A stretch of DNA of 64,000 nt, from NCBI GenBank assembly GCA_018266575.1, contig JAFEAE010000015.1:1-64000 (forward strand). Reading direction: 5' to 3'. Both the position numbers and the translations under genes were made by a program. Below the pieces are notes generated by a model. It made no database searches and had not been told where the DNA came from. It worked only from the letters and a program-made list of their open reading frames with translations. This document shows positions 1-64,000 of the stretch, one piece after another. Each line of letters opens with the position of its first letter. Within the stretch, counting starts at the first letter, position 1. Source of the stretch: Bacteroidota bacterium. Its GTDB lineage: Bacteria; Bacteroidota; Bacteroidia; Chitinophagales; Chitinophagaceae.

Positions 1-1100
1 AAAAATATTTTCTTCTTGTATAAAAAATAACACAGGTACCACTCCAATCCAAATACAGATAATGAGCTTAAGATCAATGTCAGCATTTCCGGGGTGTTGA
101 TATATGAAAGCAAATTGCTGCTGATAGTTGTAATATATTTTGTGAACCACCTATCGCCGACAATTTCAAAAAACAGGTAAATAAAAATCGAATTCATCCC
201 GACGATTGTAAAGAACTGCAAATGTTTCCGATGGTCTTTGATATCGATCCACCAATAACTTGCAGATAAAAAGCATAAACACCAGCCAAGAGAAGCTAAT
301 GTAAATGATGAGGTTGCAATTCGTTTAATGATGGGCGTTATATGTGCGAGATCCAGGCCGTAGCCAAGAATAAAACAGATAACAGCCCAGGTCAGCATTG
401 TTTTTATTTTATCTTTCCCGTTGATCAATAATTTCCCGGCAATTGCCCCCGCGATCGTATGCACTGCTGTAGGAATACAATTGATAGCAACCCATCCGCC
501 ATCATTGGTTTTGTTCATTAATAACAAATCGACGTAATTGCCGAAGTTGTGTTGATCGGCAAACGGCTGATTAAAACCCGGAATATTCGTGAACCTGTAC
601 AATGCTTCGGTCAATAATAATAATGCAACACAAGTAATGATCTGTGCTGTTACGCTCCACCGGAAAATTAAAAACGCAACAAGCGTGGTGAATGAAAGTT
701 GTGTCAACACATCCCATAATTCGAAAGATAATTTTGTGCCGCGGACTGCATAATCAAGTACTCCCCAGAAAAAAAGCCAGAAACATCTTTTCAATGTTTT
801 TTTGAAGGATTGGTTCCATGTCATTCCTTGTGAAGCCTGCTTTGTTAATGAAAATGCCATAGCGACACCAGCCATAAACATAAATGAAGGCTGGATCAAA
901 TCCCAGAAACGCAAACCATTCCATGGATGATGTTGAAATTGCAGGAAGAAATTATTTAACACGGGTTGACCTGATGTAGCATCAAACAGGTGTTCATAAA
1001 AACCGGTGCTTTCGAGTGCAAGGAGTACCATAATTAATCCGCGTAAAAAATCTAATGAAAGCAGCCGTTGTGTTGGTTGTTGGTTGGGTAGTTGGGGCAT
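1..1100 (-). CDS. DUF5009 / HGSNAT-like membrane acyltransferase, 3' end outside window
   Basis: Reading right to left from the ATG at 1100, the frame is open to the window edge (about 366 codons), so the C-terminus is missing. Residues 13-22 read LLSLDFLRGL, the signature start of the heparan-alpha-glucosaminide N-acetyltransferase-like (COG4299/DUF5009) family, followed by many hydrophobic helices and the segment FMAGVAMAFSLTK. Family members are polytopic inner-membrane proteins thought to transfer acyl groups to sugars; the substrate here is unknown. It is divergent from the trp operon and shares the short 1101-1174 gap with the trp leader promoter. The family call is firm, the function is inferred. 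Confidence 0.85.
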   Translation of the reverse strand, partial: MPQLPNQQPTQRLLSLDFLRGLIMVLLALESTGFYEHLFDATSGQPVLNNFFLQFQHHPWNGLRFWDLIQPSFMFMAGVAMAFSLTKQASQGMTWNQSFKKTLKRCFWLFFWGVLDYAVRGTKLSFELWDVLTQLSFTTLVAFLIFRWSVTAQIITCVALLLLTEALYRFTNIPGFNQPFADQHNFGNYVDLLLMNKTNDGGWVAINCIPTAVHTIAGAIAGKLLINGKDKIKTMLTWAVICFILGYGLDLAHITPIIKRIATSSFTLASLGWCLCFLSASYWWIDIKDHRKHLQFFTIVGMNSIFIYLFFEIVGDRWFTKYITTISSNLLSYINTPEMLTLILSSLSVFGLEWYLCYFLYKKKIF

Positions 1101-1135
1101 GATGAAAATTTATAAGCAGAAAATTTAAGAATAAA

Positions 1136-1167
1136 CTTGGTAGTTAACAAAAAAGCTTTCATATTTG
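1136..1167 (+). promoter_or_regulatory. Candidate promoter of the trp operon
   Basis: CATATTTG at 1160-1167 matches the Bacteroidota -7 consensus TAnnTTTG at all but the first base, and CTTGG at 1136-1140 sits about 19 bases upstream as a weak -33 element. If used, transcription would start around 1172-1175, essentially on the A of the leader-peptide ATG. This is a pattern match only. Confidence 0.4.
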
Positions 1168-1174
1168 CAATGCA

Positions 1175-1237
1175 ATGAAACAAATTCAACTCAATATTCA
1201 GTGGTGGTGGCATACAAACCTTTTCCGGGGCTTGTAA
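1175..1237 (+). CDS. trpL: trp operon leader peptide (20 aa, three consecutive Trp codons)
   Basis: A 20-codon ORF, MKQIQLNIQWWWHTNLFRGL, ends in TAA at 1235. Codons 10-12 (1202-1210) are TGG TGG TGG, which is very improbable by chance and typical of ribosome-mediated attenuation leaders. It lies 284 bases upstream of trpE and directly in front of a competing antiterminator/terminator structure. The peptide itself probably has no function. Its translation measures charged tRNA-Trp: a ribosome stalled on the Trp codons would leave 1226-1233 free to pair downstream, whereas a ribosome reaching the stop codon would cover it. An ATG at 1170 in another frame stops after two codons, so 1175 is the start. 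Confidence 0.9.
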   Translation: MKQIQLNIQWWWHTNLFRGL

Positions 1238-1279
1238 GCAGCTATTGTTGTTTATTGAATAAAAATATTCAAAGCCCCG
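1226..1279 (+). promoter_or_regulatory. trp attenuator: antiterminator pairing
   Basis: CGGGGCTT at 1226-1233, the last codons of the leader peptide, is exactly complementary to AAGCCCCG at 1272-1279. The second segment is also the 5' arm of the terminator hairpin, so the two structures exclude each other. This is a compact three-segment attenuator in which the leader coding sequence itself supplies the antiterminator strand. Confidence 0.82.
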
Positions 1280-1297
1280 AGTAAATCGGGGCTTTTT
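1271..1297 (+). terminator. trp attenuator: intrinsic terminator
   Basis: AGCCCCGA (1273-1280) and TCGGGGCT (1286-1293) form a perfect GC-rich 8-bp stem with a five-base loop, extended by A-T pairs and followed by a T run to 1297. It precedes trpE by about 220 bases and is not at the end of any gene except the leader peptide, so it fits a regulated premature terminator. Confidence 0.88.
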
Positions 1298-1424
1298 GTT
1301 TGCCAGGATTTTGACCTGATTTTGCTGATTCATCTGAATCAGAAGAATCGGTTTTAATAAGGATAAAATCGAGGTTCAGATGGAGAATATTAAATCGGTT
1401 GTATGTTGCCGTTAGTGAAACGAT

Positions 1425-1491
1425 GAATAGAATTGTTACAGTACAAGAGTGCGACGCAACGATGATGAGGAGAGAACAAATGCCGGATACA
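1425..1491 (+). repeat. Dispersed intergenic repeat, copy A (empty internal site)
   Basis: Contains the family core AGTACAAGAGTGCGA joined directly to CGCAACGATG, with a degenerate CAAATGCCGGATAC end. Similar units lie at 6241, 7588, 10649, 11821, 37130, 46742 and 59001. Compared with copies B, C and E, this copy lacks the 20-base palindrome at the GTGCGA/CGCAACG junction. It lies between the trp attenuator and trpE. Confidence 0.75.
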
Positions 1492-1520
1492 TAAAATAAA
1501 AAATCAGCCGGAAGCGAGAT

Positions 1521-2936
1521 ATGAAAAAAATAGAGATCAAAACGGAGTTTAAAAAAATTTTGTCGGACGTGTACACACCGGTGGGGATTTACCTGCGCCT
1601 GCGCGACCGTTTCCGTGATACGATTTTGCTGGAGAGCACGGATTACCATGTGGCGGAAAACAGTTATTCGTTTATCGGTATTAATGCGATCGCCGGAATT
1701 GAAATTACCGACACGAAAAATATCGAGTTCAAATTGCCCGGACAGCATCCTGAAAAAATTGCGATAGCGCATCCGAATGAAGTGCCAAAATTATTGTGGG
1801 AATTTATGCATCGGTTTGATGTGCAACCGGCGAAAGAAAAACCGGTGCGGACTGCGCAGGGGTTGTTTGGATATACTACATTTGATGCGATACAGTTTTT
1901 TGATACAGTCAAGCTCGCGGCTCGCAGCTCGCAGCTCAATGCTATTCCGCTAATGCGTTATCGGTTATACCAGTACGTTATAGCGATCAATCATTTCAAG
2001 GATGAGTTGTATGTCTGCGAGAATAAGATCGCGGGAATAGAAAGCGAGGTAGCTGTTGTGGAATCGTTGATAAAAAGTAAAGATGTTCCTGCATATCCTT
2101 TCCTGGCAAAAGGCGAAGAAACATCGAATATGACAGATGAAGATTATATGGAAATGGTGAAGAAAGGTATTGCGAGTTGTTACCGCGGAGATGTTTTTCA
2201 GATTGTGCTGAGCAGAAGGTTTCAACAAAGCTTTACCGGCGATGAATTCAATGTGTACCGTGCGTTGCGGAATATTAACCCCTCGCCGTATTTATTTTTC
2301 TTTGATTACGGAGATTATAAACTCATCGGTTCTTCACCGGAATCGCAGTTGCTGATACAGAATGGGAAAGCGATCGTTCATCCGATCGCAGGAACTTTTA
2401 AGCGTACTGGTGATGATGAGATCGATCAGCAGATGGCAGAAAAATTATTGAATGACTCGAAAGAAAATGCAGAGCATGTGATGTTGGTCGACCTGGCAAG
2501 AAATGACCTCAGCCGTTTGTGTGATGAAGTTTCGGTTGTGCATTACCGTCAGGTTCAATACTATTCGCATGTGATACATCTTGTAAGTGAAGTCCGCGGC
2601 AAAGTGAGGGAGAATACAAACCCGTTTGAGTTATTAGCAGTGACATTTCCGGCAGGCACATTGAGCGGTGCTCCAAAATTCAAAGCGATGAACCTGATTG
2701 ATGCGTATGAGCCAACGGCGAGAAGCTATTATGGCGGATGTATAGGTTTTATGGGATTTGACGGTACTTGTGTACATGCGATTATGATCCGTACTTTTTT
2801 AAGCAAACAAAATACATTGTTTTACCAGGCAGGTGCAGGAATTGTTGCAGCATCAAAACCGGAAAGTGAATTGCAGGAAGTGAATAATAAATTAGGAGCG
2901 TTGAAGAAAGCGATCGGGGCGGCGGAGAATATTTAG
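1521..2936 (+). CDS. trpE: Anthranilate synthase component I
   Basis: Chorismate-utilising enzyme of 471 aa that, with TrpG, makes anthranilate from chorismate and glutamine, the first committed step to tryptophan. The N-terminal LLES motif (residues 35-38) is the conserved tryptophan feedback site; the C-terminal chorismate-binding domain (about 205-465) shows FPAGTLSGAPKFKAM and GCIGFMG. The ATG at 1521 follows a weak GGAAG. First structural gene after the attenuator. Residues about 131-141 (AARSSQLNA region, bases 1913-1938) are encoded by a tandem word repeat, CTCGCGGCTCGCAGCTCGCA and onward, that looks like inserted intergenic-type sequence in a surface loop. Confidence 0.97.
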   Translation: MKKIEIKTEFKKILSDVYTPVGIYLRLRDRFRDTILLESTDYHVAENSYSFIGINAIAGIEITDTKNIEFKLPGQHPEKIAIAHPNEVPKLLWEFMHRFDVQPAKEKPVRTAQGLFGYTTFDAIQFFDTVKLAARSSQLNAIPLMRYRLYQYVIAINHFKDELYVCENKIAGIESEVAVVESLIKSKDVPAYPFLAKGEETSNMTDEDYMEMVKKGIASCYRGDVFQIVLSRRFQQSFTGDEFNVYRALRNINPSPYLFFFDYGDYKLIGSSPESQLLIQNGKAIVHPIAGTFKRTGDDEIDQQMAEKLLNDSKENAEHVMLVDLARNDLSRLCDEVSVVHYRQVQYYSHVIHLVSEVRGKVRENTNPFELLAVTFPAGTLSGAPKFKAMNLIDAYEPTARSYYGGCIGFMGFDGTCVHAIMIRTFLSKQNTLFYQAGAGIVAASKPESELQEVNNKLGALKKAIGAAENI

Positions 2937-2998
2937 TTCATAGTTCGTAGTTGATGGCTCATAGCAATGAACCGTCAACTATGAACCATCAACCAAGC
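2936..2998 (+). repeat. trpE-trpG word-repeat hairpin
   Basis: GTTGATGGCTCATA near 2950-2963 pairs with TATGAACCATCAAC near 2980-2994 with one mismatch. Flanking sequence repeats GTTCATAGTTCGTAGTTGATG-type words. It lies between the trpE stop and the trpG start, so it may form a stem in the polycistronic mRNA. Confidence 0.6.
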
Positions 2999-3001
2999 AA
3001 A

Positions 3002-3616
3002 ATGAGAATATTAGTATTTGACAATTACGATTCGTTTACGTACAACTTAGTGCACTTGGTGGAAAAGATTTTGCATCAGAAAGTAGATGTATATCGTAAC
3101 GACCAGATTCCGATGGAGCAAGTGACAGTATATGATAAAATAATTTTATCGCCCGGGCCCGGCATTCCGGAAGAAGCAGGGTTATTGCTTCCATTGATCA
3201 AAGAGTATGCTTCAACAAAATCTATACTGGGCGTATGTTTGGGGCACCAGGCAATCGGAGAGGCGTTTGGTGGAAAGCTAATTAACCTTTCAACGGTGTA
3301 TCATGGAGTGGCAACGGACGTGAGTATCGTCAATGGTCAATCGTCAATGATGAGTGAGAAAGATTCACCGCTTGCCCTTCACCCTTCACGGGAATTATTT
3401 GATGGGTTGCCTGATAAATTCGAAGTCGGCCGTTATCACAGTTGGGTAGTGAGTGATGAAAATTTCCCGAAAGAATTGGAAGTAACTGCACGTGATGATA
3501 ATAATTATATCATGGCGTTGCAACATAAAACGTATGATGTACAAGGAGTGCAGTTTCATCCGGAAAGTGTGCTGACGCCATTGGGAGAAAAGATTATGAG
3601 GAATTGGCTTGTCTGA
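3002..3616 (+). CDS. trpG: Anthranilate synthase component II (glutamine amidotransferase)
   Basis: Class I glutamine amidotransferase that supplies ammonia to TrpE. The ATG at 3002 is chosen because the product then begins MRILVFDNYDSFTYNLVHL as in the family; in-frame starts back to 2951 would translate the intergenic hairpin. The nucleophile elbow GVCLGHQAIG supplies the catalytic Cys, and VQFHPESVLT supplies the His and Glu. Length 204 aa, slightly long: between HGVATDV and ELFDGLPDKFEVGRYHSW there are about 20 extra residues (SIVNGQSSMMSEKDS and on) encoded by 3324-3395, made of GTCAATGGTCAATCGTCAAT and CCCTTCACCCTTCAC words as found between genes. Confidence 0.96.
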   Translation: MRILVFDNYDSFTYNLVHLVEKILHQKVDVYRNDQIPMEQVTVYDKIILSPGPGIPEEAGLLLPLIKEYASTKSILGVCLGHQAIGEAFGGKLINLSTVYHGVATDVSIVNGQSSMMSEKDSPLALHPSRELFDGLPDKFEVGRYHSWVVSDENFPKELEVTARDDNNYIMALQHKTYDVQGVQFHPESVLTPLGEKIMRNWLV

Positions 3617-3618
3617 AA

Positions 3619-3727
3619 CCCCCAACCCCTGAAGGGGCATTGGTGAATCGCAAATAAAAATTAATACTAATAACCTTCTGAATTTCTTAGAGATTTGGAA
3701 CAAAATTCCCCTTTAGGGGACAGGGGT
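3619..3727 (+). repeat. CCCCTnAAGGGG paired element between trpG and trpD
   Basis: CCCCCAACCCCTGAAGGGG (3619-3637) and CCCCTTTAGGGGACAGGGG (3708-3726) are imperfect reverse complements about 70 bases apart, and each arm is itself a small palindrome. The second arm ends just before the trpD ATG. A single arm of the same element occurs inside the hisH coding sequence at 8994-9012. Confidence 0.65.
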
Positions 3728-4720
3728 ATGAAAAAAATCTTACAATATTTATTTGAATACAAAACATTAACACGCGAACTGGCGAAAGAAGCACTCGTAA
3801 ATATTTCCAAAGGAGCGTATAATGAAAGTGAGATCGCTGCATTTATAACGGTGTTCCTTATGCGCAGTATCACCATTGATGAATTGCAGGGATTTCGGGA
3901 TGCACTTTTGGAATTATGTGTTCGTGCAGATTTGAACGGAAATGAAACGATTGATATTGTTGGCACCGGCGGTGACGGGAAAAATACATTTAATATTTCA
4001 ACCCTTGCTTGTTTTATTGTTGCGGGTACCGGGCAAAAAGTGGCGAAGCACGGAAATTACGGAGCGTCGTCTATCAGTGGCGCATCGAATGTAATGGAGC
4101 AATTGGGATATAAATTCAAAAATGACAAATCACAATTGAAGAAAGAAGTGGAAGAAGCAAATATTTGTTTCCTTCATGCCCCGCTTTTTCACCCGGCTTT
4201 GAAAACTGTAGGGCCAATAAGAAAAAATTTAGGTGTTCGGACTTTCTTCAACATGCTTGGGCCAATGGTTAACCCGGCATTTCCGAAGTTTCAATTGGTC
4301 GGGGTTTATAATCTGGAGATGGCAAGAATTTATAATTATTTATTACAACAAACTGAAGGTACATTCACGATCATTCATAGTTTGGATGGATATGATGAAA
4401 TATCATTGACGAACGATACAAAAGTCATCACCAATGAAGGAGAAAAAATAATGACGCCGGAGCAATTGGGAAAGCGAATGGTGGAGGCAACTGATATTTC
4501 AGGAGGTGCGACTGTTGAAGAAGCAGCAAAGATTTTCCTGAAGATTTTACATGGCGAAGGAACGTGGGCGCAGAATGCCGTAGTACTGGCAAATGCTGCT
4601 ATGGCCTTGCACTGTACGGGGAATTATAAAACGTATGACGATGCATATCTTGCATCGGTAGAAAGTTTAGAGAGTGGCAGCGCGTATGAAGCGTTGAAGA
4701 AGTTGGTGGCGTTGCAATAA
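3728..4720 (+). CDS. trpD: Anthranilate phosphoribosyltransferase
   Basis: Transfers phosphoribose from PRPP to anthranilate. The 330-aa product carries the glycine-rich PRPP loop GTGGDGKNTFNIST and the following KHGNYGASSISGASNVMEQLG typical of the family; an N-terminal helical domain precedes it. The ATG at 3728 (MKKILQYLFEYKTL) is preferred to a TTG at 3695 because the extra residues would come from the CCCCTTTAGGGG repeat. No Shine-Dalgarno is visible, as usual in this phylum. Confidence 0.97.
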   Translation: MKKILQYLFEYKTLTRELAKEALVNISKGAYNESEIAAFITVFLMRSITIDELQGFRDALLELCVRADLNGNETIDIVGTGGDGKNTFNISTLACFIVAGTGQKVAKHGNYGASSISGASNVMEQLGYKFKNDKSQLKKEVEEANICFLHAPLFHPALKTVGPIRKNLGVRTFFNMLGPMVNPAFPKFQLVGVYNLEMARIYNYLLQQTEGTFTIIHSLDGYDEISLTNDTKVITNEGEKIMTPEQLGKRMVEATDISGGATVEEAAKIFLKILHGEGTWAQNAVVLANAAMALHCTGNYKTYDDAYLASVESLESGSAYEALKKLVALQ

Positions 4721-4723
4721 AGT

Positions 4724-4800
4724 ATGAACTATAAACTATGAAGTATGAGTTCTTCAAAATGCAACACACTTCATAGTTCATAGTTCATAATTCATACTTA
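4724..4800 (+). repeat. trpD-trpC word-repeat hairpin
   Basis: AAGTATGAACTATAAACTAT and onward (about 4726-4755) is an imperfect reverse complement of the stretch about 4768-4800, which repeats TTCATAGTTCATAGTTCATA. The stem could be about 30 bp and fills the whole gap up to the trpC start. Each arm is a run of degenerate 7-9 base words. Confidence 0.65.
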
Positions 4801-4806
4801 ACAAAC

Positions 4807-5598
4807 ATGAATATTTTAGATACGATAATTGAAAGTAAGAAGTTGGAAGTAAGAAGTAAGAAGTCTGAAGTAGGAATTTCTGACCTGGGGAAATCTGAAT
4901 TTTTTTCAAGGGAAACTTTGTCGCTGAAAGAATTTTTATTGAATGATAATAGAACCGGGATCATTGCGGAATTCAAAAGGCGATCACCATCAAAGGGAAT
5001 TATTAATGGTGATGCTGATGTGGTAAAAATAACTTCTGCGTATGCAGATAATGGAGCATCAGCACTATCAGTATTAACAGATGAAATTTTTTTTGGTGGA
5101 AGTTCAAACGATTTAATACAGGCAAGAGTCAATCAAATACCAATCCTTAGAAAAGATTTTATTGTGGACGAATACCAGGTCGCAGAGGCAAAATCAATTG
5201 GTGCCGATGTTATTTTATTGATCGCTGCCTGTTTATCGCCACAACAAGTGAGGATATTAGCGAAATTTGCAAAAGAGTTACAGCTTGAGGTTTTATTAGA
5301 ACTGCATGCAGAAGAAGAACTCGGACATATTTGCGATGAAACGGAAATTGTGGGCATCAATAACCGCAACCTGAAAACCTTTGAAGTGGATATCGACAGA
5401 AGTCTGCGGATGGCAGAAAAAATACCTGCAGAAAAAATTAAAGTAGCAGAAAGCGGAATCAGCTCGGTAGAAAATATAACCTTATTCAAACAACATGGTT
5501 TTCGCGGTTTTCTGATAGGCGAAAATTTCATGAAAGAAAAAGACCCTGCGGTTGCATTTGCCTCATTTGTAAACAAACTAAAAACTGTTTCTCCATGA
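4807..5598 (+). CDS. trpC: Indole-3-glycerol-phosphate synthase
   Basis: TIM-barrel enzyme (263 aa) converting CdRP to indole-3-glycerol phosphate. IIAEFKRRSPSKG gives the catalytic Lys/Glu strand, ILRKDFIVDEYQV the second catalytic Lys region, and GINNRNLKTFEVD and VAESGISS the phosphate-binding end. Residues 10-23 (ESKKLEVRSKKSEV) are encoded by 4834-4878, a near-tandem AGAAGTNNGAAGTAAGAAGT repeat not expected in this family, again resembling an intergenic word repeat captured by the gene. The stop overlaps the trpF start (ATGA), so translation of the two is probably coupled. Confidence 0.97.
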   Translation: MNILDTIIESKKLEVRSKKSEVGISDLGKSEFFSRETLSLKEFLLNDNRTGIIAEFKRRSPSKGIINGDADVVKITSAYADNGASALSVLTDEIFFGGSSNDLIQARVNQIPILRKDFIVDEYQVAEAKSIGADVILLIAACLSPQQVRILAKFAKELQLEVLLELHAEEELGHICDETEIVGINNRNLKTFEVDIDRSLRMAEKIPAEKIKVAESGISSVENITLFKQHGFRGFLIGENFMKEKDPAVAFASFVNKLKTVSP

Positions 5599-6230
5599 GG
5601 GTAAAAGTTTGTGGCATGACCCAACTCGACCAGGTAAAAAAACTGGAGGAGATGGGCGTAGACTTAGCAGGTTTTATTTTCTATCCGAAATCGCCACGTT
5701 ACGTTGCGAAACATCTGAGCGGCGAACAATTGAAAAAAGCAAAAGTGAGGTTGGGAAAAGTGGGTGTGTTTGTTCACGCAACGTATGAAGAGGTGATGAA
5801 ATGCGTGGATGATTACGGTTTGGATATGGTGCAACTGCATGGCGACGAAACACCGCGTTTTTGTGAGCAACTCGCAAATTATGTCACGGTGATTAAAGTA
5901 TTTCGCTTTGCAGAAAATGACCCGGTGGAATGGATCATGAAACCGTATGAAGATTCCTGTGACATGTTTTTGTTCGATACGCTCGGAGTCGGTTATGGCG
6001 GAACCGGAAAAAAATTCAATTGGGATATGTTGAAAACGGTACCAATGGATAAACTGTTTTATTTAAGTGGCGGCATTGAACCGGAAGACGCAGATAAATT
6101 AAAAGAGTTTGAGCATGGGCCCTGGGCAAAAAAATTATTTGCTGCTGATATCAATAGCAGGTTTGAGATTTCACCGGGTGTAAAGGATTTAAAAAAGGTG
6201 GAAAAGTTTGTGAAGGAATTGAAGCAGTAG
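5595..6230 (+). CDS. trpF: Phosphoribosylanthranilate isomerase
   Basis: Amadori isomerase (211 aa) acting between TrpD and TrpC. It begins MRVKVCGMTQLDQV, with the catalytic Cys in KVCGMT, and has the catalytic Asp in FLFDTLGVGYGGTGKKFNWD. The C-terminal LSGGIEPEDADKL and AADINSRFEISPGVKD are the phosphate-binding segments. It overlaps trpC by 4 bases. A 121-base gap holding dispersed repeat copy B separates it from trpB. Confidence 0.97.
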   Translation: MRVKVCGMTQLDQVKKLEEMGVDLAGFIFYPKSPRYVAKHLSGEQLKKAKVRLGKVGVFVHATYEEVMKCVDDYGLDMVQLHGDETPRFCEQLANYVTVIKVFRFAENDPVEWIMKPYEDSCDMFLFDTLGVGYGGTGKKFNWDMLKTVPMDKLFYLSGGIEPEDADKLKEFEHGPWAKKLFAADINSRFEISPGVKDLKKVEKFVKELKQ

Positions 6231-6240
6231 CCGAATTTAA

Positions 6241-6320
6241 TATCTACTGTACAAGAGTGCGACCTGCCTACCGGCAGGCAGGCGCAACGATGTTTAATAG
6301 AATTACAAATGCTGGTTACC
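6241..6320 (+). repeat. Dispersed intergenic repeat, copy B (palindrome-filled)
   Basis: Core TGTACAAGAGTGCGA, then the 20-base near-palindrome CCTGCCTACCGGCAGGCAGG (6263-6282), then CGCAACGATG, ending in CAAATGCTGGTTACC. It occupies most of the trpF-trpB gap. Confidence 0.8.
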
Positions 6321-6351
6321 AAAAAATAAAACTAAAATTATCAGGGAAAAA

Positions 6352-7572
6352 ATGATAAACCGAATTACATCTCTCAACAAAGGCACCTACAAACAACCGA
6401 ATATTTTCGGGTATTACGGAAATTTCGGTGGCGCTTACATTCCCGAGATGCTTCACAGAAATGTGGAAGAATTGAAGACGAGGTATATTGAAATCATGTA
6501 TGAAGATTCTTTTCAAAAAGAATTTTATGCATTGCTGAAAAATTATGTCGGCCGTCCGACGCCGTTATATCTCGCAAAACGCCTGAGTAAAAAATACAAT
6601 ACGGAAATTTTTCTGAAGCGTGAAGATCTTTGTCACACCGGTGCGCATAAGATCAATAATACGATCGGGCAGATTTTATTAGCGCAACGTCTCGGGAAAA
6701 AAAGGATCATCGCAGAAACAGGAGCGGGGCAACATGGAGTTGCAACTGCAACGGTATGTGCGTTGAAAGGTGTTGAATGCATTGTGTACATGGGAGAAAA
6801 AGATATTGAACGTCAGGCGCCGAATGTTGCACGAATGAGAATGCTCGGTGCGAAAGTAATACCTGCAACAAGTGGAAGCAAAACACTGAAAGATGCAACA
6901 AATGAAGCGATCCGCGATTGGATCAACAATCCTAACGACACACATTATATCATCGGAAGTGTTGTTGGCCCACATCCGTATCCGGATATGGTGGCGCGTT
7001 TTCAAAGTGTGATCAGCGAAGAAATAAAAAAACAACTCAAAGAAGAAACAGGAAGCGAATTGCCGACGCATGTGATGGCTTGCGTTGGCGGTGGAAGCAA
7101 TGCGGCCGGTGCGTTCTATAATTTTTTAGATGACATGAGTGTTGAATTGATTGCCGTTGAAGCTGCCGGCCATGGTGTGCAAAGCGGAATGAGCGCTGCA
7201 ACGACACAACTCGGAAAACCGGGCGTTTTGCATGGCAGCAAAAGTTTGGTGATGCAAACCGAAGATGGCCAGGTTGTAGAGCCGCACAGTATTTCAGCGG
7301 GTTTGGATTATCCGGGAATCGGCCCGATGCATGCGCATTTGTTTGAAAGCGGACGTGCAAAATTTTTAAGTGCAACCGATGATGAAGCATTGAATGCAGC
7401 ATTCCTTCTTGCAAAACTCGAAGGAATTATTCCTGCGCTCGAATCTGCACATGCACTTGCTGCGCTTGAACAAGTAAAGTTCAACGAAAAAAATACAGTG
7501 GTGATTTGCCTGAGCGGAAGAGGCGATAAAGATTTGAGTACATACATGCGGGAATTGGAAGTGCGTGGATAG
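6352..7572 (+). CDS. trpB: Tryptophan synthase beta chain
   Basis: PLP enzyme (406 aa) that condenses indole with serine. [11 protein letters not shown] contains the PLP lysine (K100); [15 protein letters not shown] carries the catalytic Glu segment; [12 protein letters not shown] is the phosphate cup; ending [14 protein letters not shown]. The N-terminus [15 protein letters not shown] is the standard TrpB1 form that works in an alpha2-beta2 complex with TrpA, encoded next. Confidence 0.98.
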
Positions 7573-7587
7573 AAATATTTTTTTATT

Positions 7588-7700
7588 GTATAACCAACAT
7601 TAGTAATTCTGTTAAGTATCGTTGCGCCTGCCTGCCGGTAGGCAGGTCGCACACTTGTACCGAAGAATTTTTATTGAGCTTCAGTTTAGCTTCGCAAAAC
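7588..7700 (-). repeat. Dispersed intergenic repeat, copy C (palindrome-filled, inverted)
   Basis: Inverse orientation to copies A and B: ATCGTTGCG, then the near-palindrome CCTGCCTGCCGGTAGGCAGG (7627-7646), then TCGCACACTTGTACCGAAG and TTATTGAGCTTCAGTTT. It lies in the trpB-trpA gap. Confidence 0.8.
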
Positions 7701-7730
7701 ATACATGCATTAAATCGAAATGGAAAATAA

Positions 7731-7857
7731 ACAATCAACATTCAATAGTCAATACTCAAGATTCAAGTAAAGAAAATTGAGTAAATGTTGCGGTGTTCTT
7801 TTTTGAAGGTGTATTTAATTTGAACATTGAATATTGAGTGTTGATTATTGAATGTTA
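7731..7857 (+). repeat. trpB-trpA word-repeat hairpin
   Basis: The arm at 7731-7768, made of CAATCAACATTCAATAGTCA-type words, is an imperfect reverse complement of 7820-7857, made of TGAATATTGAGTGTTGATTA-type words. About 50 bases separate the arms. It ends just before the trpA start. Confidence 0.6.
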
Positions 7858-7868
7858 TAAAAATAAAG

Positions 7869-8639
7869 ATGAAAAGATTAGAATCATTATTCCAAAAAAA
7901 GAATCAAAACGTTCTCAACGTCTATTGCACTGCCGGTTTTCCTGAATTAGAAAGCACATTGCCGGTGATGAAAGCTTTGCAACAAAACGGGGCGGATATT
8001 ATTGAACTCGGTATGCCTTACAGCGATCCGCTTGCAGACGGACCTGTGATACAATCCAGTGGTGGTAAGGCTTTGAACAATGGTATGACAATTGCCAAAC
8101 TGTTTGAGCAGTTAAAAGGTTTTAGCAATGAAATGAATATTCCGGTTGTCCTAATGGGTTATATGAACCCTGTTCTTCAATACGGGTTTGAAAAATTTTG
8201 TAAGGCGGCTTCAGAAGCCGGTATCGACGGATTGATATTGCCCGATCTTCCTGAACATGAATTTGAAACCGAGTACGGAGCGATCATTAAAAAATATAAT
8301 CTCAATTTTATTTTTTTAGTAACACCCGAAACATCAGAAGAACGAATAAAAAAGCTGGATGAATTAAGCACCGGTTTTTTATATGCTGTTTCATCTTCGT
8401 CGATTACAGGAAAAGATAAAGACTTTTCACCGGTAGAAAAATATTTGCAGCGGTTACAAAATCTAAAATTGAAAAACCCGATCCTGGTTGGTTTTGGAAT
8501 TAAAGACAAGCAAACATTTGAATCAGCATGCAGATATGCAAACGGTGCAATAATAGGCACAGCATTTATCAAAGCAATTGAAGATTCAAATAATATAGAA
8601 CAATCAACAAAAGAATTTCTTAATTCTATTTTGAAATAA
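7869..8639 (+). CDS. trpA: Tryptophan synthase alpha chain
   Basis: Cleaves indole-3-glycerol phosphate to indole, which is channelled to TrpB. IIELGMPYSDPLADGPVIQ holds the catalytic Glu and Asp; VGFGIKDKQTFESACRYANG and GTAFIKAIE close the barrel. The ATG at 7869 (MKRLESLFQKKNQNVLNVYC, 256 aa) is preferred; a TTG at 7848 lies in the hairpin. Last trp gene; only 32 bases and no terminator separate it from hisH, so readthrough into his genes is likely. Confidence 0.97.
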   Translation: MKRLESLFQKKNQNVLNVYCTAGFPELESTLPVMKALQQNGADIIELGMPYSDPLADGPVIQSSGGKALNNGMTIAKLFEQLKGFSNEMNIPVVLMGYMNPVLQYGFEKFCKAASEAGIDGLILPDLPEHEFETEYGAIIKKYNLNFIFLVTPETSEERIKKLDELSTGFLYAVSSSSITGKDKDFSPVEKYLQRLQNLKLKNPILVGFGIKDKQTFESACRYANGAIIGTAFIKAIEDSNNIEQSTKEFLNSILK

Positions 8640-8671
8640 ATCAGTTTAATCAGTAAAATCAGGATAAGATC

Positions 8672-9268
8672 GTGGTTCTGACAATAATAAAATACAACGC
8701 AGGCAATATTCAATCAGTGCTTTATGCACTCGAACGCATCGGAGTTTCGGCAACCGTTACAGACCATCATGAAAAAATTAAATCTGCAGATAAAGTAATT
8801 TTTCCGGGAGTTGGCGAGGCGAGCACTGCAATGAATTATCTCAAAGAAAGAAATTTAGATTCAGTGATAAAGGAGTTGAAACAACCCGTTCTAGGTATTT
8901 GTCTCGGTATGCAACTGATGTGCAGACATTCGGAAGAGAATGATACTAATTGCCTTGGAATCTTTGATGAAAACGTGAAGCATTTTACAAACTCCCCTTT
9001 AGGGGTTGGGGGTAAAATTCCGCAGATAGGTTGGAACAATATTTATGATTTAAAATCAAAATTGTTTGAAGGCGTTGCTGAGAATAGTTACTGCTATTTT
9101 GTGCATGGATACTATGCAGCATTAGGCGAACACACTATTGCAACGACAAATTATATTCAACCATATAGTTCGGCATTGCATAAAAATAATTTTTACGGAG
9201 TTCAGTTTCACCCGGAAAAAAGTGCAACAGCAGGAGAGCAAATTTTGAAGAATTTTCTTGAACTATAA
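8672..9268 (+). CDS. hisH: Imidazole glycerol phosphate synthase, glutamine amidotransferase subunit
   Basis: Supplies ammonia to HisF. It starts with GTG at 8672 (VLTIIKYNAGNIQSVLYAL); there is no better ATG in frame. The class I amidotransferase triad is visible: GICLGMQLM (Cys) and FHPEKSATAGEQ (His, Glu). 198 aa. About five extra residues in FTNSPLGVGGKIPQIGWNN are encoded by a CCCCTTTAGGGGTTGGGGG element (8994-9012) otherwise seen between genes. It sits between trpA and hisA. Confidence 0.95.
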   Translation: MVLTIIKYNAGNIQSVLYALERIGVSATVTDHHEKIKSADKVIFPGVGEASTAMNYLKERNLDSVIKELKQPVLGICLGMQLMCRHSEENDTNCLGIFDENVKHFTNSPLGVGGKIPQIGWNNIYDLKSKLFEGVAENSYCYFVHGYYAALGEHTIATTNYIQPYSSALHKNNFYGVQFHPEKSATAGEQILKNFLEL

Positions 9269-9285
9269 ACAATCAGAATTCATAC

Positions 9286-10005
9286 ATGCAAATCATTCCG
9301 GCAATAGATATAATAGAAGGCAAATGTGTGAGATTGACTGAGGGCGATTATTTACAAAAGAAAATTTACAACGAGCATCCGTTGGATGTGGCAAAACAAT
9401 TTGAAGATGCCGGTTTGCAGCGCCTTCATTTGGTTGACCTCGACGGTGCAAAAGCAGGTGCAGTAAAAAACTGGAAGGTGCTGGAAACAATAGCCGGCAA
9501 AACATCATTGAGTATTGATTTTGGCGGTGGCATAAAAAAAGAAGATGATGTAAACATTGTTTTTAACTCAGGTGCAGCATTTGCAACTGTTGGAAGTATT
9601 GCAATAAAGAACGAAACCGAATTTGTAAAATGGCTTTTAATATTCGGTGCGGAAAAATTTTTATTGGGAGCAGATGTGAAAGAGGAAAAAATTGCAATCA
9701 ACGGATGGATGGAAAAAACAGATGTGTGGGTGTATGATTTTATAGAGAAATATGTTAATCACGGAGTGAAACAGATTTTTTGTACAGACGTAAGCAAAGA
9801 TGGGAAGTTAGAAGGGCCCTCAATTGATTTGTATAAAAATATCATTGCAAAATTTCCTGATTTATATTTTATCGCAAGCGGCGGGGTTAGCTCAATAAAA
9901 GACCTGGAAGAGTTGCAGGCAATAGGATGTAAAGCTGCAATCGTTGGGAAGGCTATTTATGAAAACAAAATCAGTATCTCCGATCTGAAAAACTTTAAAC
10001 CTTAA
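9286..10005 (+). CDS. hisA: ProFAR isomerase
   Basis: 1-(5-phosphoribosyl)-5-[(phosphoribosylamino)methylideneamino]imidazole-4-carboxamide isomerase, a (beta/alpha)8 barrel of 239 aa. Strand 1, IIPAIDIIEGKCVRL, carries the catalytic Asp; the second Asp is in FCTDVSKDGKLEG; phosphate loops are DFGGGIKKEDDV and ASGGVSSIKDLEEL. 17 bases after hisH and 7 bases before the exporter gene, so clearly in the same operon. Confidence 0.97.
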   Translation: MQIIPAIDIIEGKCVRLTEGDYLQKKIYNEHPLDVAKQFEDAGLQRLHLVDLDGAKAGAVKNWKVLETIAGKTSLSIDFGGGIKKEDDVNIVFNSGAAFATVGSIAIKNETEFVKWLLIFGAEKFLLGADVKEEKIAINGWMEKTDVWVYDFIEKYVNHGVKQIFCTDVSKDGKLEGPSIDLYKNIIAKFPDLYFIASGGVSSIKDLEELQAIGCKAAIVGKAIYENKISISDLKNFKP

Positions 10006-10012
10006 ACAACAA

Positions 10013-10642
10013 ATGATCCCGGATAATTTTTGGATGTTCGCATTAACCGCATTGTTGCTTAACCTTACTCCCGGCAACGATATGCTTTTTGTAATTGCAA
10101 GAAGTTCTTCGCAGGGAAGCAAAGCCGGAATTATTTCTGCGTTTGGGATTATGGCGGGATGCGCTGTGCACATGTTTGCCGCAGTTGCAGGATTGTCTGC
10201 AATTATTGCAAGTTCGGCAGTTGCATTCAGCATTATCAAATATATCGGAGCCGCTTATTTGGTTTACCTGGGAATTCAATCAATACTTGATAAAACAAAT
10301 AAGCTCAATGTTCATCGGTCAATTCAAAAAACATCATATAAAAAAATATTCTGGCAGGCGGTTGTGACTAATGTGCTTAACCCCAAAGTGGCGTTATTTT
10401 TTTTAGCTTTTCTTCCGCAGTTTATCAATACGAAATCAGGAAACGCAACCTTGCAAATTCTTTTTCTTGGTGTGTGGTTTAATATTGGCGGAACATTGGT
10501 GAATATAGCTGTTGCACTGTTGTTTGGCAGGATTGGAAAATGGTTGGGGCATTCAAACAAATTTGTACAATGGCAGAAAAAAATTACCGGCGGGATTTTA
10601 ATTGCACTCGGAATTAAGGTTGCACTGAGTTCAAGAAAATGA
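10013..10642 (+). CDS. LysE/RhtB-family amino-acid exporter
   Basis: Inner-membrane protein of 209 aa with the family start FALTALLLNLTPGNDMLFVI (the TPGND motif) and about six hydrophobic helices. Family members export amino acids such as Lys, Thr or homoserine lactones, or related compounds. Placement between hisA and hisF, 7 bases after hisA, suggests export of histidine, tryptophan or an intermediate, but the substrate cannot be read from sequence. Confidence 0.88.
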   Translation: MIPDNFWMFALTALLLNLTPGNDMLFVIARSSSQGSKAGIISAFGIMAGCAVHMFAAVAGLSAIIASSAVAFSIIKYIGAAYLVYLGIQSILDKTNKLNVHRSIQKTSYKKIFWQAVVTNVLNPKVALFFLAFLPQFINTKSGNATLQILFLGVWFNIGGTLVNIAVALLFGRIGKWLGHSNKFVQWQKKITGGILIALGIKVALSSRK

Positions 10643-10648
10643 TGTTTG

Positions 10649-10725
10649 AATACCAGCATTAGTTTTCATGGAATCATCGTTGCGTCGCAATCCTTTCATC
10701 GGTAGTGCAAGAATTGAACTGTGGT
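10649..10725 (-). repeat. Dispersed intergenic repeat, copy D (diverged, empty site)
   Basis: Contains TACCAGCATTAGTTTTCAT and ATCGTTGCGTCGCAATC, with the internal site empty, then degenerate sequence. It lies in the exporter-hisF gap. Confidence 0.6.
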
Positions 10726-10797
10726 TTTAATTTTAAATTGGCGAGTAACTAAATAGTACTACTATTAGTTCGGAAAATTTCAAATCTCAAATTTTCA

Positions 10798-11556
10798 ATG
10801 TTAACTAAACGCATTATCCCTTGCCTGGATATCAAAGATGGCAGAACTGTAAAAGGAACAAACTTTGTTAACCTTCGTGATGCAGGTGATCCTGTTGAAT
10901 TAGGTGCGTTGTACGCACAGCAAGGCGCTGATGAATTGGTTTTTTTAGATATCACTGCAACTGTTGAAAAAAGAAAAACTTTAAGCGACCTGGTAAACAG
11001 GATTGCACATCACATTAATATTCCGTTTACGGTCGGTGGTGGGATTTCTTCTGTGGAAGATGTGAGTGTGTTGTTGCAAAATGGTGCGGATAAAATCTCT
11101 GTAAATACTTCTGCTTTTAAAAGGCCTCGGTTGGTAAATGAATTATCAAAAGAATTCGGAAGCCAATGCGTGGTGCTTGCTATCGATACAAAAAAAGAAG
11201 AAGATGGTGAATGGTATGTGTATTTGAATGGCGGAAGGACAAAGACCGATGCAAAATGTTTTGAGTGGGCAAAGCAGGCAGTTGATCTCGGTGCCGGAGA
11301 GATCCTGCTTACATCCATGAATCATGACGGAACAAAACAAGGTTTTGCGTTGGATATTACCCGAACTTTATCTACGAAGTTACCAGTGCCAGTGATTGCG
11401 AGTGGTGGTGGTGGAACGATGGAACATTTTGTAGACGTGTTTGAAAAAGCAGAAGCTGATGCAGCATTAGCGGCAAGTATTTTTCATTTTAAGGAAATTA
11501 CAATACCAGACCTAAAACAATATTTGAGCAAACAAAATATTGTGGTAAGAAATTAA
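10798..11556 (+). CDS. hisF: Imidazole glycerol phosphate synthase, cyclase subunit
   Basis: Partner of HisH; makes IGP and AICAR from PRFAR and ammonia. 252 aa barrel: [16 protein letters not shown] has the first catalytic Asp, VLAIDTKK the second, with phosphate loops [14 protein letters not shown] and [13 protein letters not shown]. Separated from the exporter by 155 bases containing repeat copy D. Confidence 0.97.
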
Positions 11557-11597
11557 AAAAATGACAGAGGTTCACGTATGTTTTTTTATTGATACTG

Positions 11598-11687
11598 ATG
11601 GCTGCACTATCCTTGATATTTTCAATGTCGCTTATGCGGACTGTCTCAAAACGTAGAAATGGAAGAAGGCAACGTTTTAAAATATGA
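11598..11687 (+). CDS. Possible 29-aa membrane micropeptide
   Basis: The ORF MAALSLIFSMSLMRTVSKRR and on has a short hydrophobic stretch followed by a basic tail with the pattern RRNGRRRQRF. The hydrophobic run extends upstream (FLLILMAALSLIF) in the open frame, but there is no other ATG. It resembles the next small ORF in layout (hydrophobic segment, then a basic tail). It could be chance in AT-rich DNA. Confidence 0.25.
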   Translation: MAALSLIFSMSLMRTVSKRRNGRRQRFKI

Positions 11688-11735
11688 CGTGATGACCATG
11701 AAGCGTATGGTGACGAGTAAAATTTTACAGATTTT

Positions 11736-11813
11736 ATGACTATAATGATTGCCGCTGTTTGTGCAGTTATAATAATCATCATTGCCCGAAACAGGGGTAG
11801 AAGACGGCACTGA
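11736..11813 (+). CDS. Possible 25-aa membrane micropeptide
   Basis: The ORF MTIMIAAVCAVIIIIIARNR ends in GRRRH. It is an almost complete transmembrane helix with a basic C-terminus (RNRGRRRH), echoing RRNGRRR in the ORF at 11598. It lies between hisF and nucleoside hydrolase on the operon strand. No recognised family. Confidence 0.3.
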   Translation: MTIMIAAVCAVIIIIIARNRGRRRH

Positions 11814-11820
11814 AAGCCAA

Positions 11821-11912
11821 CGTTGAATAGAATTGTTGCAGTACAAGAGTGCGACCTGCCTACCGGCAAGCAGGCGCAAGGATGGTGAAGAAAGTTCAGA
11901 TGCTGGTTACAC
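11821..11912 (+). repeat. Dispersed intergenic repeat, copy E (palindrome-filled)
   Basis: GAATAGAATTGTTGCAGTAC and AAGAGTGCGA, then the near-palindrome CCTGCCTACCGGCAAGCAGG (11855-11874), then CGCAAGGATGG and AGATGCTGGTTACAC. Almost identical to copy B. Confidence 0.8.
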
Positions 11913-11985
11913 AAAAACTAAATAATTGAAAATGGAGTTTTGAAAATTGAAAACGCATGGAACTCAGAATTAAAAATTAAATAGC

Positions 11986-12030
11986 ATGTGCAATTTAAAG
12001 AAATCGTACATCGTAGATCTTAAGTCATAG
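11986..12030 (+). repeat. Short repeat shared with the rpoA upstream region
   Basis: The string TTTAAAGAAATCGTACATCG beginning at about 11993 recurs at 31671 upstream of rpoA, each time after ATGTGC and a TAAAAATTAA stretch. The inner part repeats GTACATC/GTAGATC words. Both copies lie within 70 bases upstream of a start codon. Confidence 0.6.
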
Positions 12031-12050
12031 ATGTTAATGTTTTAAAGAAT

Positions 12051-13058
12051 ATGCGAATAACAATTATTTCCTGTTTTCTTTTCTTAGTGTGTGCATCAAC
12101 GTTATATTGTCAGCAACAAAAACCTGTTTCTATTATTTTTGATTCGGATATGGGTCCGGATTATGATGATGTAGGGGCGATTACCTTATTACATGCATTT
12201 GCTGACAGCGGCAAAGTTAAAATCCTGGCTACAATGGCGAGTACAAAATATGAATGCGTTGCCTGCGTGCTGGATGTCTTTAATACCTATTTTAATAAAC
12301 CGGGGATCCCTGTCGGCGTGCCAAAAGGAAATGCGGTAATGCTTCGCGATTTTCAGCATTGGTCGGATACGGTAGTTGCAAAATATCCGCATAAAATTAA
12401 AAGCAATGATGATGCGGCAGATGCTGTTGAGTTATATAGAAAAATTTTATCGCAACAACCTGCACACAGTGTGACGATCGTTACGGTTGGATTTCTGACA
12501 AACCTTGCAGGGTTATTAAAAACTAACGGTGACCAGTATTCGTCTTTAAAAGGAAAAGAACTAGTGGCAGAAAAAGTAAGCCATTTGGTTTGCATGGCAG
12601 GAAAATTTCCGGAAGGATATGAGTTCAATGTTGATAAGGATATCCCTGCTTCGCAATATGTTTTTAATAACTGGCCACGAAAAATTTTGTTCAGCGGTTT
12701 TGAGATAGGTGAGAAAATAAAAACTGGTTTGCCATTAATTTACAACGAACAAATTCAAAACAGCCCGGTGAAAGATGTGTTTCGGATTTCAATACCAATG
12801 GCCGGCGAAGACAGCGCCGGAAGAAAGAGCTGGGATGAAACGGCGGTGTTAGTTTCAATAAAAGGTTTTGATCCTTATTATACCCTTCACTATGGAAATA
12901 TTGTTGTTGCTGATGATGGGAAAAATACATGGAATGATAATGGAAAACAACAAGCATATTTGATAGAAAAAGATGCACCACAGATTGTGCAGGATATTAT
13001 TAATAAAATGATCATGCATCAACCGTTAAAACAAATTCAAAAAAAGCAGAATAATTGA
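12051..13058 (+). CDS. Secreted inosine-uridine-type nucleoside hydrolase
   Basis: Signal peptide (residues 1-20, ending LYCQ), then the Ca2+-binding IU_nuc_hydro motif FDSDMGPDYDDVGAITLLHA at about 29-48. Family enzymes cleave ribonucleosides to base and ribose. 335 aa; residues 144-155 (VTVGFLTNLAGL) match the family core. It lies between hisF and hisIE on the same strand, unexpected for a periplasmic salvage enzyme. Confidence 0.88.
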   Translation: MRITIISCFLFLVCASTLYCQQQKPVSIIFDSDMGPDYDDVGAITLLHAFADSGKVKILATMASTKYECVACVLDVFNTYFNKPGIPVGVPKGNAVMLRDFQHWSDTVVAKYPHKIKSNDDAADAVELYRKILSQQPAHSVTIVTVGFLTNLAGLLKTNGDQYSSLKGKELVAEKVSHLVCMAGKFPEGYEFNVDKDIPASQYVFNNWPRKILFSGFEIGEKIKTGLPLIYNEQIQNSPVKDVFRISIPMAGEDSAGRKSWDETAVLVSIKGFDPYYTLHYGNIVVADDGKNTWNDNGKQQAYLIEKDAPQIVQDIINKMIMHQPLKQIQKKQNN

Positions 13059-13090
13059 ATTAATTCACATTAATTCGTGTACTTCGTATT

Positions 13091-13687
13091 ATGATAGTGG
13101 ATTTTAAGAAATATAACGACGGATTAGTACCTGCGATCGTACAGGATGTCGTAACAGCTAAAGTACTGATGCTTGGTTTTATGAATGAAGAGGCGTTGCA
13201 GCAAACGCAGGAGTCAGGTAAAGTGACTTTTTATAGCCGCAGTAAAAAAAGATTGTGGACAAAAGGAGAGGAGAGTGGAAATTTTTTGTTACTAAGGTCT
13301 GTTGCATCCGATTGTGATAGTGATACGCTATTGATCAAGGCCGAGCCGCTCGGCCCGGTTTGCCATACGGGAGCAGATACCTGTTGGGGCGAACCGAACA
13401 TAAAGGATGAATTTTTGTTCTACCTTGAGGAAGTTATTCAGCAACGGAAAACAGCGCCGGTAGCAGAATCGTATGTGGCCAGGCTTTTTGCAAAAGGCAT
13501 CAACAAGATCGCACAGAAAGTTGGCGAAGAAGCAGTTGAACTGGTTATTGAAGCAAAAGATAATAATGAAGAATTGTTCTTTAATGAAGCTGCTGATCTT
13601 CTTTTTCATTATTTGATATTATTAAATGCAAAGGGATATACTTTGCAGCAAGTGATAAACGTTTTACAGGAACGTCATAAAAAATAA
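13091..13687 (+). CDS. hisIE: Bifunctional phosphoribosyl-AMP cyclohydrolase / phosphoribosyl-ATP pyrophosphatase
   Basis: Steps two and three of histidine synthesis fused in 198 aa. The N-terminal PRA-CH domain shows VASDCDSDTLLIKAEPLGPV and CHTGADTCW (Cys/Asp metal ligands); the C-terminal PRA-PH domain shows KINKIAQKVGEEAVELVIEAK (Glu Mg2+ ligands). Six bases separate it from the following thioredoxin gene. Confidence 0.97.
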   Translation: MIVDFKKYNDGLVPAIVQDVVTAKVLMLGFMNEEALQQTQESGKVTFYSRSKKRLWTKGEESGNFLLLRSVASDCDSDTLLIKAEPLGPVCHTGADTCWGEPNIKDEFLFYLEEVIQQRKTAPVAESYVARLFAKGINKIAQKVGEEAVELVIEAKDNNEELFFNEAADLLFHYLILLNAKGYTLQQVINVLQERHKK

Positions 13688-13693
13688 TTAATC

Positions 13694-14797
13694 GTGAAAA
13701 GACTTTTTTTTAGTATTGTTTTATTATCGCCGTTTTTTCTCCACGCACAAAATATGAACGGAAATAAAGGATTTCTTATTACAGGAACCGTAACCGGGCT
13801 GGCTGAAAAATCGGATGTGTTTTTAACCGATGCTAATAATGCGGCAGATACCCTTGCAAGGACAATGGTGCAATCCGGGAAATTTATTTTAAGTGGACAT
13901 GTGAATGAACCGAATTTATATGAAATAAATTTTGGTGCCGTTAAAAAGAAATCGGTGATATTTATCGGGAATGACGCCGTAACAGTTTCAGGAAATGCAG
14001 AAGACCTGAAAAGCCTTTCTGTAAAAGGTTCCTCTTCACAGGATGATTTTATGGATTTTCAAAATACATTCAATCCATACATACTGCAATTAAACGCATT
14101 GAACCAGTTTGCAAATTCGCCGGAAGGAATGAACAAACGCGATTCGATTGTAAATGTTTCCAAAGGTCTTATTACTTCTATTTTGTCGGCAGAAGATCAA
14201 TTCATACAAAATAAAAAATCATCGTATGTAAGCCCGTTCGTGTTGATTGTTTTAAGCCAGTTATCGGATGATGTGATTGCGTTGGAGAAAAGATTAAGCT
14301 CTCTTTCACCGCTGGTGCAAAATAGTTTTTACGGAAAATACCTGCAACAACAAATTGCAGATAAGAAAGTAGGTGCTGTAGGAACAGATGAAATTGATTT
14401 CGTTCAGAATGATACAACAGGTAAACCGGTTCAATTATCTTCTTTCAAAGGGAAATATGTGCTGGTGGATTTCTGGGCGAGCTGGTGCCATCCCTGCAGA
14501 ATGGAAAACCCCAATGTGGTTGCTGCATTTAACAGGTTTAAGAATAAAAATTTTACGGTACTGGGTGTATCATTAGATAAGGCACGTGAACCATGGTTGC
14601 AGGCAATCAAACAGGATAACTTGACGTGGACACATGTGAGCGATCTTAAATTCTGGAATAATGATGTGGCTGTAAAATATCATGTGCAACAAATTCCACA
14701 GAATATGCTGATCGGCCCGGACGGAAAAATTGTTGCGAAGAATTTACGCGGTGCAGAATTACAGGATAAGTTGTGTGAATTGCTGGGATGTAATTAG
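13694..14797 (+). CDS. TlpA-like thioredoxin-fold protein with DUF4369-type N-domain
   Basis: GTG start, signal peptide (FSIVLLSPFFLHAQ), an N-terminal beta-rich DUF4369-like region (about 27-115), a helical linker and a C-terminal AhpC/TlpA thioredoxin domain (about 235-367) with the redox motif WASWCHPCRMENP. Likely a periplasmic disulfide reductase anchored to the envelope. Six bases after hisIE, so co-transcribed, though no functional link to histidine is evident. Followed by a terminator. Confidence 0.9.
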   Translation: MKRLFFSIVLLSPFFLHAQNMNGNKGFLITGTVTGLAEKSDVFLTDANNAADTLARTMVQSGKFILSGHVNEPNLYEINFGAVKKKSVIFIGNDAVTVSGNAEDLKSLSVKGSSSQDDFMDFQNTFNPYILQLNALNQFANSPEGMNKRDSIVNVSKGLITSILSAEDQFIQNKKSSYVSPFVLIVLSQLSDDVIALEKRLSSLSPLVQNSFYGKYLQQQIADKKVGAVGTDEIDFVQNDTTGKPVQLSSFKGKYVLVDFWASWCHPCRMENPNVVAAFNRFKNKNFTVLGVSLDKAREPWLQAIKQDNLTWTHVSDLKFWNNDVAVKYHVQQIPQNMLIGPDGKIVAKNLRGAELQDKLCELLGCN

Positions 14798-14913
14798 AAT
14801 GTGAGGTGAAGGATGTTGGATGTAAGATGTCTGCGCCTTGGAAATACATTGCGAATAAAACATGAAAATTTGTTGACAATAGTATTCTCACACTTCATAG
14901 CTCATACTTAAAA

Positions 14914-14945
14914 AAAATGAGAAGGCCACTCACCTTCTCATTTTT
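14914..14945. terminator. Bidirectional terminator between tlpA-like gene and DUF2911 gene
   Basis: AAAATGAGAAGG and CCTTCTCATTTT form a 12-bp stem with A-rich and T-rich flanks, placed between convergent genes. It is the first strong terminator after the trp leader, bounding a possible 13.7-kb trp-his transcript. Confidence 0.85.
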
Positions 14946-14985
14946 ATTTTGACTTTCTGAAATATCAATTATCCGTTATCAATTT

Positions 14986-16098
14986 TCAATTGATATCTTT
15001 CCCTTCCTGCAGCATCTTAACTACTTTTTCCAGGTTTGCTTTGTTTACCGGATCGGGAACCTGTGCTTGTGCTTTTTGTGCAAATTCCAAAGCTTTTTTG
15101 TAATTACCGATTCCTGAATATGCCCTTGCCATTCCCATATTGGTTGTAAACTCATTCGGGTGTTTATCATAATTCATTTTGAATACATCAAATGCTTCTT
15201 TCGGTTTTTTTGCTGCCAATAATTGTCTGCCATACTGGTGTACTTCAGCCATTGAAGCGAAAGGCAATGCTTTTTTCAATACTTCATCGCCTTCGGCTGT
15301 ACGGCCTAATTTATCCAATATCATTGCTTTTGTTGAATAAGGTTGAAATACATTTTTGTTGCTAAATGTTATCGCTGTATCACTCCATAACAAAGCTTCA
15401 TCAAGGTTTGTATTATGTTGTACACACCATTGTGCAGCCTGGTCCCATGCTTCCCAATAAAACCCTTTGTTGCTTGTTAATTCAGCCCTGAAAGATTCAA
15501 GCTGATCTTTTATATAATCCACTTCTATCTTAAAAGGGATCATTAATTTTTCCCATTCCAATGCAACAACGGCACTGTTTTCTGCCTGATCAATAAATTC
15601 ATATTTCAGCCGTTCAACACTTTTGTCTAAAGCAACAGGTTTTACTTTTACCTGCAGTACATCTTGTTTGGGATCATAATAAAAACTTCCCCATGCAGAA
15701 TTATTTTTAGAAAAAATTATTGTGCTTTCATTCGGATCATAAGCTATGAAAAAACCGTATTTACCGGCAGGCAGATCATGTCCTTCTATTTTCACATTAT
15801 TAGAAAATGAGATCGTAGTGTTTTCGTTTGCGCCAGCCCGCCATGGTGCTTGTTTCGAACTGCCAAATCCCTGGTCAATGTAACCAACAGGAATTAATGT
15901 GCCCCATATCTTTCCTTCTCTTCCCTTAACTCCCGGGCGACTGTAATCGATAGTTACATCAGTTAAACCAATGCGTTCGCTAACGGAAGCTTTATAATTT
16001 CCACCACTTGGTAGTGCTGTTAGCTGTGCCATGGAAAAATAAAAAAAAGCGGACAAGAAAAAAGATGTCAGTACCGACATCATGAATACTTTTTTCAT
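14986..16098 (-). CDS. DUF2911 protein with C-terminal TPR repeats
   Basis: Signal peptide (to FYFSMAQ, about residue 24), a DUF2911 domain (about 30-190, with YSRPGVKGREGKIWGTL and KIEGHDLPAGKYGFFIA), then helical TPR-like repeats (about 230-365). The family is common in Bacteroidota envelopes and has no known function. 370 aa. The TACTTTTG sequence on the minus strand (16144 to 16137) is a possible -7 element. Confidence 0.85.
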   Translation of the reverse strand: MKKVFMMSVLTSFFLSAFFYFSMAQLTALPSGGNYKASVSERIGLTDVTIDYSRPGVKGREGKIWGTLIPVGYIDQGFGSSKQAPWRAGANENTTISFSNNVKIEGHDLPAGKYGFFIAYDPNESTIIFSKNNSAWGSFYYDPKQDVLQVKVKPVALDKSVERLKYEFIDQAENSAVVALEWEKLMIPFKIEVDYIKDQLESFRAELTSNKGFYWEAWDQAAQWCVQHNTNLDEALLWSDTAITFSNKNVFQPYSTKAMILDKLGRTAEGDEVLKKALPFASMAEVHQYGRQLLAAKKPKEAFDVFKMNYDKHPNEFTTNMGMARAYSGIGNYKKALEFAQKAQAQVPDPVNKANLEKVVKMLQEGKDIN

Positions 16099-16335
16099 GT
16101 GGAAGTTTTTTATAGATTAAATAAAAGGTAGAATAACAAAAGTAGATTTACTTTTTACCTGATCGTAAATTTTTACACTGAAGCCGTATAATTGATGTGC
16201 GAAGCAGAATTACGCGGATAGGTGGCACAGGGAAATAAAAAACACAAAATGGAAAATAAGAAATGAGAAAATCTTGAGGTGCATCTTGCTCTAAAGAACT
16301 TTCTTGTTTCTCATTTCACAATTGTTATTTCTGAT

Positions 16336-17055
16336 TTAAAGTGATAACCGTCTCTTGTAAAGTTGTATTGCATTTTCATATCCGAGATACAACGCATCAC
16401 AAATCAATGCATGCCCGATGGAAACTTCATCTAATCCTTTTATATTTTTTGCAAAAAAGTTGAGGTTGTCAAGATCGAGGTCGTGGCCTGCATTCAGCCC
16501 CAAACCAAGTTCTGTAGCACGTTTCGCAGCGTTGATATATGGTGCAATGGCATTTTCTTTATTGGTATCATATTCTTTTGCATAAGCTTCAGTATATAGC
16601 TCGATTCTGTCTGTACCTGTTTCTGCAGCGCCTTCTACCATTTCTATCACAGGGTCAACAAAAATCGAAACACGGATACCTGCTTTTTTGAACACACTGA
16701 TTATTTCTATCAGATATTTTTTATTCGTTATTGTATCCCATCCATGATTTGATGTGATCTGGTTCAATGCATCAGGCACTAATGTTACCTGTGTTGGTTT
16801 AACATCTAAAACGAGGTCTACAAATTTCTGTTCCTGTGAATTGCCTTCAATGTTAAATTCTGTAGTGATGACCTTTTTGATGTCGTATACATCTTTATAA
16901 CGGATATGCCTTTCATCAGGTCGTGGGTGAACTGTAACACCATCGGCACCGAATAATTGTGCGTCAATTGCAGCTTTTACTACATCGGGATTATTTCCAC
17001 CGCGGCTATTGCGCAACGTAGCAAACTTGTTAATGTTGACTGATAATTTTACCAT
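16336..17055 (-). CDS. pdxJ: Pyridoxine 5'-phosphate synthase
   Basis: Final ring-closing enzyme of DXP-dependent vitamin B6 synthesis, condensing 1-deoxyxylulose-5-phosphate with aminoacetone phosphate. 239-aa barrel: KLSVNINKFATLRNSRGGNN, GVTVHPRPDERHIRYKDVYD, VTLVPD, and GLNAGHDLDLDNLNFF are all diagnostic. Monocistronic on the minus strand. Confidence 0.97.
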   Translation of the reverse strand: MVKLSVNINKFATLRNSRGGNNPDVVKAAIDAQLFGADGVTVHPRPDERHIRYKDVYDIKKVITTEFNIEGNSQEQKFVDLVLDVKPTQVTLVPDALNQITSNHGWDTITNKKYLIEIISVFKKAGIRVSIFVDPVIEMVEGAAETGTDRIELYTEAYAKEYDTNKENAIAPYINAAKRATELGLGLNAGHDLDLDNLNFFAKNIKGLDEVSIGHALICDALYLGYENAIQLYKRRLSL

Positions 17056-17170
17056 GCATCAAAATTAAACAAGCGGTATGAAATTCCGAGAAGATTAAAT
17101 GAAGTGAAGGTGAAGTGAGAAAAGGAAATAAATAATTAGATGTCGGTTTTGATAAAATTTAAAAAGTGAA

Positions 17171-17440
17171 TTATTCTTTTGTAAGCACCATGCTGTGAAC
17201 TTTCTTGCCATCGGTAGTTAATACATCCAGAGTGTATTCCCCCTTTGCAAGTATTTTAAGCCGCTCTATGGAGACTTTTGTTGAACCTTCCTGAACATTT
17301 ACACCGACCAATTTCAGGATCTTTCCTTTTTGATCTATCAACCGGACAATGCAATAATTAATATTATTATCTAAGCATTCAATCTCAACATGGATAATAG
17401 TGGTGAATGGGTTAGGTATAACCGATATTAGAGCAGTCAT
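17171..17440 (-). CDS. Orphan T9SS C-terminal sorting-domain-like protein
   Basis: 89 aa consisting almost entirely of a Por_Secre_tail-like fold: starts SVIPNPFTTIIHVEI, has VRLIDQKGKILK and ends KGEYTLDVLTTDGKKV plus a short VLTKE tail. It has no signal peptide and no cargo domain, and I see no upstream remnant of one. It may be a degraded end of a larger secreted protein or a free-standing small protein. Confidence 0.6.
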   Translation of the reverse strand: MTALISVIPNPFTTIIHVEIECLDNNINYCIVRLIDQKGKILKLVGVNVQEGSTKVSIERLKILAKGEYTLDVLTTDGKKVHSMVLTKE

Positions 17441-17692
17441 TAGCGGAATAACGTGTTTTTAAAGTGATTACCTGGTTTAATCGGCCAAACGTAGGAGAAC
17501 GGATAGGTTTTTAATAGAAAAATTTGTTTTTTTCCGCTATTTCTTTGCCAAAAAATAGCATGCTGTAAATCAGATATTTAAAGGGGTGAATCGTACAATT
17601 TCTATCCCACTGTGGGAATTGAACTGTAAATATTGGGAAATGATTCGGGTAAAAATACGATAAAAAATTCGGAAAATACTATCTGAAAAAAA
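17441..17692. other. AT-rich spacer with nothing recognised
   Basis: Between the orphan sorting-domain gene and the end of the TonB receptor. I see no ORF, hairpin or repeat family member that I can support. Confidence 0.5.
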
Positions 17693-20176
17693 TTAAAATC
17701 TTGCTATTAGTTTCAGGTTCAGCATGCGAGGTGTAAGACGTTGCGGCATAGCATAAACGGTATTTGAGAAATCCTTAATAAGGAGATAAGAAATGGTGTT
17801 AGCCCTGTCGATCAGGTTAAAGACTTCCAATGTTGCCCAGATGTTTTCAAAATTTCGGAATGGGCTATGGCTCCTGCGGTTGCCTTTTTCACTATCGAGC
17901 AGCAACGCACTAAAACCAATATCAACACGGATGTATGGATCAATGATCAATGCATTCCTGTATTTCACACTTCCCGGAATATTAAATGGCAAATTGCTTC
18001 CGTATATCATGCTAAGAAATGCTTTGAAATTTTTATTGGTCGGTAAATAATCCTGCAAAAACATTCCGATCGTCAATAACCTGTCTGTTGGCCGGCGCAC
18101 CCATCCTTGCTGAACTTTTGTGCTATCAGTCGGCCTGTTCAATGAATCCAGTGTATAGTTATAATAATACTCGCCATTGATTTTTTCCATTGTCTTCATG
18201 ATGCCGATACTTACCCAGCTTTCTGCATCTTTTACTAATTCACCAAACAACCTTGTTTCAAAGCCTGCAGCATAAGCCTTGGCATTATTTGTCCCGAAAT
18301 ATTGGATGTGCACATTGGTGATATCATACGGGTCAACGTCATTCATGCCTTTATAATATGCTTCAGTAGTTAAACGGAACGGCCGGTCTGAAAGTTTGAA
18401 ATTATAATCAAATCCACCGGAAACCTGCCAGCTTCGCTGTGCTTTCAAATCTTTATTTAATGTACCATCTGGTTTTACCATTTCCCTGAAAAAGGGAGGC
18501 TGGTCATATATACCGATTGCAGCGCGGTAAACGATATCTTTTTTTGCATCCTTCGGTTTCCATGAAACACCTACACGTGGAGAAACAAGAAATTGATTGT
18601 TGAGATTATTGTAATTATAACGAACACCCGCCTGCAAAGTAACATCGTGTGCATTTTTAAATGCAATATTATCCTGCAAAAAACCGGTGAAGCGTGTGAT
18701 GCCGATATTGGCAGAAGTATTTACATAGTTGCTCACACTAACAGTTCCTGGGGTATAAGGCAAAGAATACCCTGCAGAATCCTGGTACTCCCATTGATGC
18801 AAATGGTCATTCACATTTTGCCGCTCGGCACTAACTCCCCATTGCACAAAATGTTTTCCTGCATCGAGGTAGCCCTTGTGCGTGGCATTCCAAACGGTGA
18901 TGTCTAACCGATTTCTTGCATAATCCTGGTAAACGCCTGCACCAAGCGGGTTTGTGATCAACCCAAATGTGGAGCTTCCTTTATCAAAATCACGCTCACC
19001 AAAAAGATAATCGCCTGTGATATCGTACGATTCTTTTTCATTGTCTTCAAACCTTGATACCATCCATTTCACCCGTAAATTTTTTCTTATTTGTTGTGTG
19101 AATGATAATCCCGCCATATTGGTTTGATATGCATCTTTTTCCTGCCCGTTAAAATAAATATCCAAACCAAGGTTCGCAGTATAATACGGAGAAAAGATCG
19201 ATGAAGTGAGTTGTGCAGATTGTGGTATAAGATTAAATTTTGTTTGGGAGAATGTGCCCATAAATTCCAGTACATTTTTCTCATTCAATTGATAAGAAAA
19301 TAATGCCTGGATATCTGATGAAGATGGAGAATATGTCCCTTTGGTTTCCTGGCTGCTTAATAAACTTTTATTGGTACGGTTACGAACGCCGATTAGGTAC
19401 GTGAATTTATTTTTCGCTGCGGTGCCTTCGAGATGCAAACCTTGTTCCAATAATCCAACATAAGCTGAGCCGCCAAATTCTTTTGGTTTTTTATATTGAA
19501 TGTCGAGCACAGAGGACATCTTATCTCCATATTTTGCCTGGAAACCGCCATTGTAAAAATTTACATTTTTTGTTAATTCAGGATTGATGAAACTTAAACC
19601 TTCCTGCTGCGCATTGTTAACAAGGTATGGACGAAACACTTCAAAGTCGTTTACATAAATTAAGTTCTCATCATAGTTGCCACCGCGAACAGAATATTGC
19701 GATGTTAATTCATTATTCGACCCTACGATTATTTTGATCAGACTTTCAATTCCTCCGGTTGGGGTAGGCACATTGATTGCATCTTTCGGATTTATTTTTA
19801 CCAAACCGGCTTCCTGTCTGTCTTTCTGGTCGCGTACAACAACTTCTTTTAACTGGTGCGTATTTCGTTCGAGGCGAACAACAACTTTTTCTTCTTCATT
19901 TTCATTCAGCAAAAAATTCCGTTGTTCCTGTATATAACCTGTAAAAGAAAAGACAAGAGCGAAAGCCTTGTCTGCCGGCACTTTGATGCGGAATGTCCCT
20001 GAATCAGAAGTACTGATCCCGGTTTGTTTGCCGAGAATGATAACAGAAACTTTTGCCAATGGCGATTCGTTTTCATCCAGCACTTTTCCGGAAATGAATG
20101 CTGCTTTTTTTTGTGCAATTACGGTTTGAAAAAATAAGCAGGACACGATCAGTAAAATGGGCAGTACAACTCTCAA
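17693..20176 (-). CDS. TonB-dependent outer-membrane receptor with carboxypeptidase-like N-domain
   Basis: 827 aa: signal peptide ending VIAQ, a CarboxypepD_reg-like domain (about 26-110, GKVLDENESPLAKVSVIILG), a plug domain (about 125-235, with YSVRGGNYDENLIYVNDFEV), and a 22-strand barrel ending with the aromatic TPRMLNLKLIARF. Such receptors import siderophores, vitamins or oligomers using TonB energy. There is no SusD partner next door, so the ligand is not indicated. Confidence 0.93.
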   Translation of the reverse strand: MRVVLPILLIVSCLFFQTVIAQKKAAFISGKVLDENESPLAKVSVIILGKQTGISTSDSGTFRIKVPADKAFALVFSFTGYIQEQRNFLLNENEEEKVVVRLERNTHQLKEVVVRDQKDRQEAGLVKINPKDAINVPTPTGGIESLIKIIVGSNNELTSQYSVRGGNYDENLIYVNDFEVFRPYLVNNAQQEGLSFINPELTKNVNFYNGGFQAKYGDKMSSVLDIQYKKPKEFGGSAYVGLLEQGLHLEGTAAKNKFTYLIGVRNRTNKSLLSSQETKGTYSPSSSDIQALFSYQLNEKNVLEFMGTFSQTKFNLIPQSAQLTSSIFSPYYTANLGLDIYFNGQEKDAYQTNMAGLSFTQQIRKNLRVKWMVSRFEDNEKESYDITGDYLFGERDFDKGSSTFGLITNPLGAGVYQDYARNRLDITVWNATHKGYLDAGKHFVQWGVSAERQNVNDHLHQWEYQDSAGYSLPYTPGTVSVSNYVNTSANIGITRFTGFLQDNIAFKNAHDVTLQAGVRYNYNNLNNQFLVSPRVGVSWKPKDAKKDIVYRAAIGIYDQPPFFREMVKPDGTLNKDLKAQRSWQVSGGFDYNFKLSDRPFRLTTEAYYKGMNDVDPYDITNVHIQYFGTNNAKAYAAGFETRLFGELVKDAESWVSIGIMKTMEKINGEYYYNYTLDSLNRPTDSTKVQQGWVRRPTDRLLTIGMFLQDYLPTNKNFKAFLSMIYGSNLPFNIPGSVKYRNALIIDPYIRVDIGFSALLLDSEKGNRRSHSPFRNFENIWATLEVFNLIDRANTISYLLIKDFSNTVYAMPQRLTPRMLNLKLIARF

Positions 20177-20253
20177 TGAAAAAGCTATTTAAGATAACCG
20201 AATAACGGGCATGGTTACTTACAAACAACGAAATTATTGACGGGAAATTATAT

Positions 20254-21000
20254 TTATTTGACTATTCTGCCTAATAATAAAAACACAGGAAAAGAAAACG
20301 AAATTTCTTCATCTCTTTTTTGGAGTGCATCGAGCTTTAGGGAAAACTCATCCACCGGGTTATACTTATTTGTTTTGATGAAATGCTGCACGCTCGACCA
20401 GGTGTTCAGGTAACCTTTAAAATCTTCCATATTCCATTTTACATTGATGCTGAATTCCCTGGAAGGTAACCGTTCAAAAGCAAAAGGAACTGTGTTGTAT
20501 CTTTCATCTACATATTTTCTTTCTGCGTCCCAATATTTACCAATTACATCCACATAAAAATGCCGGATCAACTCATTTAATTTTTCATCACTTGAAACAA
20601 CAAGTCCATAACTCCAGATCGCCACAACGCAACCTGGCTTTCCAACACGTGTTGCTTCTTTATTAAATTCATCAAAACGCATCCAGTGATAGGCTTGTGC
20701 CATTGTGATCAAATCAAAACTATTTTCTTCAAAATCCGTTTGCTCTGCTGCTCCTGTTGAATAAAAAATATTCGGGGCATAAACTGCATTTTGAATTTGC
20801 TTTTCACTGATATCTGTTGCAAAAATTTTTTTGAAATGAGGTGCAAGCAATAATGCAGCTTGTCCGTTGCCTGTAGCGCAATCCCATGCTGTTTCGTAAG
20901 TGTTAACAAAAGAAAGAATATAATCGGTCAATTCCTGCGGATAGGTGGGCCTGTATTTCGCATAAGCATCTGCTTGTTTTGAAAACAGGTCTTTCGGCAT
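20254..21000 (-). CDS. Class I SAM-dependent methyltransferase
   Basis: 248 aa Methyltransf_11-type protein. Motif I is WDCATGNGQAALLLAPHF, followed by the acidic ATDISEKQI strand end and the post-motif region DLITMAQAYHWMRFDEF, common in yeast-type trans-aconitate methyltransferase relatives. Substrate unknown. Starts 2 bases after the rpe stop codon, so it is translated from the same mRNA. Confidence 0.88.
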   Translation of the reverse strand: MPKDLFSKQADAYAKYRPTYPQELTDYILSFVNTYETAWDCATGNGQAALLLAPHFKKIFATDISEKQIQNAVYAPNIFYSTGAAEQTDFEENSFDLITMAQAYHWMRFDEFNKEATRVGKPGCVVAIWSYGLVVSSDEKLNELIRHFYVDVIGKYWDAERKYVDERYNTVPFAFERLPSREFSINVKWNMEDFKGYLNTWSSVQHFIKTNKYNPVDEFSLKLDALQKRDEEISFSFPVFLLLGRIVK

Positions 21001-21002
21001 AG

Positions 21003-21653
21003 CTATTTGATATTTTTAAGTGTGCGGATCGTTGCTTTCGGATCGGCAGATTTAAAGACCGTACTTCCGGCAATCAATACATCAGCGCCTTCATGAATGA
21101 TTGCCGGCGCATTTTCTGTCGTTACTCCGCCGTCAATTTCAATCAACACATGCAAACCTCTTTCGCGGATCATTTTGCGAAGCTGTCTTATTTTCTGAAA
21201 TGTTTGTGGAATAAAATGCTGTCCGCCGAAGCCCGGGTTCACACTCATGATAATTACCTGGTCGAGTTCACACAAAACACTTTCGAGCAATTCCACAGGA
21301 GTGTGCGGATTAACCGCAACACCGGCTTTCATGTCAAGCGATTTTATTTGTTGGATATTCCTGTGCAAATTCCTGCAGGCTTCATAATGAACTATGATAT
21401 GGTCTGCACCTGCTTTTTTAAAAGCCTCTGTAAATTTTTCCGGCTCTTCGATCATCAGGTGCACATCAAAAGGTTTTGTAGTCGCAACCCGCAATTGTTC
21501 AATAACAGGCAAACCAAAACTGATATTCGGCACAAACCGACCGTCCATTACATCCAAATGATACCAGTCTGCTTCGCTTTCATTAAGCATTTTTGCTTCG
21601 TCTGCAAGATGTAAAAAATCGGAAGCTAAGAGAGATGGGGCTACAATAGGCAT
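21003..21653 (-). CDS. rpe: Ribulose-phosphate 3-epimerase
   Basis: Interconverts ribulose-5-P and xylulose-5-P in the pentose phosphate pathway. 216 aa from the ATG at 21653 (MPIVAPSLLASDFLHLADE); a TTG at 21689 is less likely. WYHLDVMDGRFVPNISFG, VHLMIEEP, MSVNPGFGGQHFIPQT and EIDGGVTTENAP are the metal and phosphate motifs. Confidence 0.96.
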   Translation of the reverse strand: MPIVAPSLLASDFLHLADEAKMLNESEADWYHLDVMDGRFVPNISFGLPVIEQLRVATTKPFDVHLMIEEPEKFTEAFKKAGADHIIVHYEACRNLHRNIQQIKSLDMKAGVAVNPHTPVELLESVLCELDQVIIMSVNPGFGGQHFIPQTFQKIRQLRKMIRERGLHVLIEIDGGVTTENAPAIIHEGADVLIAGSTVFKSADPKATIRTLKNIK

Positions 21654-21718
21654 TTTGAAAAAATCTGTTTGATGAACTGATGCAGGCAAATGTAATTACT
21701 CGGAAACGTTTCAGCAAA

Positions 21719-22732
21719 TCAGGATTTCAACCTTTTAATGGCATCTTTTGCTTCGGTGAAATTTTTATCAAGCGCCGCTGCTTTCTGGTAATATTCTATG
21801 GCGTCATCTTTTTTATTGATTGCTTCATAACAACGCCCGATCCAGAAATATGCATCCGCATTGGTGTTAGAAACTGTCGCGGCCATGCGGAAGGTATTCA
21901 TCGCCACATCGTAATTTTTCTGCTTGAACAATGCGATGCCCTTTTCAATATATGCGTCGTTGAATTTCCAGTCGCGGCGTATGCAGGAATCGAATTGAAC
22001 CATTGCAGCTTCATACTGCTTTGTGTTGGAATAGTAAATGCCTTTAATGAAAAACGGGTCGATCAGTTCACGTGCGGAATCTTTGCTGATCACCTGGTCG
22101 CATATTTCCAATGCTGCAGCATTGTTTGTCTCTGCATATAAGTGTGCCAGCTCCAATGCATAGGTGCTGGTAGGCTGAATGCTGTATGTTTTTTGCAATG
22201 CTTCGATCGCATGGACTGTATCATTCATTTTTGCTAGCAACATTCCTTTTTCATACCAGCTCTCAAAATCGTTGGAATCTTTTTTTATAAAATTATCATA
22301 CAATTCTAATGCTTCCTTGTTTTTCCCGGCTTCAACATAGGTGTCTCCCAGCATTTGCTTTATCTGGTTGTTATCCGGGAATTGCTGCAATGCATTCTGC
22401 AATACATGTAATTCTTTGTCTGTATCATTTGTTATTGAAAGATTGGATGCGTATTGAATGGCAACGATCTCATCCGGCTGAAGTTCCCACGCTTTTGCGT
22501 AATCATTTGTTGCAACTTCATGCAGGTTGTTTTTGGATAATAACAAAGCCCTTTCCAGGTATAACCCCGCGTTTTTGGGAAATTGTTTGATGCTGTCTGT
22601 TATTACAGCAAACGGAGGCTGTGCAAGAAGTGTCTCAACATCATTGCCTTTTTTTGAAGTATTCCTGCAACTGCCAGTGAATGCTAAAACGAAAAATGAC
22701 AGGAAAAGATAAGATTGCCCGCTGTTCTTCAT
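21719..22732 (-). CDS. TPR-repeat lipoprotein
   Basis: 337 aa with a lipoprotein signal (FVLAFTGSC, modified Cys at about residue 22) and about eight tetratricopeptide repeats, e.g. LGDTYVEAGKNKEALELYDN and YFWIGRCYEAINKKDDAIEY. Probably a periplasm-facing scaffold. First gene of a minus-strand unit TPR-rpe-methyltransferase. Confidence 0.87.
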   Translation of the reverse strand: MKNSGQSYLFLSFFVLAFTGSCRNTSKKGNDVETLLAQPPFAVITDSIKQFPKNAGLYLERALLLSKNNLHEVATNDYAKAWELQPDEIVAIQYASNLSITNDTDKELHVLQNALQQFPDNNQIKQMLGDTYVEAGKNKEALELYDNFIKKDSNDFESWYEKGMLLAKMNDTVHAIEALQKTYSIQPTSTYALELAHLYAETNNAAALEICDQVISKDSARELIDPFFIKGIYYSNTKQYEAAMVQFDSCIRRDWKFNDAYIEKGIALFKQKNYDVAMNTFRMAATVSNTNADAYFWIGRCYEAINKKDDAIEYYQKAAALDKNFTEAKDAIKRLKS

Positions 22733-22832
22733 AAAACAAAGCTAACTGTTTTTAACTGATATGATTTTTTTACAAAATCCTGACATCGTATTTTGCACAG
22801 TCATCGAACTTTGAAATCTTAAACACCAACGA

Positions 22833-23948
22833 ATGGTTATCCAAAATCTTATTGCTCCTTTGTTAATTTTTTCATGTATTCTTTTTTCTCCAATAAAATT
22901 TTCAAAAAAATATTTTGCAAATAACGATGCAACTGTTTTAAAAAATGATACAACACATTATCCTGACGAAAAACATTTCAAAAATATCCGGCAACTTACT
23001 TTCGGCGGGGATAATGCCGAAGCCTATTTTAGTTATGATGGAAAGTATCTCATCTTTCAACATAAAGACGAAAAGGAAAATGTGCTGTGCGACCAGATGT
23101 ATATTGGAAAAATCCCGACTGCTGATAATGAAAAATTTGAACCAAGAATGATCAGCAGCGGAAAGGGCAGGACCACTTGCGGATTTTTTACAAAAGATGG
23201 CAAACATATTATTTATGCATCTACTTATCTTGGTGGGGATAGTTGCCCGCCCGTTCCCGACAGGCAAAAATTAAAACGCTACATCTGGCCGGTATACGAC
23301 AGCTATGATATTTTTATGGCAGACCTTAACGGAAAAATTGTTAGGCGCTTAACAGATACAAAAGGTTATGATGCAGAAGCAACGCTTTCCCCTGATGGAA
23401 ATAAAATGCTATTTACGTCTATGCGTGATGGTGATCTTGATTTGTATACTATGGATTTGACAACATACAAGGTAAAGCGCATCACTAATACATTAGGATA
23501 TGATGGTGGCGCATGGTTCAGCCCGGATGGGAAGAAAATTATCTGGCGGGCATCGCGGCCGAAAACGCAGGAAGAAATTGATGATTATAAAAATTTATTA
23601 AGTAAGGGTTTGGTTGCACCAACAAATATGGAAGTATGGATTGCTAATGCTGATGGCAGCGATGCAAAACAAATCACAAATTATGGGCAGGCGAATTGGG
23701 CGCCGAATTTTTTGCCTGACAGCAAACGAATAATTTTCTGCAGCAATCACGAATATAAAAGAGGATTCCCGTTCAACATGTACATGACAGATATAAATGG
23801 AAACGGCCTTGAAAAAGTGAGCAGGGACAATGGTTTTGATGCATTCCCGATGTTCAGCCCGGATGGAAAGAAGATTGTTTTCAGCAGCAACCGTAATAAT
23901 GGCGGCACAAGGGATATAAATATTTTTATTGCAGATTGGGTGGAATAG
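22833..23948 (+). CDS. Secreted TolB-like PD40 beta-propeller protein
   Basis: 371 aa, hydrophobic N-terminus (LIFSCILFSPIKFS), then repeated WD40-like PD40 blades such as AEAYFSYDGKYLIFQHKDEK, EATLSPDGNKMLFTSMRDGD, GGAWFSPDGKKIIWRAS and FPMFSPDGKKIVFSSNRN. TolB-type propellers bind partners in the envelope; no specific role can be assigned. Divergent from the TPR lipoprotein. Confidence 0.85.
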   Translation: MVIQNLIAPLLIFSCILFSPIKFSKKYFANNDATVLKNDTTHYPDEKHFKNIRQLTFGGDNAEAYFSYDGKYLIFQHKDEKENVLCDQMYIGKIPTADNEKFEPRMISSGKGRTTCGFFTKDGKHIIYASTYLGGDSCPPVPDRQKLKRYIWPVYDSYDIFMADLNGKIVRRLTDTKGYDAEATLSPDGNKMLFTSMRDGDLDLYTMDLTTYKVKRITNTLGYDGGAWFSPDGKKIIWRASRPKTQEEIDDYKNLLSKGLVAPTNMEVWIANADGSDAKQITNYGQANWAPNFLPDSKRIIFCSNHEYKRGFPFNMYMTDINGNGLEKVSRDNGFDAFPMFSPDGKKIVFSSNRNNGGTRDINIFIADWVE

Positions 23949-24003
23949 TTTGCCGAATGTGCGCTACTTTGCACTTGTATTTTAATCAATTCAATTTTTA
24001 ACC

Positions 24004-24474
24004 ATGAATACTTTTTTTGTTTACCTGCATAATATTTTGCGTTGGGTAATTCTTATTTTATTACTTGTATCAATTGTAAAAAGTTTTTCCGGTTGGCAGA
24101 ATAAAAAAGCATTTACCGGCAGCGACAGAAAAGTATGGCTTTTCACCATGATCTCCGCACATACTACATTGCTCGTCGGTTTGTATTTATTATTTTTTGG
24201 AAGATATGGGATCATCTCTGTTGGCTTGCCGGAAGGCACGCATTTAATGAAAGATAATTTTTATCGTTTCTTCTGGGTGGAGCATCCTTTCGGGCAGATC
24301 GTTGCTGTTATACTGATCACTTTGGGAAATGGCATGGCTAAAAAATCAGTGAGTGATACTGTAAAATTCAAAAAAGCATTCTGGTTTTTTCTGATTGCAT
24401 TGATAATTATCCTTGCAACTGTTCCCTGGCCATTCAGGCATATTGTAGGAAGGCCGTGGTTGCCGGGAATGTAG
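24004..24474 (+). CDS. Four-helix membrane protein, cytochrome-b-like histidine pattern
   Basis: 156 aa with four predicted transmembrane helices and histidines at helix ends: LHNILRW, SAHTTLLVGLYLLFF, VEHPFGQIVAVIL and FRHIVGRPW. The layout resembles small Bacteroidota membrane proteins sometimes labelled cytochrome b-like. Heme binding is inferred only. 55 bases after the propeller gene, so possibly co-transcribed. Confidence 0.7.
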   Translation: MNTFFVYLHNILRWVILILLLVSIVKSFSGWQNKKAFTGSDRKVWLFTMISAHTTLLVGLYLLFFGRYGIISVGLPEGTHLMKDNFYRFFWVEHPFGQIVAVILITLGNGMAKKSVSDTVKFKKAFWFFLIALIIILATVPWPFRHIVGRPWLPGM

Positions 24475-24476
24475 CG

Positions 24477-24604
24477 GAGATGACAGATGTTAGTTGGCAG
24501 ATGACGGGCTTCAAATGTTTTTTCGTTAGAAAAATTATCTACCTATTTCTTCTGAAGCTTAATTTTTCACACTGACATCTATCATCTGACATCTGTCATC
24601 TCAC
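24477..24604. repeat. Word-repeat hairpin (GATGACAGATGTTAG vocabulary)
   Basis: The arm GAGATGACAGATGTTAGTTG and on (24477-24505) is the imperfect reverse complement of the arm at about 24573-24602, GACATCTATCATCTGACATC and on. It lies between convergent genes. The same words form the hairpin at 28677-28814. Confidence 0.65.
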
Positions 24605-24606
24605 AT

Positions 24607-25758
24607 TTAACCTTTCCACGTTTCTTTCATAACCTTAATAAATTGTTGCATTTCTTCCATAGTGCCAATGCTAACGCGGCCGTGTTTTTCGCCAAGGCAA
24701 TCCATCTGTCTGAGGGTAATATTTTTCTTCAACATAAATTCAGCAAAATTTCCTTCATACGTTTTGCCAAGCGGGAATAAAATGAAATTGGTGTAGGAAG
24801 GGATTGGTTTTATATTCAATGCCTGCAAAGATTTGATAGTATATTCACGTGCTGCAGCATTTTTTGTTTTTGATTGCAGCCTGTGTTCTTCATCTTTTAA
24901 ACTCGCCATTGCCGCAGCAGCAGAAAGATCACTCACTGCCACCCAACTTTCTGTGAAATTAGAAGTGTCTAATTTTTTTATACTGTCTGCATGCCCGATC
25001 ACGTAACCAATACGCAAACCTGCCATGCCATGGATTTTGGAAAATGTCCTCGTAACAAAAATATTCGGGTTTGATGCCGCCAACGGGATCATAGACTCAT
25101 TATCCGGGGCATCTATAAAATCTAGATATGCTTCATCTATAAGCACTGTTGTTTTTTTCGAAGCTTCCATACAAAAATCTTTCATAGCAGCGGGCTTCAA
25201 TAAAGTACCAGTTGGGTTATTGGGGTTGACGAGGTATGCAAGCTGTGTGTCGTTATTAATCGCACTTAACATGCCTTGCAGGTCAATTCCCCTGTCACTG
25301 CCAACAGGAACCGCGTTAACGGAAAAACCAATTTTTTTTGCTGTATCAGGCAAAATAAAAAAAGTCGGATTTGCGGTTACAACATTTCCCCCCGGCTTAT
25401 AAAAATACCTCGGAAAAAGGTCGAGCACAATGCTTGAACCGGCAGTCAGTAAAACATTCTCAGGCGCTACATTATAAAATTTCGCAAGCGTAGCACGGAA
25501 ACCCATCAGGTCGGGAAGGTTAAATGCGTAACGGTTGGAAAAAGGTATTGTGTCGATGATTGCCTGCTTTGCTTTTGGCGAAATACCATAAGGATTTTCA
25601 TTGGAGCCAAGATTGATCAAGGAATTTTCAGTATTGAAAAAATCCGTTGATCGGCGCGTCAATCCGGTTTTAGCAAGTGCTGGTAATCCAAAACCCAGAC
25701 CCAATGCGGCGAGTGAACTTTGTTTCAGCCAATCGCGGCGGCGTAATGTTGCAGACAT
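24607..25758 (-). CDS. Tat-exported class I/II aminotransferase (HisC-like)
   Basis: 383 aa fold-type I PLP aminotransferase with a twin-arginine signal (LRRRDWLKQSSLAALGLGFG) at residues 5-24. Conserved segments: NLGSNENPYGISPKAKQAI, PNNPTGTLL, DEAYLDF and TFSKIHGMAGLRIGYV with the PLP lysine. Sequence resembles histidinol-phosphate aminotransferase, but the export signal argues against a cytoplasmic biosynthetic role; it may act on an extracytoplasmic amino acid. Confidence 0.85.
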   Translation of the reverse strand: MSATLRRRDWLKQSSLAALGLGFGLPALAKTGLTRRSTDFFNTENSLINLGSNENPYGISPKAKQAIIDTIPFSNRYAFNLPDLMGFRATLAKFYNVAPENVLLTAGSSIVLDLFPRYFYKPGGNVVTANPTFFILPDTAKKIGFSVNAVPVGSDRGIDLQGMLSAINNDTQLAYLVNPNNPTGTLLKPAAMKDFCMEASKKTTVLIDEAYLDFIDAPDNESMIPLAASNPNIFVTRTFSKIHGMAGLRIGYVIGHADSIKKLDTSNFTESWVAVSDLSAAAAMASLKDEEHRLQSKTKNAAAREYTIKSLQALNIKPIPSYTNFILFPLGKTYEGNFAEFMLKKNITLRQMDCLGEKHGRVSIGTMEEMQQFIKVMKETWKG

Positions 25759-25909
25759 AATGCAGTTTTTTGAAGGATGAAAAAAATAAGCAAGCGCTAA
25801 AAGTTACGAAAAAAAATGGCAGGAAAAACAGGTGAAGGGTAATTGTGTATAAAAAGCGGAATTAGTTTCCGGTTACTGGTTACCAGCAACCGGAAACTAA
25901 CAGAGATGG

Positions 25910-26212
25910 CTATACGCTTTTCGTGGTGTCGCCGGAAGCTGTTTTGCCGCCGAAAAGATTTTGAAGAATATCATGCGCCTCGCTTAAATGTTCTTTCAAC
26001 GCATCCCCGCCTTTTGTTTTCAGTTCTTCGAAATAATCTTTTGCCTTACCGGCAGCGTTCTCGGCTTCGTTCTTGAATTGCTGTGCTTTATCTTTTATGT
26101 CTGCCGCTAATTTTTCTTTTTCTTCAGGGGTCATCGTCATGTATTTATGTGCAGCAAGCGCAGCAGCGGCTCCCAAAAGAAATGTGGCAATGTGTTTTGA
26201 TCCTACACTCAT
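25910..26212 (-). CDS. Small YtxH-like helical protein
   Basis: 100 aa: short hydrophobic N-terminus (TFLLGAAAALAAHKYM) and a long charged, coiled-coil-like helix with EKEKLAADIKDKAQQFKNEA and KAKDYFEELKTKGGDALKEH. Architecture of YtxH/gas-vesicle-like stress proteins anchored to the membrane. Function unknown. Confidence 0.7.
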   Translation of the reverse strand: MSVGSKHIATFLLGAAAALAAHKYMTMTPEEKEKLAADIKDKAQQFKNEAENAAGKAKDYFEELKTKGGDALKEHLSEAHDILQNLFGGKTASGDTTKSV

Positions 26213-26284
26213 AAAATAAGTTTTTGATGATTGAATAAAATTGAACTATAAAAATAACTATTTATGAAAAGATCGTAGCGGCAT

Positions 26285-26785
26285 TTACTTACCTCTTTTT
26301 CCCAGTTCGATTACTTCACAATCTTTTATATTATTTCCATCAATGGCGAAGCGGACTATTGTTTTTACAGTATGCCAGCCATGATTGCCTGCAGCACCAG
26401 GGTTTATGTATAAACAATGCAGTTTATCATCATACATTATCCGGAGGATATGGGAATGCCCGCAGATAAAAAGTTGCGGTTTTTCTTCTGTTAATTCTTT
26501 TTTTACCGCAGGATTATATTTCGGCGGATAGCCACCAATATGTGTCATGTAAATAGCAACATCTTCACATTTCCATTTCAATTTTTCGGGATAGATATCC
26601 CTTATGTCACGCCCGTCAATATTTCCATAAACACCACGAAGAGGTTTAAATGCACTTAATCTTTCTGCAATTTCTAATGAGCCAAAATCGCCGGCATGCC
26701 ATATTTCATCGCATTTTTCAAAATGGTTGAAAATATTTTCATCGAGATATCCATGTGTATCTGATAACAAGCCAATCCTCGTCAT
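26285..26785 (-). CDS. YfcE/MJ0936-type metallophosphoesterase
   Basis: 166 aa calcineurin-like phosphodiesterase. Metal motifs in order: LLSDTHGYLD, WHAGDFGS, GNIDGRD, THIGGYPPKYN and CGHSHILRI, then NPGAAGNHG. Family members cleave phosphodiester bonds in vitro; the physiological substrate is unknown. Ten bases separate it from the Nudix gene upstream, so they form a two-gene unit. Confidence 0.92.
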   Translation of the reverse strand: MTRIGLLSDTHGYLDENIFNHFEKCDEIWHAGDFGSLEIAERLSAFKPLRGVYGNIDGRDIRDIYPEKLKWKCEDVAIYMTHIGGYPPKYNPAVKKELTEEKPQLFICGHSHILRIMYDDKLHCLYINPGAAGNHGWHTVKTIVRFAIDGNNIKDCEVIELGKRGK

Positions 26786-26795
26786 ATCAATATTT

Positions 26796-27224
26796 TTATT
26801 TTACCAGTCCGTCTTTTTTTAGTTTCTCCAAAATCATGATTACTCCGGGAACTTGTTTTTCTTCGAAAGAATAATCGTAGCAATTAAAATACCGGATATC
26901 TTTTATTTCAGCTGATGGCCGAGGGGTTTCTTTTAATTCGTACAAGAAACAATCTTGCTCCATAATGATGCCAGTTACTTCGCCAAATGCCGTTGCAGAA
27001 ATATGTATGTAGAATTTTAAACCGGGTTCGTTTAATTCAATATTCAATTCTTCCCTTATCTCACGTATTAATGCTTCAACCGCGGTTTCGTTATTATCTA
27101 TTTTTCCTCCGGGAAGGTACCATGCCTGCTTGTTGTTGCTGAAAGCAAGTAATAATTTTCCCTGGTTTACCACAACTAATCCTGCTGTGAATAATTTTTT
27201 TACCTGTACAGTTATTGCACGCAT
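26796..27224 (-). CDS. Nudix hydrolase
   Basis: About 142 aa from the ATG at 27224 (MRAITVQVKKLFTAGLVV). The Nudix box is complete: GKIDNNETAVEALIREIREE L, with Gly replaced near its end by Asn. Family members hydrolyse nucleoside diphosphates linked to another group. Substrate unknown; upstream of the phosphoesterase. Confidence 0.9.
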   Translation of the reverse strand: MRAITVQVKKLFTAGLVVVNQGKLLLAFSNNKQAWYLPGGKIDNNETAVEALIREIREELNIELNEPGLKFYIHISATAFGEVTGIIMEQDCFLYELKETPRPSAEIKDIRYFNCYDYSFEEKQVPGVIMILEKLKKDGLVK

Positions 27225-27372
27225 CAGCAAAATAAATTTGTAACTTTAAAATGCAATAATAAATCAGCTTGCTATAATAATTTAAAATGCCTTTCCACAG
27301 AAACTTCACATACTGGATCGATAAGCGCAAATGGAAATTTTATTTCCTTATGGTTTCACTGCAACTCGCAAA

Positions 27373-27476
27373 TTAATTGCTCAATTTGAAAATTTCTCAA
27401 TGTTTCAATGCATACTTGCGGCAGAATTAGTAAATAACAAGATATATGAAGCATTGCGTCATTGAGCAATTATTAC
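27373..27476. repeat. Word-repeat hairpin upstream of hmgA
   Basis: ATTGCTCAATTTGAAAATTT and on near 27375-27411 is an imperfect reverse complement of GAAGCATTGCGTCATTGAGC and on near 27449-27474, built from ATTGAGCAAT-type words. It lies between divergent Nudix and hmgA genes. Confidence 0.5.
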
Positions 27477-27511
27477 ATTTTCACATTTCCCATATTTTCA
27501 AATTAAACATC

Positions 27512-28669
27512 ATGCCATATTATTATCAACTCGGGAATATCCCACACAAACGACATACACAGTTCCATAAACCTAACGGTGACCTATATGCGGAGCAATT
27601 ATTTTCTACCGAAGGTTTTTCAAACGATTATTCGTTATTATATCATTGCCATCCGCCGACTGAAATTATACGGACAGAAGAGCCGATCAATGTTTCCCCG
27701 AAAATCGCAGAAGAAAAAATGCTGAAACACCGCAGTTTTGAAGGTTTCAGGATCAAGCCGGAAAAAGATTTTTTACAAAGCCGCAAAACGATATTGGTGA
27801 ATAGCGATTGCCAGATATCATTGGCAGCGCCACAGGAAAGTATGAACGATTATTTTTTCAAGAATGCCGATGCAGATGAATTGCTGTTTGTGCATGAAGG
27901 ATCGGGGGTATTAAAAACTATGTATGGCAATTTGCCATTCGGTTACGGCGATTATCTCATTGTTCCGCGAGGAACCATATATCAAATCGAATTTTCGGGT
28001 AACCATAACCGCTTGTTTATTGTAGAATCGTTCAGCCCCGTCCGGTTTCCTAAAAAATATCTTAGCAAATACGGGCAGTTCCTGGAACATTCTCCGTATT
28101 GTGAACGCGATATCCGCCCCCCTTATGAGCTGACAACGATTGATGAGAGGGGGGATTTTCTGATAAAAACAAAAAAGAAGGGAATGCTATATGGCATCCG
28201 TTACGGGCATCATCCGTTTGATGTGGTGGGGTGGGATGGGTGTTGCTATCCATTTGCATTCTCCATACACGATTTTGAACCTATAACCGGAAGGGTGCAT
28301 CAACCGCCACCGGTGCATCAGACTTTTGAAGGGAGTAATTATGTAGTGTGTTCATTTTGTCCCCGCTTATTCGATTATCATCCGCAGGCAATACCTGCGC
28401 CGTACAATCATAGTAATATTGATAGCGATGAACTCATCTATTATGTAGATGGAGATTTTATGAGCCGGAAAAATGTAACACGTGGGATGATCACTTTGCA
28501 TCCGGGCGGCATACCGCATGGCCCGCATCCGGGTGCTGTACAAAAAAGTATTGGTGCAAAGGAAACGAAGGAGCTTGCTGTGATGGTAGATACATTTCAT
28601 CCGTTGCAATTAACTACAGAGGCGTTGGACATTGAAAATGCTGACTACACAATGAGTTGGGCGGAGTAG
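27512..28669 (+). CDS. hmgA: Homogentisate 1,2-dioxygenase
   Basis: Fe(II) ring-cleaving enzyme of tyrosine/phenylalanine catabolism, homogentisate to maleylacetoacetate. The ATG at 27512 (MPYYYQLGNIPHKRHTQFHK, 385 aa) is chosen because family proteins begin with YYxxGxxPxKRHTxF. Cupin core with FVHEGSGVL, PPPVHQTFEG and LHPGGIPHGPHPGA contributing Fe ligands. No other tyrosine-degradation gene is adjacent. Confidence 0.95.
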   Translation: MPYYYQLGNIPHKRHTQFHKPNGDLYAEQLFSTEGFSNDYSLLYHCHPPTEIIRTEEPINVSPKIAEEKMLKHRSFEGFRIKPEKDFLQSRKTILVNSDCQISLAAPQESMNDYFFKNADADELLFVHEGSGVLKTMYGNLPFGYGDYLIVPRGTIYQIEFSGNHNRLFIVESFSPVRFPKKYLSKYGQFLEHSPYCERDIRPPYELTTIDERGDFLIKTKKKGMLYGIRYGHHPFDVVGWDGCCYPFAFSIHDFEPITGRVHQPPPVHQTFEGSNYVVCSFCPRLFDYHPQAIPAPYNHSNIDSDELIYYVDGDFMSRKNVTRGMITLHPGGIPHGPHPGAVQKSIGAKETKELAVMVDTFHPLQLTTEALDIENADYTMSWAE

Positions 28670-28676
28670 GGATGGG

Positions 28677-28814
28677 AGAGATGACAGATGTTAGATGACA
28701 GTCTTAGGGGCATAGATTGTTTTTAATTAAAAACATACTTCTGAAACTCTCTGAAAAATATAATCATTTTTATATCTAAGGTCTGACATCTAACATCTGT
28801 CATCTGACAACTCT
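28677..28814. repeat. Word-repeat hairpin after hmgA
   Basis: GAGAGATGACAGATGTTAGA and on (28677-28702) pairs with GACATCTAACATCTGTCATC and on (28784-28808), nearly the same words as at 24477-24604 though the loci are 4 kb apart. It lies between two genes on the same strand. Confidence 0.65.
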
Positions 28815-28869
28815 TTTTCTCGCAATGAAAAATATTTTTTAAATTCACTGACATAAAACGAAATGCTAT

Positions 28870-29265
28870 ATGATTAAATTCCAGGAACTAAAAGTCGGCG
28901 ATATTGTAATAGCCGAATATGAAGGAAAACAATCCGAAGGCGAAGTAATTGATATCGACAGGGAAGACAAAGAAGTATGTGTGGAAACGGATGTGCAGGA
29001 TTTCTGGTATACTCCTGACCATCTTTTCGCCATTCCGCTTGATGATTCACAATTGCAGAAATTCGGGTTCGAAAAAAAAGTAAATGAGGATGGCTCTGTA
29101 AAATATATGAAAGATGCATTCCGAATCCTCCTTTCAAAACCAGAGGATTTTTCTAATTTTGAAATGTGGTACAGGGAAGACCGGAGGCATATAAAAGCCC
29201 CGATCAATGTTCATGAGTTGCAGAACCATTTTAGCCAAATGACCAAGGTTGGGCTGACCCGATGA
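28870..29265 (+). CDS. Conserved hypothetical protein with SH3/KOW-like N-terminus
   Basis: 131 aa, soluble and acidic. The N-terminal 55 residues (ELKVGDIVIAEYEGKQSEGE) look like a small beta-barrel of SH3/KOW type; the rest is mixed, with FEMWYREDRRHIKAPINVHE. I do not recognise a named family. It precedes infA by 130 bases, which contain a strong promoter, so it is probably a separate unit. Confidence 0.7.
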   Translation: MIKFQELKVGDIVIAEYEGKQSEGEVIDIDREDKEVCVETDVQDFWYTPDHLFAIPLDDSQLQKFGFEKKVNEDGSVKYMKDAFRILLSKPEDFSNFEMWYREDRRHIKAPINVHELQNHFSQMTKVGLTR

Positions 29266-29350
29266 TAACCCATTAGCCTGCAATTACTTGAATTTTTAAC
29301 GGGAATTAGCTTTTTTTCCACAAAAAACCTAAATTTTTCCACGAAATTTT

Positions 29351-29379
29351 CTTGTTTCGGGAATAGATTCCTATCTTTG
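29351..29379 (+). promoter_or_regulatory. Bacteroidota-type promoter of the infA operon
   Basis: TATCTTTG at 29372-29379 is an exact TAnnTTTG -7 element, with CTTG at 29351-29354 as -33 element 17 bases upstream. Predicted start near 29385, leaving a leader of about 10 bases before infA. Confidence 0.75.
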
Positions 29380-29395
29380 CGCTCCCAAAAATAGT

Positions 29396-29614
29396 ATGGC
29401 TAAACAAGCACTCATTAAACAAGATGGAACGATCGTAGAAGCCTTATCTAATGCTATGTTCAAGGTTAAGCTTGAAAACGGGCATGAAATACTGGCTACC
29501 ATTTCAGGTAAAATGAGAATGAATTACATCCGCATTTTGCCGGGTGATAAGGTTGGAGTGGAAATGAGCCCATACGATTTAACAAGAGGAAGAATAATTT
29601 TTAGATATAAATAA
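29396..29614 (+). CDS. infA: Translation initiation factor IF-1
   Basis: 72 aa OB-fold protein, [20 protein letters not shown], ending [12 protein letters not shown], exactly the family length. Binds the ribosomal A site during initiation. First gene of the infA-rpmJ-rpsM-rpsK-rpsD-rpoA-rplQ cluster. In many relatives secY and map precede it; here an unrelated gene does. Confidence 0.98.
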
Positions 29615-29666
29615 AGCTGTGGGCTTTAAGCGATGAGCTTTGAGCAGGAGCGCAAACATCAATATC

Positions 29667-29783
29667 ATGAAAGTAAGAGCATCCATTAAGAAACGCAGTG
29701 CAGATTGCAAGATCGTACGCAGAAAAGGCAAGCTGTATGTTATCAACAAAAAAAATCCTCGTTTTAAGCAAAGGCAAGGATAA
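29667..29783 (+). CDS. rpmJ: 50S ribosomal protein L36
   Basis: A 38-aa [23 protein letters not shown], ending [10 protein letters not shown], is unmistakable L36. It keeps only one Cys (DCKIV), so it is the zinc-free form. It follows infA after 52 bases containing GAGCTTTGAGC word repeats. Confidence 0.97.
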
Positions 29784-29881
29784 AATCAGTTAACAGTTTT
29801 CAGTCATCAGTTGTCAGTTAAAACTTTCAAAGACTAAACCGGAAACTAACAACGAATAAACATCAAACAAGAAACTAAATT

Positions 29882-30265
29882 ATGGCACGTATTGCTGGTG
29901 TAGATTTACCAAAAAACAAAAGGGGCGAAATTGGCCTTACTTATATTTTCGGAATAGGCAATTCCACTGCACGTTACATTTTAAGCAAAGCTGGGATCAG
30001 CTATGATAAAAAAGTGCATGAGTGGAATGATGACGAACTAAATGCCATCCGTAACGTCATCACCAATGAATTTAAAGTAGAAGGTGCATTGCGCTCTGAA
30101 GTGCAGATGAGCATTAAGCGCTTACTGGATATCGCTTGTTATCGTGGATTGCGCCACCGTAAAGGTTTGCCGGTTCGCGGGCAGCGTACACGTACAAACA
30201 GCCGCACACGTAAAGGAAAACGTAAGACAGTTGCAGGTAAGAAAAAAGTAGCAGCTAAGAAATAA
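29882..30265 (+). CDS. rpsM: 30S ribosomal protein S13
   Basis: 127 aa: [20 protein letters not shown], helix-two-turn-helix region with [10 protein letters not shown], and the basic tail [21 protein letters not shown]13 contacts tRNA and forms bridges to the large subunit. The 98-base gap from rpmJ holds CAGTTTTCAGTCATCAGTTG word repeats. Confidence 0.98.
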
Positions 30266-30272
30266 TTAATCT

Positions 30273-30381
30273 CCGGTTAGTGAAGCAATTCGCAAACCGG
30301 TTTTTATATGCACTATTTCTGAACCAATTACGGATACCAGGTGCAGGAGGAGGGTTGGTTCACATTCAGGGTTTCCTGAAT
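30273..30381 (+). promoter_or_regulatory. Three consecutive stem-loops between rpsM and rpsK
   Basis: CCGGTT/AACCGG (30273-30278 with 30295-30300, followed by five T), TGAACCAA/TTGGTTCA (30320-30327 with 30355-30362) and ATTCAGG/CCTGAAT (30364-30370 with 30375-30381). The first is terminator-like. Such structure inside a ribosomal-protein operon may be a processing or autoregulatory site, but no known r-protein leader is recognised. Confidence 0.5.
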
Positions 30382-30416
30382 GATTTTTAAAATTAAAGAT
30401 CACCTTAGTTTCGATT

Positions 30417-30821
30417 ATGGCAAAAGCACAAGCTCCCAGCGCAAAAGCTGCGGCAAAAAAAAGAATCGTAAAAGTAGATGTTTACGGAGATGCACACGTT
30501 ACAGCAAGCTTCAACAACATTATCATCAGCATTACTAACAAACAAGGACAGGTAATTTCCTGGAGCAGCGCTGGTAAAATGGGTTTCAAAGGTTCCAAGA
30601 AAAATACTCCTTATGCTGCACAGATGGCAGCAGCAGATGCAGCAAAAACAGCATTTGATGCAGGTTTGAAAAAAGTGGATGTATATGTAAAAGGGCCTGG
30701 ATCTGGTCGCGAAGGCGCTATCCGCTCTTTGTCAAACAGCGGTATTGAAGTAGTTATGATAAAGGATGTTACCCCGTTACCACACAATGGTTGCCGTCCT
30801 CCGAAGAAAAGAAGAGTTTAG
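30417..30821 (+). CDS. rpsK: 30S ribosomal protein S11
   Basis: 134 aa. Conserved [34 protein letters not shown] and the C-terminal [15 protein letters not shown]. Binds the platform of the 30S subunit near the E site. The first 18 residues are Ala/Lys-rich, as common in this phylum. Confidence 0.98.
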
Positions 30822-30976
30822 TGGATGTAGGATTTCTGATTTGGTAATGTATGATTTCTTTTATGCAAATCCCCAAATCTAAAAATCAGACATCAGAAAT
30901 ATAAACAGGGTTTTTCATTGATTTTAGATTTTTACTGATGAAAGGCCGTCATTAAAAAATCAAAGCAAATTAAATT

Positions 30977-31582
30977 ATGGCAAGGTACAGAGGTCCAAAG
31001 ACCAAAATCTCACGCATTTTCGGCGAGCCTATTTTAGGCAATGGTAAGTATTTAACGAAGAACAGTAATCCTCCGGGGCAACACGGGGCAACACGCAAAC
31101 GCAAAACATTAGGCGAATATGCGGTTCAGCTCAAAGAGAAACAAAAAGCAAAATACACGTACGGTGTATTAGAGCGCCAGTTCCGCAAAACATTTGAAGA
31201 AGCAGTACGTCGTAAAGGTGTAACCGGTGAAAACCTGATCAAATTGTTAGAGGCACGTTTGGATAACACCATTTTCCGATTAGGTATTGCGCCTTCACGC
31301 CCGGCAGCACGCCAACTGGTAGCTCACAAACATATTGCTGTGAATGGTGAGATCACTAACGTTCCTTCTTTCCAACTGAAACCAGGAGATGTTATAGAAT
31401 TAAAAGCAAGTACACAAGGCAATACAGGGATCACCAGCCAGATTCGCGGAAAAAATAATAAATTCAACTGGCTCGACTGGAATGAAACTGAATTCAAAGG
31501 CACTTTCATTGCTTATCCTGAGCGTGAAAGCGTTCCTGAGAACATTAAGGAGCAATTGATTGTTGAGTTGTATAGCAAGTAA
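30977..31582 (+). CDS. rpsD: 30S ribosomal protein S4
   Basis: 201 aa, primary 16S rRNA binder. MARYRGPKTKISRIFGEPIL, PPGQHG, then the S4 RNA-binding domain RLDNTIFRLGIAPSRPAARQ and LVAHKHIAVNG. In other bacteria S4 represses its own operon by binding mRNA; the hairpins upstream of rpsK would be candidates here, by inference only. Confidence 0.98.
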   Translation: MARYRGPKTKISRIFGEPILGNGKYLTKNSNPPGQHGATRKRKTLGEYAVQLKEKQKAKYTYGVLERQFRKTFEEAVRRKGVTGENLIKLLEARLDNTIFRLGIAPSRPAARQLVAHKHIAVNGEITNVPSFQLKPGDVIELKASTQGNTGITSQIRGKNNKFNWLDWNETEFKGTFIAYPERESVPENIKEQLIVELYSK

Positions 31583-31662
31583 TAAGTAAAAAGGGAAAAG
31601 TCAAAAGCAAAAAAGCCTGACTTTTCATTTGTACCATTATTTGATCTAAAAATTAATAAAAT

Positions 31663-31697
31663 ATGTGCGGTTTAAAGAAATCGTACATCGTACATCA
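31663..31697 (+). repeat. Short repeat shared with the nucleoside-hydrolase upstream region
   Basis: ATGTGCGG followed by TTTAAAGAAATCGTACATCG and a second GTACATC. It matches 11986-12030 over about 28 of 31 bases and lies 20 bases upstream of rpoA. Confidence 0.6.
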
Positions 31698-31715
31698 AAA
31701 ATCGCAAATTAAAAT

Positions 31716-32714
31716 ATGGCTATTTTAAATTTCCAGAAACCAGATAAAATCATATTGCAGAAAGCAACTGATTTTGAAGCTCAATTCGAATTTCGCCCTT
31801 TAGAACCGGGCTTTGGTGTAACTATCGGTAATGCATTGCGCCGTGTGTTACTCAGCTCACTCGAAGGATACGCTATTGTTGGCGTTAAGATCGAAGGTGC
31901 AGATCACGAGTTTGCCACACTGAAAGGCGTTACTGAAGATGTTGTGGAAATTATTCTTAACCTTAAACAAGTCCGCTTTAAAAAGAAAGTGGATCATGAA
32001 ATAAACCAGGAAAAAATTGTTCTTAGCCTGAAGAACAGGACAGAATTTACTGCAGGTACAATTGGTGAAGCTACTTCAACATTTGAAGTAATGAACCCGG
32101 GATTGCTGATCTGCACGATGGATTCTTCTGCAAAATTAGATATCGAAATCACTATCGGAAAAGGTCGTGGTTATGTTCCTGCTGAAGATAATAAACCCAA
32201 AGATGCTCCATTCGGATATATCCCGACAGATTCAATTTTCACACCGATAAAAAATGTGAAATACTCCATCGAGAATACACGTGTGGAACAACGTACGGAT
32301 TTCGAAAAACTGATCATGGAAGTTTCTACTGATGGAACTATTCATCCGGAAGAAGCAGTGAAGCAAGCTTCGCGGATCCTGATTCAGCATTTAATGATCA
32401 TCACCGACGAGAACATTACTTTCGATAATAAAGAAGAAAAGAAAGAAGACCTTGTAGATGAACAAACATTACAGCTGCGCAAAATTTTGAAAACACCATT
32501 GGAAGACCTCGATCTTTCTGTGCGTGCCTTCAATTGTTTGAAAGCTGCAAAAATCAACAGTCTGAGTGAATTGGTAACTTACGAACAGGAAGACCTGATG
32601 AAGTTCCGCAATTTCGGACAAAAATCACTTGCTGAAATTGAGCAGGTATTAGGGGAGCGTGGATTGCATTTCGGAATGGATCTCGCTAAGTTAAAAGTAG
32701 ATGATCTCGATTAA
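31716..32714 (+). CDS. rpoA: DNA-directed RNA polymerase alpha subunit
   Basis: 332 aa. N-terminal dimerisation domain (RPLEPGFGVTIGNALRRVLL) and C-terminal domain (about 255-325, EDLDLSVRAFNCLKAAKINS with the helix-hairpin-helix region). Nucleates RNA polymerase assembly and contacts activators through the C-domain. Confidence 0.98.
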   Translation: MAILNFQKPDKIILQKATDFEAQFEFRPLEPGFGVTIGNALRRVLLSSLEGYAIVGVKIEGADHEFATLKGVTEDVVEIILNLKQVRFKKKVDHEINQEKIVLSLKNRTEFTAGTIGEATSTFEVMNPGLLICTMDSSAKLDIEITIGKGRGYVPAEDNKPKDAPFGYIPTDSIFTPIKNVKYSIENTRVEQRTDFEKLIMEVSTDGTIHPEEAVKQASRILIQHLMIITDENITFDNKEEKKEDLVDEQTLQLRKILKTPLEDLDLSVRAFNCLKAAKINSLSELVTYEQEDLMKFRNFGQKSLAEIEQVLGERGLHFGMDLAKLKVDDLD

Positions 32715-32782
32715 TTGAATATTTATTTCAATCACAATCCTGTAATTCCTGACACGGTACAGGGTTTTAAAAACAAGTCAAC

Positions 32783-33283
32783 ATGCGTCACGGAGACAAA
32801 ATCAAAAATCTAAGCAGAACTGCATCGCACCGCAAAGCGTTGTTGAGTAACCTGGCTGTTCAGCTTATCACACACAAAAGCATAGTCACTACATTGGCAA
32901 AAGCAAAAGCTTTGCGTACTTATGTAGAGCCATTGATCACAAAATCAAAAGACAACAGCACACACCAACGCCGTGTAGTGTTTAGCTATCTTCAGGATAA
33001 AGAAGCAGTTACCGAATTGTTCAGTAATGTTGCCGGGAAAGTAGCAGGACGTCCTGGTGGATACACCCGTATCATTAAATTGGGAACACGTGTTGGGGAT
33101 AATGCTGAAACTGCTTTGATAGAATTAGTAGACTTTAATGAAGTTTACGGTAAAGGAAAAGGCGAAACGAAAGAAGCGGCCAAGAAAACACGTCGTAGCT
33201 CGACCCGTAAAAAAGCCGAGGCAAAGGCTGAAGCTGCAGAAGAAGTAAAAGCAGAAGAAACAAAAAAAGAAGCGTCAGAATAA
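32783..33283 (+). CDS. rplQ: 50S ribosomal protein L17
   Basis: 166 aa: [20 protein letters not shown], the L17 core to about residue 120, then a Lys/Ala/Glu-rich tail (about 40 aa) longer than in E. coli but usual in Bacteroidota. Last gene of the cluster before a strong terminator. Confidence 0.98.
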
Positions 33284-33309
33284 TAATGATAACGACCTTT
33301 TATAAATCA

Positions 33310-33342
33310 AAAGCAAGACTCGTTTTAAGTCTTGCTTTTTTT
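33310..33342 (+). terminator. Terminator of the ribosomal/rpoA operon
   Basis: AAGCAAGACT (33311-33320) and AGTCTTGCTT (33328-33337) form a perfect 10-bp stem followed by a T run. Confidence 0.9.
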
Positions 33343-33353
33343 ATGCCCCTACA

Positions 33354-33386
33354 AAACCTATAAGGTTTTAAAAACCTTATAGGTTT
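33354..33386. repeat. Perfect 15-bp palindrome between rplQ and carA
   Basis: AAACCTATAAGGTTT (33354-33368) and its exact reverse complement (33372-33386) are separated by three bases; each arm holds a nested CCTATAAGG-like near-palindrome. It follows the terminator and is not itself followed by a T run. Could be a second terminator or a mobile palindrome. Confidence 0.7.
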
Positions 33387-33453
33387 ATTTCGTGATGTGA
33401 AAAACTAATAAGATATAACAACAACTAATTTCTTTTCTTTGCAAAACTTTTAA

Positions 33454-34572
33454 TTGAAAATGCCCTCAACATCTTCCGAATCACAAGCAATCCTTTTATT
33501 AGAAGACGGTACAATTCATTATGGTAAAGCATTTGGTAAGACCGGAACGACATCCGGTGAAATATGCTTTAATACAGGCATGACAGGGTACCAGGAAGTC
33601 TTTACAGATCCGAGTTATTATGGACAGGTATTGATCATGAATAGTGTCCATATCGGTAATTACGGAGTTAAAGAAAGTGATGTTGAATCTGAAGGTGTAA
33701 AGATTCGTGGATTGATTGCAAGGAACCTTGAAGAACAATTTTCCCGTAAGCAGGCAAAAGGCTCATTGGATGATTATCTGAAAGCAAATAATATTGTTTG
33801 TATTGAAGGAGTTGATACAAGATCATTAGTAGCACATGTACGCACAAAAGGGGCAATGAACTGTATCATTTCTTCTGAAATAAGTGATGTGGAAAAATTA
33901 AAGGAAGTATTGAAAAAAGTACCATCGATGGATGGACTCGAATTAGCTTCTGTGGTTAGTACAGATAAAGAATATGAATTAGGGAACCCTGATTCTTCCA
34001 TTCGTATTGCTGTGCTCGATTACGGAGTAAAACATAATATCCTGCAATGTATGGTTGACAGGGGGGCGTACGTAAAAGTATATCCTGCAAAAACATCGAT
34101 AGAAACATTAAAAGCATTTAACCCTGACGGTTATTTTCTTTCCAATGGCCCCGGCGACCCTGCCCCGATGGATTATGCAATAAAAACAGTGAAGCAAATT
34201 CTCCAGGATAAAAAACCTCTTTTCGGCATTTGTCTCGGGCATCAATTACTTGCGCTTGCAAATGATATCCCAACTTTCAAAATGCACCATGGGCACCGTG
34301 GATTAAATCACCCGGTGAAAAATACTATCACAGGAAAATGTGAGATAACTACACAAAACCATGGCTTCGGTGTTGATCCAAAAGCTGTGCGTAATGCGAG
34401 TAACGTAGAGATAACCCATATTAACCTTAATGATGAATCAATAGAAGGCATTCGTTTGAAAGATAAACCTGCTTTTTCTGTACAATATCACCCCGAAGCA
34501 ACTCCCGGTCCGCACGACAGCCGCTATCTGTTTGATGATTTTATTGACCTGATCCGGAAAAATAAAAGTTGA
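33454..34572 (+). CDS. carA: Carbamoyl-phosphate synthase small subunit
   Basis: 372 aa glutaminase subunit feeding ammonia to CarB for arginine and pyrimidine synthesis. CPSase small-chain domain (LEDGTIHYGKAFGKTGTTSG) and amidotransferase domain with FGICLGHQLLALAN (Cys) and VQYHPEATPGPHDS (His, Glu). carB is not adjacent. Placement after rplQ is common in this phylum. Confidence 0.97.
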   Translation: MKMPSTSSESQAILLLEDGTIHYGKAFGKTGTTSGEICFNTGMTGYQEVFTDPSYYGQVLIMNSVHIGNYGVKESDVESEGVKIRGLIARNLEEQFSRKQAKGSLDDYLKANNIVCIEGVDTRSLVAHVRTKGAMNCIISSEISDVEKLKEVLKKVPSMDGLELASVVSTDKEYELGNPDSSIRIAVLDYGVKHNILQCMVDRGAYVKVYPAKTSIETLKAFNPDGYFLSNGPGDPAPMDYAIKTVKQILQDKKPLFGICLGHQLLALANDIPTFKMHHGHRGLNHPVKNTITGKCEITTQNHGFGVDPKAVRNASNVEITHINLNDESIEGIRLKDKPAFSVQYHPEATPGPHDSRYLFDDFIDLIRKNKS

Positions 34573-34741
34573 TAATAATCAAATAATTAGAGATTTCTAG
34601 GGAATTTGAAATCACATTCTTTTTCATATCTTCTGGAAATCAATAGATTTTGCTTTCTCATTAAATAGGTATTTACTTTTATGTATTTATAATAGTAAAT
34701 ATTTTTTATTTATAATCGTTTATGATTATGAATACATTATT

Positions 34742-35887
34742 TTGATGAAAAGCCTCTTACTAAAGCTGATAATCTGCTTCTTTCTTATCTCTTGCTCAAT
34801 TAAGTGTTTCAGCCAGAACCTTATTGTCAATCCCGGCGCAGAATCCGGTGATCCCACAACGAACGGATGGACATCTGTATCGATGGGAACAACAGGCGCC
34901 AGTTGCTACAATAATACCGGATGGAGAATTATTCAAACTGCTAACGGGTTTCCTTCAGCACATGGAGGTTCTTACTTTTTCTTTCCTGGATGTTCATCAA
35001 CTAATGGTGTTACTTTTGAATTAAGGCAGGATATTAATGTTACCGCAAATGCATCTCTGATTGATGCAGGATGGGATTCATTCACCTTTTCCGGTTACAT
35101 TCAAACTTACAACCAAACACCGCAGGACCAGGCGCAAATAATTGTAGAATACAGAAACACCACCAACACAACTGTTCTTACATCATACAATACAGCATTA
35201 CAAACAAGTGCAAGTGCCTGGAAAAATTATACTAATACAACTGTTGCGCCAAGCGGCACAAGATATATCCGTATCCGTTTGCTTGCTAAGGTAAACACCG
35301 GTCCTTCCGATGACGGGTACTTTGATGAACTCTCACTTACTTCCAATATACCTTTACCTGTTTCCTTTACATCTTTTTCACTTGTTCCTGCGAATAATGC
35401 TGTTCAAATAAATTGGTCAACTGCATCTGAAACCAACAATAACTTCTTTACGGTGCAGCGTTCGCAAAATCAAACAGACTGGACAAATATTGCAACAGTT
35501 GAAGGAAAAGTGAACAGTATTACAAATGTGGGTTATTCCGTGGTTGATAACAATCCTCCTGAAGGGATATTGTATTATCGTATCATGCAAACGGATATCA
35601 ATGGTAAAACAACATATTCTGAAATTCGTCAAACCCGCTTCACGCCTGTGTTCAACGATGTTGCCGTTTTTCCAAACCCGGCTAAAGATATTGTGAACAT
35701 ACAAGGTGATAACCTGAAAAATGCACAAATAAGCCTATATAACGGTCTTGGTCAAACGATAATCCCCGTATCTGTTTTGCAGGATAATCACGCAACGATT
35801 AATGTATCCCGGTTAACCAAAGGCATTTATTATATCCGTATTCAAAATAACGGAAACACAACTATCAGAAAATTATTGATAGAATAA
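34742..35887 (+). CDS. T9SS-secreted protein with C-terminal sorting domain
   Basis: 381 aa: signal peptide (FLISCSIKCFSQ, to about 25), an N-terminal beta-sandwich domain (about 27-200, NLIVNPGAESGDPTTNGWTS), a fibronectin-like stretch (about 205-300) and a Por_Secre_tail domain (about 310-381: VAVFPNPAKDIVNI and LTKGIYYIRI). Exported by type IX secretion to the cell surface or medium. Cargo role unknown. Confidence 0.9.
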   Translation: MMKSLLLKLIICFFLISCSIKCFSQNLIVNPGAESGDPTTNGWTSVSMGTTGASCYNNTGWRIIQTANGFPSAHGGSYFFFPGCSSTNGVTFELRQDINVTANASLIDAGWDSFTFSGYIQTYNQTPQDQAQIIVEYRNTTNTTVLTSYNTALQTSASAWKNYTNTTVAPSGTRYIRIRLLAKVNTGPSDDGYFDELSLTSNIPLPVSFTSFSLVPANNAVQINWSTASETNNNFFTVQRSQNQTDWTNIATVEGKVNSITNVGYSVVDNNPPEGILYYRIMQTDINGKTTYSEIRQTRFTPVFNDVAVFPNPAKDIVNIQGDNLKNAQISLYNGLGQTIIPVSVLQDNHATINVSRLTKGIYYIRIQNNGNTTIRKLLIE

Positions 35888-35963
35888 ATAATATAATTTC
35901 TTCCTCACTACCCCGGCTTTCTGACTACCGGCTTTTTTCTATCTTTTGCTTATATTAGTGCCT

Positions 35964-36377
35964 ATGAAAATTGCGATCATCAACGGGCCAAACCTGAATT
36001 TACTCGGCACACGTGAACCTGAGGTTTACGGCAGCCAAACTTTTGATCAGTATTTTGAAACATTGAAGAAAAAATATCCTGATGTTGAATTTTCTTATTT
36101 TCAAAGTAATGTGGAAGGCGAATTGATCAATGAACTACAGCGTGTAGGTTTTTCTTTTGCAGGAATAATTTTTAATCCTGGTGGCTACACACATACTTCC
36201 GTTGCTATTGGCGATGCAATAGCCTCAATAAAAACACAGGTGATTGAAGTGCACATCAGCAATGTGCATGCACGTGAAGATTTCCGGAAGATTTCGCATG
36301 TATCTGCAAAATGCAAAGGAACGATCAGTGGGCTTGGGTTGAAAGGTTACGAACTCGCATTGCAATTCTTTCTATAA
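35964..36377 (+). CDS. aroQ: 3-dehydroquinate dehydratase, type II
   Basis: 137 aa from the ATG at 35964. KIAIINGPNLNLLGTREPEV is the diagnostic start, with the catalytic Tyr in VYGSQTF and the catalytic His in EVHISNVHAREDFR. Third step of the shikimate pathway, which supplies chorismate for the trp operon here. TATCTTTTG at about 35939 is a possible promoter -7. Its 3' end overlaps the convergent PpiC gene by 6 bases. Confidence 0.96.
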   Translation: MKIAIINGPNLNLLGTREPEVYGSQTFDQYFETLKKKYPDVEFSYFQSNVEGELINELQRVGFSFAGIIFNPGGYTHTSVAIGDAIASIKTQVIEVHISNVHAREDFRKISHVSAKCKGTISGLGLKGYELALQFFL

Positions 36378-37010
36378 AAATACACGCATCATTAATGCAA
36401 AGCCGGTGTCTTGTCTGGGCTCTTCTGTTTTCTTGATAATATGCAACCCGTTTGGGCTCCAGATCTTAAACACTTCGCCTTTTTTTCTTTTAGCAACTTC
36501 TCTTTCAATTTGCGGCATTAATACCCCACGGGCAACCCAGCCTAAATCTCCCTTTGTCGCACTTTCTCCGCCCATTGAATACGCTTGCGCTAATTGTTCA
36601 AATGTTGCAGAACCATTTTTTATTTTCTGAAGGATAACGTCACCCAACGAGTCTGCAAATTTTTTCCGGAACACGGAAGTATCAATAAAGATCTGGCTCA
36701 CGCGGTAAAAAAGATTCGGCGATTTTGCCAATACCTGCACCAAAAATTTCGAACCATTCTGTTCGTAAGGCCCGTATACTTTTTTTTCTTTGCCTTTATA
36801 AGCAAGGCTGTCTGCAAGGCTTCTGAAAACACTTGTACGTGCAACAATAATTGTATCAATCTTAAACCGTTTCTTTAAGATCTGTTTCGTATATAATGGC
36901 GAATTCGGCGATTTTTCCAACTCTGATTTCATTTCTGCAATGCTCATTTTTTGTGCAGAAATTGAAGTGCAGGTTATAATTAGCAAAAGCAGTACCGGTA
37001 ATACTTTCAT
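36372..37010 (-). CDS. PpiC-type peptidyl-prolyl isomerase, secreted
   Basis: 212 aa with signal peptide (LLLLIITCTSISAQ) and a parvulin domain (about 70-195): FLVQVLAKSPNLFYRVSQIF, TFEQLAQAYSMGGESATKGD LGWV. Likely assists outer-membrane or secreted protein folding. Parvulin core is recognisable but the N-terminal part is shorter than in SurA. Confidence 0.82.
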   Translation of the reverse strand: MKVLPVLLLLIITCTSISAQKMSIAEMKSELEKSPNSPLYTKQILKKRFKIDTIIVARTSVFRSLADSLAYKGKEKKVYGPYEQNGSKFLVQVLAKSPNLFYRVSQIFIDTSVFRKKFADSLGDVILQKIKNGSATFEQLAQAYSMGGESATKGDLGWVARGVLMPQIEREVAKRKKGEVFKIWSPNGLHIIKKTEEPRQDTGFALMMRVFL

Positions 37011-37061
37011 CAGGTTTTATTAAGGTTGCAAAGATAGGCGCAAAACGAATTACGAAAACAA

Positions 37062-37120
37062 CTGTCAGCTCAGAGCCATAGCATTTTCCTTGCTCACAGC
37101 TCATAGCTCAAAGCTTTTTG
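37062..37120. repeat. AGCTCATAGCTC word repeat
   Basis: GTCAGCTCAGAGCCATAGC and GCTCACAGCTCATAGCTCAA are runs of degenerate 7-9 base words that can form a weak hairpin upstream of the PpiC gene. Confidence 0.5.
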
Positions 37121-37129
37121 GGTACCAGC

Positions 37130-37210
37130 ATCAGTTTTCTCTTGAGCATCGTTCGCAATCCGTTCATCCGCATTGCTACTATTGAGCCTCAGTTTCAACT
37201 TCAGAATCGC
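37130..37210 (-). repeat. Dispersed intergenic repeat, copy F (diverged)
   Basis: GGTACCAGCATCAGTTTTCT, GAGCATCGTTCGCAATCC and ATTGAGCCTCAGTTTCAACT match the family; the internal TCGCAC region is eroded. It shares GCATTGCTACTATTRAGC with copy G. The rest of the 348-base gap is AT-rich with nothing recognised. Confidence 0.6.
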
Positions 37211-37358
37211 AAAATAGAACTGGGAACAATAACTGCAACTTATTGTGATTATCTATGATTAATTTTCTGAATTACCAATTCTCAATTTTTAATTATTAAT
37301 TATGCAAGCTCATGCTAAATTGGAACAGTTTTCGTTTATATTATTGTAAATTGATATC

Positions 37359-38015
37359 ATGAAAATTATTTTCATTCTTTTCCTGCTTATTTCTGTGAAC
37401 GGGTATTCACAATGGAAAAACTATATAATCGGTGTGAATGGAGATACTTTAAATTGTGTTGATAAAAAAGACCTGAAGCAAGGCAAATGGCTTATTCACG
37501 TTGATGAATTACGCGGTGAGCCCGGGTATGAAGAAGAAGGTGTATATAAAGACGGCCGCAAAGAAGGCACCTGGCGTGTGTATGATTTGCAAAGCGACCT
37601 CACCGGAATTGAAAACTACCGATGGGGAAATAAAGACGGGTTATGCCAGTACTTCAATACCACAGGTTCGTTGATAAGGGAAGAAAACTGGAAAGCATTA
37701 AATCCCGACAAGCTATACGACACGCTGGAAATAGAAGACATCGATCATCTCAATCAATATAAAACGGTTGTTGTAAAAAACGAAGGAGTAGGGTTGAGGC
37801 ACGGAACCTGGAAATATTATGACCCCAATACAGGAATGATCTCCAAAACAGAAACCTGGACTTTAGGAAAATTAGAAACGCCAAAAAGCAGTTCCAACGC
37901 AGTTGCTGTAAATGATTCCACAAAAACAAAAGTAAAACCAAAAGAAGTGCTGGATTTTGAAAAAAAGAATGCTGGGAAAAAGAAAGTGAGAGTAAGAGAT
38001 GGTTCGGTGAATTAA
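37359..38015 (+). CDS. YwqK/MORN-like repeat protein, secreted
   Basis: 218 aa with signal peptide (FLLISVNGYSQ) and several MORN-like units: EEGVYKDGRKEGTWRVYD, NYRWGNKDGLCQYFNTTGSL and LRHGTWKYYDPNTG. Such repeats are common in Bacteroidota envelope proteins of unknown role. Its 3' end and terminator have a degenerate second copy at 38771-38870. Confidence 0.75.
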   Translation: MKIIFILFLLISVNGYSQWKNYIIGVNGDTLNCVDKKDLKQGKWLIHVDELRGEPGYEEEGVYKDGRKEGTWRVYDLQSDLTGIENYRWGNKDGLCQYFNTTGSLIREENWKALNPDKLYDTLEIEDIDHLNQYKTVVVKNEGVGLRHGTWKYYDPNTGMISKTETWTLGKLETPKSSSNAVAVNDSTKTKVKPKEVLDFEKKNAGKKKVRVRDGSVN

Positions 38016-38037
38016 TAATATTAAACTTCTCTTTTAA

Positions 38038-38069
38038 TAAAAAGCACTGAAAATAATCAGTGCTTTTTA
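38038..38069. terminator. Bidirectional terminator
   Basis: AAAAAGCACTGA and TCAGTGCTTTTT form a 12-bp stem with a six-base loop between convergent genes. Confidence 0.85.
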
Positions 38070-38094
38070 TTTTTCAGCATTTTTAATATTACTA

Positions 38095-38568
38095 TCACCG
38101 TGTACATCTGTTAATCACCTCAGTTTTTACAACAGCATTAGTGCCGTTGAATAAATAGGGTTCGGTGAATATGTGATCAATTGTGAGATTTATTGAAGTA
38201 AGAACGGAAATAGTGGCCGTATCACGTTCATTATAGGTTGAATCAAATGAAATCAATTTGACCCCCTCCAGCTTGTAAGAGCCATGACTTGATGTGAAAT
38301 CATGAGCTACACTATCAGATGCACTGCTTAGCACAGTATAGCTGCCATTTGAATTAAATGTAATTGTACTGTTGCCATTTAATACGACTGTAGAATCCGA
38401 AGGTAAACCAGCTATACTTGCCCCTGAAACGGATTCTTTTGTTTCAATACTATTTATTTTCCAAGTACCTATAATACTTGCTGAATTATTATCATTACTT
38501 TTTCTACACCCAGTAATAATAATTGCGAAAACAATAACTAAACAGTAGGCGCTTCTTAACTTTTTCAT
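38095..38568 (-). CDS. Lipocalin-like lipoprotein
   Basis: 157 aa with lipobox FAIIITGC (Cys at 21), then a small beta-barrel-like domain: IIGTWKINSIETKES and STITFNSNGSYTVLSS, the GTW and F-S-S-GSY pattern of Bacteroidota lipocalin-like proteins. Function unknown. It is flanked by related sequences that end the YwqK-like gene. Confidence 0.75.
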   Translation of the reverse strand: MKKLRSAYCLVIVFAIIITGCRKSNDNNSASIIGTWKINSIETKESVSGASIAGLPSDSTVVLNGNSTITFNSNGSYTVLSSASDSVAHDFTSSHGSYKLEGVKLISFDSTYNERDTATISVLTSINLTIDHIFTEPYLFNGTNAVVKTEVINRCTR

Positions 38569-38770
38569 AGTTCAAAAGTTTGAGTTTTTAAATTTTTGGA
38601 GTTGCAAAATTATCTAACCAATGTTCCGGAGAAAATTTCCAGGGAGAAAAAAATATAATTAGGTATAGATACTTAACTGCTTAAATAAGATTGTTCCCAA
38701 TATTATTTATGACCTAAAAACATTTTAAACATTTTTGTTTAAACAACTCTTTATAACAAAAAGTAGTTAT

Positions 38771-38870
38771 GAATTTTGAGAAAAGAATGTGAGAGATGGT
38801 TCAGTGAATTAATATTTTAAAAATAGTTTTCAAATAAAAAAAGCACCAGTTCCTTTGGTGCTTTTTAATT
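38771..38870 (+). pseudogene. Degenerate duplicate of the 3' end of the YwqK-like gene
   Basis: GAGAGATGGTTCAGTGAATT at 38791-38810 repeats GTAAGAGATGGTTCGGTGAATT near 37992-38013, preceded by GAATTTTGAGAAAAGAATG matching the upstream codons with a deletion. A terminator hairpin follows both copies. No start or reading frame remains. Confidence 0.6.
38836..38866 (-). terminator. Terminator of icd
   Basis: AAAAAGCACCA and TGGTGCTTTTT (11-bp stem) lie 22 bases beyond the icd stop codon, with T-rich sequence in the minus direction. Confidence 0.8.
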
Positions 38871-38887
38871 CATTTAATTTAATTGTA

Positions 38888-40123
38888 TTAAAATTTCATT
38901 TTCTTTTTCAATCCTTCATCAATAGCATCTAAAAATTCTTCGGTGTACAAATAGTGTTCGCCGTGATTTACTTTATTGCCATGAATACAAACAGCGAGGT
39001 CTTTTGTCATTTTGCCGCTTTCCACAGTTTCGATACAAACAGCCTCCAACGCGTTTGCAAAATCAACTAACTCCTGGTTGCCATCTGTTTTTCCGCGGAA
39101 TGCTAAACCTCTTGTCCACGCAAAAATAGAAGCAATAGGATTAGTGGAGGTTGGCTTGCCGGCCTGATGGTCGCGGTAGTGGCGTGTAACGGTTCCGTGT
39201 GCAGCTTCAGCCTCGAGTGTTTTTCCGTCAGGAGTAACCAGCACGGAAGTCATCAAACCCAAAGAACCGAAACCTTGTGCAACGGAATCGCTCTGTACAT
39301 CGCCATCATAATTTTTGCAGGCCCACACAAAATTCCCATTCCATTTTAGTGCACTTGCAACCATATCATCGATCAGGCGGTGTTCGTACACAATACCTGC
39401 ATCCTTGAATTGCTGTTTGAATTCTTTCTGATAGATATCTTCAAAAATATCTTTAAAACGCCCGTCATATTTTTTCAGGATCGTATTTTTTGTAGAAAGG
39501 TACAAAGGCCATTTTTTGCTCAAAGCCATATTAAAACAACTTCTTGCAAAACCCTTGATCGATTCATCCGTGTTGTACATGGAAAGTGCAACACCATCTC
39601 CTTTAAAGTTAAATACTTCAAAAGTTTGCGGTGCGCTTCCATCTTCCGGAGTAAATGTCATCGTTAGTTTTCCTTTACCTTTTATAACGGTATCGGTTGC
39701 ACGATATTGGTCGCCGAATGCATGTCGCCCTACAATGATCGGTGCCGTCCAGTTGGTTACTAATCTCGGAACATTTTTCATTACGATGGGTTCCCTGAAA
39801 ACGGTTCCATCCAGGATATTCCTGATAGTACCATTCGGGCTCTTCCACATTTGTTTCAGGTTGAATTCTTTTACACGAGCTTCGTCCGGAGTAATCGTTG
39901 CGCATTTGATGCCTACACCATATTGTTTGATTGCATTTGCTGCATCAATAGTAACCTGGTCGTTTGTTTCGTCGCGGTACTCAACACCGAGATCATAATA
40001 TTTGATATCGATATCAAGATAGGGGAGAATAAGTTTGTCTTTGATAAATTTCCAGATGATTCTTGTCATTTCATCGCCATCCAGTTCTACGACAGGATTT
40101 GCAACTTTGATTTTTTTAGCCAT
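38888..40123 (-). CDS. icd: NADP-dependent isocitrate dehydrogenase, eukaryote-like subfamily
   Basis: 411 aa. [14 protein letters not shown] start, the substrate segment [20 protein letters not shown], and [20 protein letters not shown] with [19 protein letters not shown] and [13 protein letters not shown] match the homodimeric subfamily otherwise found in mitochondria and cytosol. Catalyses isocitrate to 2-oxoglutarate in the TCA cycle. Gene stands alone with its own terminator. Confidence 0.96.
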
Positions 40124-40354
40124 AGTTCACTGTTTTGATTCGAAAGGATAGCAAACCTACAAGAATTGATTGAATTTAACAAAGCAACCATTTCTTATGT
40201 TTTACAGTAATGAGTAAGTGGAATTTGAGAATCCGCAAACGCAATGTCATGAATTTGCTTTTTTTGTAGTGTAAGTATGCATTAATTGCAAGGAATACTT
40301 TTTAATAACAGTTTACTTTTTTACTTTGCGTAAGCGGAACACAATTTTTACAGG

Positions 40355-40936
40355 ATGCTAACAATGTTGAGGTCATATTTATCGGGTTATATTGAATTAA
40401 CTGAAGAGGAATTTACAGGCCTTGCACATAAAATAGAGGTGCGTACATTCGAAAAAAAGTACCAGATAATCGGTGCGGGAGAAGTGGATATATACCTGAA
40501 TTTTATTGTGAAGGGCCTTGCCCGGAAATATTTTTTAAAAGGCCGTGAAGAAATAGTAACGCAGATTGCGAAAGAAACAGACCTGATCAGCTCTTCTGTT
40601 TCTTTTTTAACGGGGGCGCCTTCTACTTATTATGTGGAAACAATAGAGCCCTGCACATTTATTTCTGTAAGCAAATCCAATATTGAAGAATTGTATAAAA
40701 AGAGCCATAAGATGGAACATCTTGGGAGGCTTATTATTACAAATCTTTTTCTGCAACAGGAAGAATGGGAATATGACAGAATGCGATTGACAACACGTGA
40801 ACGTTTTGTGCAATTCCTGCAAAGCAACCCGGATTTATTACAACGCGTGCCACAGAAACATCTTGCTTCTTACCTTAACATCAAACCGGAAACATTCAGC
40901 AGGCTGAAGCATCTGCTGAAGAAGAAAAAAAGTTAG
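40355..40936 (+). CDS. Crp/Fnr-family transcriptional regulator
   Basis: 193 aa. N-terminal cyclic-nucleotide-binding-like domain (about 20-120: IEVRTFEKKYQIIGAGEVDI) and C-terminal winged helix (about 140-190: LASYLNIKPETFSRLKHLLK). The FeS cysteines of Fnr are absent. Effector and targets unknown; the neighbouring icd and mntH are not obviously linked. Confidence 0.88.
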   Translation: MLTMLRSYLSGYIELTEEEFTGLAHKIEVRTFEKKYQIIGAGEVDIYLNFIVKGLARKYFLKGREEIVTQIAKETDLISSSVSFLTGAPSTYYVETIEPCTFISVSKSNIEELYKKSHKMEHLGRLIITNLFLQQEEWEYDRMRLTTRERFVQFLQSNPDLLQRVPQKHLASYLNIKPETFSRLKHLLKKKKS

Positions 40937-40961
40937 TTCAAAAATTTCATTAAGACTTCAA

Positions 40962-41097
40962 CACGGATTTTTTCGAATTACACGAATTGTATCTTTAATA
41001 AAAGCCGCCACAGATTCACAGATTATGTTCTTGAAAAAAATCTGTGAATCTGTGGCAATATTTTTTGTGCAATTCGTGTAATTCGAAAAGATTCGTG
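40962..41097. repeat. Nested 28-bp and 18-bp inverted repeat between convergent genes
   Basis: The outer arms (40962-40989 and 41070-41097) match at 26 of 28 positions, carrying CGAATTACACGAATTG. The inner arms GCCACAGATTCACAGATT (41007-41024) and AATCTGTGAATCTGTGGC (41039-41056) are perfect. Together they form one long cruciform-capable stem between the Crp-family gene and mntH. Confidence 0.85.
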
Positions 41098-42987
41098 CTA
41101 TAAATTCACGATCAGCACCGGAATCTTTAATTCATGGCGTACCGTGTTCACCGTTTCACCGTAAATAAAGTCTTTCAGGCCGGTGTGCCCGTGAGCGCCG
41201 ATCACCAGCATATCGATATTTTCTTCCCGGATAATGCGCACAATTTCTTTGCTCCTGTTTTGATAGCCTAAACGTGTTTTGAAATTGTATCCTTTCTGCT
41301 GTAATTCGGTTTTGTAAAAATCCAATCTCTCCTGGTCTTTTCTTGTTTCAAAATCATCGCTTTCTTTTCCCAGCATCCGCGCAGAAGCGCTTTCAACCAC
41401 GTGTATCAAAATATATTCTGCATTTTTATTTCCCTGCCCGATCGCGTAAGCAATTAATTTTTCTGCATGTTTGCTGAAATCAAGGGCAATAGCGATCCGC
41501 TTGAATTGAGGGATTTCAATATTGGTGATCGCTTCAGGTTGCGGATGAATTTGTAAAGAAGTTTTTTGTTTTCTTTTGGATATCCACGGGTGAAGAACGA
41601 TATAGATTAACAATGCCAATGCAGCAAGCCCTGCAATTATGATGATTGCTTTCCAAAAGAAGTTTCCGTTCTCAACAAAATAATCTGTCGACTGATCGTA
41701 TACTAATTTTATATTCAGGTAAACAAGCAGTGCTGCAACTATCCATGCGGTGATTCTTGTAATGTAGGTGATAGAATATTTTCCCATTGTTTTTTTGTCG
41801 CTTACAAAATGGATCAGGGGAATTATTGCAAACCCCAATTGCACACTTAATATTACCTGGCTCAATACAATTAAATTGTCTACCTTTTCTTCGCCGGCAA
41901 TAATGATCACCAGTATGGCAGGAATAATAGCAAGAAGCCGCGTTAGCAATCTTCTTAACCACGGGTTGATGCGCAAATGCAAATAACCTTCCATTACGAT
42001 TTGCCCGGCTAGAGTTCCTGTAACTGTTGAACTTTGCCCTGCTGCTATTAACGCAACTGCAAATAATATGGAAGAAATTTTTGTACCGAGTTGTGATGGC
42101 AGCAACTGGTATGCCTGCTTTAATTCTGCAACATTCGAATTACCGGTTTTGAAAAACACCGTTGCTGAAAGAATCAATATTGCAGCATTCACAAGAAATG
42201 CGAGGTTCAATGCAATGACACTGTCCCAGAAATTTAATTTCAATGCACGGCGAACGTATTCATCACCTTGCTGGATTTTTCTTGTTTGCACCAATGCAGA
42301 ATGCAGGTATAAATTATGGGGCATTACTGTAGCACCGATAATGCCAATAGCAATATACAACGCTTCTTTGCCTTTCAGGTGCGGGATTAAACCTGTTGCA
42401 ACCTCCGATATATCTGGTTTTGCAAGAACGATCTCTGTCAAAAAAGATAAACCTACAATCGCGATCAACCCGATGATAAACGCTTCCATTTTCCGCATTC
42501 CTAATCTTTGTAAAAAAAGCAACAGGAAGGTATCAAGGACGGTTATAGCAACTCCGTATATCAAGGGCAAGCCGGTAAGCAGTTGTATGCCTATTGCCAT
42601 TCCAAGTACTTCAGCAAGGTCGCATGCGGCGATTGCAATTTCTGCAAGGATATATAATGAAATGTTTACGTATTTCGGGTATGCTTCCCTGTTAGCTTGC
42701 GCAAGGTCCCGTCCGCGTACAATGCCAAGCCTTGCAGAAAGGTTTTGCAACAGTAATGCCATCAGGTTGCTCATCAGCAAAACCCAGATGAGTGAATATC
42801 CGAATTTGCTTCCGCCTGCTAAATCTGTAGCCCAGTTTCCGGGATCCATATAACCGACACTTACCAGGTAGGCAGGCCCAAAAAAAACAAATAACTTCTT
42901 CCACCACGGTCCTTCCAAATTTGTATTTATGGAACCGTGTACTTCACTCAACGAAACGTCACGATGTATTTTGTGATCAGTTGTCAT
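41098..42987 (-). CDS. mntH: Nramp manganese/iron transporter fused to a UspA domain
   Basis: 629 aa. Residues about 30-440 are an Nramp transporter with the metal-site motifs DPGNWATDLAGGS and MPHNLYLHSALVQTR and about 11 helices. An added helix is followed by a universal-stress-protein domain (about 495-629), with the nucleotide motif GAHGHTGLKDFIYGET near its end. Likely proton-coupled Mn2+ import with a cytoplasmic nucleotide-sensing domain. Overlaps mntR by 11 bases on the same strand. Confidence 0.94.
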   Translation of the reverse strand: MTTDHKIHRDVSLSEVHGSINTNLEGPWWKKLFVFFGPAYLVSVGYMDPGNWATDLAGGSKFGYSLIWVLLMSNLMALLLQNLSARLGIVRGRDLAQANREAYPKYVNISLYILAEIAIAACDLAEVLGMAIGIQLLTGLPLIYGVAITVLDTFLLLFLQRLGMRKMEAFIIGLIAIVGLSFLTEIVLAKPDISEVATGLIPHLKGKEALYIAIGIIGATVMPHNLYLHSALVQTRKIQQGDEYVRRALKLNFWDSVIALNLAFLVNAAILILSATVFFKTGNSNVAELKQAYQLLPSQLGTKISSILFAVALIAAGQSSTVTGTLAGQIVMEGYLHLRINPWLRRLLTRLLAIIPAILVIIIAGEEKVDNLIVLSQVILSVQLGFAIIPLIHFVSDKKTMGKYSITYITRITAWIVAALLVYLNIKLVYDQSTDYFVENGNFFWKAIIIIAGLAALALLIYIVLHPWISKRKQKTSLQIHPQPEAITNIEIPQFKRIAIALDFSKHAEKLIAYAIGQGNKNAEYILIHVVESASARMLGKESDDFETRKDQERLDFYKTELQQKGYNFKTRLGYQNRSKEIVRIIREENIDMLVIGAHGHTGLKDFIYGETVNTVRHELKIPVLIVNL

Positions 42988-43636
42988 GTACTAATATTTT
43001 TTTCGCTACCTGTTCACTGATTGTTACCGGCGGCTGGTTTCGGATCTTTAATTCAAGCGAATTATCAAACGGGAATTTTTTCTTTATCTCCAGCCTGGTC
43101 CCAATGCGTATATTTTTATGTTGTAACAATTCAAGCATACCCGTAGTTTGCTCGGAAATTGCTGATACGCTGGCTACTTTATTCAAAGGCAAATCAGATA
43201 AACTTACCTGTTTCTGGTAATTGAATTTCCCATTGCTATCCGGGATAGGGTCTCCGTGCGGATCTGTTTGCGGGTTGCCGAGAAATGCATCAAGGCGGTC
43301 GATCAGTTTTTTACTGCTCAGATGTTCCAATTCTTCTGCCATTTCATGTACTTCATCCCAGCCGAATTCTAATTTTTCAACCAGGAAATATTCCCACAAC
43401 CGGTGTTTGCGGATGATCTGGATGGCAATTTTCCTTCCATCATTATTCAGCTTAAAACCTTTGTAACGTTCATACAAAAGCAATTTCTCTGCTTTCAGTT
43501 TTTTCAACATATCGGTTACAGAAGCGGCTTTGGTTTGCAATACTGAAGCGAGTGCATTGGTTGTAACAATGGCATGTTCATTTTGTAAATGAAAAATCGC
43601 CTTAAGATAGTTTTCTTTACTTGCCGAATATTTCAA
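42977..43636 (-). CDS. mntR: DtxR/MntR-family metalloregulator
   Basis: 219 aa: winged helix (about 1-65, SASKENYLKAIFHLQNEHAI), dimerisation and metal site (about 70-140, GWDEVHEMAEELEHLSS with Glu/His ligands) and a C-terminal FeoA/SH3-like domain (about 145-219). Expected to repress transporter expression when Mn2+ or Fe2+ binds. First gene of the mntR-mntH unit; a perfect palindromic operator lies in its promoter. Confidence 0.93.
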   Translation of the reverse strand: MKYSASKENYLKAIFHLQNEHAIVTTNALASVLQTKAASVTDMLKKLKAEKLLLYERYKGFKLNNDGRKIAIQIIRKHRLWEYFLVEKLEFGWDEVHEMAEELEHLSSKKLIDRLDAFLGNPQTDPHGDPIPDSNGKFNYQKQVSLSDLPLNKVASVSAISEQTTGMLELLQHKNIRIGTRLEIKKKFPFDNSLELKIRNQPPVTISEQVAKKILVHDN

Positions 43637-43652
43637 ATTGACTAAAATTAAA

Positions 43653-43668
43653 TTTAGGCAAACCTAAA
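43653..43668 (-). promoter_or_regulatory. Predicted MntR operator overlapping the mntR -7 element
   Basis: TTTAGGCAAACCTAAA is a perfect 6-4-6 inverted repeat 17 bases upstream of the mntR start, the form of DtxR/MntR-family boxes. On the minus strand TAGGTTTG (43666 to 43659) within it is an exact TAnnTTTG -7 element, so a bound repressor would cover the promoter. Confidence 0.8.
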
Positions 43669-43854
43669 AAGTATTTTCCATATTTTAAAATTATTTGCAG
43701 GCGGTTTTTAATTTCCTGTGGATCAATGAAAAATGAACATAGAAACCCGGGTCCTGTGAAATCTTCGTGAAAGTTTGAACCCGGAACACTGTGTTTTCAA
43801 ACTATTACGTTTAATGTTTATTTTAGTGACCGGTAAAATTCAATACAGCTTGGT

Positions 43855-44826
43855 ATGAAGAAATATTTTTATCTTTTTGTTGTTGTGTGCTTGGTGTTAT
43901 CCTGCAAGCACAAAAAGATTTCTTTGGCGGATGATGATAGCTCTGCAGATGTAAATGATTTTGTTTCATTCTTCCCGGACGTTAAACTACCGTATCAACT
44001 TAGCGACAGCCTTTTTGAAAACGAAGGTTCCGATTCTTCATTGATCAGTTATAAGTTGTTTGAAAAATTTGTCCCGGATTCTGTTCTTTCAAAATACCTA
44101 CGGAAAAAAGATGACCCGGATATTTTTGCATTAGGCAAAAATCAATCCGGCAAGAATGAAAAATATTTATTCGTGCGTGCGGTTACTGATGAAAAAGAAA
44201 TGGTTTTGACAATATGTATGAGCAATGACAATAAATTTCTTGCTGTAAAACCCCTGTTCTCATATAATGAGGATGAGAATGCGAGTGATGTTGCAATTCT
44301 TGACAACAAATATACACTAACGGTATTGCATCAACGAAAAGTGCCGGGCGCAGATATGATGTATAAGAAAGATGCCTATATCTTTAATAACGATGCCAAA
44401 AAATTCATGTTAATTCTTACAGAGTCAAATGAAGCCTCAACAAAAGCCCCGGCTGTTATTGACCCTATCGACACATTGCCGCACAAGAAGAAATTTTCGG
44501 GAAATTATGCACAGGATAAAGTAAATTTTATTTCAGTACGTGACGGAAGGGACGCTTCACATATTTTATTTTTTGTTCACTTCGAAAAAAATAACGGCGA
44601 TTGCAAAGGCGAATTAAAGGGCGAAGCGAAGCTGATTTCTCCAACAACTGCAAGGTACAGCTCCGGCGGTGATCCCTGCACTGTTGATTTTTATTTCACT
44701 CCTACATCGGTTTCTATGAAGGAACTTTCAGGTTGCGGCAATCATCGTGATATTAAATGTTTTTTTGAAGGCATATTTCCGAAACAAAAGCCGCAAAAGA
44801 AAGCACCAGCAAAACAGCATCGTTAA
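43855..44826 (+). CDS. Lipoprotein of unknown function
   Basis: 323 aa with lipobox VCLVLSC (Cys at 17). Soluble beta-rich remainder; Cys residues in NGDCKGEL, GGDPCTVD and SGCGNHRDIKC may pair. A basic Pro/Lys-rich tail, PKQKPQKKAPAKQHR, ends the protein. I do not recognise the family. Confidence 0.75.
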   Translation: MKKYFYLFVVVCLVLSCKHKKISLADDDSSADVNDFVSFFPDVKLPYQLSDSLFENEGSDSSLISYKLFEKFVPDSVLSKYLRKKDDPDIFALGKNQSGKNEKYLFVRAVTDEKEMVLTICMSNDNKFLAVKPLFSYNEDENASDVAILDNKYTLTVLHQRKVPGADMMYKKDAYIFNNDAKKFMLILTESNEASTKAPAVIDPIDTLPHKKKFSGNYAQDKVNFISVRDGRDASHILFFVHFEKNNGDCKGELKGEAKLISPTTARYSSGGDPCTVDFYFTPTSVSMKELSGCGNHRDIKCFFEGIFPKQKPQKKAPAKQHR

Positions 44827-44987
44827 TATTATAATACGTAGGTATTTAAAGTAACATCTAATAATCTGTTCTTAATTACGATTTTTTCAATCTTTTTATC
44901 CCAAATATGCGCAATTCAAATCAATAATATCCGTTATATTGCGTCCTCTTTTCAGTTTAACCAAATGGTCTAACGAAACAATGGCAT

Positions 44988-46643
44988 ATGGGATTTAGAA
45001 ATTTTAATGTTCCGTACACAGTTGATGAGCAGTACTCAAAAAAAGTTGCTTACTTTTCTATGGAGTTTGCGGTGCACCAACCGCTAAAAATTTATAGCGG
45101 AGGTTTAGGTTTTCTGGCGGGCTCGCATTTGCGAAGTGCGTATGAATTGCGCCAGAATATGATAAGCATCGGCATTCTTTGGAAGTATGGATACTACGAC
45201 CAGGCACGCAACCAGGACCAGACTTTGCAGGTGACCTGGATGGAAAAACAAAATAGTTTTTTAGAAGATACAGGAATAAAGTTTCAGATAAATATTCATG
45301 AACATCCGGTTTGGGTGAAAGCATGGTACCTCAATCCTGAGACCTTTAAATCAGCTCCGTTATTTTTACTAAGCACCGATTTGCCGGAGAACGATTATGT
45401 TTCTCAAACCATCACACATCGCTTGTATGATGCGAATGTTGCCACAAAAGTGGCGCAGTTTATTTTGCTTGGAGTTGGTGGTGCAAAACTCGTTGATGAA
45501 TTAGGTTTCAATCCTGATATATATCATTTAAATGAGGCACATGGTTTGAGCGCTGCATTTTATTTGTACAACAAATACAACAGAAATCTTGCTGAAGTAA
45601 AAAAACGCCTCGTATTCACTACACATACACCGGAAGAAGCGGGAAATGAAAAGCATGATATTTACCTATGCCATAAGATGAGTTATTTCTGCGGGCTTTC
45701 CATTGAGGAAACAAAAAAACTCACCGGTATGGAAGATGATGCGTTCAATCACTCCTTAGCTGCATTGCGCTTTGCACACATTGCAAATGGCGTGTCGCAA
45801 TTGCATGGTGTTGTCTCAAGAGCGATGTGGAGCAAGTACAGCGGTATATGCCCAATAATTTCTATTACCAATGCGCAGAACTGGCGCTATTGGGCAGATA
45901 AACAGTTGTACAAAAAAATGGAAGAAGGAGATGATTACTGGTTTGATGACAGAAAAAAATACCTGAAGAAACGTGCATTTGAAATTGTAGCTGACCAGAC
46001 GGGAAAAATTTTTGACCAGAATATTTTTACTATTGTTTGGGCACGTCGTTTTGCCGGTTACAAACGTGCAGAATTAATTACGAGGGATATCAAACGTTTC
46101 AATGATCTTACCAGCAGTACAAAATACCCGGTGCAAATTATCTGGGGAGGGAAACCTTACCCGATGGATTACCCGGCGATCAATGATTTCAATCATCTCG
46201 TTCATCTTAGCAAAGGATATAAAAATGTTGCGGTTGTTATCGGTTATGAACTTGCGTTGTCAAAACGTTTGAAACAAGCTGCCGATTGCTGGTTGAATAA
46301 TCCGCGTGTTCCCCGTGAAGCATCAGGAACGAGTGGCATGACTGCTGCGATGAACGGTGCTGTTAACTTTTCTACAGATGATGGATGGATACCGGAGTTT
46401 GTCAATCATGGCAACAATGGATTTGTTGTACCGAAAGCTGATTACGCAAATATGAATACGCAGGAGCAGGATCAATACGATCTTGATCAATTGTATGAAA
46501 TTCTTACAAAACAGATACTGCCGCTATACTACGATAATCACGATACCTGGAGACAAGTGATGAAAAACGGAATGCGTGATGTGCGTTATCAATTCGATGC
46601 AGGAAGAATGGCGCATGAGTATTATGAGTTGATGTATAAGTAG
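44988..46643 (+). CDS. Alpha-glucan phosphorylase-like (GT35) protein lacking the PLP lysine
   Basis: 551 aa, matching the short alpha-glucan phosphorylase subfamily in length and order: VAYFSMEFAVHQPLKIYSGG L near the start, HLNEAHGLSAAF, FTTHTPEEAGNE, and FAGYKRAELITRD. The PLP segment reads EASGTSGMTAAMNGA, with Thr452 where active phosphorylases have the PLP-binding Lys (GMKAxxNG or NMKFMLNG). It may be a non-phosphorolytic glucan-binding or transferase protein. A terminator follows. Confidence 0.85.
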   Translation: MGFRNFNVPYTVDEQYSKKVAYFSMEFAVHQPLKIYSGGLGFLAGSHLRSAYELRQNMISIGILWKYGYYDQARNQDQTLQVTWMEKQNSFLEDTGIKFQINIHEHPVWVKAWYLNPETFKSAPLFLLSTDLPENDYVSQTITHRLYDANVATKVAQFILLGVGGAKLVDELGFNPDIYHLNEAHGLSAAFYLYNKYNRNLAEVKKRLVFTTHTPEEAGNEKHDIYLCHKMSYFCGLSIEETKKLTGMEDDAFNHSLAALRFAHIANGVSQLHGVVSRAMWSKYSGICPIISITNAQNWRYWADKQLYKKMEEGDDYWFDDRKKYLKKRAFEIVADQTGKIFDQNIFTIVWARRFAGYKRAELITRDIKRFNDLTSSTKYPVQIIWGGKPYPMDYPAINDFNHLVHLSKGYKNVAVVIGYELALSKRLKQAADCWLNNPRVPREASGTSGMTAAMNGAVNFSTDDGWIPEFVNHGNNGFVVPKADYANMNTQEQDQYDLDQLYEILTKQILPLYYDNHDTWRQVMKNGMRDVRYQFDAGRMAHEYYELMYK

Positions 46644-46700
46644 CCGGTGGTCATCGGTTATCAGTCGTCAGATTTTAGTTTTAGAATTAATAATATTTTG

Positions 46701-46726
46701 AAGATGCATTAACGTGCATCTTTTTT
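46701..46726 (+). terminator. Terminator of the phosphorylase-like gene
   Basis: AAGATGCA and TGCATCTT (46701-46708, 46715-46722) with a T run. Confidence 0.8.
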
Positions 46727-46741
46727 ATTTATGAACTAAGC

Positions 46742-46815
46742 GGCATTGCTACTATTAAGCATTGTTGCGTCGCACACTTGTACAGAAGAAATTCTATTGA
46801 GCAAAGTGTAGCAGT
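46742..46815 (-). repeat. Dispersed intergenic repeat, copy G (empty site)
   Basis: ATTGTTGCG joined directly to TCGCACACTTGTACAGAAG, then ATTCTATTGAGC. This is a second clean example of the unoccupied internal site. Confidence 0.75.
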
Positions 46816-46855
46816 AAAATAAATTATAAGTTTATGGTTTGTTGTTTATAGTTCT

Positions 46856-46941
46856 TCAGGTATCAGTTGGTACCGCCACAAACCGGAATCCAATTACATC
46901 TTGTCCGTTTCTGTCGGTAGGGGCACCGGCCGATCGAAAAT
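46856..46941 (-). pseudogene. Relic of a sulfatase-modifying-factor (FGE) type C-terminus
   Basis: On the minus strand, about 25 codons read RSAGAPTDRNGQDVIGFRFV and on to a stop at 46856. The R-N/G-x-x-x-I-GFR-FV pattern resembles the end of formylglycine-generating-enzyme-like domains. No start and no more of the domain is present, so it is a fragment in the 394-base gap. Confidence 0.45.
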
Positions 46942-46958
46942 TATTTTAATCTCACACG

Positions 46959-46985
46959 TCATATAAGCCCCGGTTCAGAATTTTG
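46959..46985. repeat. CATATAAnnCCnGGTTCAGA motif, left of the DUF4139 locus
   Basis: GTCATATAAGCCCCGGTTCA at about 46961-46980 resembles ATCATATAAATCCAGGTTCA at about 48971-48990, on the other side of the DUF4139 gene and in the same orientation. Confidence 0.5.
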
Positions 46986-47037
46986 TTTGTGTAATATGAT
47001 TGTTTGCTGCATCTGGTTTTAAATAATCAATAAAACC

Positions 47038-48880
47038 ATGTGTATGAAATCAGGAATTCTTACAGTATTATTTGCTACAGTTACACATTTGTTTCTGTTT
47101 GCTACAAATGAAAAGAATATAGTTCCCTCTGTGCTTCAATCTGCCATTGTTTATCGAAATGGCGCCGAACTTAGCCATAAAGCCAAAGCTTTTTTGCAAC
47201 AGGGAAATAATGAACTGATTATTGACGATATCAGTAATAATGTTGACATAGCAAGCATACGGGTTCATTGCAATGAATCAGTAACAATTATGTCTGTAGA
47301 GTTTTCAACAGAATATTTAAAGCCTGAGATAAAACCTCTTTTTTTAAAAAAGCTGGAAGATTCATTATCTATGGTAGAAAAAGAGATTGCAAAAATTGAT
47401 ATACAGACAAAAAACAGACAACGAATTGCTTGAATTATTAATGGCAAATAAGGAAATACGTGGAACACAAACAGGAGTAAGCGTGGCTGAGCTCATTAAG
47501 ATGGTTGACTATTACAAACAAAAAACACTTGAACTGCAAACAGAGATTGCAGGATATAAAGACAAAGAAGCTGATCTTGCTATTCTGTCCGGAAAACTTC
47601 AAAATGCTATTCATGAAGAAGAAAAGAAAAATACAAAAACAACAGGAAAAATAATTCTGCAATTGCTTAGCGCAGTAGCAGGAACATTTGAATTTACAAT
47701 ATCCTATCTTACACCAACAGCATATTGGAATCCGTTGTATGATATTAAAGTGAATAAGATCACTGAACCTGTTAACCTGATGTACAAAGCAAAGCTTGTT
47801 CAAACTTCAGGAATAGATTGGCATAAAGTAAAACTTACTCTTTCAACAGCAGTCCCGTCAAAAAGCAATAATGCCCCTCTGTTAAAAACATGGTTTTTGC
47901 ATTACACAAATCCTGTGGCTGATATGGAAGATTTGCTCAAATTGAATTCAATCCCATCTGCTTCAAATTCTTTTTTAAAAGGAAGAATGGCAGGAACCCA
48001 ATTAAATGATGTGGTAGTAGTGGGTTATGGTAATAATGCCACTGATAAAACAACAGAGGAAAAGAATAAGGATACTGATCCGCTCTACATCGTGAACAAC
48101 AAACCAATGACAGCCGAAGAATTTGGTAAGTTGGATCAGCGTGTAATTAAAAGTGTTACAACAATGGCAAAAGATAATGCAATTGCTTTATATGGAAGAC
48201 AAGCAGAAAATGGAGTGATGATGGTAACGTTGAAAGATGACCTGAGTGATTATGTTTCTGTGAATGACAATCAGCTCAACGTTACATTTGACATTGATAT
48301 ACCTTATGATATTTCAAGTAATGGAAAAGAAAATCAAATAGCTTTGAAAGAATATACAGTTCCCTCATTATTTAAATTTTATACAGTTCCGAAATTAGAT
48401 AATGATGTGTATTTGCTTGGTGAAATAAGCGAGTGGGAGAAATTGAATTTAATTCCCGGTGAAGCCAGCATAATTTTTGAAAATACTTATGTAGGCAAAA
48501 CATTTATCAATCCTGGTTCAACTGAAGATACAATCAATTTAACGTTAGGAAAAGATAAAAGAATTGTTGTTAAACGGGAAAAGATAAGCGACTATAGCAG
48601 TGTAAGATTTTTAGGGAATAATAAAGAACAGATTTTTACATACGAGACTACTGTAAAGAATAACAAATCGGAAGAAGCATTGATAATTTTAAAAGATCAA
48701 TACCCGATAACTTCTACAAAAGAAATTGAAAGTAAATTGATCGAAAGCGATGATGCAACCATTAATGAAGATAATGGTATTCTTACATGGAAACTTAAAT
48801 TAGCTCCTGGTGAAAGTAAAAAAGTGAGAATAAAATACAGCATAAAATATCAGAAAGATAAAGTGGTAAATCTTAATTAA
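47038..48880 (+). pseudogene. DUF4139 / mucoidy-inhibitor-A-like gene, frameshifted, with TonB-plug-like insert
   Basis: Signal peptide and N-terminal domain (47038 or 47044 to 47433, VLQSAIVYRNGAELSHKAKA) run out of frame at a six-A run (47409-47414). Deleting one A restores IQTKTDNELLELLMANKEIR and a continuous protein of about 610 aa. The downstream part has coiled coil, then DUF4139 sequence (YLTPTAYWNPLYDIKVNK). At residues 205-286 of the downstream ORF (47999-48245) it contains LNDVVVVGYG and PLYIVNNKPMTAEEFGKLD, ending IALYGRQAENGVMMVTLK, as in SusC plug domains. It may be a real pseudogene, a sequence error or slippage. Confidence 0.75.
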
Positions 48881-48896
48881 CCATTCAGTTTTTAGT

Positions 48897-48994
48897 TTGT
48901 CTGAACCTGAATTTATATGATTCGAACGATTTTTCTGATTATCAAGCAGTAATCACCTTAACCCCATAAATCATATAAATCCAGGTTCAGACCG
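48897..48994. repeat. 24-bp inverted repeat after the DUF4139 gene
   Basis: GTCTGAACCTGAATTTATAT and on (from 48899) pairs with the stretch ending AGGTTCAGAC (to 48992) with one mismatch in 24. The right arm carries the CATATAAATCCAGGTTCAGA motif found also at 46959. The remaining gap to 49374 has a perfect hairpin at 49272-49297 and otherwise nothing I recognise. Confidence 0.75.
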
Positions 48995-49271
48995 CTTCTC
49001 ATTTTCTGCTGGGACAACCATGCCCGTTAGGTTACCGCTCATCCCGAATTCCGTTGCACGACGATAAAGAACGTATAAACTTTGTGTTTCAATTCATCAT
49101 TGTATGAAACACAGTCACTACATATTACATTTGAAATGTGAAGGCATCCACTTCACAATCCTGAATACTTCTCCTCCGGCAATGTGATTGTATCCGCCCT
49201 AATTGGATTCTTTTGAATCTGCAATACAGCTAAATACTGATTTATTACTTATTAATCTATCCAATACGGAT

Positions 49272-49297
49272 GCAACGTAATTTTTTCATTACGTTGC
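49272..49297. repeat. Perfect 10-bp hairpin upstream of the flotillin gene
   Basis: GCAACGTAAT and ATTACGTTGC flank a six-base T-rich loop. No T run follows, so it may be a protein-binding palindrome or mRNA leader structure rather than a terminator. Confidence 0.6.
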
Positions 49298-49374
49298 AAA
49301 GAGATGTACTGCCATTGATCGAGCAGTTTATAAACAAGTAAATTATTTTCATCAACCTAAAACCTATAATAATC

Positions 49375-51300
49375 ATGGAAACTTCAATGCTGATCAGATG
49401 GGGATTGATAATTGGCATCCCCTTATTTTGTTTGTTATTTTATCGGTTCATCCTGCGCGTATTTTTCGGTGTAGTGATAGTGCCCGAAGATAAAGTCGGG
49501 CTTGTTACAAAAAAGTTTGTGCTTGTTGGTAAACAGCAATTGCCGGAAGGCCGCATCATTGCGCTCAATGGTGAAGCTGGTTTCCAGGCGCAAACACTTG
49601 CACCGGGTATATATTTTGGAAAATGGATCTGGCAATACGATGTAACATTCCAGCCGTTTATCATTATACCAACCGGAAAAATCGGATTAGCACTTGCAAA
49701 AGATGGCGCTGAACTGGAAACAGGTTCGATTCTTGCGCGTAAAGTTCCATGCGATTCATTCCAGGATGCAGAAGCATTTTTGAAAAACGGCGGACGCAAA
49801 GGTCGCCAGACTGCAATCATTACCCCGGGTTCATATCGTATCAATACGTTTTTATTTGATGTGGAGATCACAGATATGATAAGCATTCCCGATAATGCGG
49901 TAGGCATCGTTACCACACTCGAAGGTAACCCGCTTGAAGAAGGACAAATCGCCGGTAAAATTATTTCTGCACATAACAAATTCCAGGATGTAGATCAGTT
50001 CCTGAATAACGGCGGATACAAAGGATTACAGGAACAGGTGATACTTGCGGGATCCTATTTCTTAAATCCCTGGTTCGCAAAAGTGGAAACAGTAAAAATG
50101 ACGGAAATTCCTATCGGGTATGTTGGTGTTGTGATATCTTTTGTGGGCAACGACGGCGTCGATTTGAGCGATGCTGAATTCAAACATGGTAACATCGTCG
50201 CAAAAGGGTCCAAAGGCGTATGGGCGGAACCGTTAGGCCCCGGAAAATATCCTATCAATCCATATATTCTTAAAGTGGAATTGGTACCTACAACAAACCT
50301 TGTGTTGAACTGGGCTTCTGCAAGGAGCGAAGCACATCAACTGGATAAGAATTTATCGACGATCACCGTGCGAAGCAAAGATGGTTTTCCGTTCAACCTC
50401 GACGTTGCACAGATCATTCATATCCCAACAACAGAGGCTCCGAAAGTGATTGCGCGTTTTGGTAACATGAACAATTTGGTGAGCCAGGTACTCGAGCCAA
50501 CAATCGGTAATTATTTCCGTAACTCTGCGCAGGATAGTGATGTAATTGCATTCCTTGGCACACGTAAAGAGAGACAGGAATCGGCACGCGACCACATTGG
50601 TAAAGTGCTTGAACAATATAATGTGTTTGGCGTAGATACATTGATTGGTGACATTGTTCCTCCGGATAGTTTGATGAAGACATTGACTGACCGTAAGATC
50701 GCTGAAGAACAAAAAGTTACTTATGAAACGCAAATGAAAGCGCAGGAAACGAGACAAAGCCTGGAAAAAGAAACTGCGATTGCAGATATTCAAAAAGAAA
50801 TTGTGAAAGCAGACCAGGGAGTGTTAATTGCTGAACGTATTGCCGATGCTTCTGTAAAAAAAGCAACGGGTGATGCAAACAGCGTTCGCCTGCAGGCAAA
50901 TGCAGAAGCAGACAGGGTGAAGCTTTTGGCAAGCGGCGAAGCAGAAAGGACACGTTTGCTGGCAAAAGCAGATTCGGAAAAAATTGAATTGCTTGCAAAA
51001 GCAGATGCAGAAAAGATTTCCGTTACGGGTAATGCCGAAGCTGAAAAAATTCTTGCAATTGGTAAATCAAATGCAGAATCGTATAAACTTTCCGTTGAAG
51101 CAATGGGCGGAAATAATTTCACACAATTGAAAGTGATGGAATCTATAGCAAGCCAGCATGTGAAGATCATGCCTGATGTATTAATTGGTGGAAATGGCGA
51201 TGGTACAAATAGCGGTATAAGCGGGTTATTAGGCTTGCAGATTTTACAGCAATTGGGAAAGAAAGTGGATAGTGGTGATAGTGATAATTCGAAAAATTAA
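49375..51300 (+). CDS. Flotillin-like SPFH-domain protein
   Basis: 641 aa. One N-terminal membrane segment (LIIGIPLFCLLFYRFILRVF), then repeated modules around FQDAEAFLKNGGRKGRQTAI and FQDVDQFLNNGGYKGLQEQV, an SPFH core (about 300-450), and a C-terminal coiled coil of Ala/Glu/Lys-rich repeats (ASGEAERTRLLAKADSEKIE). Flotillins scaffold membrane microdomains. The duplicated NGG-KG-Q module is distinctive of this Bacteroidota form. Ends at a bidirectional terminator. Confidence 0.9.
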   Translation: METSMLIRWGLIIGIPLFCLLFYRFILRVFFGVVIVPEDKVGLVTKKFVLVGKQQLPEGRIIALNGEAGFQAQTLAPGIYFGKWIWQYDVTFQPFIIIPTGKIGLALAKDGAELETGSILARKVPCDSFQDAEAFLKNGGRKGRQTAIITPGSYRINTFLFDVEITDMISIPDNAVGIVTTLEGNPLEEGQIAGKIISAHNKFQDVDQFLNNGGYKGLQEQVILAGSYFLNPWFAKVETVKMTEIPIGYVGVVISFVGNDGVDLSDAEFKHGNIVAKGSKGVWAEPLGPGKYPINPYILKVELVPTTNLVLNWASARSEAHQLDKNLSTITVRSKDGFPFNLDVAQIIHIPTTEAPKVIARFGNMNNLVSQVLEPTIGNYFRNSAQDSDVIAFLGTRKERQESARDHIGKVLEQYNVFGVDTLIGDIVPPDSLMKTLTDRKIAEEQKVTYETQMKAQETRQSLEKETAIADIQKEIVKADQGVLIAERIADASVKKATGDANSVRLQANAEADRVKLLASGEAERTRLLAKADSEKIELLAKADAEKISVTGNAEAEKILAIGKSNAESYKLSVEAMGGNNFTQLKVMESIASQHVKIMPDVLIGGNGDGTNSGISGLLGLQILQQLGKKVDSGDSDNSKN

Positions 51301-51320
51301 TTATCAATAATCAATAATTA

Positions 51321-51355
51321 AAAAAGCTGTCTCATGTAATTGAGACAGCTTTTAT
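51321..51355. terminator. Bidirectional terminator
   Basis: AAAGCTGTCTCA and TGAGACAGCTTT form a 12-bp stem with A-rich and T-rich flanks between convergent flotillin and FKBP genes. Confidence 0.88.
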
Positions 51356-51406
51356 TTTTAACGTCGAGTTATCATACTCCGGGGCTAACATCTATCTTCA
51401 CACATC

Positions 51407-52102
51407 TTACTTCACAATATCCAGCAATTCTACATCAAACACCAATGTTGATCCGGGTTTGATGGCGCCATTTCCCTGGTCGCCATAAGCAAGATCTGAT
51501 GGAATGAATAATCTCCATTTGCTTCCAACAGGCATTAATTGCAGAGCTTCAGTCCAGCCACGTATTACTCCTGTAACAGAAAATTCAATTGGCTCACCGC
51601 GTTGATAAGAACTTTCGAAAACGCTTCCGTCAATTAATTTTCCTTCGTAGTGGCATTTTACTTTGTCTGTTGTTGTTGGTTTTGGCCCGTTGCCTTCTTT
51701 AAGAATCTGGTATTGCAAGCCACTTGGCAAAGTAACCACACCGGTTTTTGTTTTATTTTCTGCAAGAAAAGCTTCACCTGCTTTTTTATTTCCTTCAGCT
51801 TTTGCTGCACGTTCTTTTTGTACATAACCGATGATTACGGAATTGCATTGCTGATCGTTCAATAATGGTTTGCCGCTTTTTAATGCATCATTTATAGCAC
51901 GAGCAACAAGGTTAGTGTTTACATCTTTTACACCTTGTTCTTTGTAGAATCCCGCAACACTTATTCCGATTGCGTAACTGAGCGAATCATTGATGGTTTT
52001 TAAAACAGGCTGCGCCGGTGCTGCAGTTGTTGTTTTCTTTTTCACTTGTCCGAAAGAAACCAAACTCATCAACACAAAAACGGGCAATACGATTTTTTTC
52101 AT
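51407..52102 (-). CDS. FKBP-type peptidyl-prolyl isomerase, secreted
   Basis: 231 aa: signal peptide (FVLMSLVSFGQ), an FKBP_N dimerisation region (about 35-130, LSYAIGISVAGFYKEQGVKD) and an FKBP domain (about 140-231, VKCHYEGKLIDGSVFESSYQ, GWTEALQLMPVGSKWRLFIP and FDVELLDI). Periplasmic folding helper. Confidence 0.93.
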   Translation of the reverse strand: MKKIVLPVFVLMSLVSFGQVKKKTTTAAPAQPVLKTINDSLSYAIGISVAGFYKEQGVKDVNTNLVARAINDALKSGKPLLNDQQCNSVIIGYVQKERAAKAEGNKKAGEAFLAENKTKTGVVTLPSGLQYQILKEGNGPKPTTTDKVKCHYEGKLIDGSVFESSYQRGEPIEFSVTGVIRGWTEALQLMPVGSKWRLFIPSDLAYGDQGNGAIKPGSTLVFDVELLDIVK

Positions 52103-52377
52103 CTGTTTATTTTTTATTGTTTTTAATGGTCAGATGGAATTCGCAAAACAGCGATGGTATAAGTACGCAAAATTGTTTTGTTCATTTCATGATTATTTTG
52201 GAACGCAAATTTAGTACTATTCACTAACTCCATATATGGTTAATTATTTTGCAGTTGCAGCAGTTTTTATCGCTTATAATTTTGTGCTTTGGGAAGATGA
52301 AAGTAGCTCCTACATAATAAATCATTGCATTTAGCGATAATTCGGCTATTTTGGATTTAATTAAAATTGTATAATTA

Positions 52378-52818
52378 ATGGAAGAATATTTCAAACCGAT
52401 CGATATACGCTGGGCAGACCTCGACCCGAATTTTCATCTTCGCCACTCCGTATATTATGATTACGGCGCATATTGCCGCGTTTGTTTCCTGGAAGAATTC
52501 GGATTGACCAATAAGGTGATGCAGGAATTGCATTTCGGCCCGATATTATTCCGGGAAGAGGCGATATTCAGGAAAGAAGTAAGACTCGGTAATAAATTGC
52601 AGATTGATCTGCAGATTTTAAAAGCGAGAAAGGATTATTCAAGATGGACGATCAGGCATCAGTTGATGAAAAATGGCGATACATTATCTGCTATAATTAC
52701 AGTCGATGGTGCGTGGATAAACACGGAACAAAGAAAATTGGCAACACCTCCGCAACAGGTTATAACTGTATTTGAGCAAATGCCAAAAGCTGCAGAATTC
52801 CAGTGGCTTGTTTCATGA
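52378..52818 (+). CDS. Hotdog-fold acyl-CoA thioesterase
   Basis: 146 aa 4HBT-type protein. DIRWADLDPNFHLRHSVYYD carries the catalytic Asp region of the FadM/YbgC group; the following strand set fits a single hotdog domain. Hydrolyses acyl-CoA thioesters; chain length unknown. Monocistronic. Confidence 0.85.
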   Translation: MEEYFKPIDIRWADLDPNFHLRHSVYYDYGAYCRVCFLEEFGLTNKVMQELHFGPILFREEAIFRKEVRLGNKLQIDLQILKARKDYSRWTIRHQLMKNGDTLSAIITVDGAWINTEQRKLATPPQQVITVFEQMPKAAEFQWLVS

Positions 52819-52957
52819 TAACTTAACATTTTATTTTGACTTAGAAGACTACTTTCGCCACTGAAACAGAGGTTGAAATAACTCATCGTTTTTTTCGTTA
52901 AACTACTCTGAGAACCAATTGGCCCGTTTAGATCCGTACAATTAAAACAAAAAGAAC

Positions 52958-53689
52958 ATGAAACGAATTTTATTTTTTGCAGCCTTGTTTTCTGTTTCAG
53001 TGGCTTCACTGAATGCGCAAGGTTTGCTCAATAGTGTAAAGAATGCTGTAAGCGGCAATAAATCCAATGCCGGTGCAGGATTAAGTAATGAGGACATTGT
53101 CGGCGGCCTGAAAGAAGCGCTGACTTTAGGTGCACAGAAAAGTGCAGGAAAGCTTTCTGCAGTTGATGGTTTTTTCAAAGATGCTGCAGTAAAAATTTTA
53201 TTGCCACCGGAAGCACAGAAAGTAGAAAAAACATTGCGAAGTGTTGGTATGGGCAATTTAGTCGACAATGCAATCCTTAGTATGAACCGTGCTGCTGAAG
53301 ATGCGGCAAAATCTGCCGCCCCGATATTTGTAAATGCTGTAAAGAATATGAGCATCCAGGATGCGCTCGGAATATTACGAGGAAGCGATACTTCGGCAAC
53401 ATCATATCTCCGTAAATCAACTTCACCAGATCTTACCCGTGCATTTAAACCTGTTATAGATTCTTCATTGAAAAAGACAGATGCTACCAAATACTGGAAA
53501 ACTGTTTTTGATACGTATAACAGCCTGCCTACCACTTTTAAAAAAGTTGATAGCGACCTTTCATCTTACGTAACACAACGTGCATTGTCTGGCGTGTTTT
53601 TCTATGTAGCAGACGAGGAAAAAAAGATACGTAAAGACCCTGCAGCGCAGGCAACAGAGTTACTTAAAAAAGTTTTTGGCGGGAAATAA
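52958..53689 (+). CDS. DUF4197 protein, secreted
   Basis: 243 aa, signal peptide (FSVSVASLNAQ), then an all-helical DUF4197 domain with GLKEALTLGAQKS, FFKDAAVKILLPPEAQKVEK and ALSGVFFYVADEEKKIRKDP. Family widespread in Bacteroidota and Proteobacteria; function unknown. Confidence 0.88.
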   Translation: MKRILFFAALFSVSVASLNAQGLLNSVKNAVSGNKSNAGAGLSNEDIVGGLKEALTLGAQKSAGKLSAVDGFFKDAAVKILLPPEAQKVEKTLRSVGMGNLVDNAILSMNRAAEDAAKSAAPIFVNAVKNMSIQDALGILRGSDTSATSYLRKSTSPDLTRAFKPVIDSSLKKTDATKYWKTVFDTYNSLPTTFKKVDSDLSSYVTQRALSGVFFYVADEEKKIRKDPAAQATELLKKVFGGK

Positions 53690-53715
53690 TTTTCACGCTG
53701 AATGCTATATGCAAA

Positions 53716-53757
53716 ACGCTGAATGCTGCTCGATATAAATGCCTTCAGCGTTTTTTA
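53716..53757 (+). terminator. Terminator after the DUF4197 gene
   Basis: AACGCTGAATGC pairs with GCCTTCAGCGTT, followed by a T run. Neighbouring sequence repeats GCTGAATGCT/CAGCGTT words. Confidence 0.7.
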
Positions 53758-53784
53758 TTGGAATGATGCGTTTGGCTTTCAGCG

Positions 53785-54882
53785 TTAGGCGTTTAGCTTT
53801 GTCCACCATTCGGGATATTGTTGCAATGGATTTTTCAAATCCACTTCTTCACCAATCAATGGTGTGAGTATAGAAATATTTTTTTCTTTTGCTGAAATTG
53901 TAACACGTTTTATCGGGTCATCCCAGGAATGGTTTCCCAATGCAAATTTTGCCCAATGCACAGGCAGCAGTTTTTTGGCTTTGAGATCAATAGCAGCCTG
54001 CACTGTTTCTTCAGGCATCATATGAATGTATTTCCAGCTTTTATCATATTGGCCGCATTCCAAAATTGCAATGTCAAATGGGCTGAATTTATTTCCGATC
54101 TCTTCAAAATGGTTGTCATATCCACTATCGCCACCTATAAAAATTTTCATTGTTGGTGTTTGCAAAACATACGAACACCATAGCGAAGTATCACGTTTCA
54201 AACCTCTTCCTGAAAAATGCCTTCCTGGAGTTACAATAATTTCAAAGCCTTCATCTAAAGTTGCTGTTTGCCACCAATCTTTTTCGATAATATCCTTTTC
54301 ATCAAACCCCCAACACAAAAAATGCGGGGCAACGCCTAATCCGCAAATCACTTTTTTTATCCGGGGTTGTATTTTTTTTATTGTTTCATAATCCAGATGG
54401 TCCCAATGGTCGTGAGAAATGAACAAGTAATCAATGACTGGAATATCTTCAGCTTTATATACATCGCTTCCGGGAAAACTTTTTGTGGTTGATTTTATCG
54501 GTGATGCATAACCGCTTAATACCGGGTCAACAATAATTTTTTTTCCATCAACTTGCATAAAATAGGAAGAATGCCCAAACCAAACGATCAAATTTTTTTG
54601 TGGATCGAGGTTCAGCAAATCAATTTTTTTTGAAGGAAGAGTGACAGGTGGTTTTTTGTTTTCTTTTTTCTCGAAAAAGAATTCTTTAAAAACTGCATAA
54701 TAACTGGCACCCTCAGCAAGGCTCGGTGTATGGTGGATATTTTGAAACCTCCCGTCACGGAAATTAGTTGAGCTGGTTATTTTTTTAAATTCTTTGCCTG
54801 ATGGAAGTTTCCCAAACTTTTGTTGGCGCAAAAAAATAATCACAGAAAAAGAGAGTGCAGCAATAACAGCCAGAACGATCAT
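53785..54882 (-). CDS. Metallo-beta-lactamase-fold hydrolase (UlaG/NAPE-PLD-like)
   Basis: 365 aa, N-terminal membrane anchor (VIAALSFSVIIFL), then an MBL domain: WFGHSSYFMQVDGKKIIVDP, SHDHWDHLDYETI (zinc ligands) and GGDSGYDNHFEEIG. Resembles N-acylphosphatidylethanolamine phospholipase D-like proteins of bacteria. Substrate unknown. Confidence 0.88.
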   Translation of the reverse strand: MIVLAVIAALSFSVIIFLRQQKFGKLPSGKEFKKITSSTNFRDGRFQNIHHTPSLAEGASYYAVFKEFFFEKKENKKPPVTLPSKKIDLLNLDPQKNLIVWFGHSSYFMQVDGKKIIVDPVLSGYASPIKSTTKSFPGSDVYKAEDIPVIDYLFISHDHWDHLDYETIKKIQPRIKKVICGLGVAPHFLCWGFDEKDIIEKDWWQTATLDEGFEIIVTPGRHFSGRGLKRDTSLWCSYVLQTPTMKIFIGGDSGYDNHFEEIGNKFSPFDIAILECGQYDKSWKYIHMMPEETVQAAIDLKAKKLLPVHWAKFALGNHSWDDPIKRVTISAKEKNISILTPLIGEEVDLKNPLQQYPEWWTKLNA

Positions 54883-54969
54883 TCTTCAACTTTTAATTTG
54901 ATAATAGTTTATTTCTTACAAGAAGACGAATATCGTGAAGTTATATTTTAAAGTACCGTGTAATGCGGT

Positions 54970-55761
54970 TTAATTCGTGTTCTTGATTGAATCGGACTGT
55001 ATTTTTATATCGGGGTGCTCCTGTTTCCACTGGTCAATAAAAAAACGGCCGGATTCAAGGATGTATTTATAAAACTCCCAGTCCATTTCGCATGACTTTA
55101 CAAAATCATAACTTGGCCTGTATTGCCGCATGAATGTATCAAGTGCAGGGGCTTCCATTCCTGTAATCCGTTTTACCAAAGCACGCGTGAAACGGTGGTC
55201 AACATATTTATCCTGTTCTTCCTGTATCAATCTTTTTTGAAATGCTTCCATGCGTCGCACACTTTTTCCTTCAAAGAACATATCGAAGTTAAAACCTACG
55301 CCTGCAGCCATTTTTCCGCCACGTCCACCTTTTAGTCTGTCAAGGTATTCGCCACCGCCATAATCGAATATTTTTTCATATTCTTTCCGGTTTTCGAGCG
55401 AATCCAGCTGGTAATCCTTTGGCCATACCAATACTGAAGGAAGTGAATCTACTGCAACATCAATACTCATATCAAACTGATCGGGGTATTCTATTTCTTT
55501 GACGGCAAACTTGTATGTGCTTTTGCCGAGATAAGAAAATGAAATGGAATCGGAATTTGATAACCTGATCTGGTATTTTCCGAGGGAATCAGTTACCGTT
55601 CCCTTACCAGATGTGCTCATCACGCTGACGTTCGCCATGGGAAAACGTTGCGAACGGTCGTACACCGTGCCGCTTATCTGCACCTGGGAATTGCCAAGGT
55701 AGCTTATGCATACTGCAGTCAAAAAAATAATTATTCTTTGCAAGGGTTTTGGCGGGTTCAT
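54970..55761 (-). CDS. Carboxypeptidase-like regulatory-domain protein, secreted
   Basis: 263 aa: signal peptide, then a CarboxypepD_reg-like beta sandwich (about 27-110, ISGTVYDRSQRFPMANVSVM), then a helical, charged remainder with MEAFQKRLIQEEQDKYVDHR. Such domains usually sit on outer-membrane receptors but here stand alone. Function unknown. Confidence 0.8.
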   Translation of the reverse strand: MNPPKPLQRIIIFLTAVCISYLGNSQVQISGTVYDRSQRFPMANVSVMSTSGKGTVTDSLGKYQIRLSNSDSISFSYLGKSTYKFAVKEIEYPDQFDMSIDVAVDSLPSVLVWPKDYQLDSLENRKEYEKIFDYGGGEYLDRLKGGRGGKMAAGVGFNFDMFFEGKSVRRMEAFQKRLIQEEQDKYVDHRFTRALVKRITGMEAPALDTFMRQYRPSYDFVKSCEMDWEFYKYILESGRFFIDQWKQEHPDIKIQSDSIKNTN

Positions 55762-55930
55762 TGCGGGTGAAAACTAAATTACTATTCACATATACGCAAA
55801 AAACAGAAAATGGTTAACAATTCATTTTCGAAAAAATCATACGAAATTGGTTCATATAAAATGAAAATTTAATGACCTCTAAACGCATGTAATCCTTCTT
55901 TCATACATTTAATTAATTTTGATCATTGCC

Positions 55931-57133
55931 ATGATTAAAAACATCGCTTCTTTTATAAAGATCAAACCTGCGGTTGCTGTAGGTTTTTTATTTTCAGTTT
56001 CAAGCCTGCTATTCGGCACATGGGTAGCCGCAATTCCAGGTATTAAATACAGGCTTGGCTTTTCTGATGGCAGCCTGGGTTTGTCGCTCCTGCTTTCACC
56101 GCTTGGTGCAATCACCGGCATGTTATTATCAACAAGGGTATTCAGTAAAATTTCTGTCGGCAACTGGATGATGCGTGGTTATATCGTTATCTGTGTGATA
56201 ATGGTTTTGCAGATAAATTCAGTGAACCGTGTGATGTTCTGGATGTGTTTGTATTGTTATGGTTTGTTCAGTTTTCTAAACGGTGTTTCTGCAAATGCAA
56301 CAGTAAATATTCTTGAAAAAAAATACAATCGCTTGATGATGAGTACCTGCCATGGAATGTACAGTCTTGGTGGTGCAGTGAGTGCAGGCCTTGCGGCGTT
56401 ATTATTCGCCATTCGGATTCCTTCTGCAATACAAATCGTTTTGGTTGCGGTAACGATAATTATCGTAATCCTTTCAAACAAAAAACATTTGCTTACTAAT
56501 ACCGAGATCATTCATTCACGATCAAATTTCAAGCTCCCTTCATTAACGATATTAGGGATATCATTTATCTGCATGGTGAGTTTTATGGCCGAAGGTTGCG
56601 TGGCAGACTGGAGCGCTATTTATTTTAAAGAAGTATTGTTTGCCCCAAAGGCCTTGGTAAGCCTGGGTTACGCGGGGTTTTCTGTTGCCATGACAATTGG
56701 AAGATTAAACGGGGATTCACTTATTGGAAAAATCGGCGGGAAAAAAATTGTTATTGCCGGGTGTTTGTTGGCTGCAACAGGTTTTTTAATAGTGGTAATA
56801 TCGCCTGTTGTGATCAGTGCAATTATCGGGTATATTATGATTGGTTTCGGATGCTGTTGCATTGTGCCTGTTCTTTTCAGCGCTTCGCAAAATATTCCGG
56901 GAGTGAGTACTGTAGAAGGTTTTGCCATGGTAACAACCGGAGGGTTGATTGGTTTCTTAGCGGGCCCGTCCATTATTGGGTTTATTTCCGAAAAAGCAAA
57001 TCTTTCAAAAGGCTTGTCATTGCTCATTTTGATGGAGCTTGCCGCAGCGTTTGCAGCATGGCAGAATAAATTTTTGATAAGAAAAAATATTGTTATAGAA
57101 CCAGAACTGCCGTTTGATGAACAAATCTATTAG
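55931..57133 (+). CDS. MFS transporter (YbjJ/fucose-permease-like)
   Basis: 400 aa with about 12 helices from the ATG at 55931 (MIKNIASFIKIKPAVAVGFL). FGTWVAAIPGIKYRLGFSDG and the loop after helix 7 (GCVADWSAIYFKEV) resemble the YbjJ group. Substrate unknown. Confidence 0.85.
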   Translation: MIKNIASFIKIKPAVAVGFLFSVSSLLFGTWVAAIPGIKYRLGFSDGSLGLSLLLSPLGAITGMLLSTRVFSKISVGNWMMRGYIVICVIMVLQINSVNRVMFWMCLYCYGLFSFLNGVSANATVNILEKKYNRLMMSTCHGMYSLGGAVSAGLAALLFAIRIPSAIQIVLVAVTIIIVILSNKKHLLTNTEIIHSRSNFKLPSLTILGISFICMVSFMAEGCVADWSAIYFKEVLFAPKALVSLGYAGFSVAMTIGRLNGDSLIGKIGGKKIVIAGCLLAATGFLIVVISPVVISAIIGYIMIGFGCCCIVPVLFSASQNIPGVSTVEGFAMVTTGGLIGFLAGPSIIGFISEKANLSKGLSLLILMELAAAFAAWQNKFLIRKNIVIEPELPFDEQIY

Positions 57134-57221
57134 TGGAGAATAAATAATGGACAATTTATAATTTAAATGCCAAAAAATCATTGGGCATCAATTCTAACTA
57201 CTCTACCTTCTTACTTCTTGC

Positions 57222-58052
57222 TTAGAACAACGTCAACTGCGTGTGTGTATTAACGTTAGCTTTTTTTCTTGATGAAGTTCCGTTTAAATCCTCGATACAA
57301 AAAACTGGTGTTTCTTTATACCTCGACGCAACAGTAATTTCTACATTTCCTGAATGTTCTGAAAAAATGCTTTCCACCAGGCTCATGCTGTTGTTATTTT
57401 TGGAAAGATGGGATAGGATAAGATGAGAAAGGTTTTTGCCTTTATGTCTCAGAAAAAGATCAAGTGCCTGCATATTGGAAAGATGGCCGTTATCGCTACT
57501 GATCCTTCTTTTCAGGTGTACAGGATAATTTCCTTTTTCCAACATATCCTCGCAATAATTTGCTTCTAAAAATGCTGCATTGCATTGTTTGAAATATTTT
57601 ATTACATGTTTGCAAGGGCTTCCGATATCTGTAAATACGCCGATATTTACAGCATCTCCGGAAATAATAAAACTATGAGGGTCGCTTGCATCATGAAATT
57701 TCGGAAACGGAGTTATCGAAAGATTTCCGATTGCTATTGAAGTGTGTGCTGTGAATGAATGTACCAAATGTTTTTCTATCGGGATTCCGCTTGATGCCAA
57801 TGTTGCATTGGTAATGTAGACCGGTAGCTGGTATTTTTTTGATATTCCCGGAATGCCGGTAATATGATCAGAATGTTCATGCGACACAAAAATGGCTTTC
57901 ACTTTTTCCATCACCAAGCCAAGCTTTTTCATACGCTTTTCTGTTTCCCTGCAGGAAATCCCGGCATCAATCAGTACGGCTTCATGTTCATTGCCGATAT
58001 AATAACAGTTTCCGTTGCTCCCCGAATTCAGTGATGTGATGTAAACAGGCAT
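57222..58052 (-). CDS. Metallo-beta-lactamase-fold hydrolase (YycJ-like)
   Basis: 276 aa. SLNSGSNGNCYYIGNEHEAV and LIDAGISCRETEKRMKKLGL lead into the zinc motif FVSHEHSDHITGIPG, with VFTDIGSPCKHVI and LSHLSKNNN later. The C-terminus ends in a short Asn/Thr-rich segment. YycJ/WalJ homologues are linked to cell-wall or DNA-end processing elsewhere; role here is inferred. Confidence 0.88.
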   Translation of the reverse strand: MPVYITSLNSGSNGNCYYIGNEHEAVLIDAGISCRETEKRMKKLGLVMEKVKAIFVSHEHSDHITGIPGISKKYQLPVYITNATLASSGIPIEKHLVHSFTAHTSIAIGNLSITPFPKFHDASDPHSFIISGDAVNIGVFTDIGSPCKHVIKYFKQCNAAFLEANYCEDMLEKGNYPVHLKRRISSDNGHLSNMQALDLFLRHKGKNLSHLILSHLSKNNNSMSLVESIFSEHSGNVEITVASRYKETPVFCIEDLNGTSSRKKANVNTHTQLTLF

Positions 58053-58124
58053 GGATCAAAAGTAAAAACTAATTTTCTAAAAAATAAAAACTAAAAGATT
58101 TCCAAACTTACAACTTACCACTGA

Positions 58125-58943
58125 CTACTTGCCACTCGTCTTCCCTAACCATAACAGCGCATCAATCACCAATTTATTTTGAACATCATTTGCAAATTGA
58201 AATGATAATTCTTTATTGGTGTGGTTGTCGTAATCAATATCGTTATGCCCCATGTTTATATAAAGCATTCTATATTTCGTATTTGTCCATACAACGGGGT
58301 AGTAGCCGCTATGCCAGATCTCATAAGGTTTCGGTCCTGTTCCCAATGGAAAACTTGTTGAATCAATCGAGAGTAAAATTTTGATGTCAGGTTTTTTTCT
58401 CAGATCATTTTCCCAGCAATACCATTCATTTGGCGACGATTTAAATGTTTGCGGCAAATCTTTTGTTGCCGGATGCATATTATCTTCCACACGTAAGATC
58501 GCAGAAGTAGGATGCCACGTATTGCTTTTATATTGGCCTGCGCCAATAAATTCATTGTGATACCAATCCCAGTTTTGCGGAAAGTCGGAAGGCGTTAATG
58601 CAAAACCTGCAAAATGAAAACCGATCCATCCGCCGCCATGCTCCATGTAATTTTTAAATGCAATGCGTTGCAACGAATCTTCCGGCCTTGTATCTAAAAA
58701 AAGCACAACCTGGTAATTCGAAAGAAATTTTTCATTCAAATTCGTCCAGTCATTTGTTGAATCATATTGAAAATGATATTGCAACGCTATCTTAGGGAAA
58801 AAACGATTGCATTCATGTACAAAACTGATGTGAGCGAGATCGCTTTTTGCAGTATAAAATGCAACAACTTTAAATTTTGGTTTTTGCGCATTTGAAATAC
58901 TAACAGTAATTGCACATGCAAAAAAAATAACAATGTTCTTCAT
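58125..58943 (-). CDS. ThuA-like glutamine-amidotransferase-fold protein, secreted
   Basis: 272 aa with signal peptide (FFACAITVSISNAQ). The ThuA fold is seen in VVAFYTAKSDLAHISFVHEC, YMEHGGGWIGFHFAG and PVVWTNTKYRMLYINMGHND. ThuA-like domains are often in sugar metabolism loci; no such genes are adjacent. Confidence 0.87.
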   Translation of the reverse strand: MKNIVIFFACAITVSISNAQKPKFKVVAFYTAKSDLAHISFVHECNRFFPKIALQYHFQYDSTNDWTNLNEKFLSNYQVVLFLDTRPEDSLQRIAFKNYMEHGGGWIGFHFAGFALTPSDFPQNWDWYHNEFIGAGQYKSNTWHPTSAILRVEDNMHPATKDLPQTFKSSPNEWYCWENDLRKKPDIKILLSIDSTSFPLGTGPKPYEIWHSGYYPVVWTNTKYRMLYINMGHNDIDYDNHTNKELSFQFANDVQNKLVIDALLWLGKTSGK

Positions 58944-59000
58944 AATTTATCAGGAGTGATGATTTAATTTCTTCCATTGAAAATAAGTTTTTTTATTTTG

Positions 59001-59095
59001 TTACCGTCATTTGTTCTTTTTTCAGCATCGTTGCCTTCGATTCTTCCAGTGGAAGAATCGCACTCTTGTACGGAAGAAATTCTATTGAGCAATCG
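59001..59095 (-). repeat. Dispersed intergenic repeat, copy H (different palindrome)
   Basis: GTTACCGTCATTTGTTCTTT and AGCATCGTTGCCT match the family, then a perfect 10-bp palindrome (CGATTCTTCC, AGT, GGAAGAATCG; 59038-59060) occupies the internal site, then TCGCACTCTTGTACGGAAG and ATTCTATTGAGC. The palindrome is unrelated to that of copies B, C and E. Confidence 0.8.
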
Positions 59096-59219
59096 TTTGA
59101 ACTATGATTTACCTGATTTTTTTGAAACGTATGATTTTCGTTATTGCAAAAATGTATTTTGCCGGTTATAAACCAATCAGGGAACAACTGGTCTTCACTA
59201 CAGTAGTACAAAAGCTTAA

Positions 59220-59325
59220 TCGAAGCTCCTCCCGGAAACGGGCTGTACATCCCTGCCCGTCCGGCAAGCGGGGTTTCCGGGTTGCTTTTTTTGGTTCTTT
59301 TTTGGCAATGCAAAAAAGAACAAGA
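59220..59325. repeat. Second intergenic element with a terminator-like hairpin
   Basis: A GC-rich segment (GGAAACGGGCTGTACATC and CTTGCCGGACGGGCAGGG on the other strand) precedes GTTCTTTTTTG/CAAAAAAGAAC (59294-59304 with 59311-59321). The short ORFs that cross it are not gene-like. Similar strings are familiar from other Bacteroidota genomes. Confidence 0.5.
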
Positions 59326-59408
59326 ACATACAACGAACTTTAAATTCTACAATGAATTTTAATAACCCAACATATTATTTCGTTAATAAAAACTAACTTC
59401 AAATCGTT

Positions 59409-59831
59409 ATGGAAGAACAAAATATTTCCCCGAAAGAAGTGCTTGATATCATGCTGCATCACGATAATTTTTCTAAATGGCTTGGACTGCAAATCGATGA
59501 ACATCGGGAAGGCTATTGCAAACTGCATTTTCGTGTTACAGATGTTATGCTAAATGGGTTTCGTAATATTCATGGCGGTGTTTTATTTTCGGCATCCGAT
59601 TCAGCATTTGCATTTGCCTGCAATTCGCATGGCACACTTACAGTTGCGCTGGATGCTTCCATTAATTTTATGCGCCAGGTCGGGGCGGGTGAAATATTAA
59701 CTGTTGAAGCTGAACAAGTGTATTTGGGAAATAAAACCGGTGTTTATGAAATCCGCACTACCAATGAAAAAAATGAATTGGTTTGCACATTTAAAGGAAC
59801 AGCATACCGTACTTCAAAACAAGTAAAATAA
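59409..59831 (+). CDS. PaaI-type hotdog thioesterase
   Basis: 140 aa. MLNGFRNIHGGVLFSASDSA F has the HGG motif and following helix of the PaaI/YbdB family, with ALDASINFMRQVGAGEILTV next. Removes CoA from aryl or acyl esters. Not linked here to phenylacetate genes; 23 bases upstream of the YciI gene. Confidence 0.9.
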   Translation: MEEQNISPKEVLDIMLHHDNFSKWLGLQIDEHREGYCKLHFRVTDVMLNGFRNIHGGVLFSASDSAFAFACNSHGTLTVALDASINFMRQVGAGEILTVEAEQVYLGNKTGVYEIRTTNEKNELVCTFKGTAYRTSKQVK

Positions 59832-59854
59832 GTTTATAAATAAATAATTATATC

Positions 59855-60145
59855 ATGCCACAATTTCTAATTCTCGCTGATGATTATAAAGATGCAGATG
59901 CATTGAACCGAAGGCTCGCCGTTCGCCAGGAACATCTTAAAAGAGTGCGTGCAGATAAAACCACCGGAAAATTTATTATAGGCGGTGCCAAACTGAATGA
60001 GGCAAATCAAATGCACGGATCCATGTTGCTGGTTGAATTTGAGAGCGAAGAAGCTGCTAAAGAATGGATCAAACTTGACCCTTATGTTACAGGAAAAGTA
60101 TGGGAACATATACAGGTCATTCCGTTCAGGATCGCTGAAGTGTAA
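59855..60145 (+). CDS. YciI-like protein
   Basis: 96 aa ferredoxin-like fold: PQFLILADDYKDADALNRRL, FIIGGAKLNEANQMHGSMLL and AAKEWIKLDPYVTGKVWEHI. Family function is unsettled. Part of a run of short-gap genes from 59409 to 61939. Confidence 0.88.
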   Translation: MPQFLILADDYKDADALNRRLAVRQEHLKRVRADKTTGKFIIGGAKLNEANQMHGSMLLVEFESEEAAKEWIKLDPYVTGKVWEHIQVIPFRIAEV

Positions 60146-60170
60146 TTAATTTTATCTGAAAGAATGAGCT

Positions 60171-60656
60171 ATGAGATCGGCAACAGTAAATGAATTGAAA
60201 AACGAACTGGAAAATCTTCCTGCAACTGAATTGAAAGAACTTTGTCTGCGGCTTGCGAAGTTCAAAAAAGAAAATAAGGAATTACTCACCTATTTACTCT
60301 TTGAAGCAAATGATGAAGAAAACTATATTAAGAATGTGAAGAGTGAAATGGATGAGCAATTTGCTTCGATGAATAAAAGCAACCTGTATTTTTCCAAAAA
60401 AACGATCCGGAAAATTTTGCGCAGTGTCAATAAATATATCCGCTATACCGGGTCAAAGCAATTGGAGATAGAATTATTAACACATTTCTGTATTTCAATT
60501 AATGAATCAGGAATTGCATTTCAATCAAGTACCGCACTTTTAAATTTATATAATACGCAGGTAAAAAAAATAAATGCAGCAATTTTAACCCTGCATGAAG
60601 ACTTGCAATACGATTATTTACAGGAATTGAAAAAATCAGGTGTGAGTGTATTGTAG
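60171..60656 (+). CDS. DUF6155-like helical protein
   Basis: 161 aa, almost entirely helical and charged, with LPATELKELCLRLAKFKKEN and FSKKTIRKILRSVNKYIRYT. Typical of a small Bacteroidota family of unknown function. 25 bases after the YciI gene and 38 before hutI. Confidence 0.7.
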   Translation: MRSATVNELKNELENLPATELKELCLRLAKFKKENKELLTYLLFEANDEENYIKNVKSEMDEQFASMNKSNLYFSKKTIRKILRSVNKYIRYTGSKQLEIELLTHFCISINESGIAFQSSTALLNLYNTQVKKINAAILTLHEDLQYDYLQELKKSGVSVL

Positions 60657-60694
60657 GGTTTAACAAAAAAATAAAGAATTTATTAACTTTCAAC

Positions 60695-61939
60695 ATGGCA
60701 ACAACCGTTATTACCAACATTAAACAGCTTGTCAACACGCGAAAAGAAAATCGTATGCTTCGTGGAAAAGAATTGGCTGATTTGCCATGCATCGATAATG
60801 CGTATTTAATTATAGAAGACGGAGTGATTGCAGAATTCGGTGAAATGCAAGAATTAAAAGCGAACATCAATCATCGGGCAACGGCCATCGATGGCTCCGG
60901 CCAATTTGTTTTGCCCGCATGGTGCGACAGCCACACGCATCTTGTTTTTTCGGGAAGCAGGGAAGAAGAATTTGTTGATAAGATCAAAGGTTTGAGCTAT
61001 GCCGAGATTAATGCGAAAGGCGGCGGAATTTTAAATTCGACAAAAAAATTAAATGCAACTTCAGAAGATGTATTATTCAACCTCGCATGGAAACGCCTGG
61101 AAGAAATAAGCTTGCTGGGAACCGGCGCAGTGGAAATTAAAAGCGGTTACGGGTTAACGTTAGATGGCGAATTAAAAATGCTACGTGTTATCAAACGGCT
61201 TAGGGGAAAGTCAAATCTTACTATAAAATCAACATTTCTTGCGGCGCATAGTTACCCGGTTGAATACCGGGAAAATCATCCGGGCTACATTGATCTGATC
61301 ATTCATAAAATGCTGCCAACAATTGCTGCAGAAAAATTAGCAGATTATATCGACGTCTTTTGTGAAAAAGGATTTTTTAACGTGGAAGAAATGGAAACGA
61401 TTTGCAAAGCAGGTATGAGTTATGGATTGAAACCAAAACTACACGTGAACCAGCTGAACAGCATCGGTGGGATCCAATCAGGTATAAGGATGAATGCACT
61501 TTCGTTAGACCATCTTGAAACGATGACAGAAGATGATATAACTGCGTTAAGCCAATCTGAAACGATAGGAACTTTATTGCCCACTGCTGCATTCTTCTTG
61601 CGGATGCCGTTTCAACCGGCGAGACAATTGATCGATGCAGGTTGTGTGGTAGCATTGGCTTCTGATTATAATCCCGGTTCGTCTCCATCGGGTAATATGA
61701 ATTTTGTTGTTGCATTAAGTTGCATCCAGTTAAAAATGTTGCCGGAAGAAGCGATAAATGCGGCCACCCTTAATGGCGCTTATGCGTTACAGTTAGAAAA
61801 AGAATTGGGAAGTATCTCCGTTGGCAAAAAAGCCAATCTCATTTTTACAAAGAAAATCCCTTCAGCAGCGTCCCTGCCTTATAATTTTGGCACGAATTTG
61901 ATAGATAAAGTAATGATCGGGGGAGAATTCCTGTCTTAA
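60695..61939 (+). CDS. hutI: Imidazolonepropionase
   Basis: 414 aa metal-dependent amidohydrolase, third step of histidine degradation (imidazolonepropionate to N-formiminoglutamate). Metal and substrate motifs: PAWCDSHTHLVFSG, EIKSGYGLT, FLAAHSYPVEYR, LHVNQLNSIGG, SLDHLE and ASDYNPGSSPSGNM. hutH and hutU are not in view, but ftcD follows one gene later. Confidence 0.96.
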   Translation: MATTVITNIKQLVNTRKENRMLRGKELADLPCIDNAYLIIEDGVIAEFGEMQELKANINHRATAIDGSGQFVLPAWCDSHTHLVFSGSREEEFVDKIKGLSYAEINAKGGGILNSTKKLNATSEDVLFNLAWKRLEEISLLGTGAVEIKSGYGLTLDGELKMLRVIKRLRGKSNLTIKSTFLAAHSYPVEYRENHPGYIDLIIHKMLPTIAAEKLADYIDVFCEKGFFNVEEMETICKAGMSYGLKPKLHVNQLNSIGGIQSGIRMNALSLDHLETMTEDDITALSQSETIGTLLPTAAFFLRMPFQPARQLIDAGCVVALASDYNPGSSPSGNMNFVVALSCIQLKMLPEEAINAATLNGAYALQLEKELGSISVGKKANLIFTKKIPSAASLPYNFGTNLIDKVMIGGEFLS

Positions 61940-61955
61940 TCTAAACTCTATATGC

Positions 61956-63158
61956 ATGAAAAACTTTTCCGCTGAATTATTGATCATTATTGTCAGCTCA
62001 GTTGTAGTGCTCTCTTACCTGTTTTCCATTTTGTCCCGTTATATCCGTGTCCCGTCTGTCCTCCTGTTACTTTTTGCAGGCATTGTTGCAAAACTTGTTA
62101 CCGAAGACCAGGGAATACATTTGCAATTCCCGGAATACCTGGTGGAAGTGTTAGGCAGTATCGGGTTGATCATGATCGTGCTTGAAGCAGGGCTAGACCT
62201 CAAACTTAACCGCAGCAAAGTTGTTTTGATACGGAATTCATTTATAGCTGCACTTGTGATCTTTGCAATTTCTGTTGCGGGCATTTCCGCAGTGTTGCAT
62301 TTCTGGCTTAATGAAGAAACAAGGAAGTGCATTGTGTATGCAATTCCGCTTTCCATCATGAGCAGCTCGATAGTTATTCCAAGCCTTCATCATCTAAGCG
62401 AAGAAAAAAAGGAGTTCCTTGTTTATGAAGCATCTTTCAGCGATATCATCGGCATCCTGGCGTTCAATTATTTTACCGGAAGTGAGATACTTTCCGGGCG
62501 TGCGGTTGGGGGTTTTTTTCTTCATATCATTATAGCAGTTATTTTATCGCTCGTTTTTTCTATCCTGTTATTTCTTATTATTACGAAGTCGAAATTAAAT
62601 GTGCGGTTCTTTTTAATTTTCGCACTGCTGCTCATTTTGTATGAAGGTGGTAAATTGTTAAGCCTGCCTTCACTGATCATCATTCTTGTATTCGGTTTGT
62701 TGATGAATAACTGGGCTCTGGTAAAGATCAGGCAGATCAATACACTTTTTCCGGAAGAGCAGGTAAAAGAAACGACAATGTTGCTTCATTCGTTAACTGC
62801 GGAAAGCTCTTTCCTTATCCGTACGTTCTTTTTTATTTTATTCGGATTTTCTATTGATATAAAAGCTGCGCTTCAATCTGAAGTAGTGATGATCGGGAGC
62901 GCACTCATACTGGTCCTTTTCATAGCAAGATATTTATACCTGCGCTTCTTTTTGCATGAAAGTGTTTATCCCGAAGTGATGTTCATTCCGCGTGGATTGA
63001 TCACGATCCTGCTTTTTTATAAAATACCTGAATCGCTCCAGCTTAAAACTTTTGATGGAGGGATTTTATTCTTTGTGATATTGGTGAGTAGCATTATCAT
63101 GATGCTCGGCATGGTGTTTTATAAAAAACAACAAGCGGATATTGCGGAGAGCGTATAG
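61956..63158 (+). CDS. Cation/proton antiporter (CPA superfamily)
   Basis: 400 aa, about 12 helices, NhaP/KefB-like core: SRYIRVPSVLLLLFAGIVAK, LEAGLDLKLNRSKVVLIRNS and EASFSDIIGILAFNYF, where the last contains the Asp of the exchange site. No cytoplasmic RCK domain. 16 bases after hutI; it may move a cation linked to histidine use, by position only. Confidence 0.88.
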   Translation: MKNFSAELLIIIVSSVVVLSYLFSILSRYIRVPSVLLLLFAGIVAKLVTEDQGIHLQFPEYLVEVLGSIGLIMIVLEAGLDLKLNRSKVVLIRNSFIAALVIFAISVAGISAVLHFWLNEETRKCIVYAIPLSIMSSSIVIPSLHHLSEEKKEFLVYEASFSDIIGILAFNYFTGSEILSGRAVGGFFLHIIIAVILSLVFSILLFLIITKSKLNVRFFLIFALLLILYEGGKLLSLPSLIIILVFGLLMNNWALVKIRQINTLFPEEQVKETTMLLHSLTAESSFLIRTFFFILFGFSIDIKAALQSEVVMIGSALILVLFIARYLYLRFFLHESVYPEVMFIPRGLITILLFYKIPESLQLKTFDGGILFFVILVSSIIMMLGMVFYKKQQADIAESV

Positions 63159-63167
63159 AAAAACAAT

Positions 63168-63273
63168 GATGAATAGTGAATGGTGAATGGTCAATCAGAA
63201 AGCCTTAATTTCATACAAATTATTTGCTACTCAAAATTTACTATTGTCCATTCACCATTGACAATTCACCATT
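63168..63273 (+). repeat. Word-repeat hairpin before ftcD
   Basis: The arm GAATAGTGAATGGTGAATGG and on (63170-63195) is an imperfect reverse complement of CCATTCACCATTGACAATTC and on (63248-63273). The stem ends right before the ftcD ATG. Confidence 0.65.
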
Positions 63274-64000
63274 ATGCAACAGATCATCGAATGTGTCCCT
63301 AATTTCAGCGAAGGCGTTGATTTAAATATCATCAAACAAATCACAAACGAAATTGAATCAATTGAGGGATCCCGCCTATTAAATGTTGATCCGGGAAAAG
63401 CTACAAACCGAACGGTGGTAACTTTTGTCGGCGACCCGAAAGCCGTTGTGGAAGCGGCTTTTCATGCAATTAAAAAAGCCGGTGAACTGATTGACATGAG
63501 CAAACACAAAGGCGAACATCCACGAATGGGCGCAACAGATGTTTGCCCGTTGATCCCTATTGCTAATATTTCCATGGAAGAAACGGCGAAGTATGCGCAG
63601 CAACTGGCAAAAAGAGTAGGCGAAGAATTGAACATCCCTGTTTATTTATATGAAGCCGCACAGCCGGATAAAAGCCGTAGCAATTTATCGGTTATACGTG
63701 CAGGTGAGTATGAAGGCTTTTTCAAAAAAATAAAATTACCTGAGTGGAAGCCGGATTTCGGCCCTGCTGAATTTGATGCAAAACGCGGCGGAACAGTTAT
63801 TGGTGCACGGGATTTTTTAGTAGCATATAACGTTAACTTAAATACAACTTCGGTTCGTCGTGCCAATGCAATTGCATTTGATGTCCGTGAAGCAGGACGT
63901 GTTAAAAAAATAAATAACAAAACAGTTTTGGATGAAAACGGGAAACCCGTTCATATTCCGGGAAGCCTGAAAAGTGTAAAAGCTATCGGGTGGTATATTG
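63274..64000 (+). CDS. ftcD: Glutamate formimidoyltransferase, 3' end outside window
   Basis: About 242 codons visible from ATG at 63274. QQIIECVPNFSEGVDLNIIK and the later KHKGEHPRMGATDVCPLIPI, YLYEAAQPDKSRSNLSVIR and GPAEFDAKRGGTVIGARDFL V identify formiminotransferase. It moves the formimino group of N-formiminoglutamate, the product of HutI, to tetrahydrofolate. Whether a cyclodeaminase domain follows is unknown. Confidence 0.95.
   Translation, partial: MQQIIECVPNFSEGVDLNIIKQITNEIESIEGSRLLNVDPGKATNRTVVTFVGDPKAVVEAAFHAIKKAGELIDMSKHKGEHPRMGATDVCPLIPIANISMEETAKYAQQLAKRVGEELNIPVYLYEAAQPDKSRSNLSVIRAGEYEGFFKKIKLPEWKPDFGPAEFDAKRGGTVIGARDFLVAYNVNLNTTSVRRANAIAFDVREAGRVKKINNKTVLDENGKPVHIPGSLKSVKAIGWYI

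Follow-up and report, generated by a model that had tools for sequence, protein, structure and literature searches.

The DNA preceding trpE in this member of the Chitinophagaceae (Bacteroidota bacterium, assembly GCA_018266575.1, contig JAFEAE010000015.1) very probably controls the trpEGDCFBA operon by ribosome-mediated transcription attenuation at a leader-peptide ORF, for which folding models predict the classical 1:2/2:3/3:4 layout. Three features that characterize trp attenuators as a class were found: a small ORF in which Trp codons are clustered lies immediately ahead of the trp operon, an antiterminator (2:3) and an intrinsic terminator (3:4) exclude each other and are kept by covariation, and a 1:2 hairpin holding the Trp codons is indicated by both prediction and covariation. 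The type of switch is known, and its family-wide version falls below the cut-off of every current RNA-family model. The evidence lies in these parts, in how they are conserved and covary, and in their predicted thermodynamics; from it, ribosome stalling, termination and the response to tryptophan are inferred. All coordinates refer to the window, i.e., the whole stretch of DNA analyzed (64,000 nucleotides, positions 1 to 64,000 of the contig, + strand), and all features described lie on the + strand.

The leader ORF, its hairpins and their conservation

The leader ORF, trpL (1175-1237), consists of 20 codons that encode MKQIQLNIQWWWHTNLFRGL, starting with the ATG at 1175 and ending with the TAA at 1235-1237. 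It contains three consecutive TGG codons at 1202-1210, exactly where the initial annotation had placed them; these form the proposed stall site and also belong to the 5' side of the 1:2 hairpin. The Trp-codon pattern occurs only once in the genome, namely at this locus. When the 175-nt leader was folded, its predicted stability exceeded that of all 200 dinucleotide shuffles (z = -4.67). Downstream are trpE, the first structural gene (1521-2936), and trpG, trpD, trpC, trpF, trpB and trpA (2951-8639). In the region that follows (8639-11556), hisH and hisA are found directly after trpA, across a gap of only 32 nt, so that the His genes may be transcribed through from the trp attenuator; an additional ORF, by guess a transporter, is situated between hisA and hisF.

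The terminator claimed to follow the leader ORF is also present, with its 5' arm (segment 3, AAAGCCCCGA) at 1271-1280, a GTAAA loop, its 3' arm (segment 4, TCGGGGCTTT) at 1286-1295, and a T-rich tract at 1292-1302. The antiterminator strand, segment 2, is provided by the last leader codons, since CGGGGCTT at 1226-1233 is the exact 8-nt reverse complement of AAGCCCCG at 1272-1279, as had been noticed at the outset. When the 27 nucleotides that run from the Trp codons through the stop codon were shuffled, a complementary run of 8 nt was reached by 4 of 20,000 shuffles.

For comparison, relatives were collected as TrpE homologues, one genome per species, which yielded 109 trpE upstream regions. 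In 104 of them, a short ORF with its Trp codons grouped together was found, although a few of these may be chance ORFs, and the peptide motif was nearly always ...WWWHTN...; the parts of the attenuator and their spacing are conserved across the family. Inspection of six loci that had no convincing WW leader (L085, L088 and L095-L098) revealed the same terminator and GGGG segment, together with leaders containing a single Trp codon (...NGWH...), which possibly represent a less sensitive switch. In a class-wide sample of trpE upstream regions, a WW, WRW, WCW or WLW leader was recognized in most of about 25 families, and the leaders inspected had a terminator-like hairpin on their 3' side; this sample suggests that such leaders are the rule among Bacteroidia whose TrpE is of this kind.

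The initial annotation had seen no separate 1:2 pause hairpin and had described the attenuator as a three-segment design unlike that of E. coli; neither claim held. A 1:2 hairpin is predicted at 1191-1258, in which 1199-1208 (the Trp codons and their flank) pair with 1241-1250, and 1191-1196 with 1253-1258, while at its apex 1219-1222 pair with 1227-1230 and would sequester the antiterminator core. When leaders were folded without the terminator, 94 of 95 loci had the Trp codons paired with RNA past the stop codon. Counting the 1:2 and 3:4 helices jointly and ignoring kinship, 13 pairs had changes on both sides, a number reached by none of 500 shuffles, and the cells with such changes numbered 98, versus 42 in the shuffles. 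The Rfam Trp_leader model also aligned with both helices. Taken together, the prediction, the both-side changes and this alignment indicate that the layout is the classical one. Had the attenuator consisted only of 2:3 competing with 3:4, with no 1:2 hairpin, the two structures involved would be just those that appear real here; nonetheless, the near-universal pairing of the Trp codons, the both-side changes in the 1:2 helix and the match of Trp_leader to the same 1:2 hairpin make such a three-segment arrangement very improbable. To be counted against the four-segment attenuator that we favor, the 1:2 fold in the clade of the window includes many G-U pairs.

The 2:3 pairing is centered on a core of 4 nt, each position of which forms a standard pair in 80-82 of 82 distinct aligned sequences; the complementarity first noted between 1226-1233 and 1272-1279 is therefore retained, at its core, in at least 80 of the 82. 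Pairing at positions flanking the core is less regular, which counts against our explanation. Where the core varies, it shifts in segments 2, 3 and 4 together, from GGGG/CCCC/GGGG to GAGG/CTCC/GAGG. The complete three-way change, segment 4 included, is seen in L023 and L057, and there are intermediates in which segment 3 alone has changed from C to T (L003, L072 and L074), or in which segment 2 has additionally changed from G to A (L070). From these, the order of change would appear to be segment 3 first, segment 2 next, and segment 4 last. Furthermore, segment 2 pairs more strongly with its own segment 3 than with a foreign one (mean -12.9 versus -11.8 kcal/mol; equaled in 0 of 5000 permutations, uncorrected for kinship).

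The reading frame of the core is variable: 61 leaders have it in frame 1, 15 in frame 0 and four in frame 2, whereas in five the core is located at or after the stop codon; one of these, L111, is probably a chance run of G. In nearly all leaders, however, the core begins 13-17 nt 3' of the last TGG. Since its frame varies and its spacing is constant, the core must be kept by RNA pairing and not for the peptide. This frame-shift evidence and the compensatory changes were given preference over a reversed-leader control for the 2:3 duplex, a weak test given that GGGG reads the same in both directions. A different antiterminator strand, lacking the GGGG core, was observed in Chitinophaga (L101, L105, L106 and L108-L110) and in Ferruginibacter and its relatives (L050, L055 and L065); its apparent complement is the loop and inner arm of the terminator, as for GCTGTGTAAC and GTTACACAGC.

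Ribosome-masked folding and the proposed switch

The initial annotation had proposed that a stalled ribosome frees the end of the leader, and that a ribosome at the stop codon masks the same strand. To model the stalled ribosome, the sequence was kept unpaired up to about 12-14 nt past the start of the last Trp codon. With this mask, 91 of 95 loci formed 2:3 before segment 4 was made; when the ribosome was instead placed at the stop codon, none of the 95 did so, and the terminator formed in 94. In the window itself, again before segment 4 was made, the probability of 2:3 was 0.97 with the stalled ribosome and 0.0 with the ribosome at the stop. Masked folding and conservation thus lend support to the proposal. 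At full-length equilibrium, the terminator was favored in the window even with a stalled ribosome; considering that it always wins under these conditions, the switch must be a kinetic one. A kinetic decision is likewise assumed for E. coli. It is to be noted, and was counted against our explanation, that before segment 4 is made and with no ribosome present, 2:3 is favored at equilibrium in the window, though 1:2 is transcribed first.

The following sequence of events is proposed. The transcript would start about 3 nt 5' of the leader AUG, judging from the position of the promoter (see below). When charged tRNA-Trp is scarce, the ribosome would stall on the UGG codons at 1202-1210 and cover segment 1, leaving 1226-1233 free to pair with 1272-1279 before segment 4 exists; with 2:3 formed, no terminator would arise, and trpE would be transcribed. 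When Trp is ample, the ribosome would reach the stop codon (1235) and cover 1226-1233, which would allow the 3:4 hairpin to form and cause RNA polymerase to stop near 1297.

Relation to known trp leaders

At curated thresholds, no Rfam match was found for the window or for 20 relatives. The two relevant models both score 31.6 bits here, which is below the gathering threshold of 49 for RF01692 (Bacteroid-trp; E 0.11) and of 41 for RF00513 (Trp_leader). Weinberg et al. (2010, PMC2864571) listed Bacteroid-trp for Bacteroidetes, as an RNA that is probably cis-regulatory, and it was noted upstream of trp in F. psychrophilum (PMC6414381). Of 247 Bacteroidota genomes, 24 contained Bacteroid-trp at a score above its cut-off, almost all of these being members of one flavobacterial-type family; eight genomes from the family of the window contained none. 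It is nevertheless the closest relative within the phylum, as here, too, a Trp leader peptide lies upstream of trp genes in Bacteroidota: both have a short WWW leader that is close to the promoter and followed by a terminator, and in both the leader end or stop region is complementary to part of that terminator. The part differs, however; in Bacteroid-trp leaders, which are of the type MKTILNNTWWWNNLRQTS, the complement of segment 2 (GTCGTGA) is formed by the terminator loop and 3' arm (TCACGAC), whereas the 5' arm is used here; many of them also have the ATG farther from the -7 box. In the genus Chitinophaga, the choice of pairing, as read from the sequence, appears similar to that of the flavobacterial-type leaders.

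The E. coli type is represented by RF00513, which aligns over its full length with 1199-1300 and recovers the same 1:2 and 3:4 hairpins. In E. coli, the stop codon of the trp leader precedes segment 2. Here it comes after the core of segment 2, and in most species it is located 7-9 nt past the start of that core. This position of the stop codon and the Bacteroidota-type promoter right at the leader start codon are the real differences from E. coli.

A model built from the trp leaders analyzed here, R1, scored about 80 bits at the window and more than 70 bits only in its family; outside the family, no score was higher than 42. These values bear on the possibility that the terminator is constitutive and the short ORF a product of chance, with trpE under another promoter or under protein regulation. 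Plain intergenic terminators of this genome do reach about 35 bits with R1, but the margin separating them from the window, together with the finding that every part, and the spacing between the parts, is conserved across the family, renders this possibility extremely improbable in comparison with attenuation. The numerous R1 matches of 30-42 bits outside the family were not accepted as homologues, as those fetched had no convincing WW leader, and two weaker matches in the same genome, C17 and C24, turned out to be simple terminators that follow ordinary genes.

In F. psychrophilum, which is of the same phylum but of another family, signs pointing to leader-peptide attenuation have been reported upstream of operons for amino-acid biosynthesis (PMC9723704), and that study offered no sequence model reaching Chitinophagaceae. 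Our literature search, the reach of which was limited, found no description for Chitinophaga; an earlier prediction for Chitinophagaceae may exist. The present results extend leader-peptide trp attenuation from the flavobacterial type of Rfam to Chitinophagaceae, and provide many varying homologues with which each segment can be mapped.

Promoter position and other leaders of the genome

A Bacteroidota-type promoter is recognizable at 1137-1167, with a -33 box, TTGG, at 1137-1140, a spacer of 19 nt, and a -7 box, CATATTTG, at 1160-1167. In F. psychrophilum, the promoter box spans -12 to -5 (PMC9723704); placed accordingly, the motif predicts a transcript start at about 1172 and hence a 5' UTR of 3 nt. 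Relatives were scanned for a TTTG-like box, 19-20 nt, and nAnnTTTG, both boxes being required. In 85 of 95 leaders, such a promoter ended 4-9 nt 5' of the ATG, compared with one of 474 ordinary ORFs of at least 150 amino acids from the same loci, a control set in which spurious frames and genes internal to operons are counted as well. In most leaders, 7 nt separate the -7 box from the ATG, and the 5' UTR predicted from promoter position was 0-5 nt in most relatives. Such short 5' ends are rare in the phylum: leaderless mRNAs amount to only 5.5% in F. psychrophilum (PMC9723704), and 5' UTRs of less than 10 nt to 3.7% in B. thetaiotaomicron (PMC7366714).

A similar 5' end is known from S. meliloti, where the leader transcript rnTrpL begins at the trpL ATG and has functions in trans (rnTrpL/peTrpL, PMC7298713); the 5' end predicted here lies almost at the ATG. 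By analogy, the leader peptide or the terminated small RNA might also act in trans, with attenuation being only part of the function, and the great constancy of WWWHTN would agree with this. However, the constancy of the HTNS codons is accounted for by RNA pairing, since CAUAC and CUCC pair with GUAAUG and GGGG, and the C-terminus of the leader shifts frame or is lost among relatives, which makes an additional role in trans unlikely. The nearly leaderless start that is predicted for the attenuator is its most interesting unproven feature, and the conserved spacing between promoter and AUG makes it possible to test directly how ribosomes of Bacteroidota bring about the coupling on which attenuation depends.

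Comparable leaders were found elsewhere in the genome. Upstream of hisG (L187, G000:C10), a His leader peptide, MKFFAHIHHHHTYPNW, is followed by a terminator and has a TACTTTTG box some 9 nt 5' of its ATG; the 5' arm of this terminator is complementary to the final codons plus stop (GGTAAGC) of the leader. Upstream of a pheA-type prephenate dehydratase gene (L188, G000:C13), a Phe/Tyr leader peptide, MITTKAYGFFYFYFYFYFKSSRESFC, is likewise followed by a terminator, the 5' arm of which, TTCCCGGC, is complementary to the late leader codons GCCGGGAA. In the stalled-ribosome model, these leader ends of his and phe pair with the terminator 5' arms; since they, too, use their own end as the antiterminator strand, this looks like a habit of the attenuators of this genome. 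We consider it an even bet that the attenuators of several amino-acid operons in Bacteroidota (here trp, his and phe) share one nearly leaderless architecture. The promoter would then set the transcript start at the leader AUG, the last leader codons and stop would serve as the antiterminator strand, and ribosomes, in a phylum with little Shine-Dalgarno use and rare leaderless mRNAs, would bind right at the 5' end and thereby remain coupled to RNA polymerase.

Upstream of ilvD, no leader was found. Upstream of an aspartokinase-homoserine dehydrogenase gene (L194, G000:C1), a possible Thr/Ile leader with a GTG start and no clear T run overlaps an AACCC/GGGTT hairpin and ends in ...SAIGTTIITTL.
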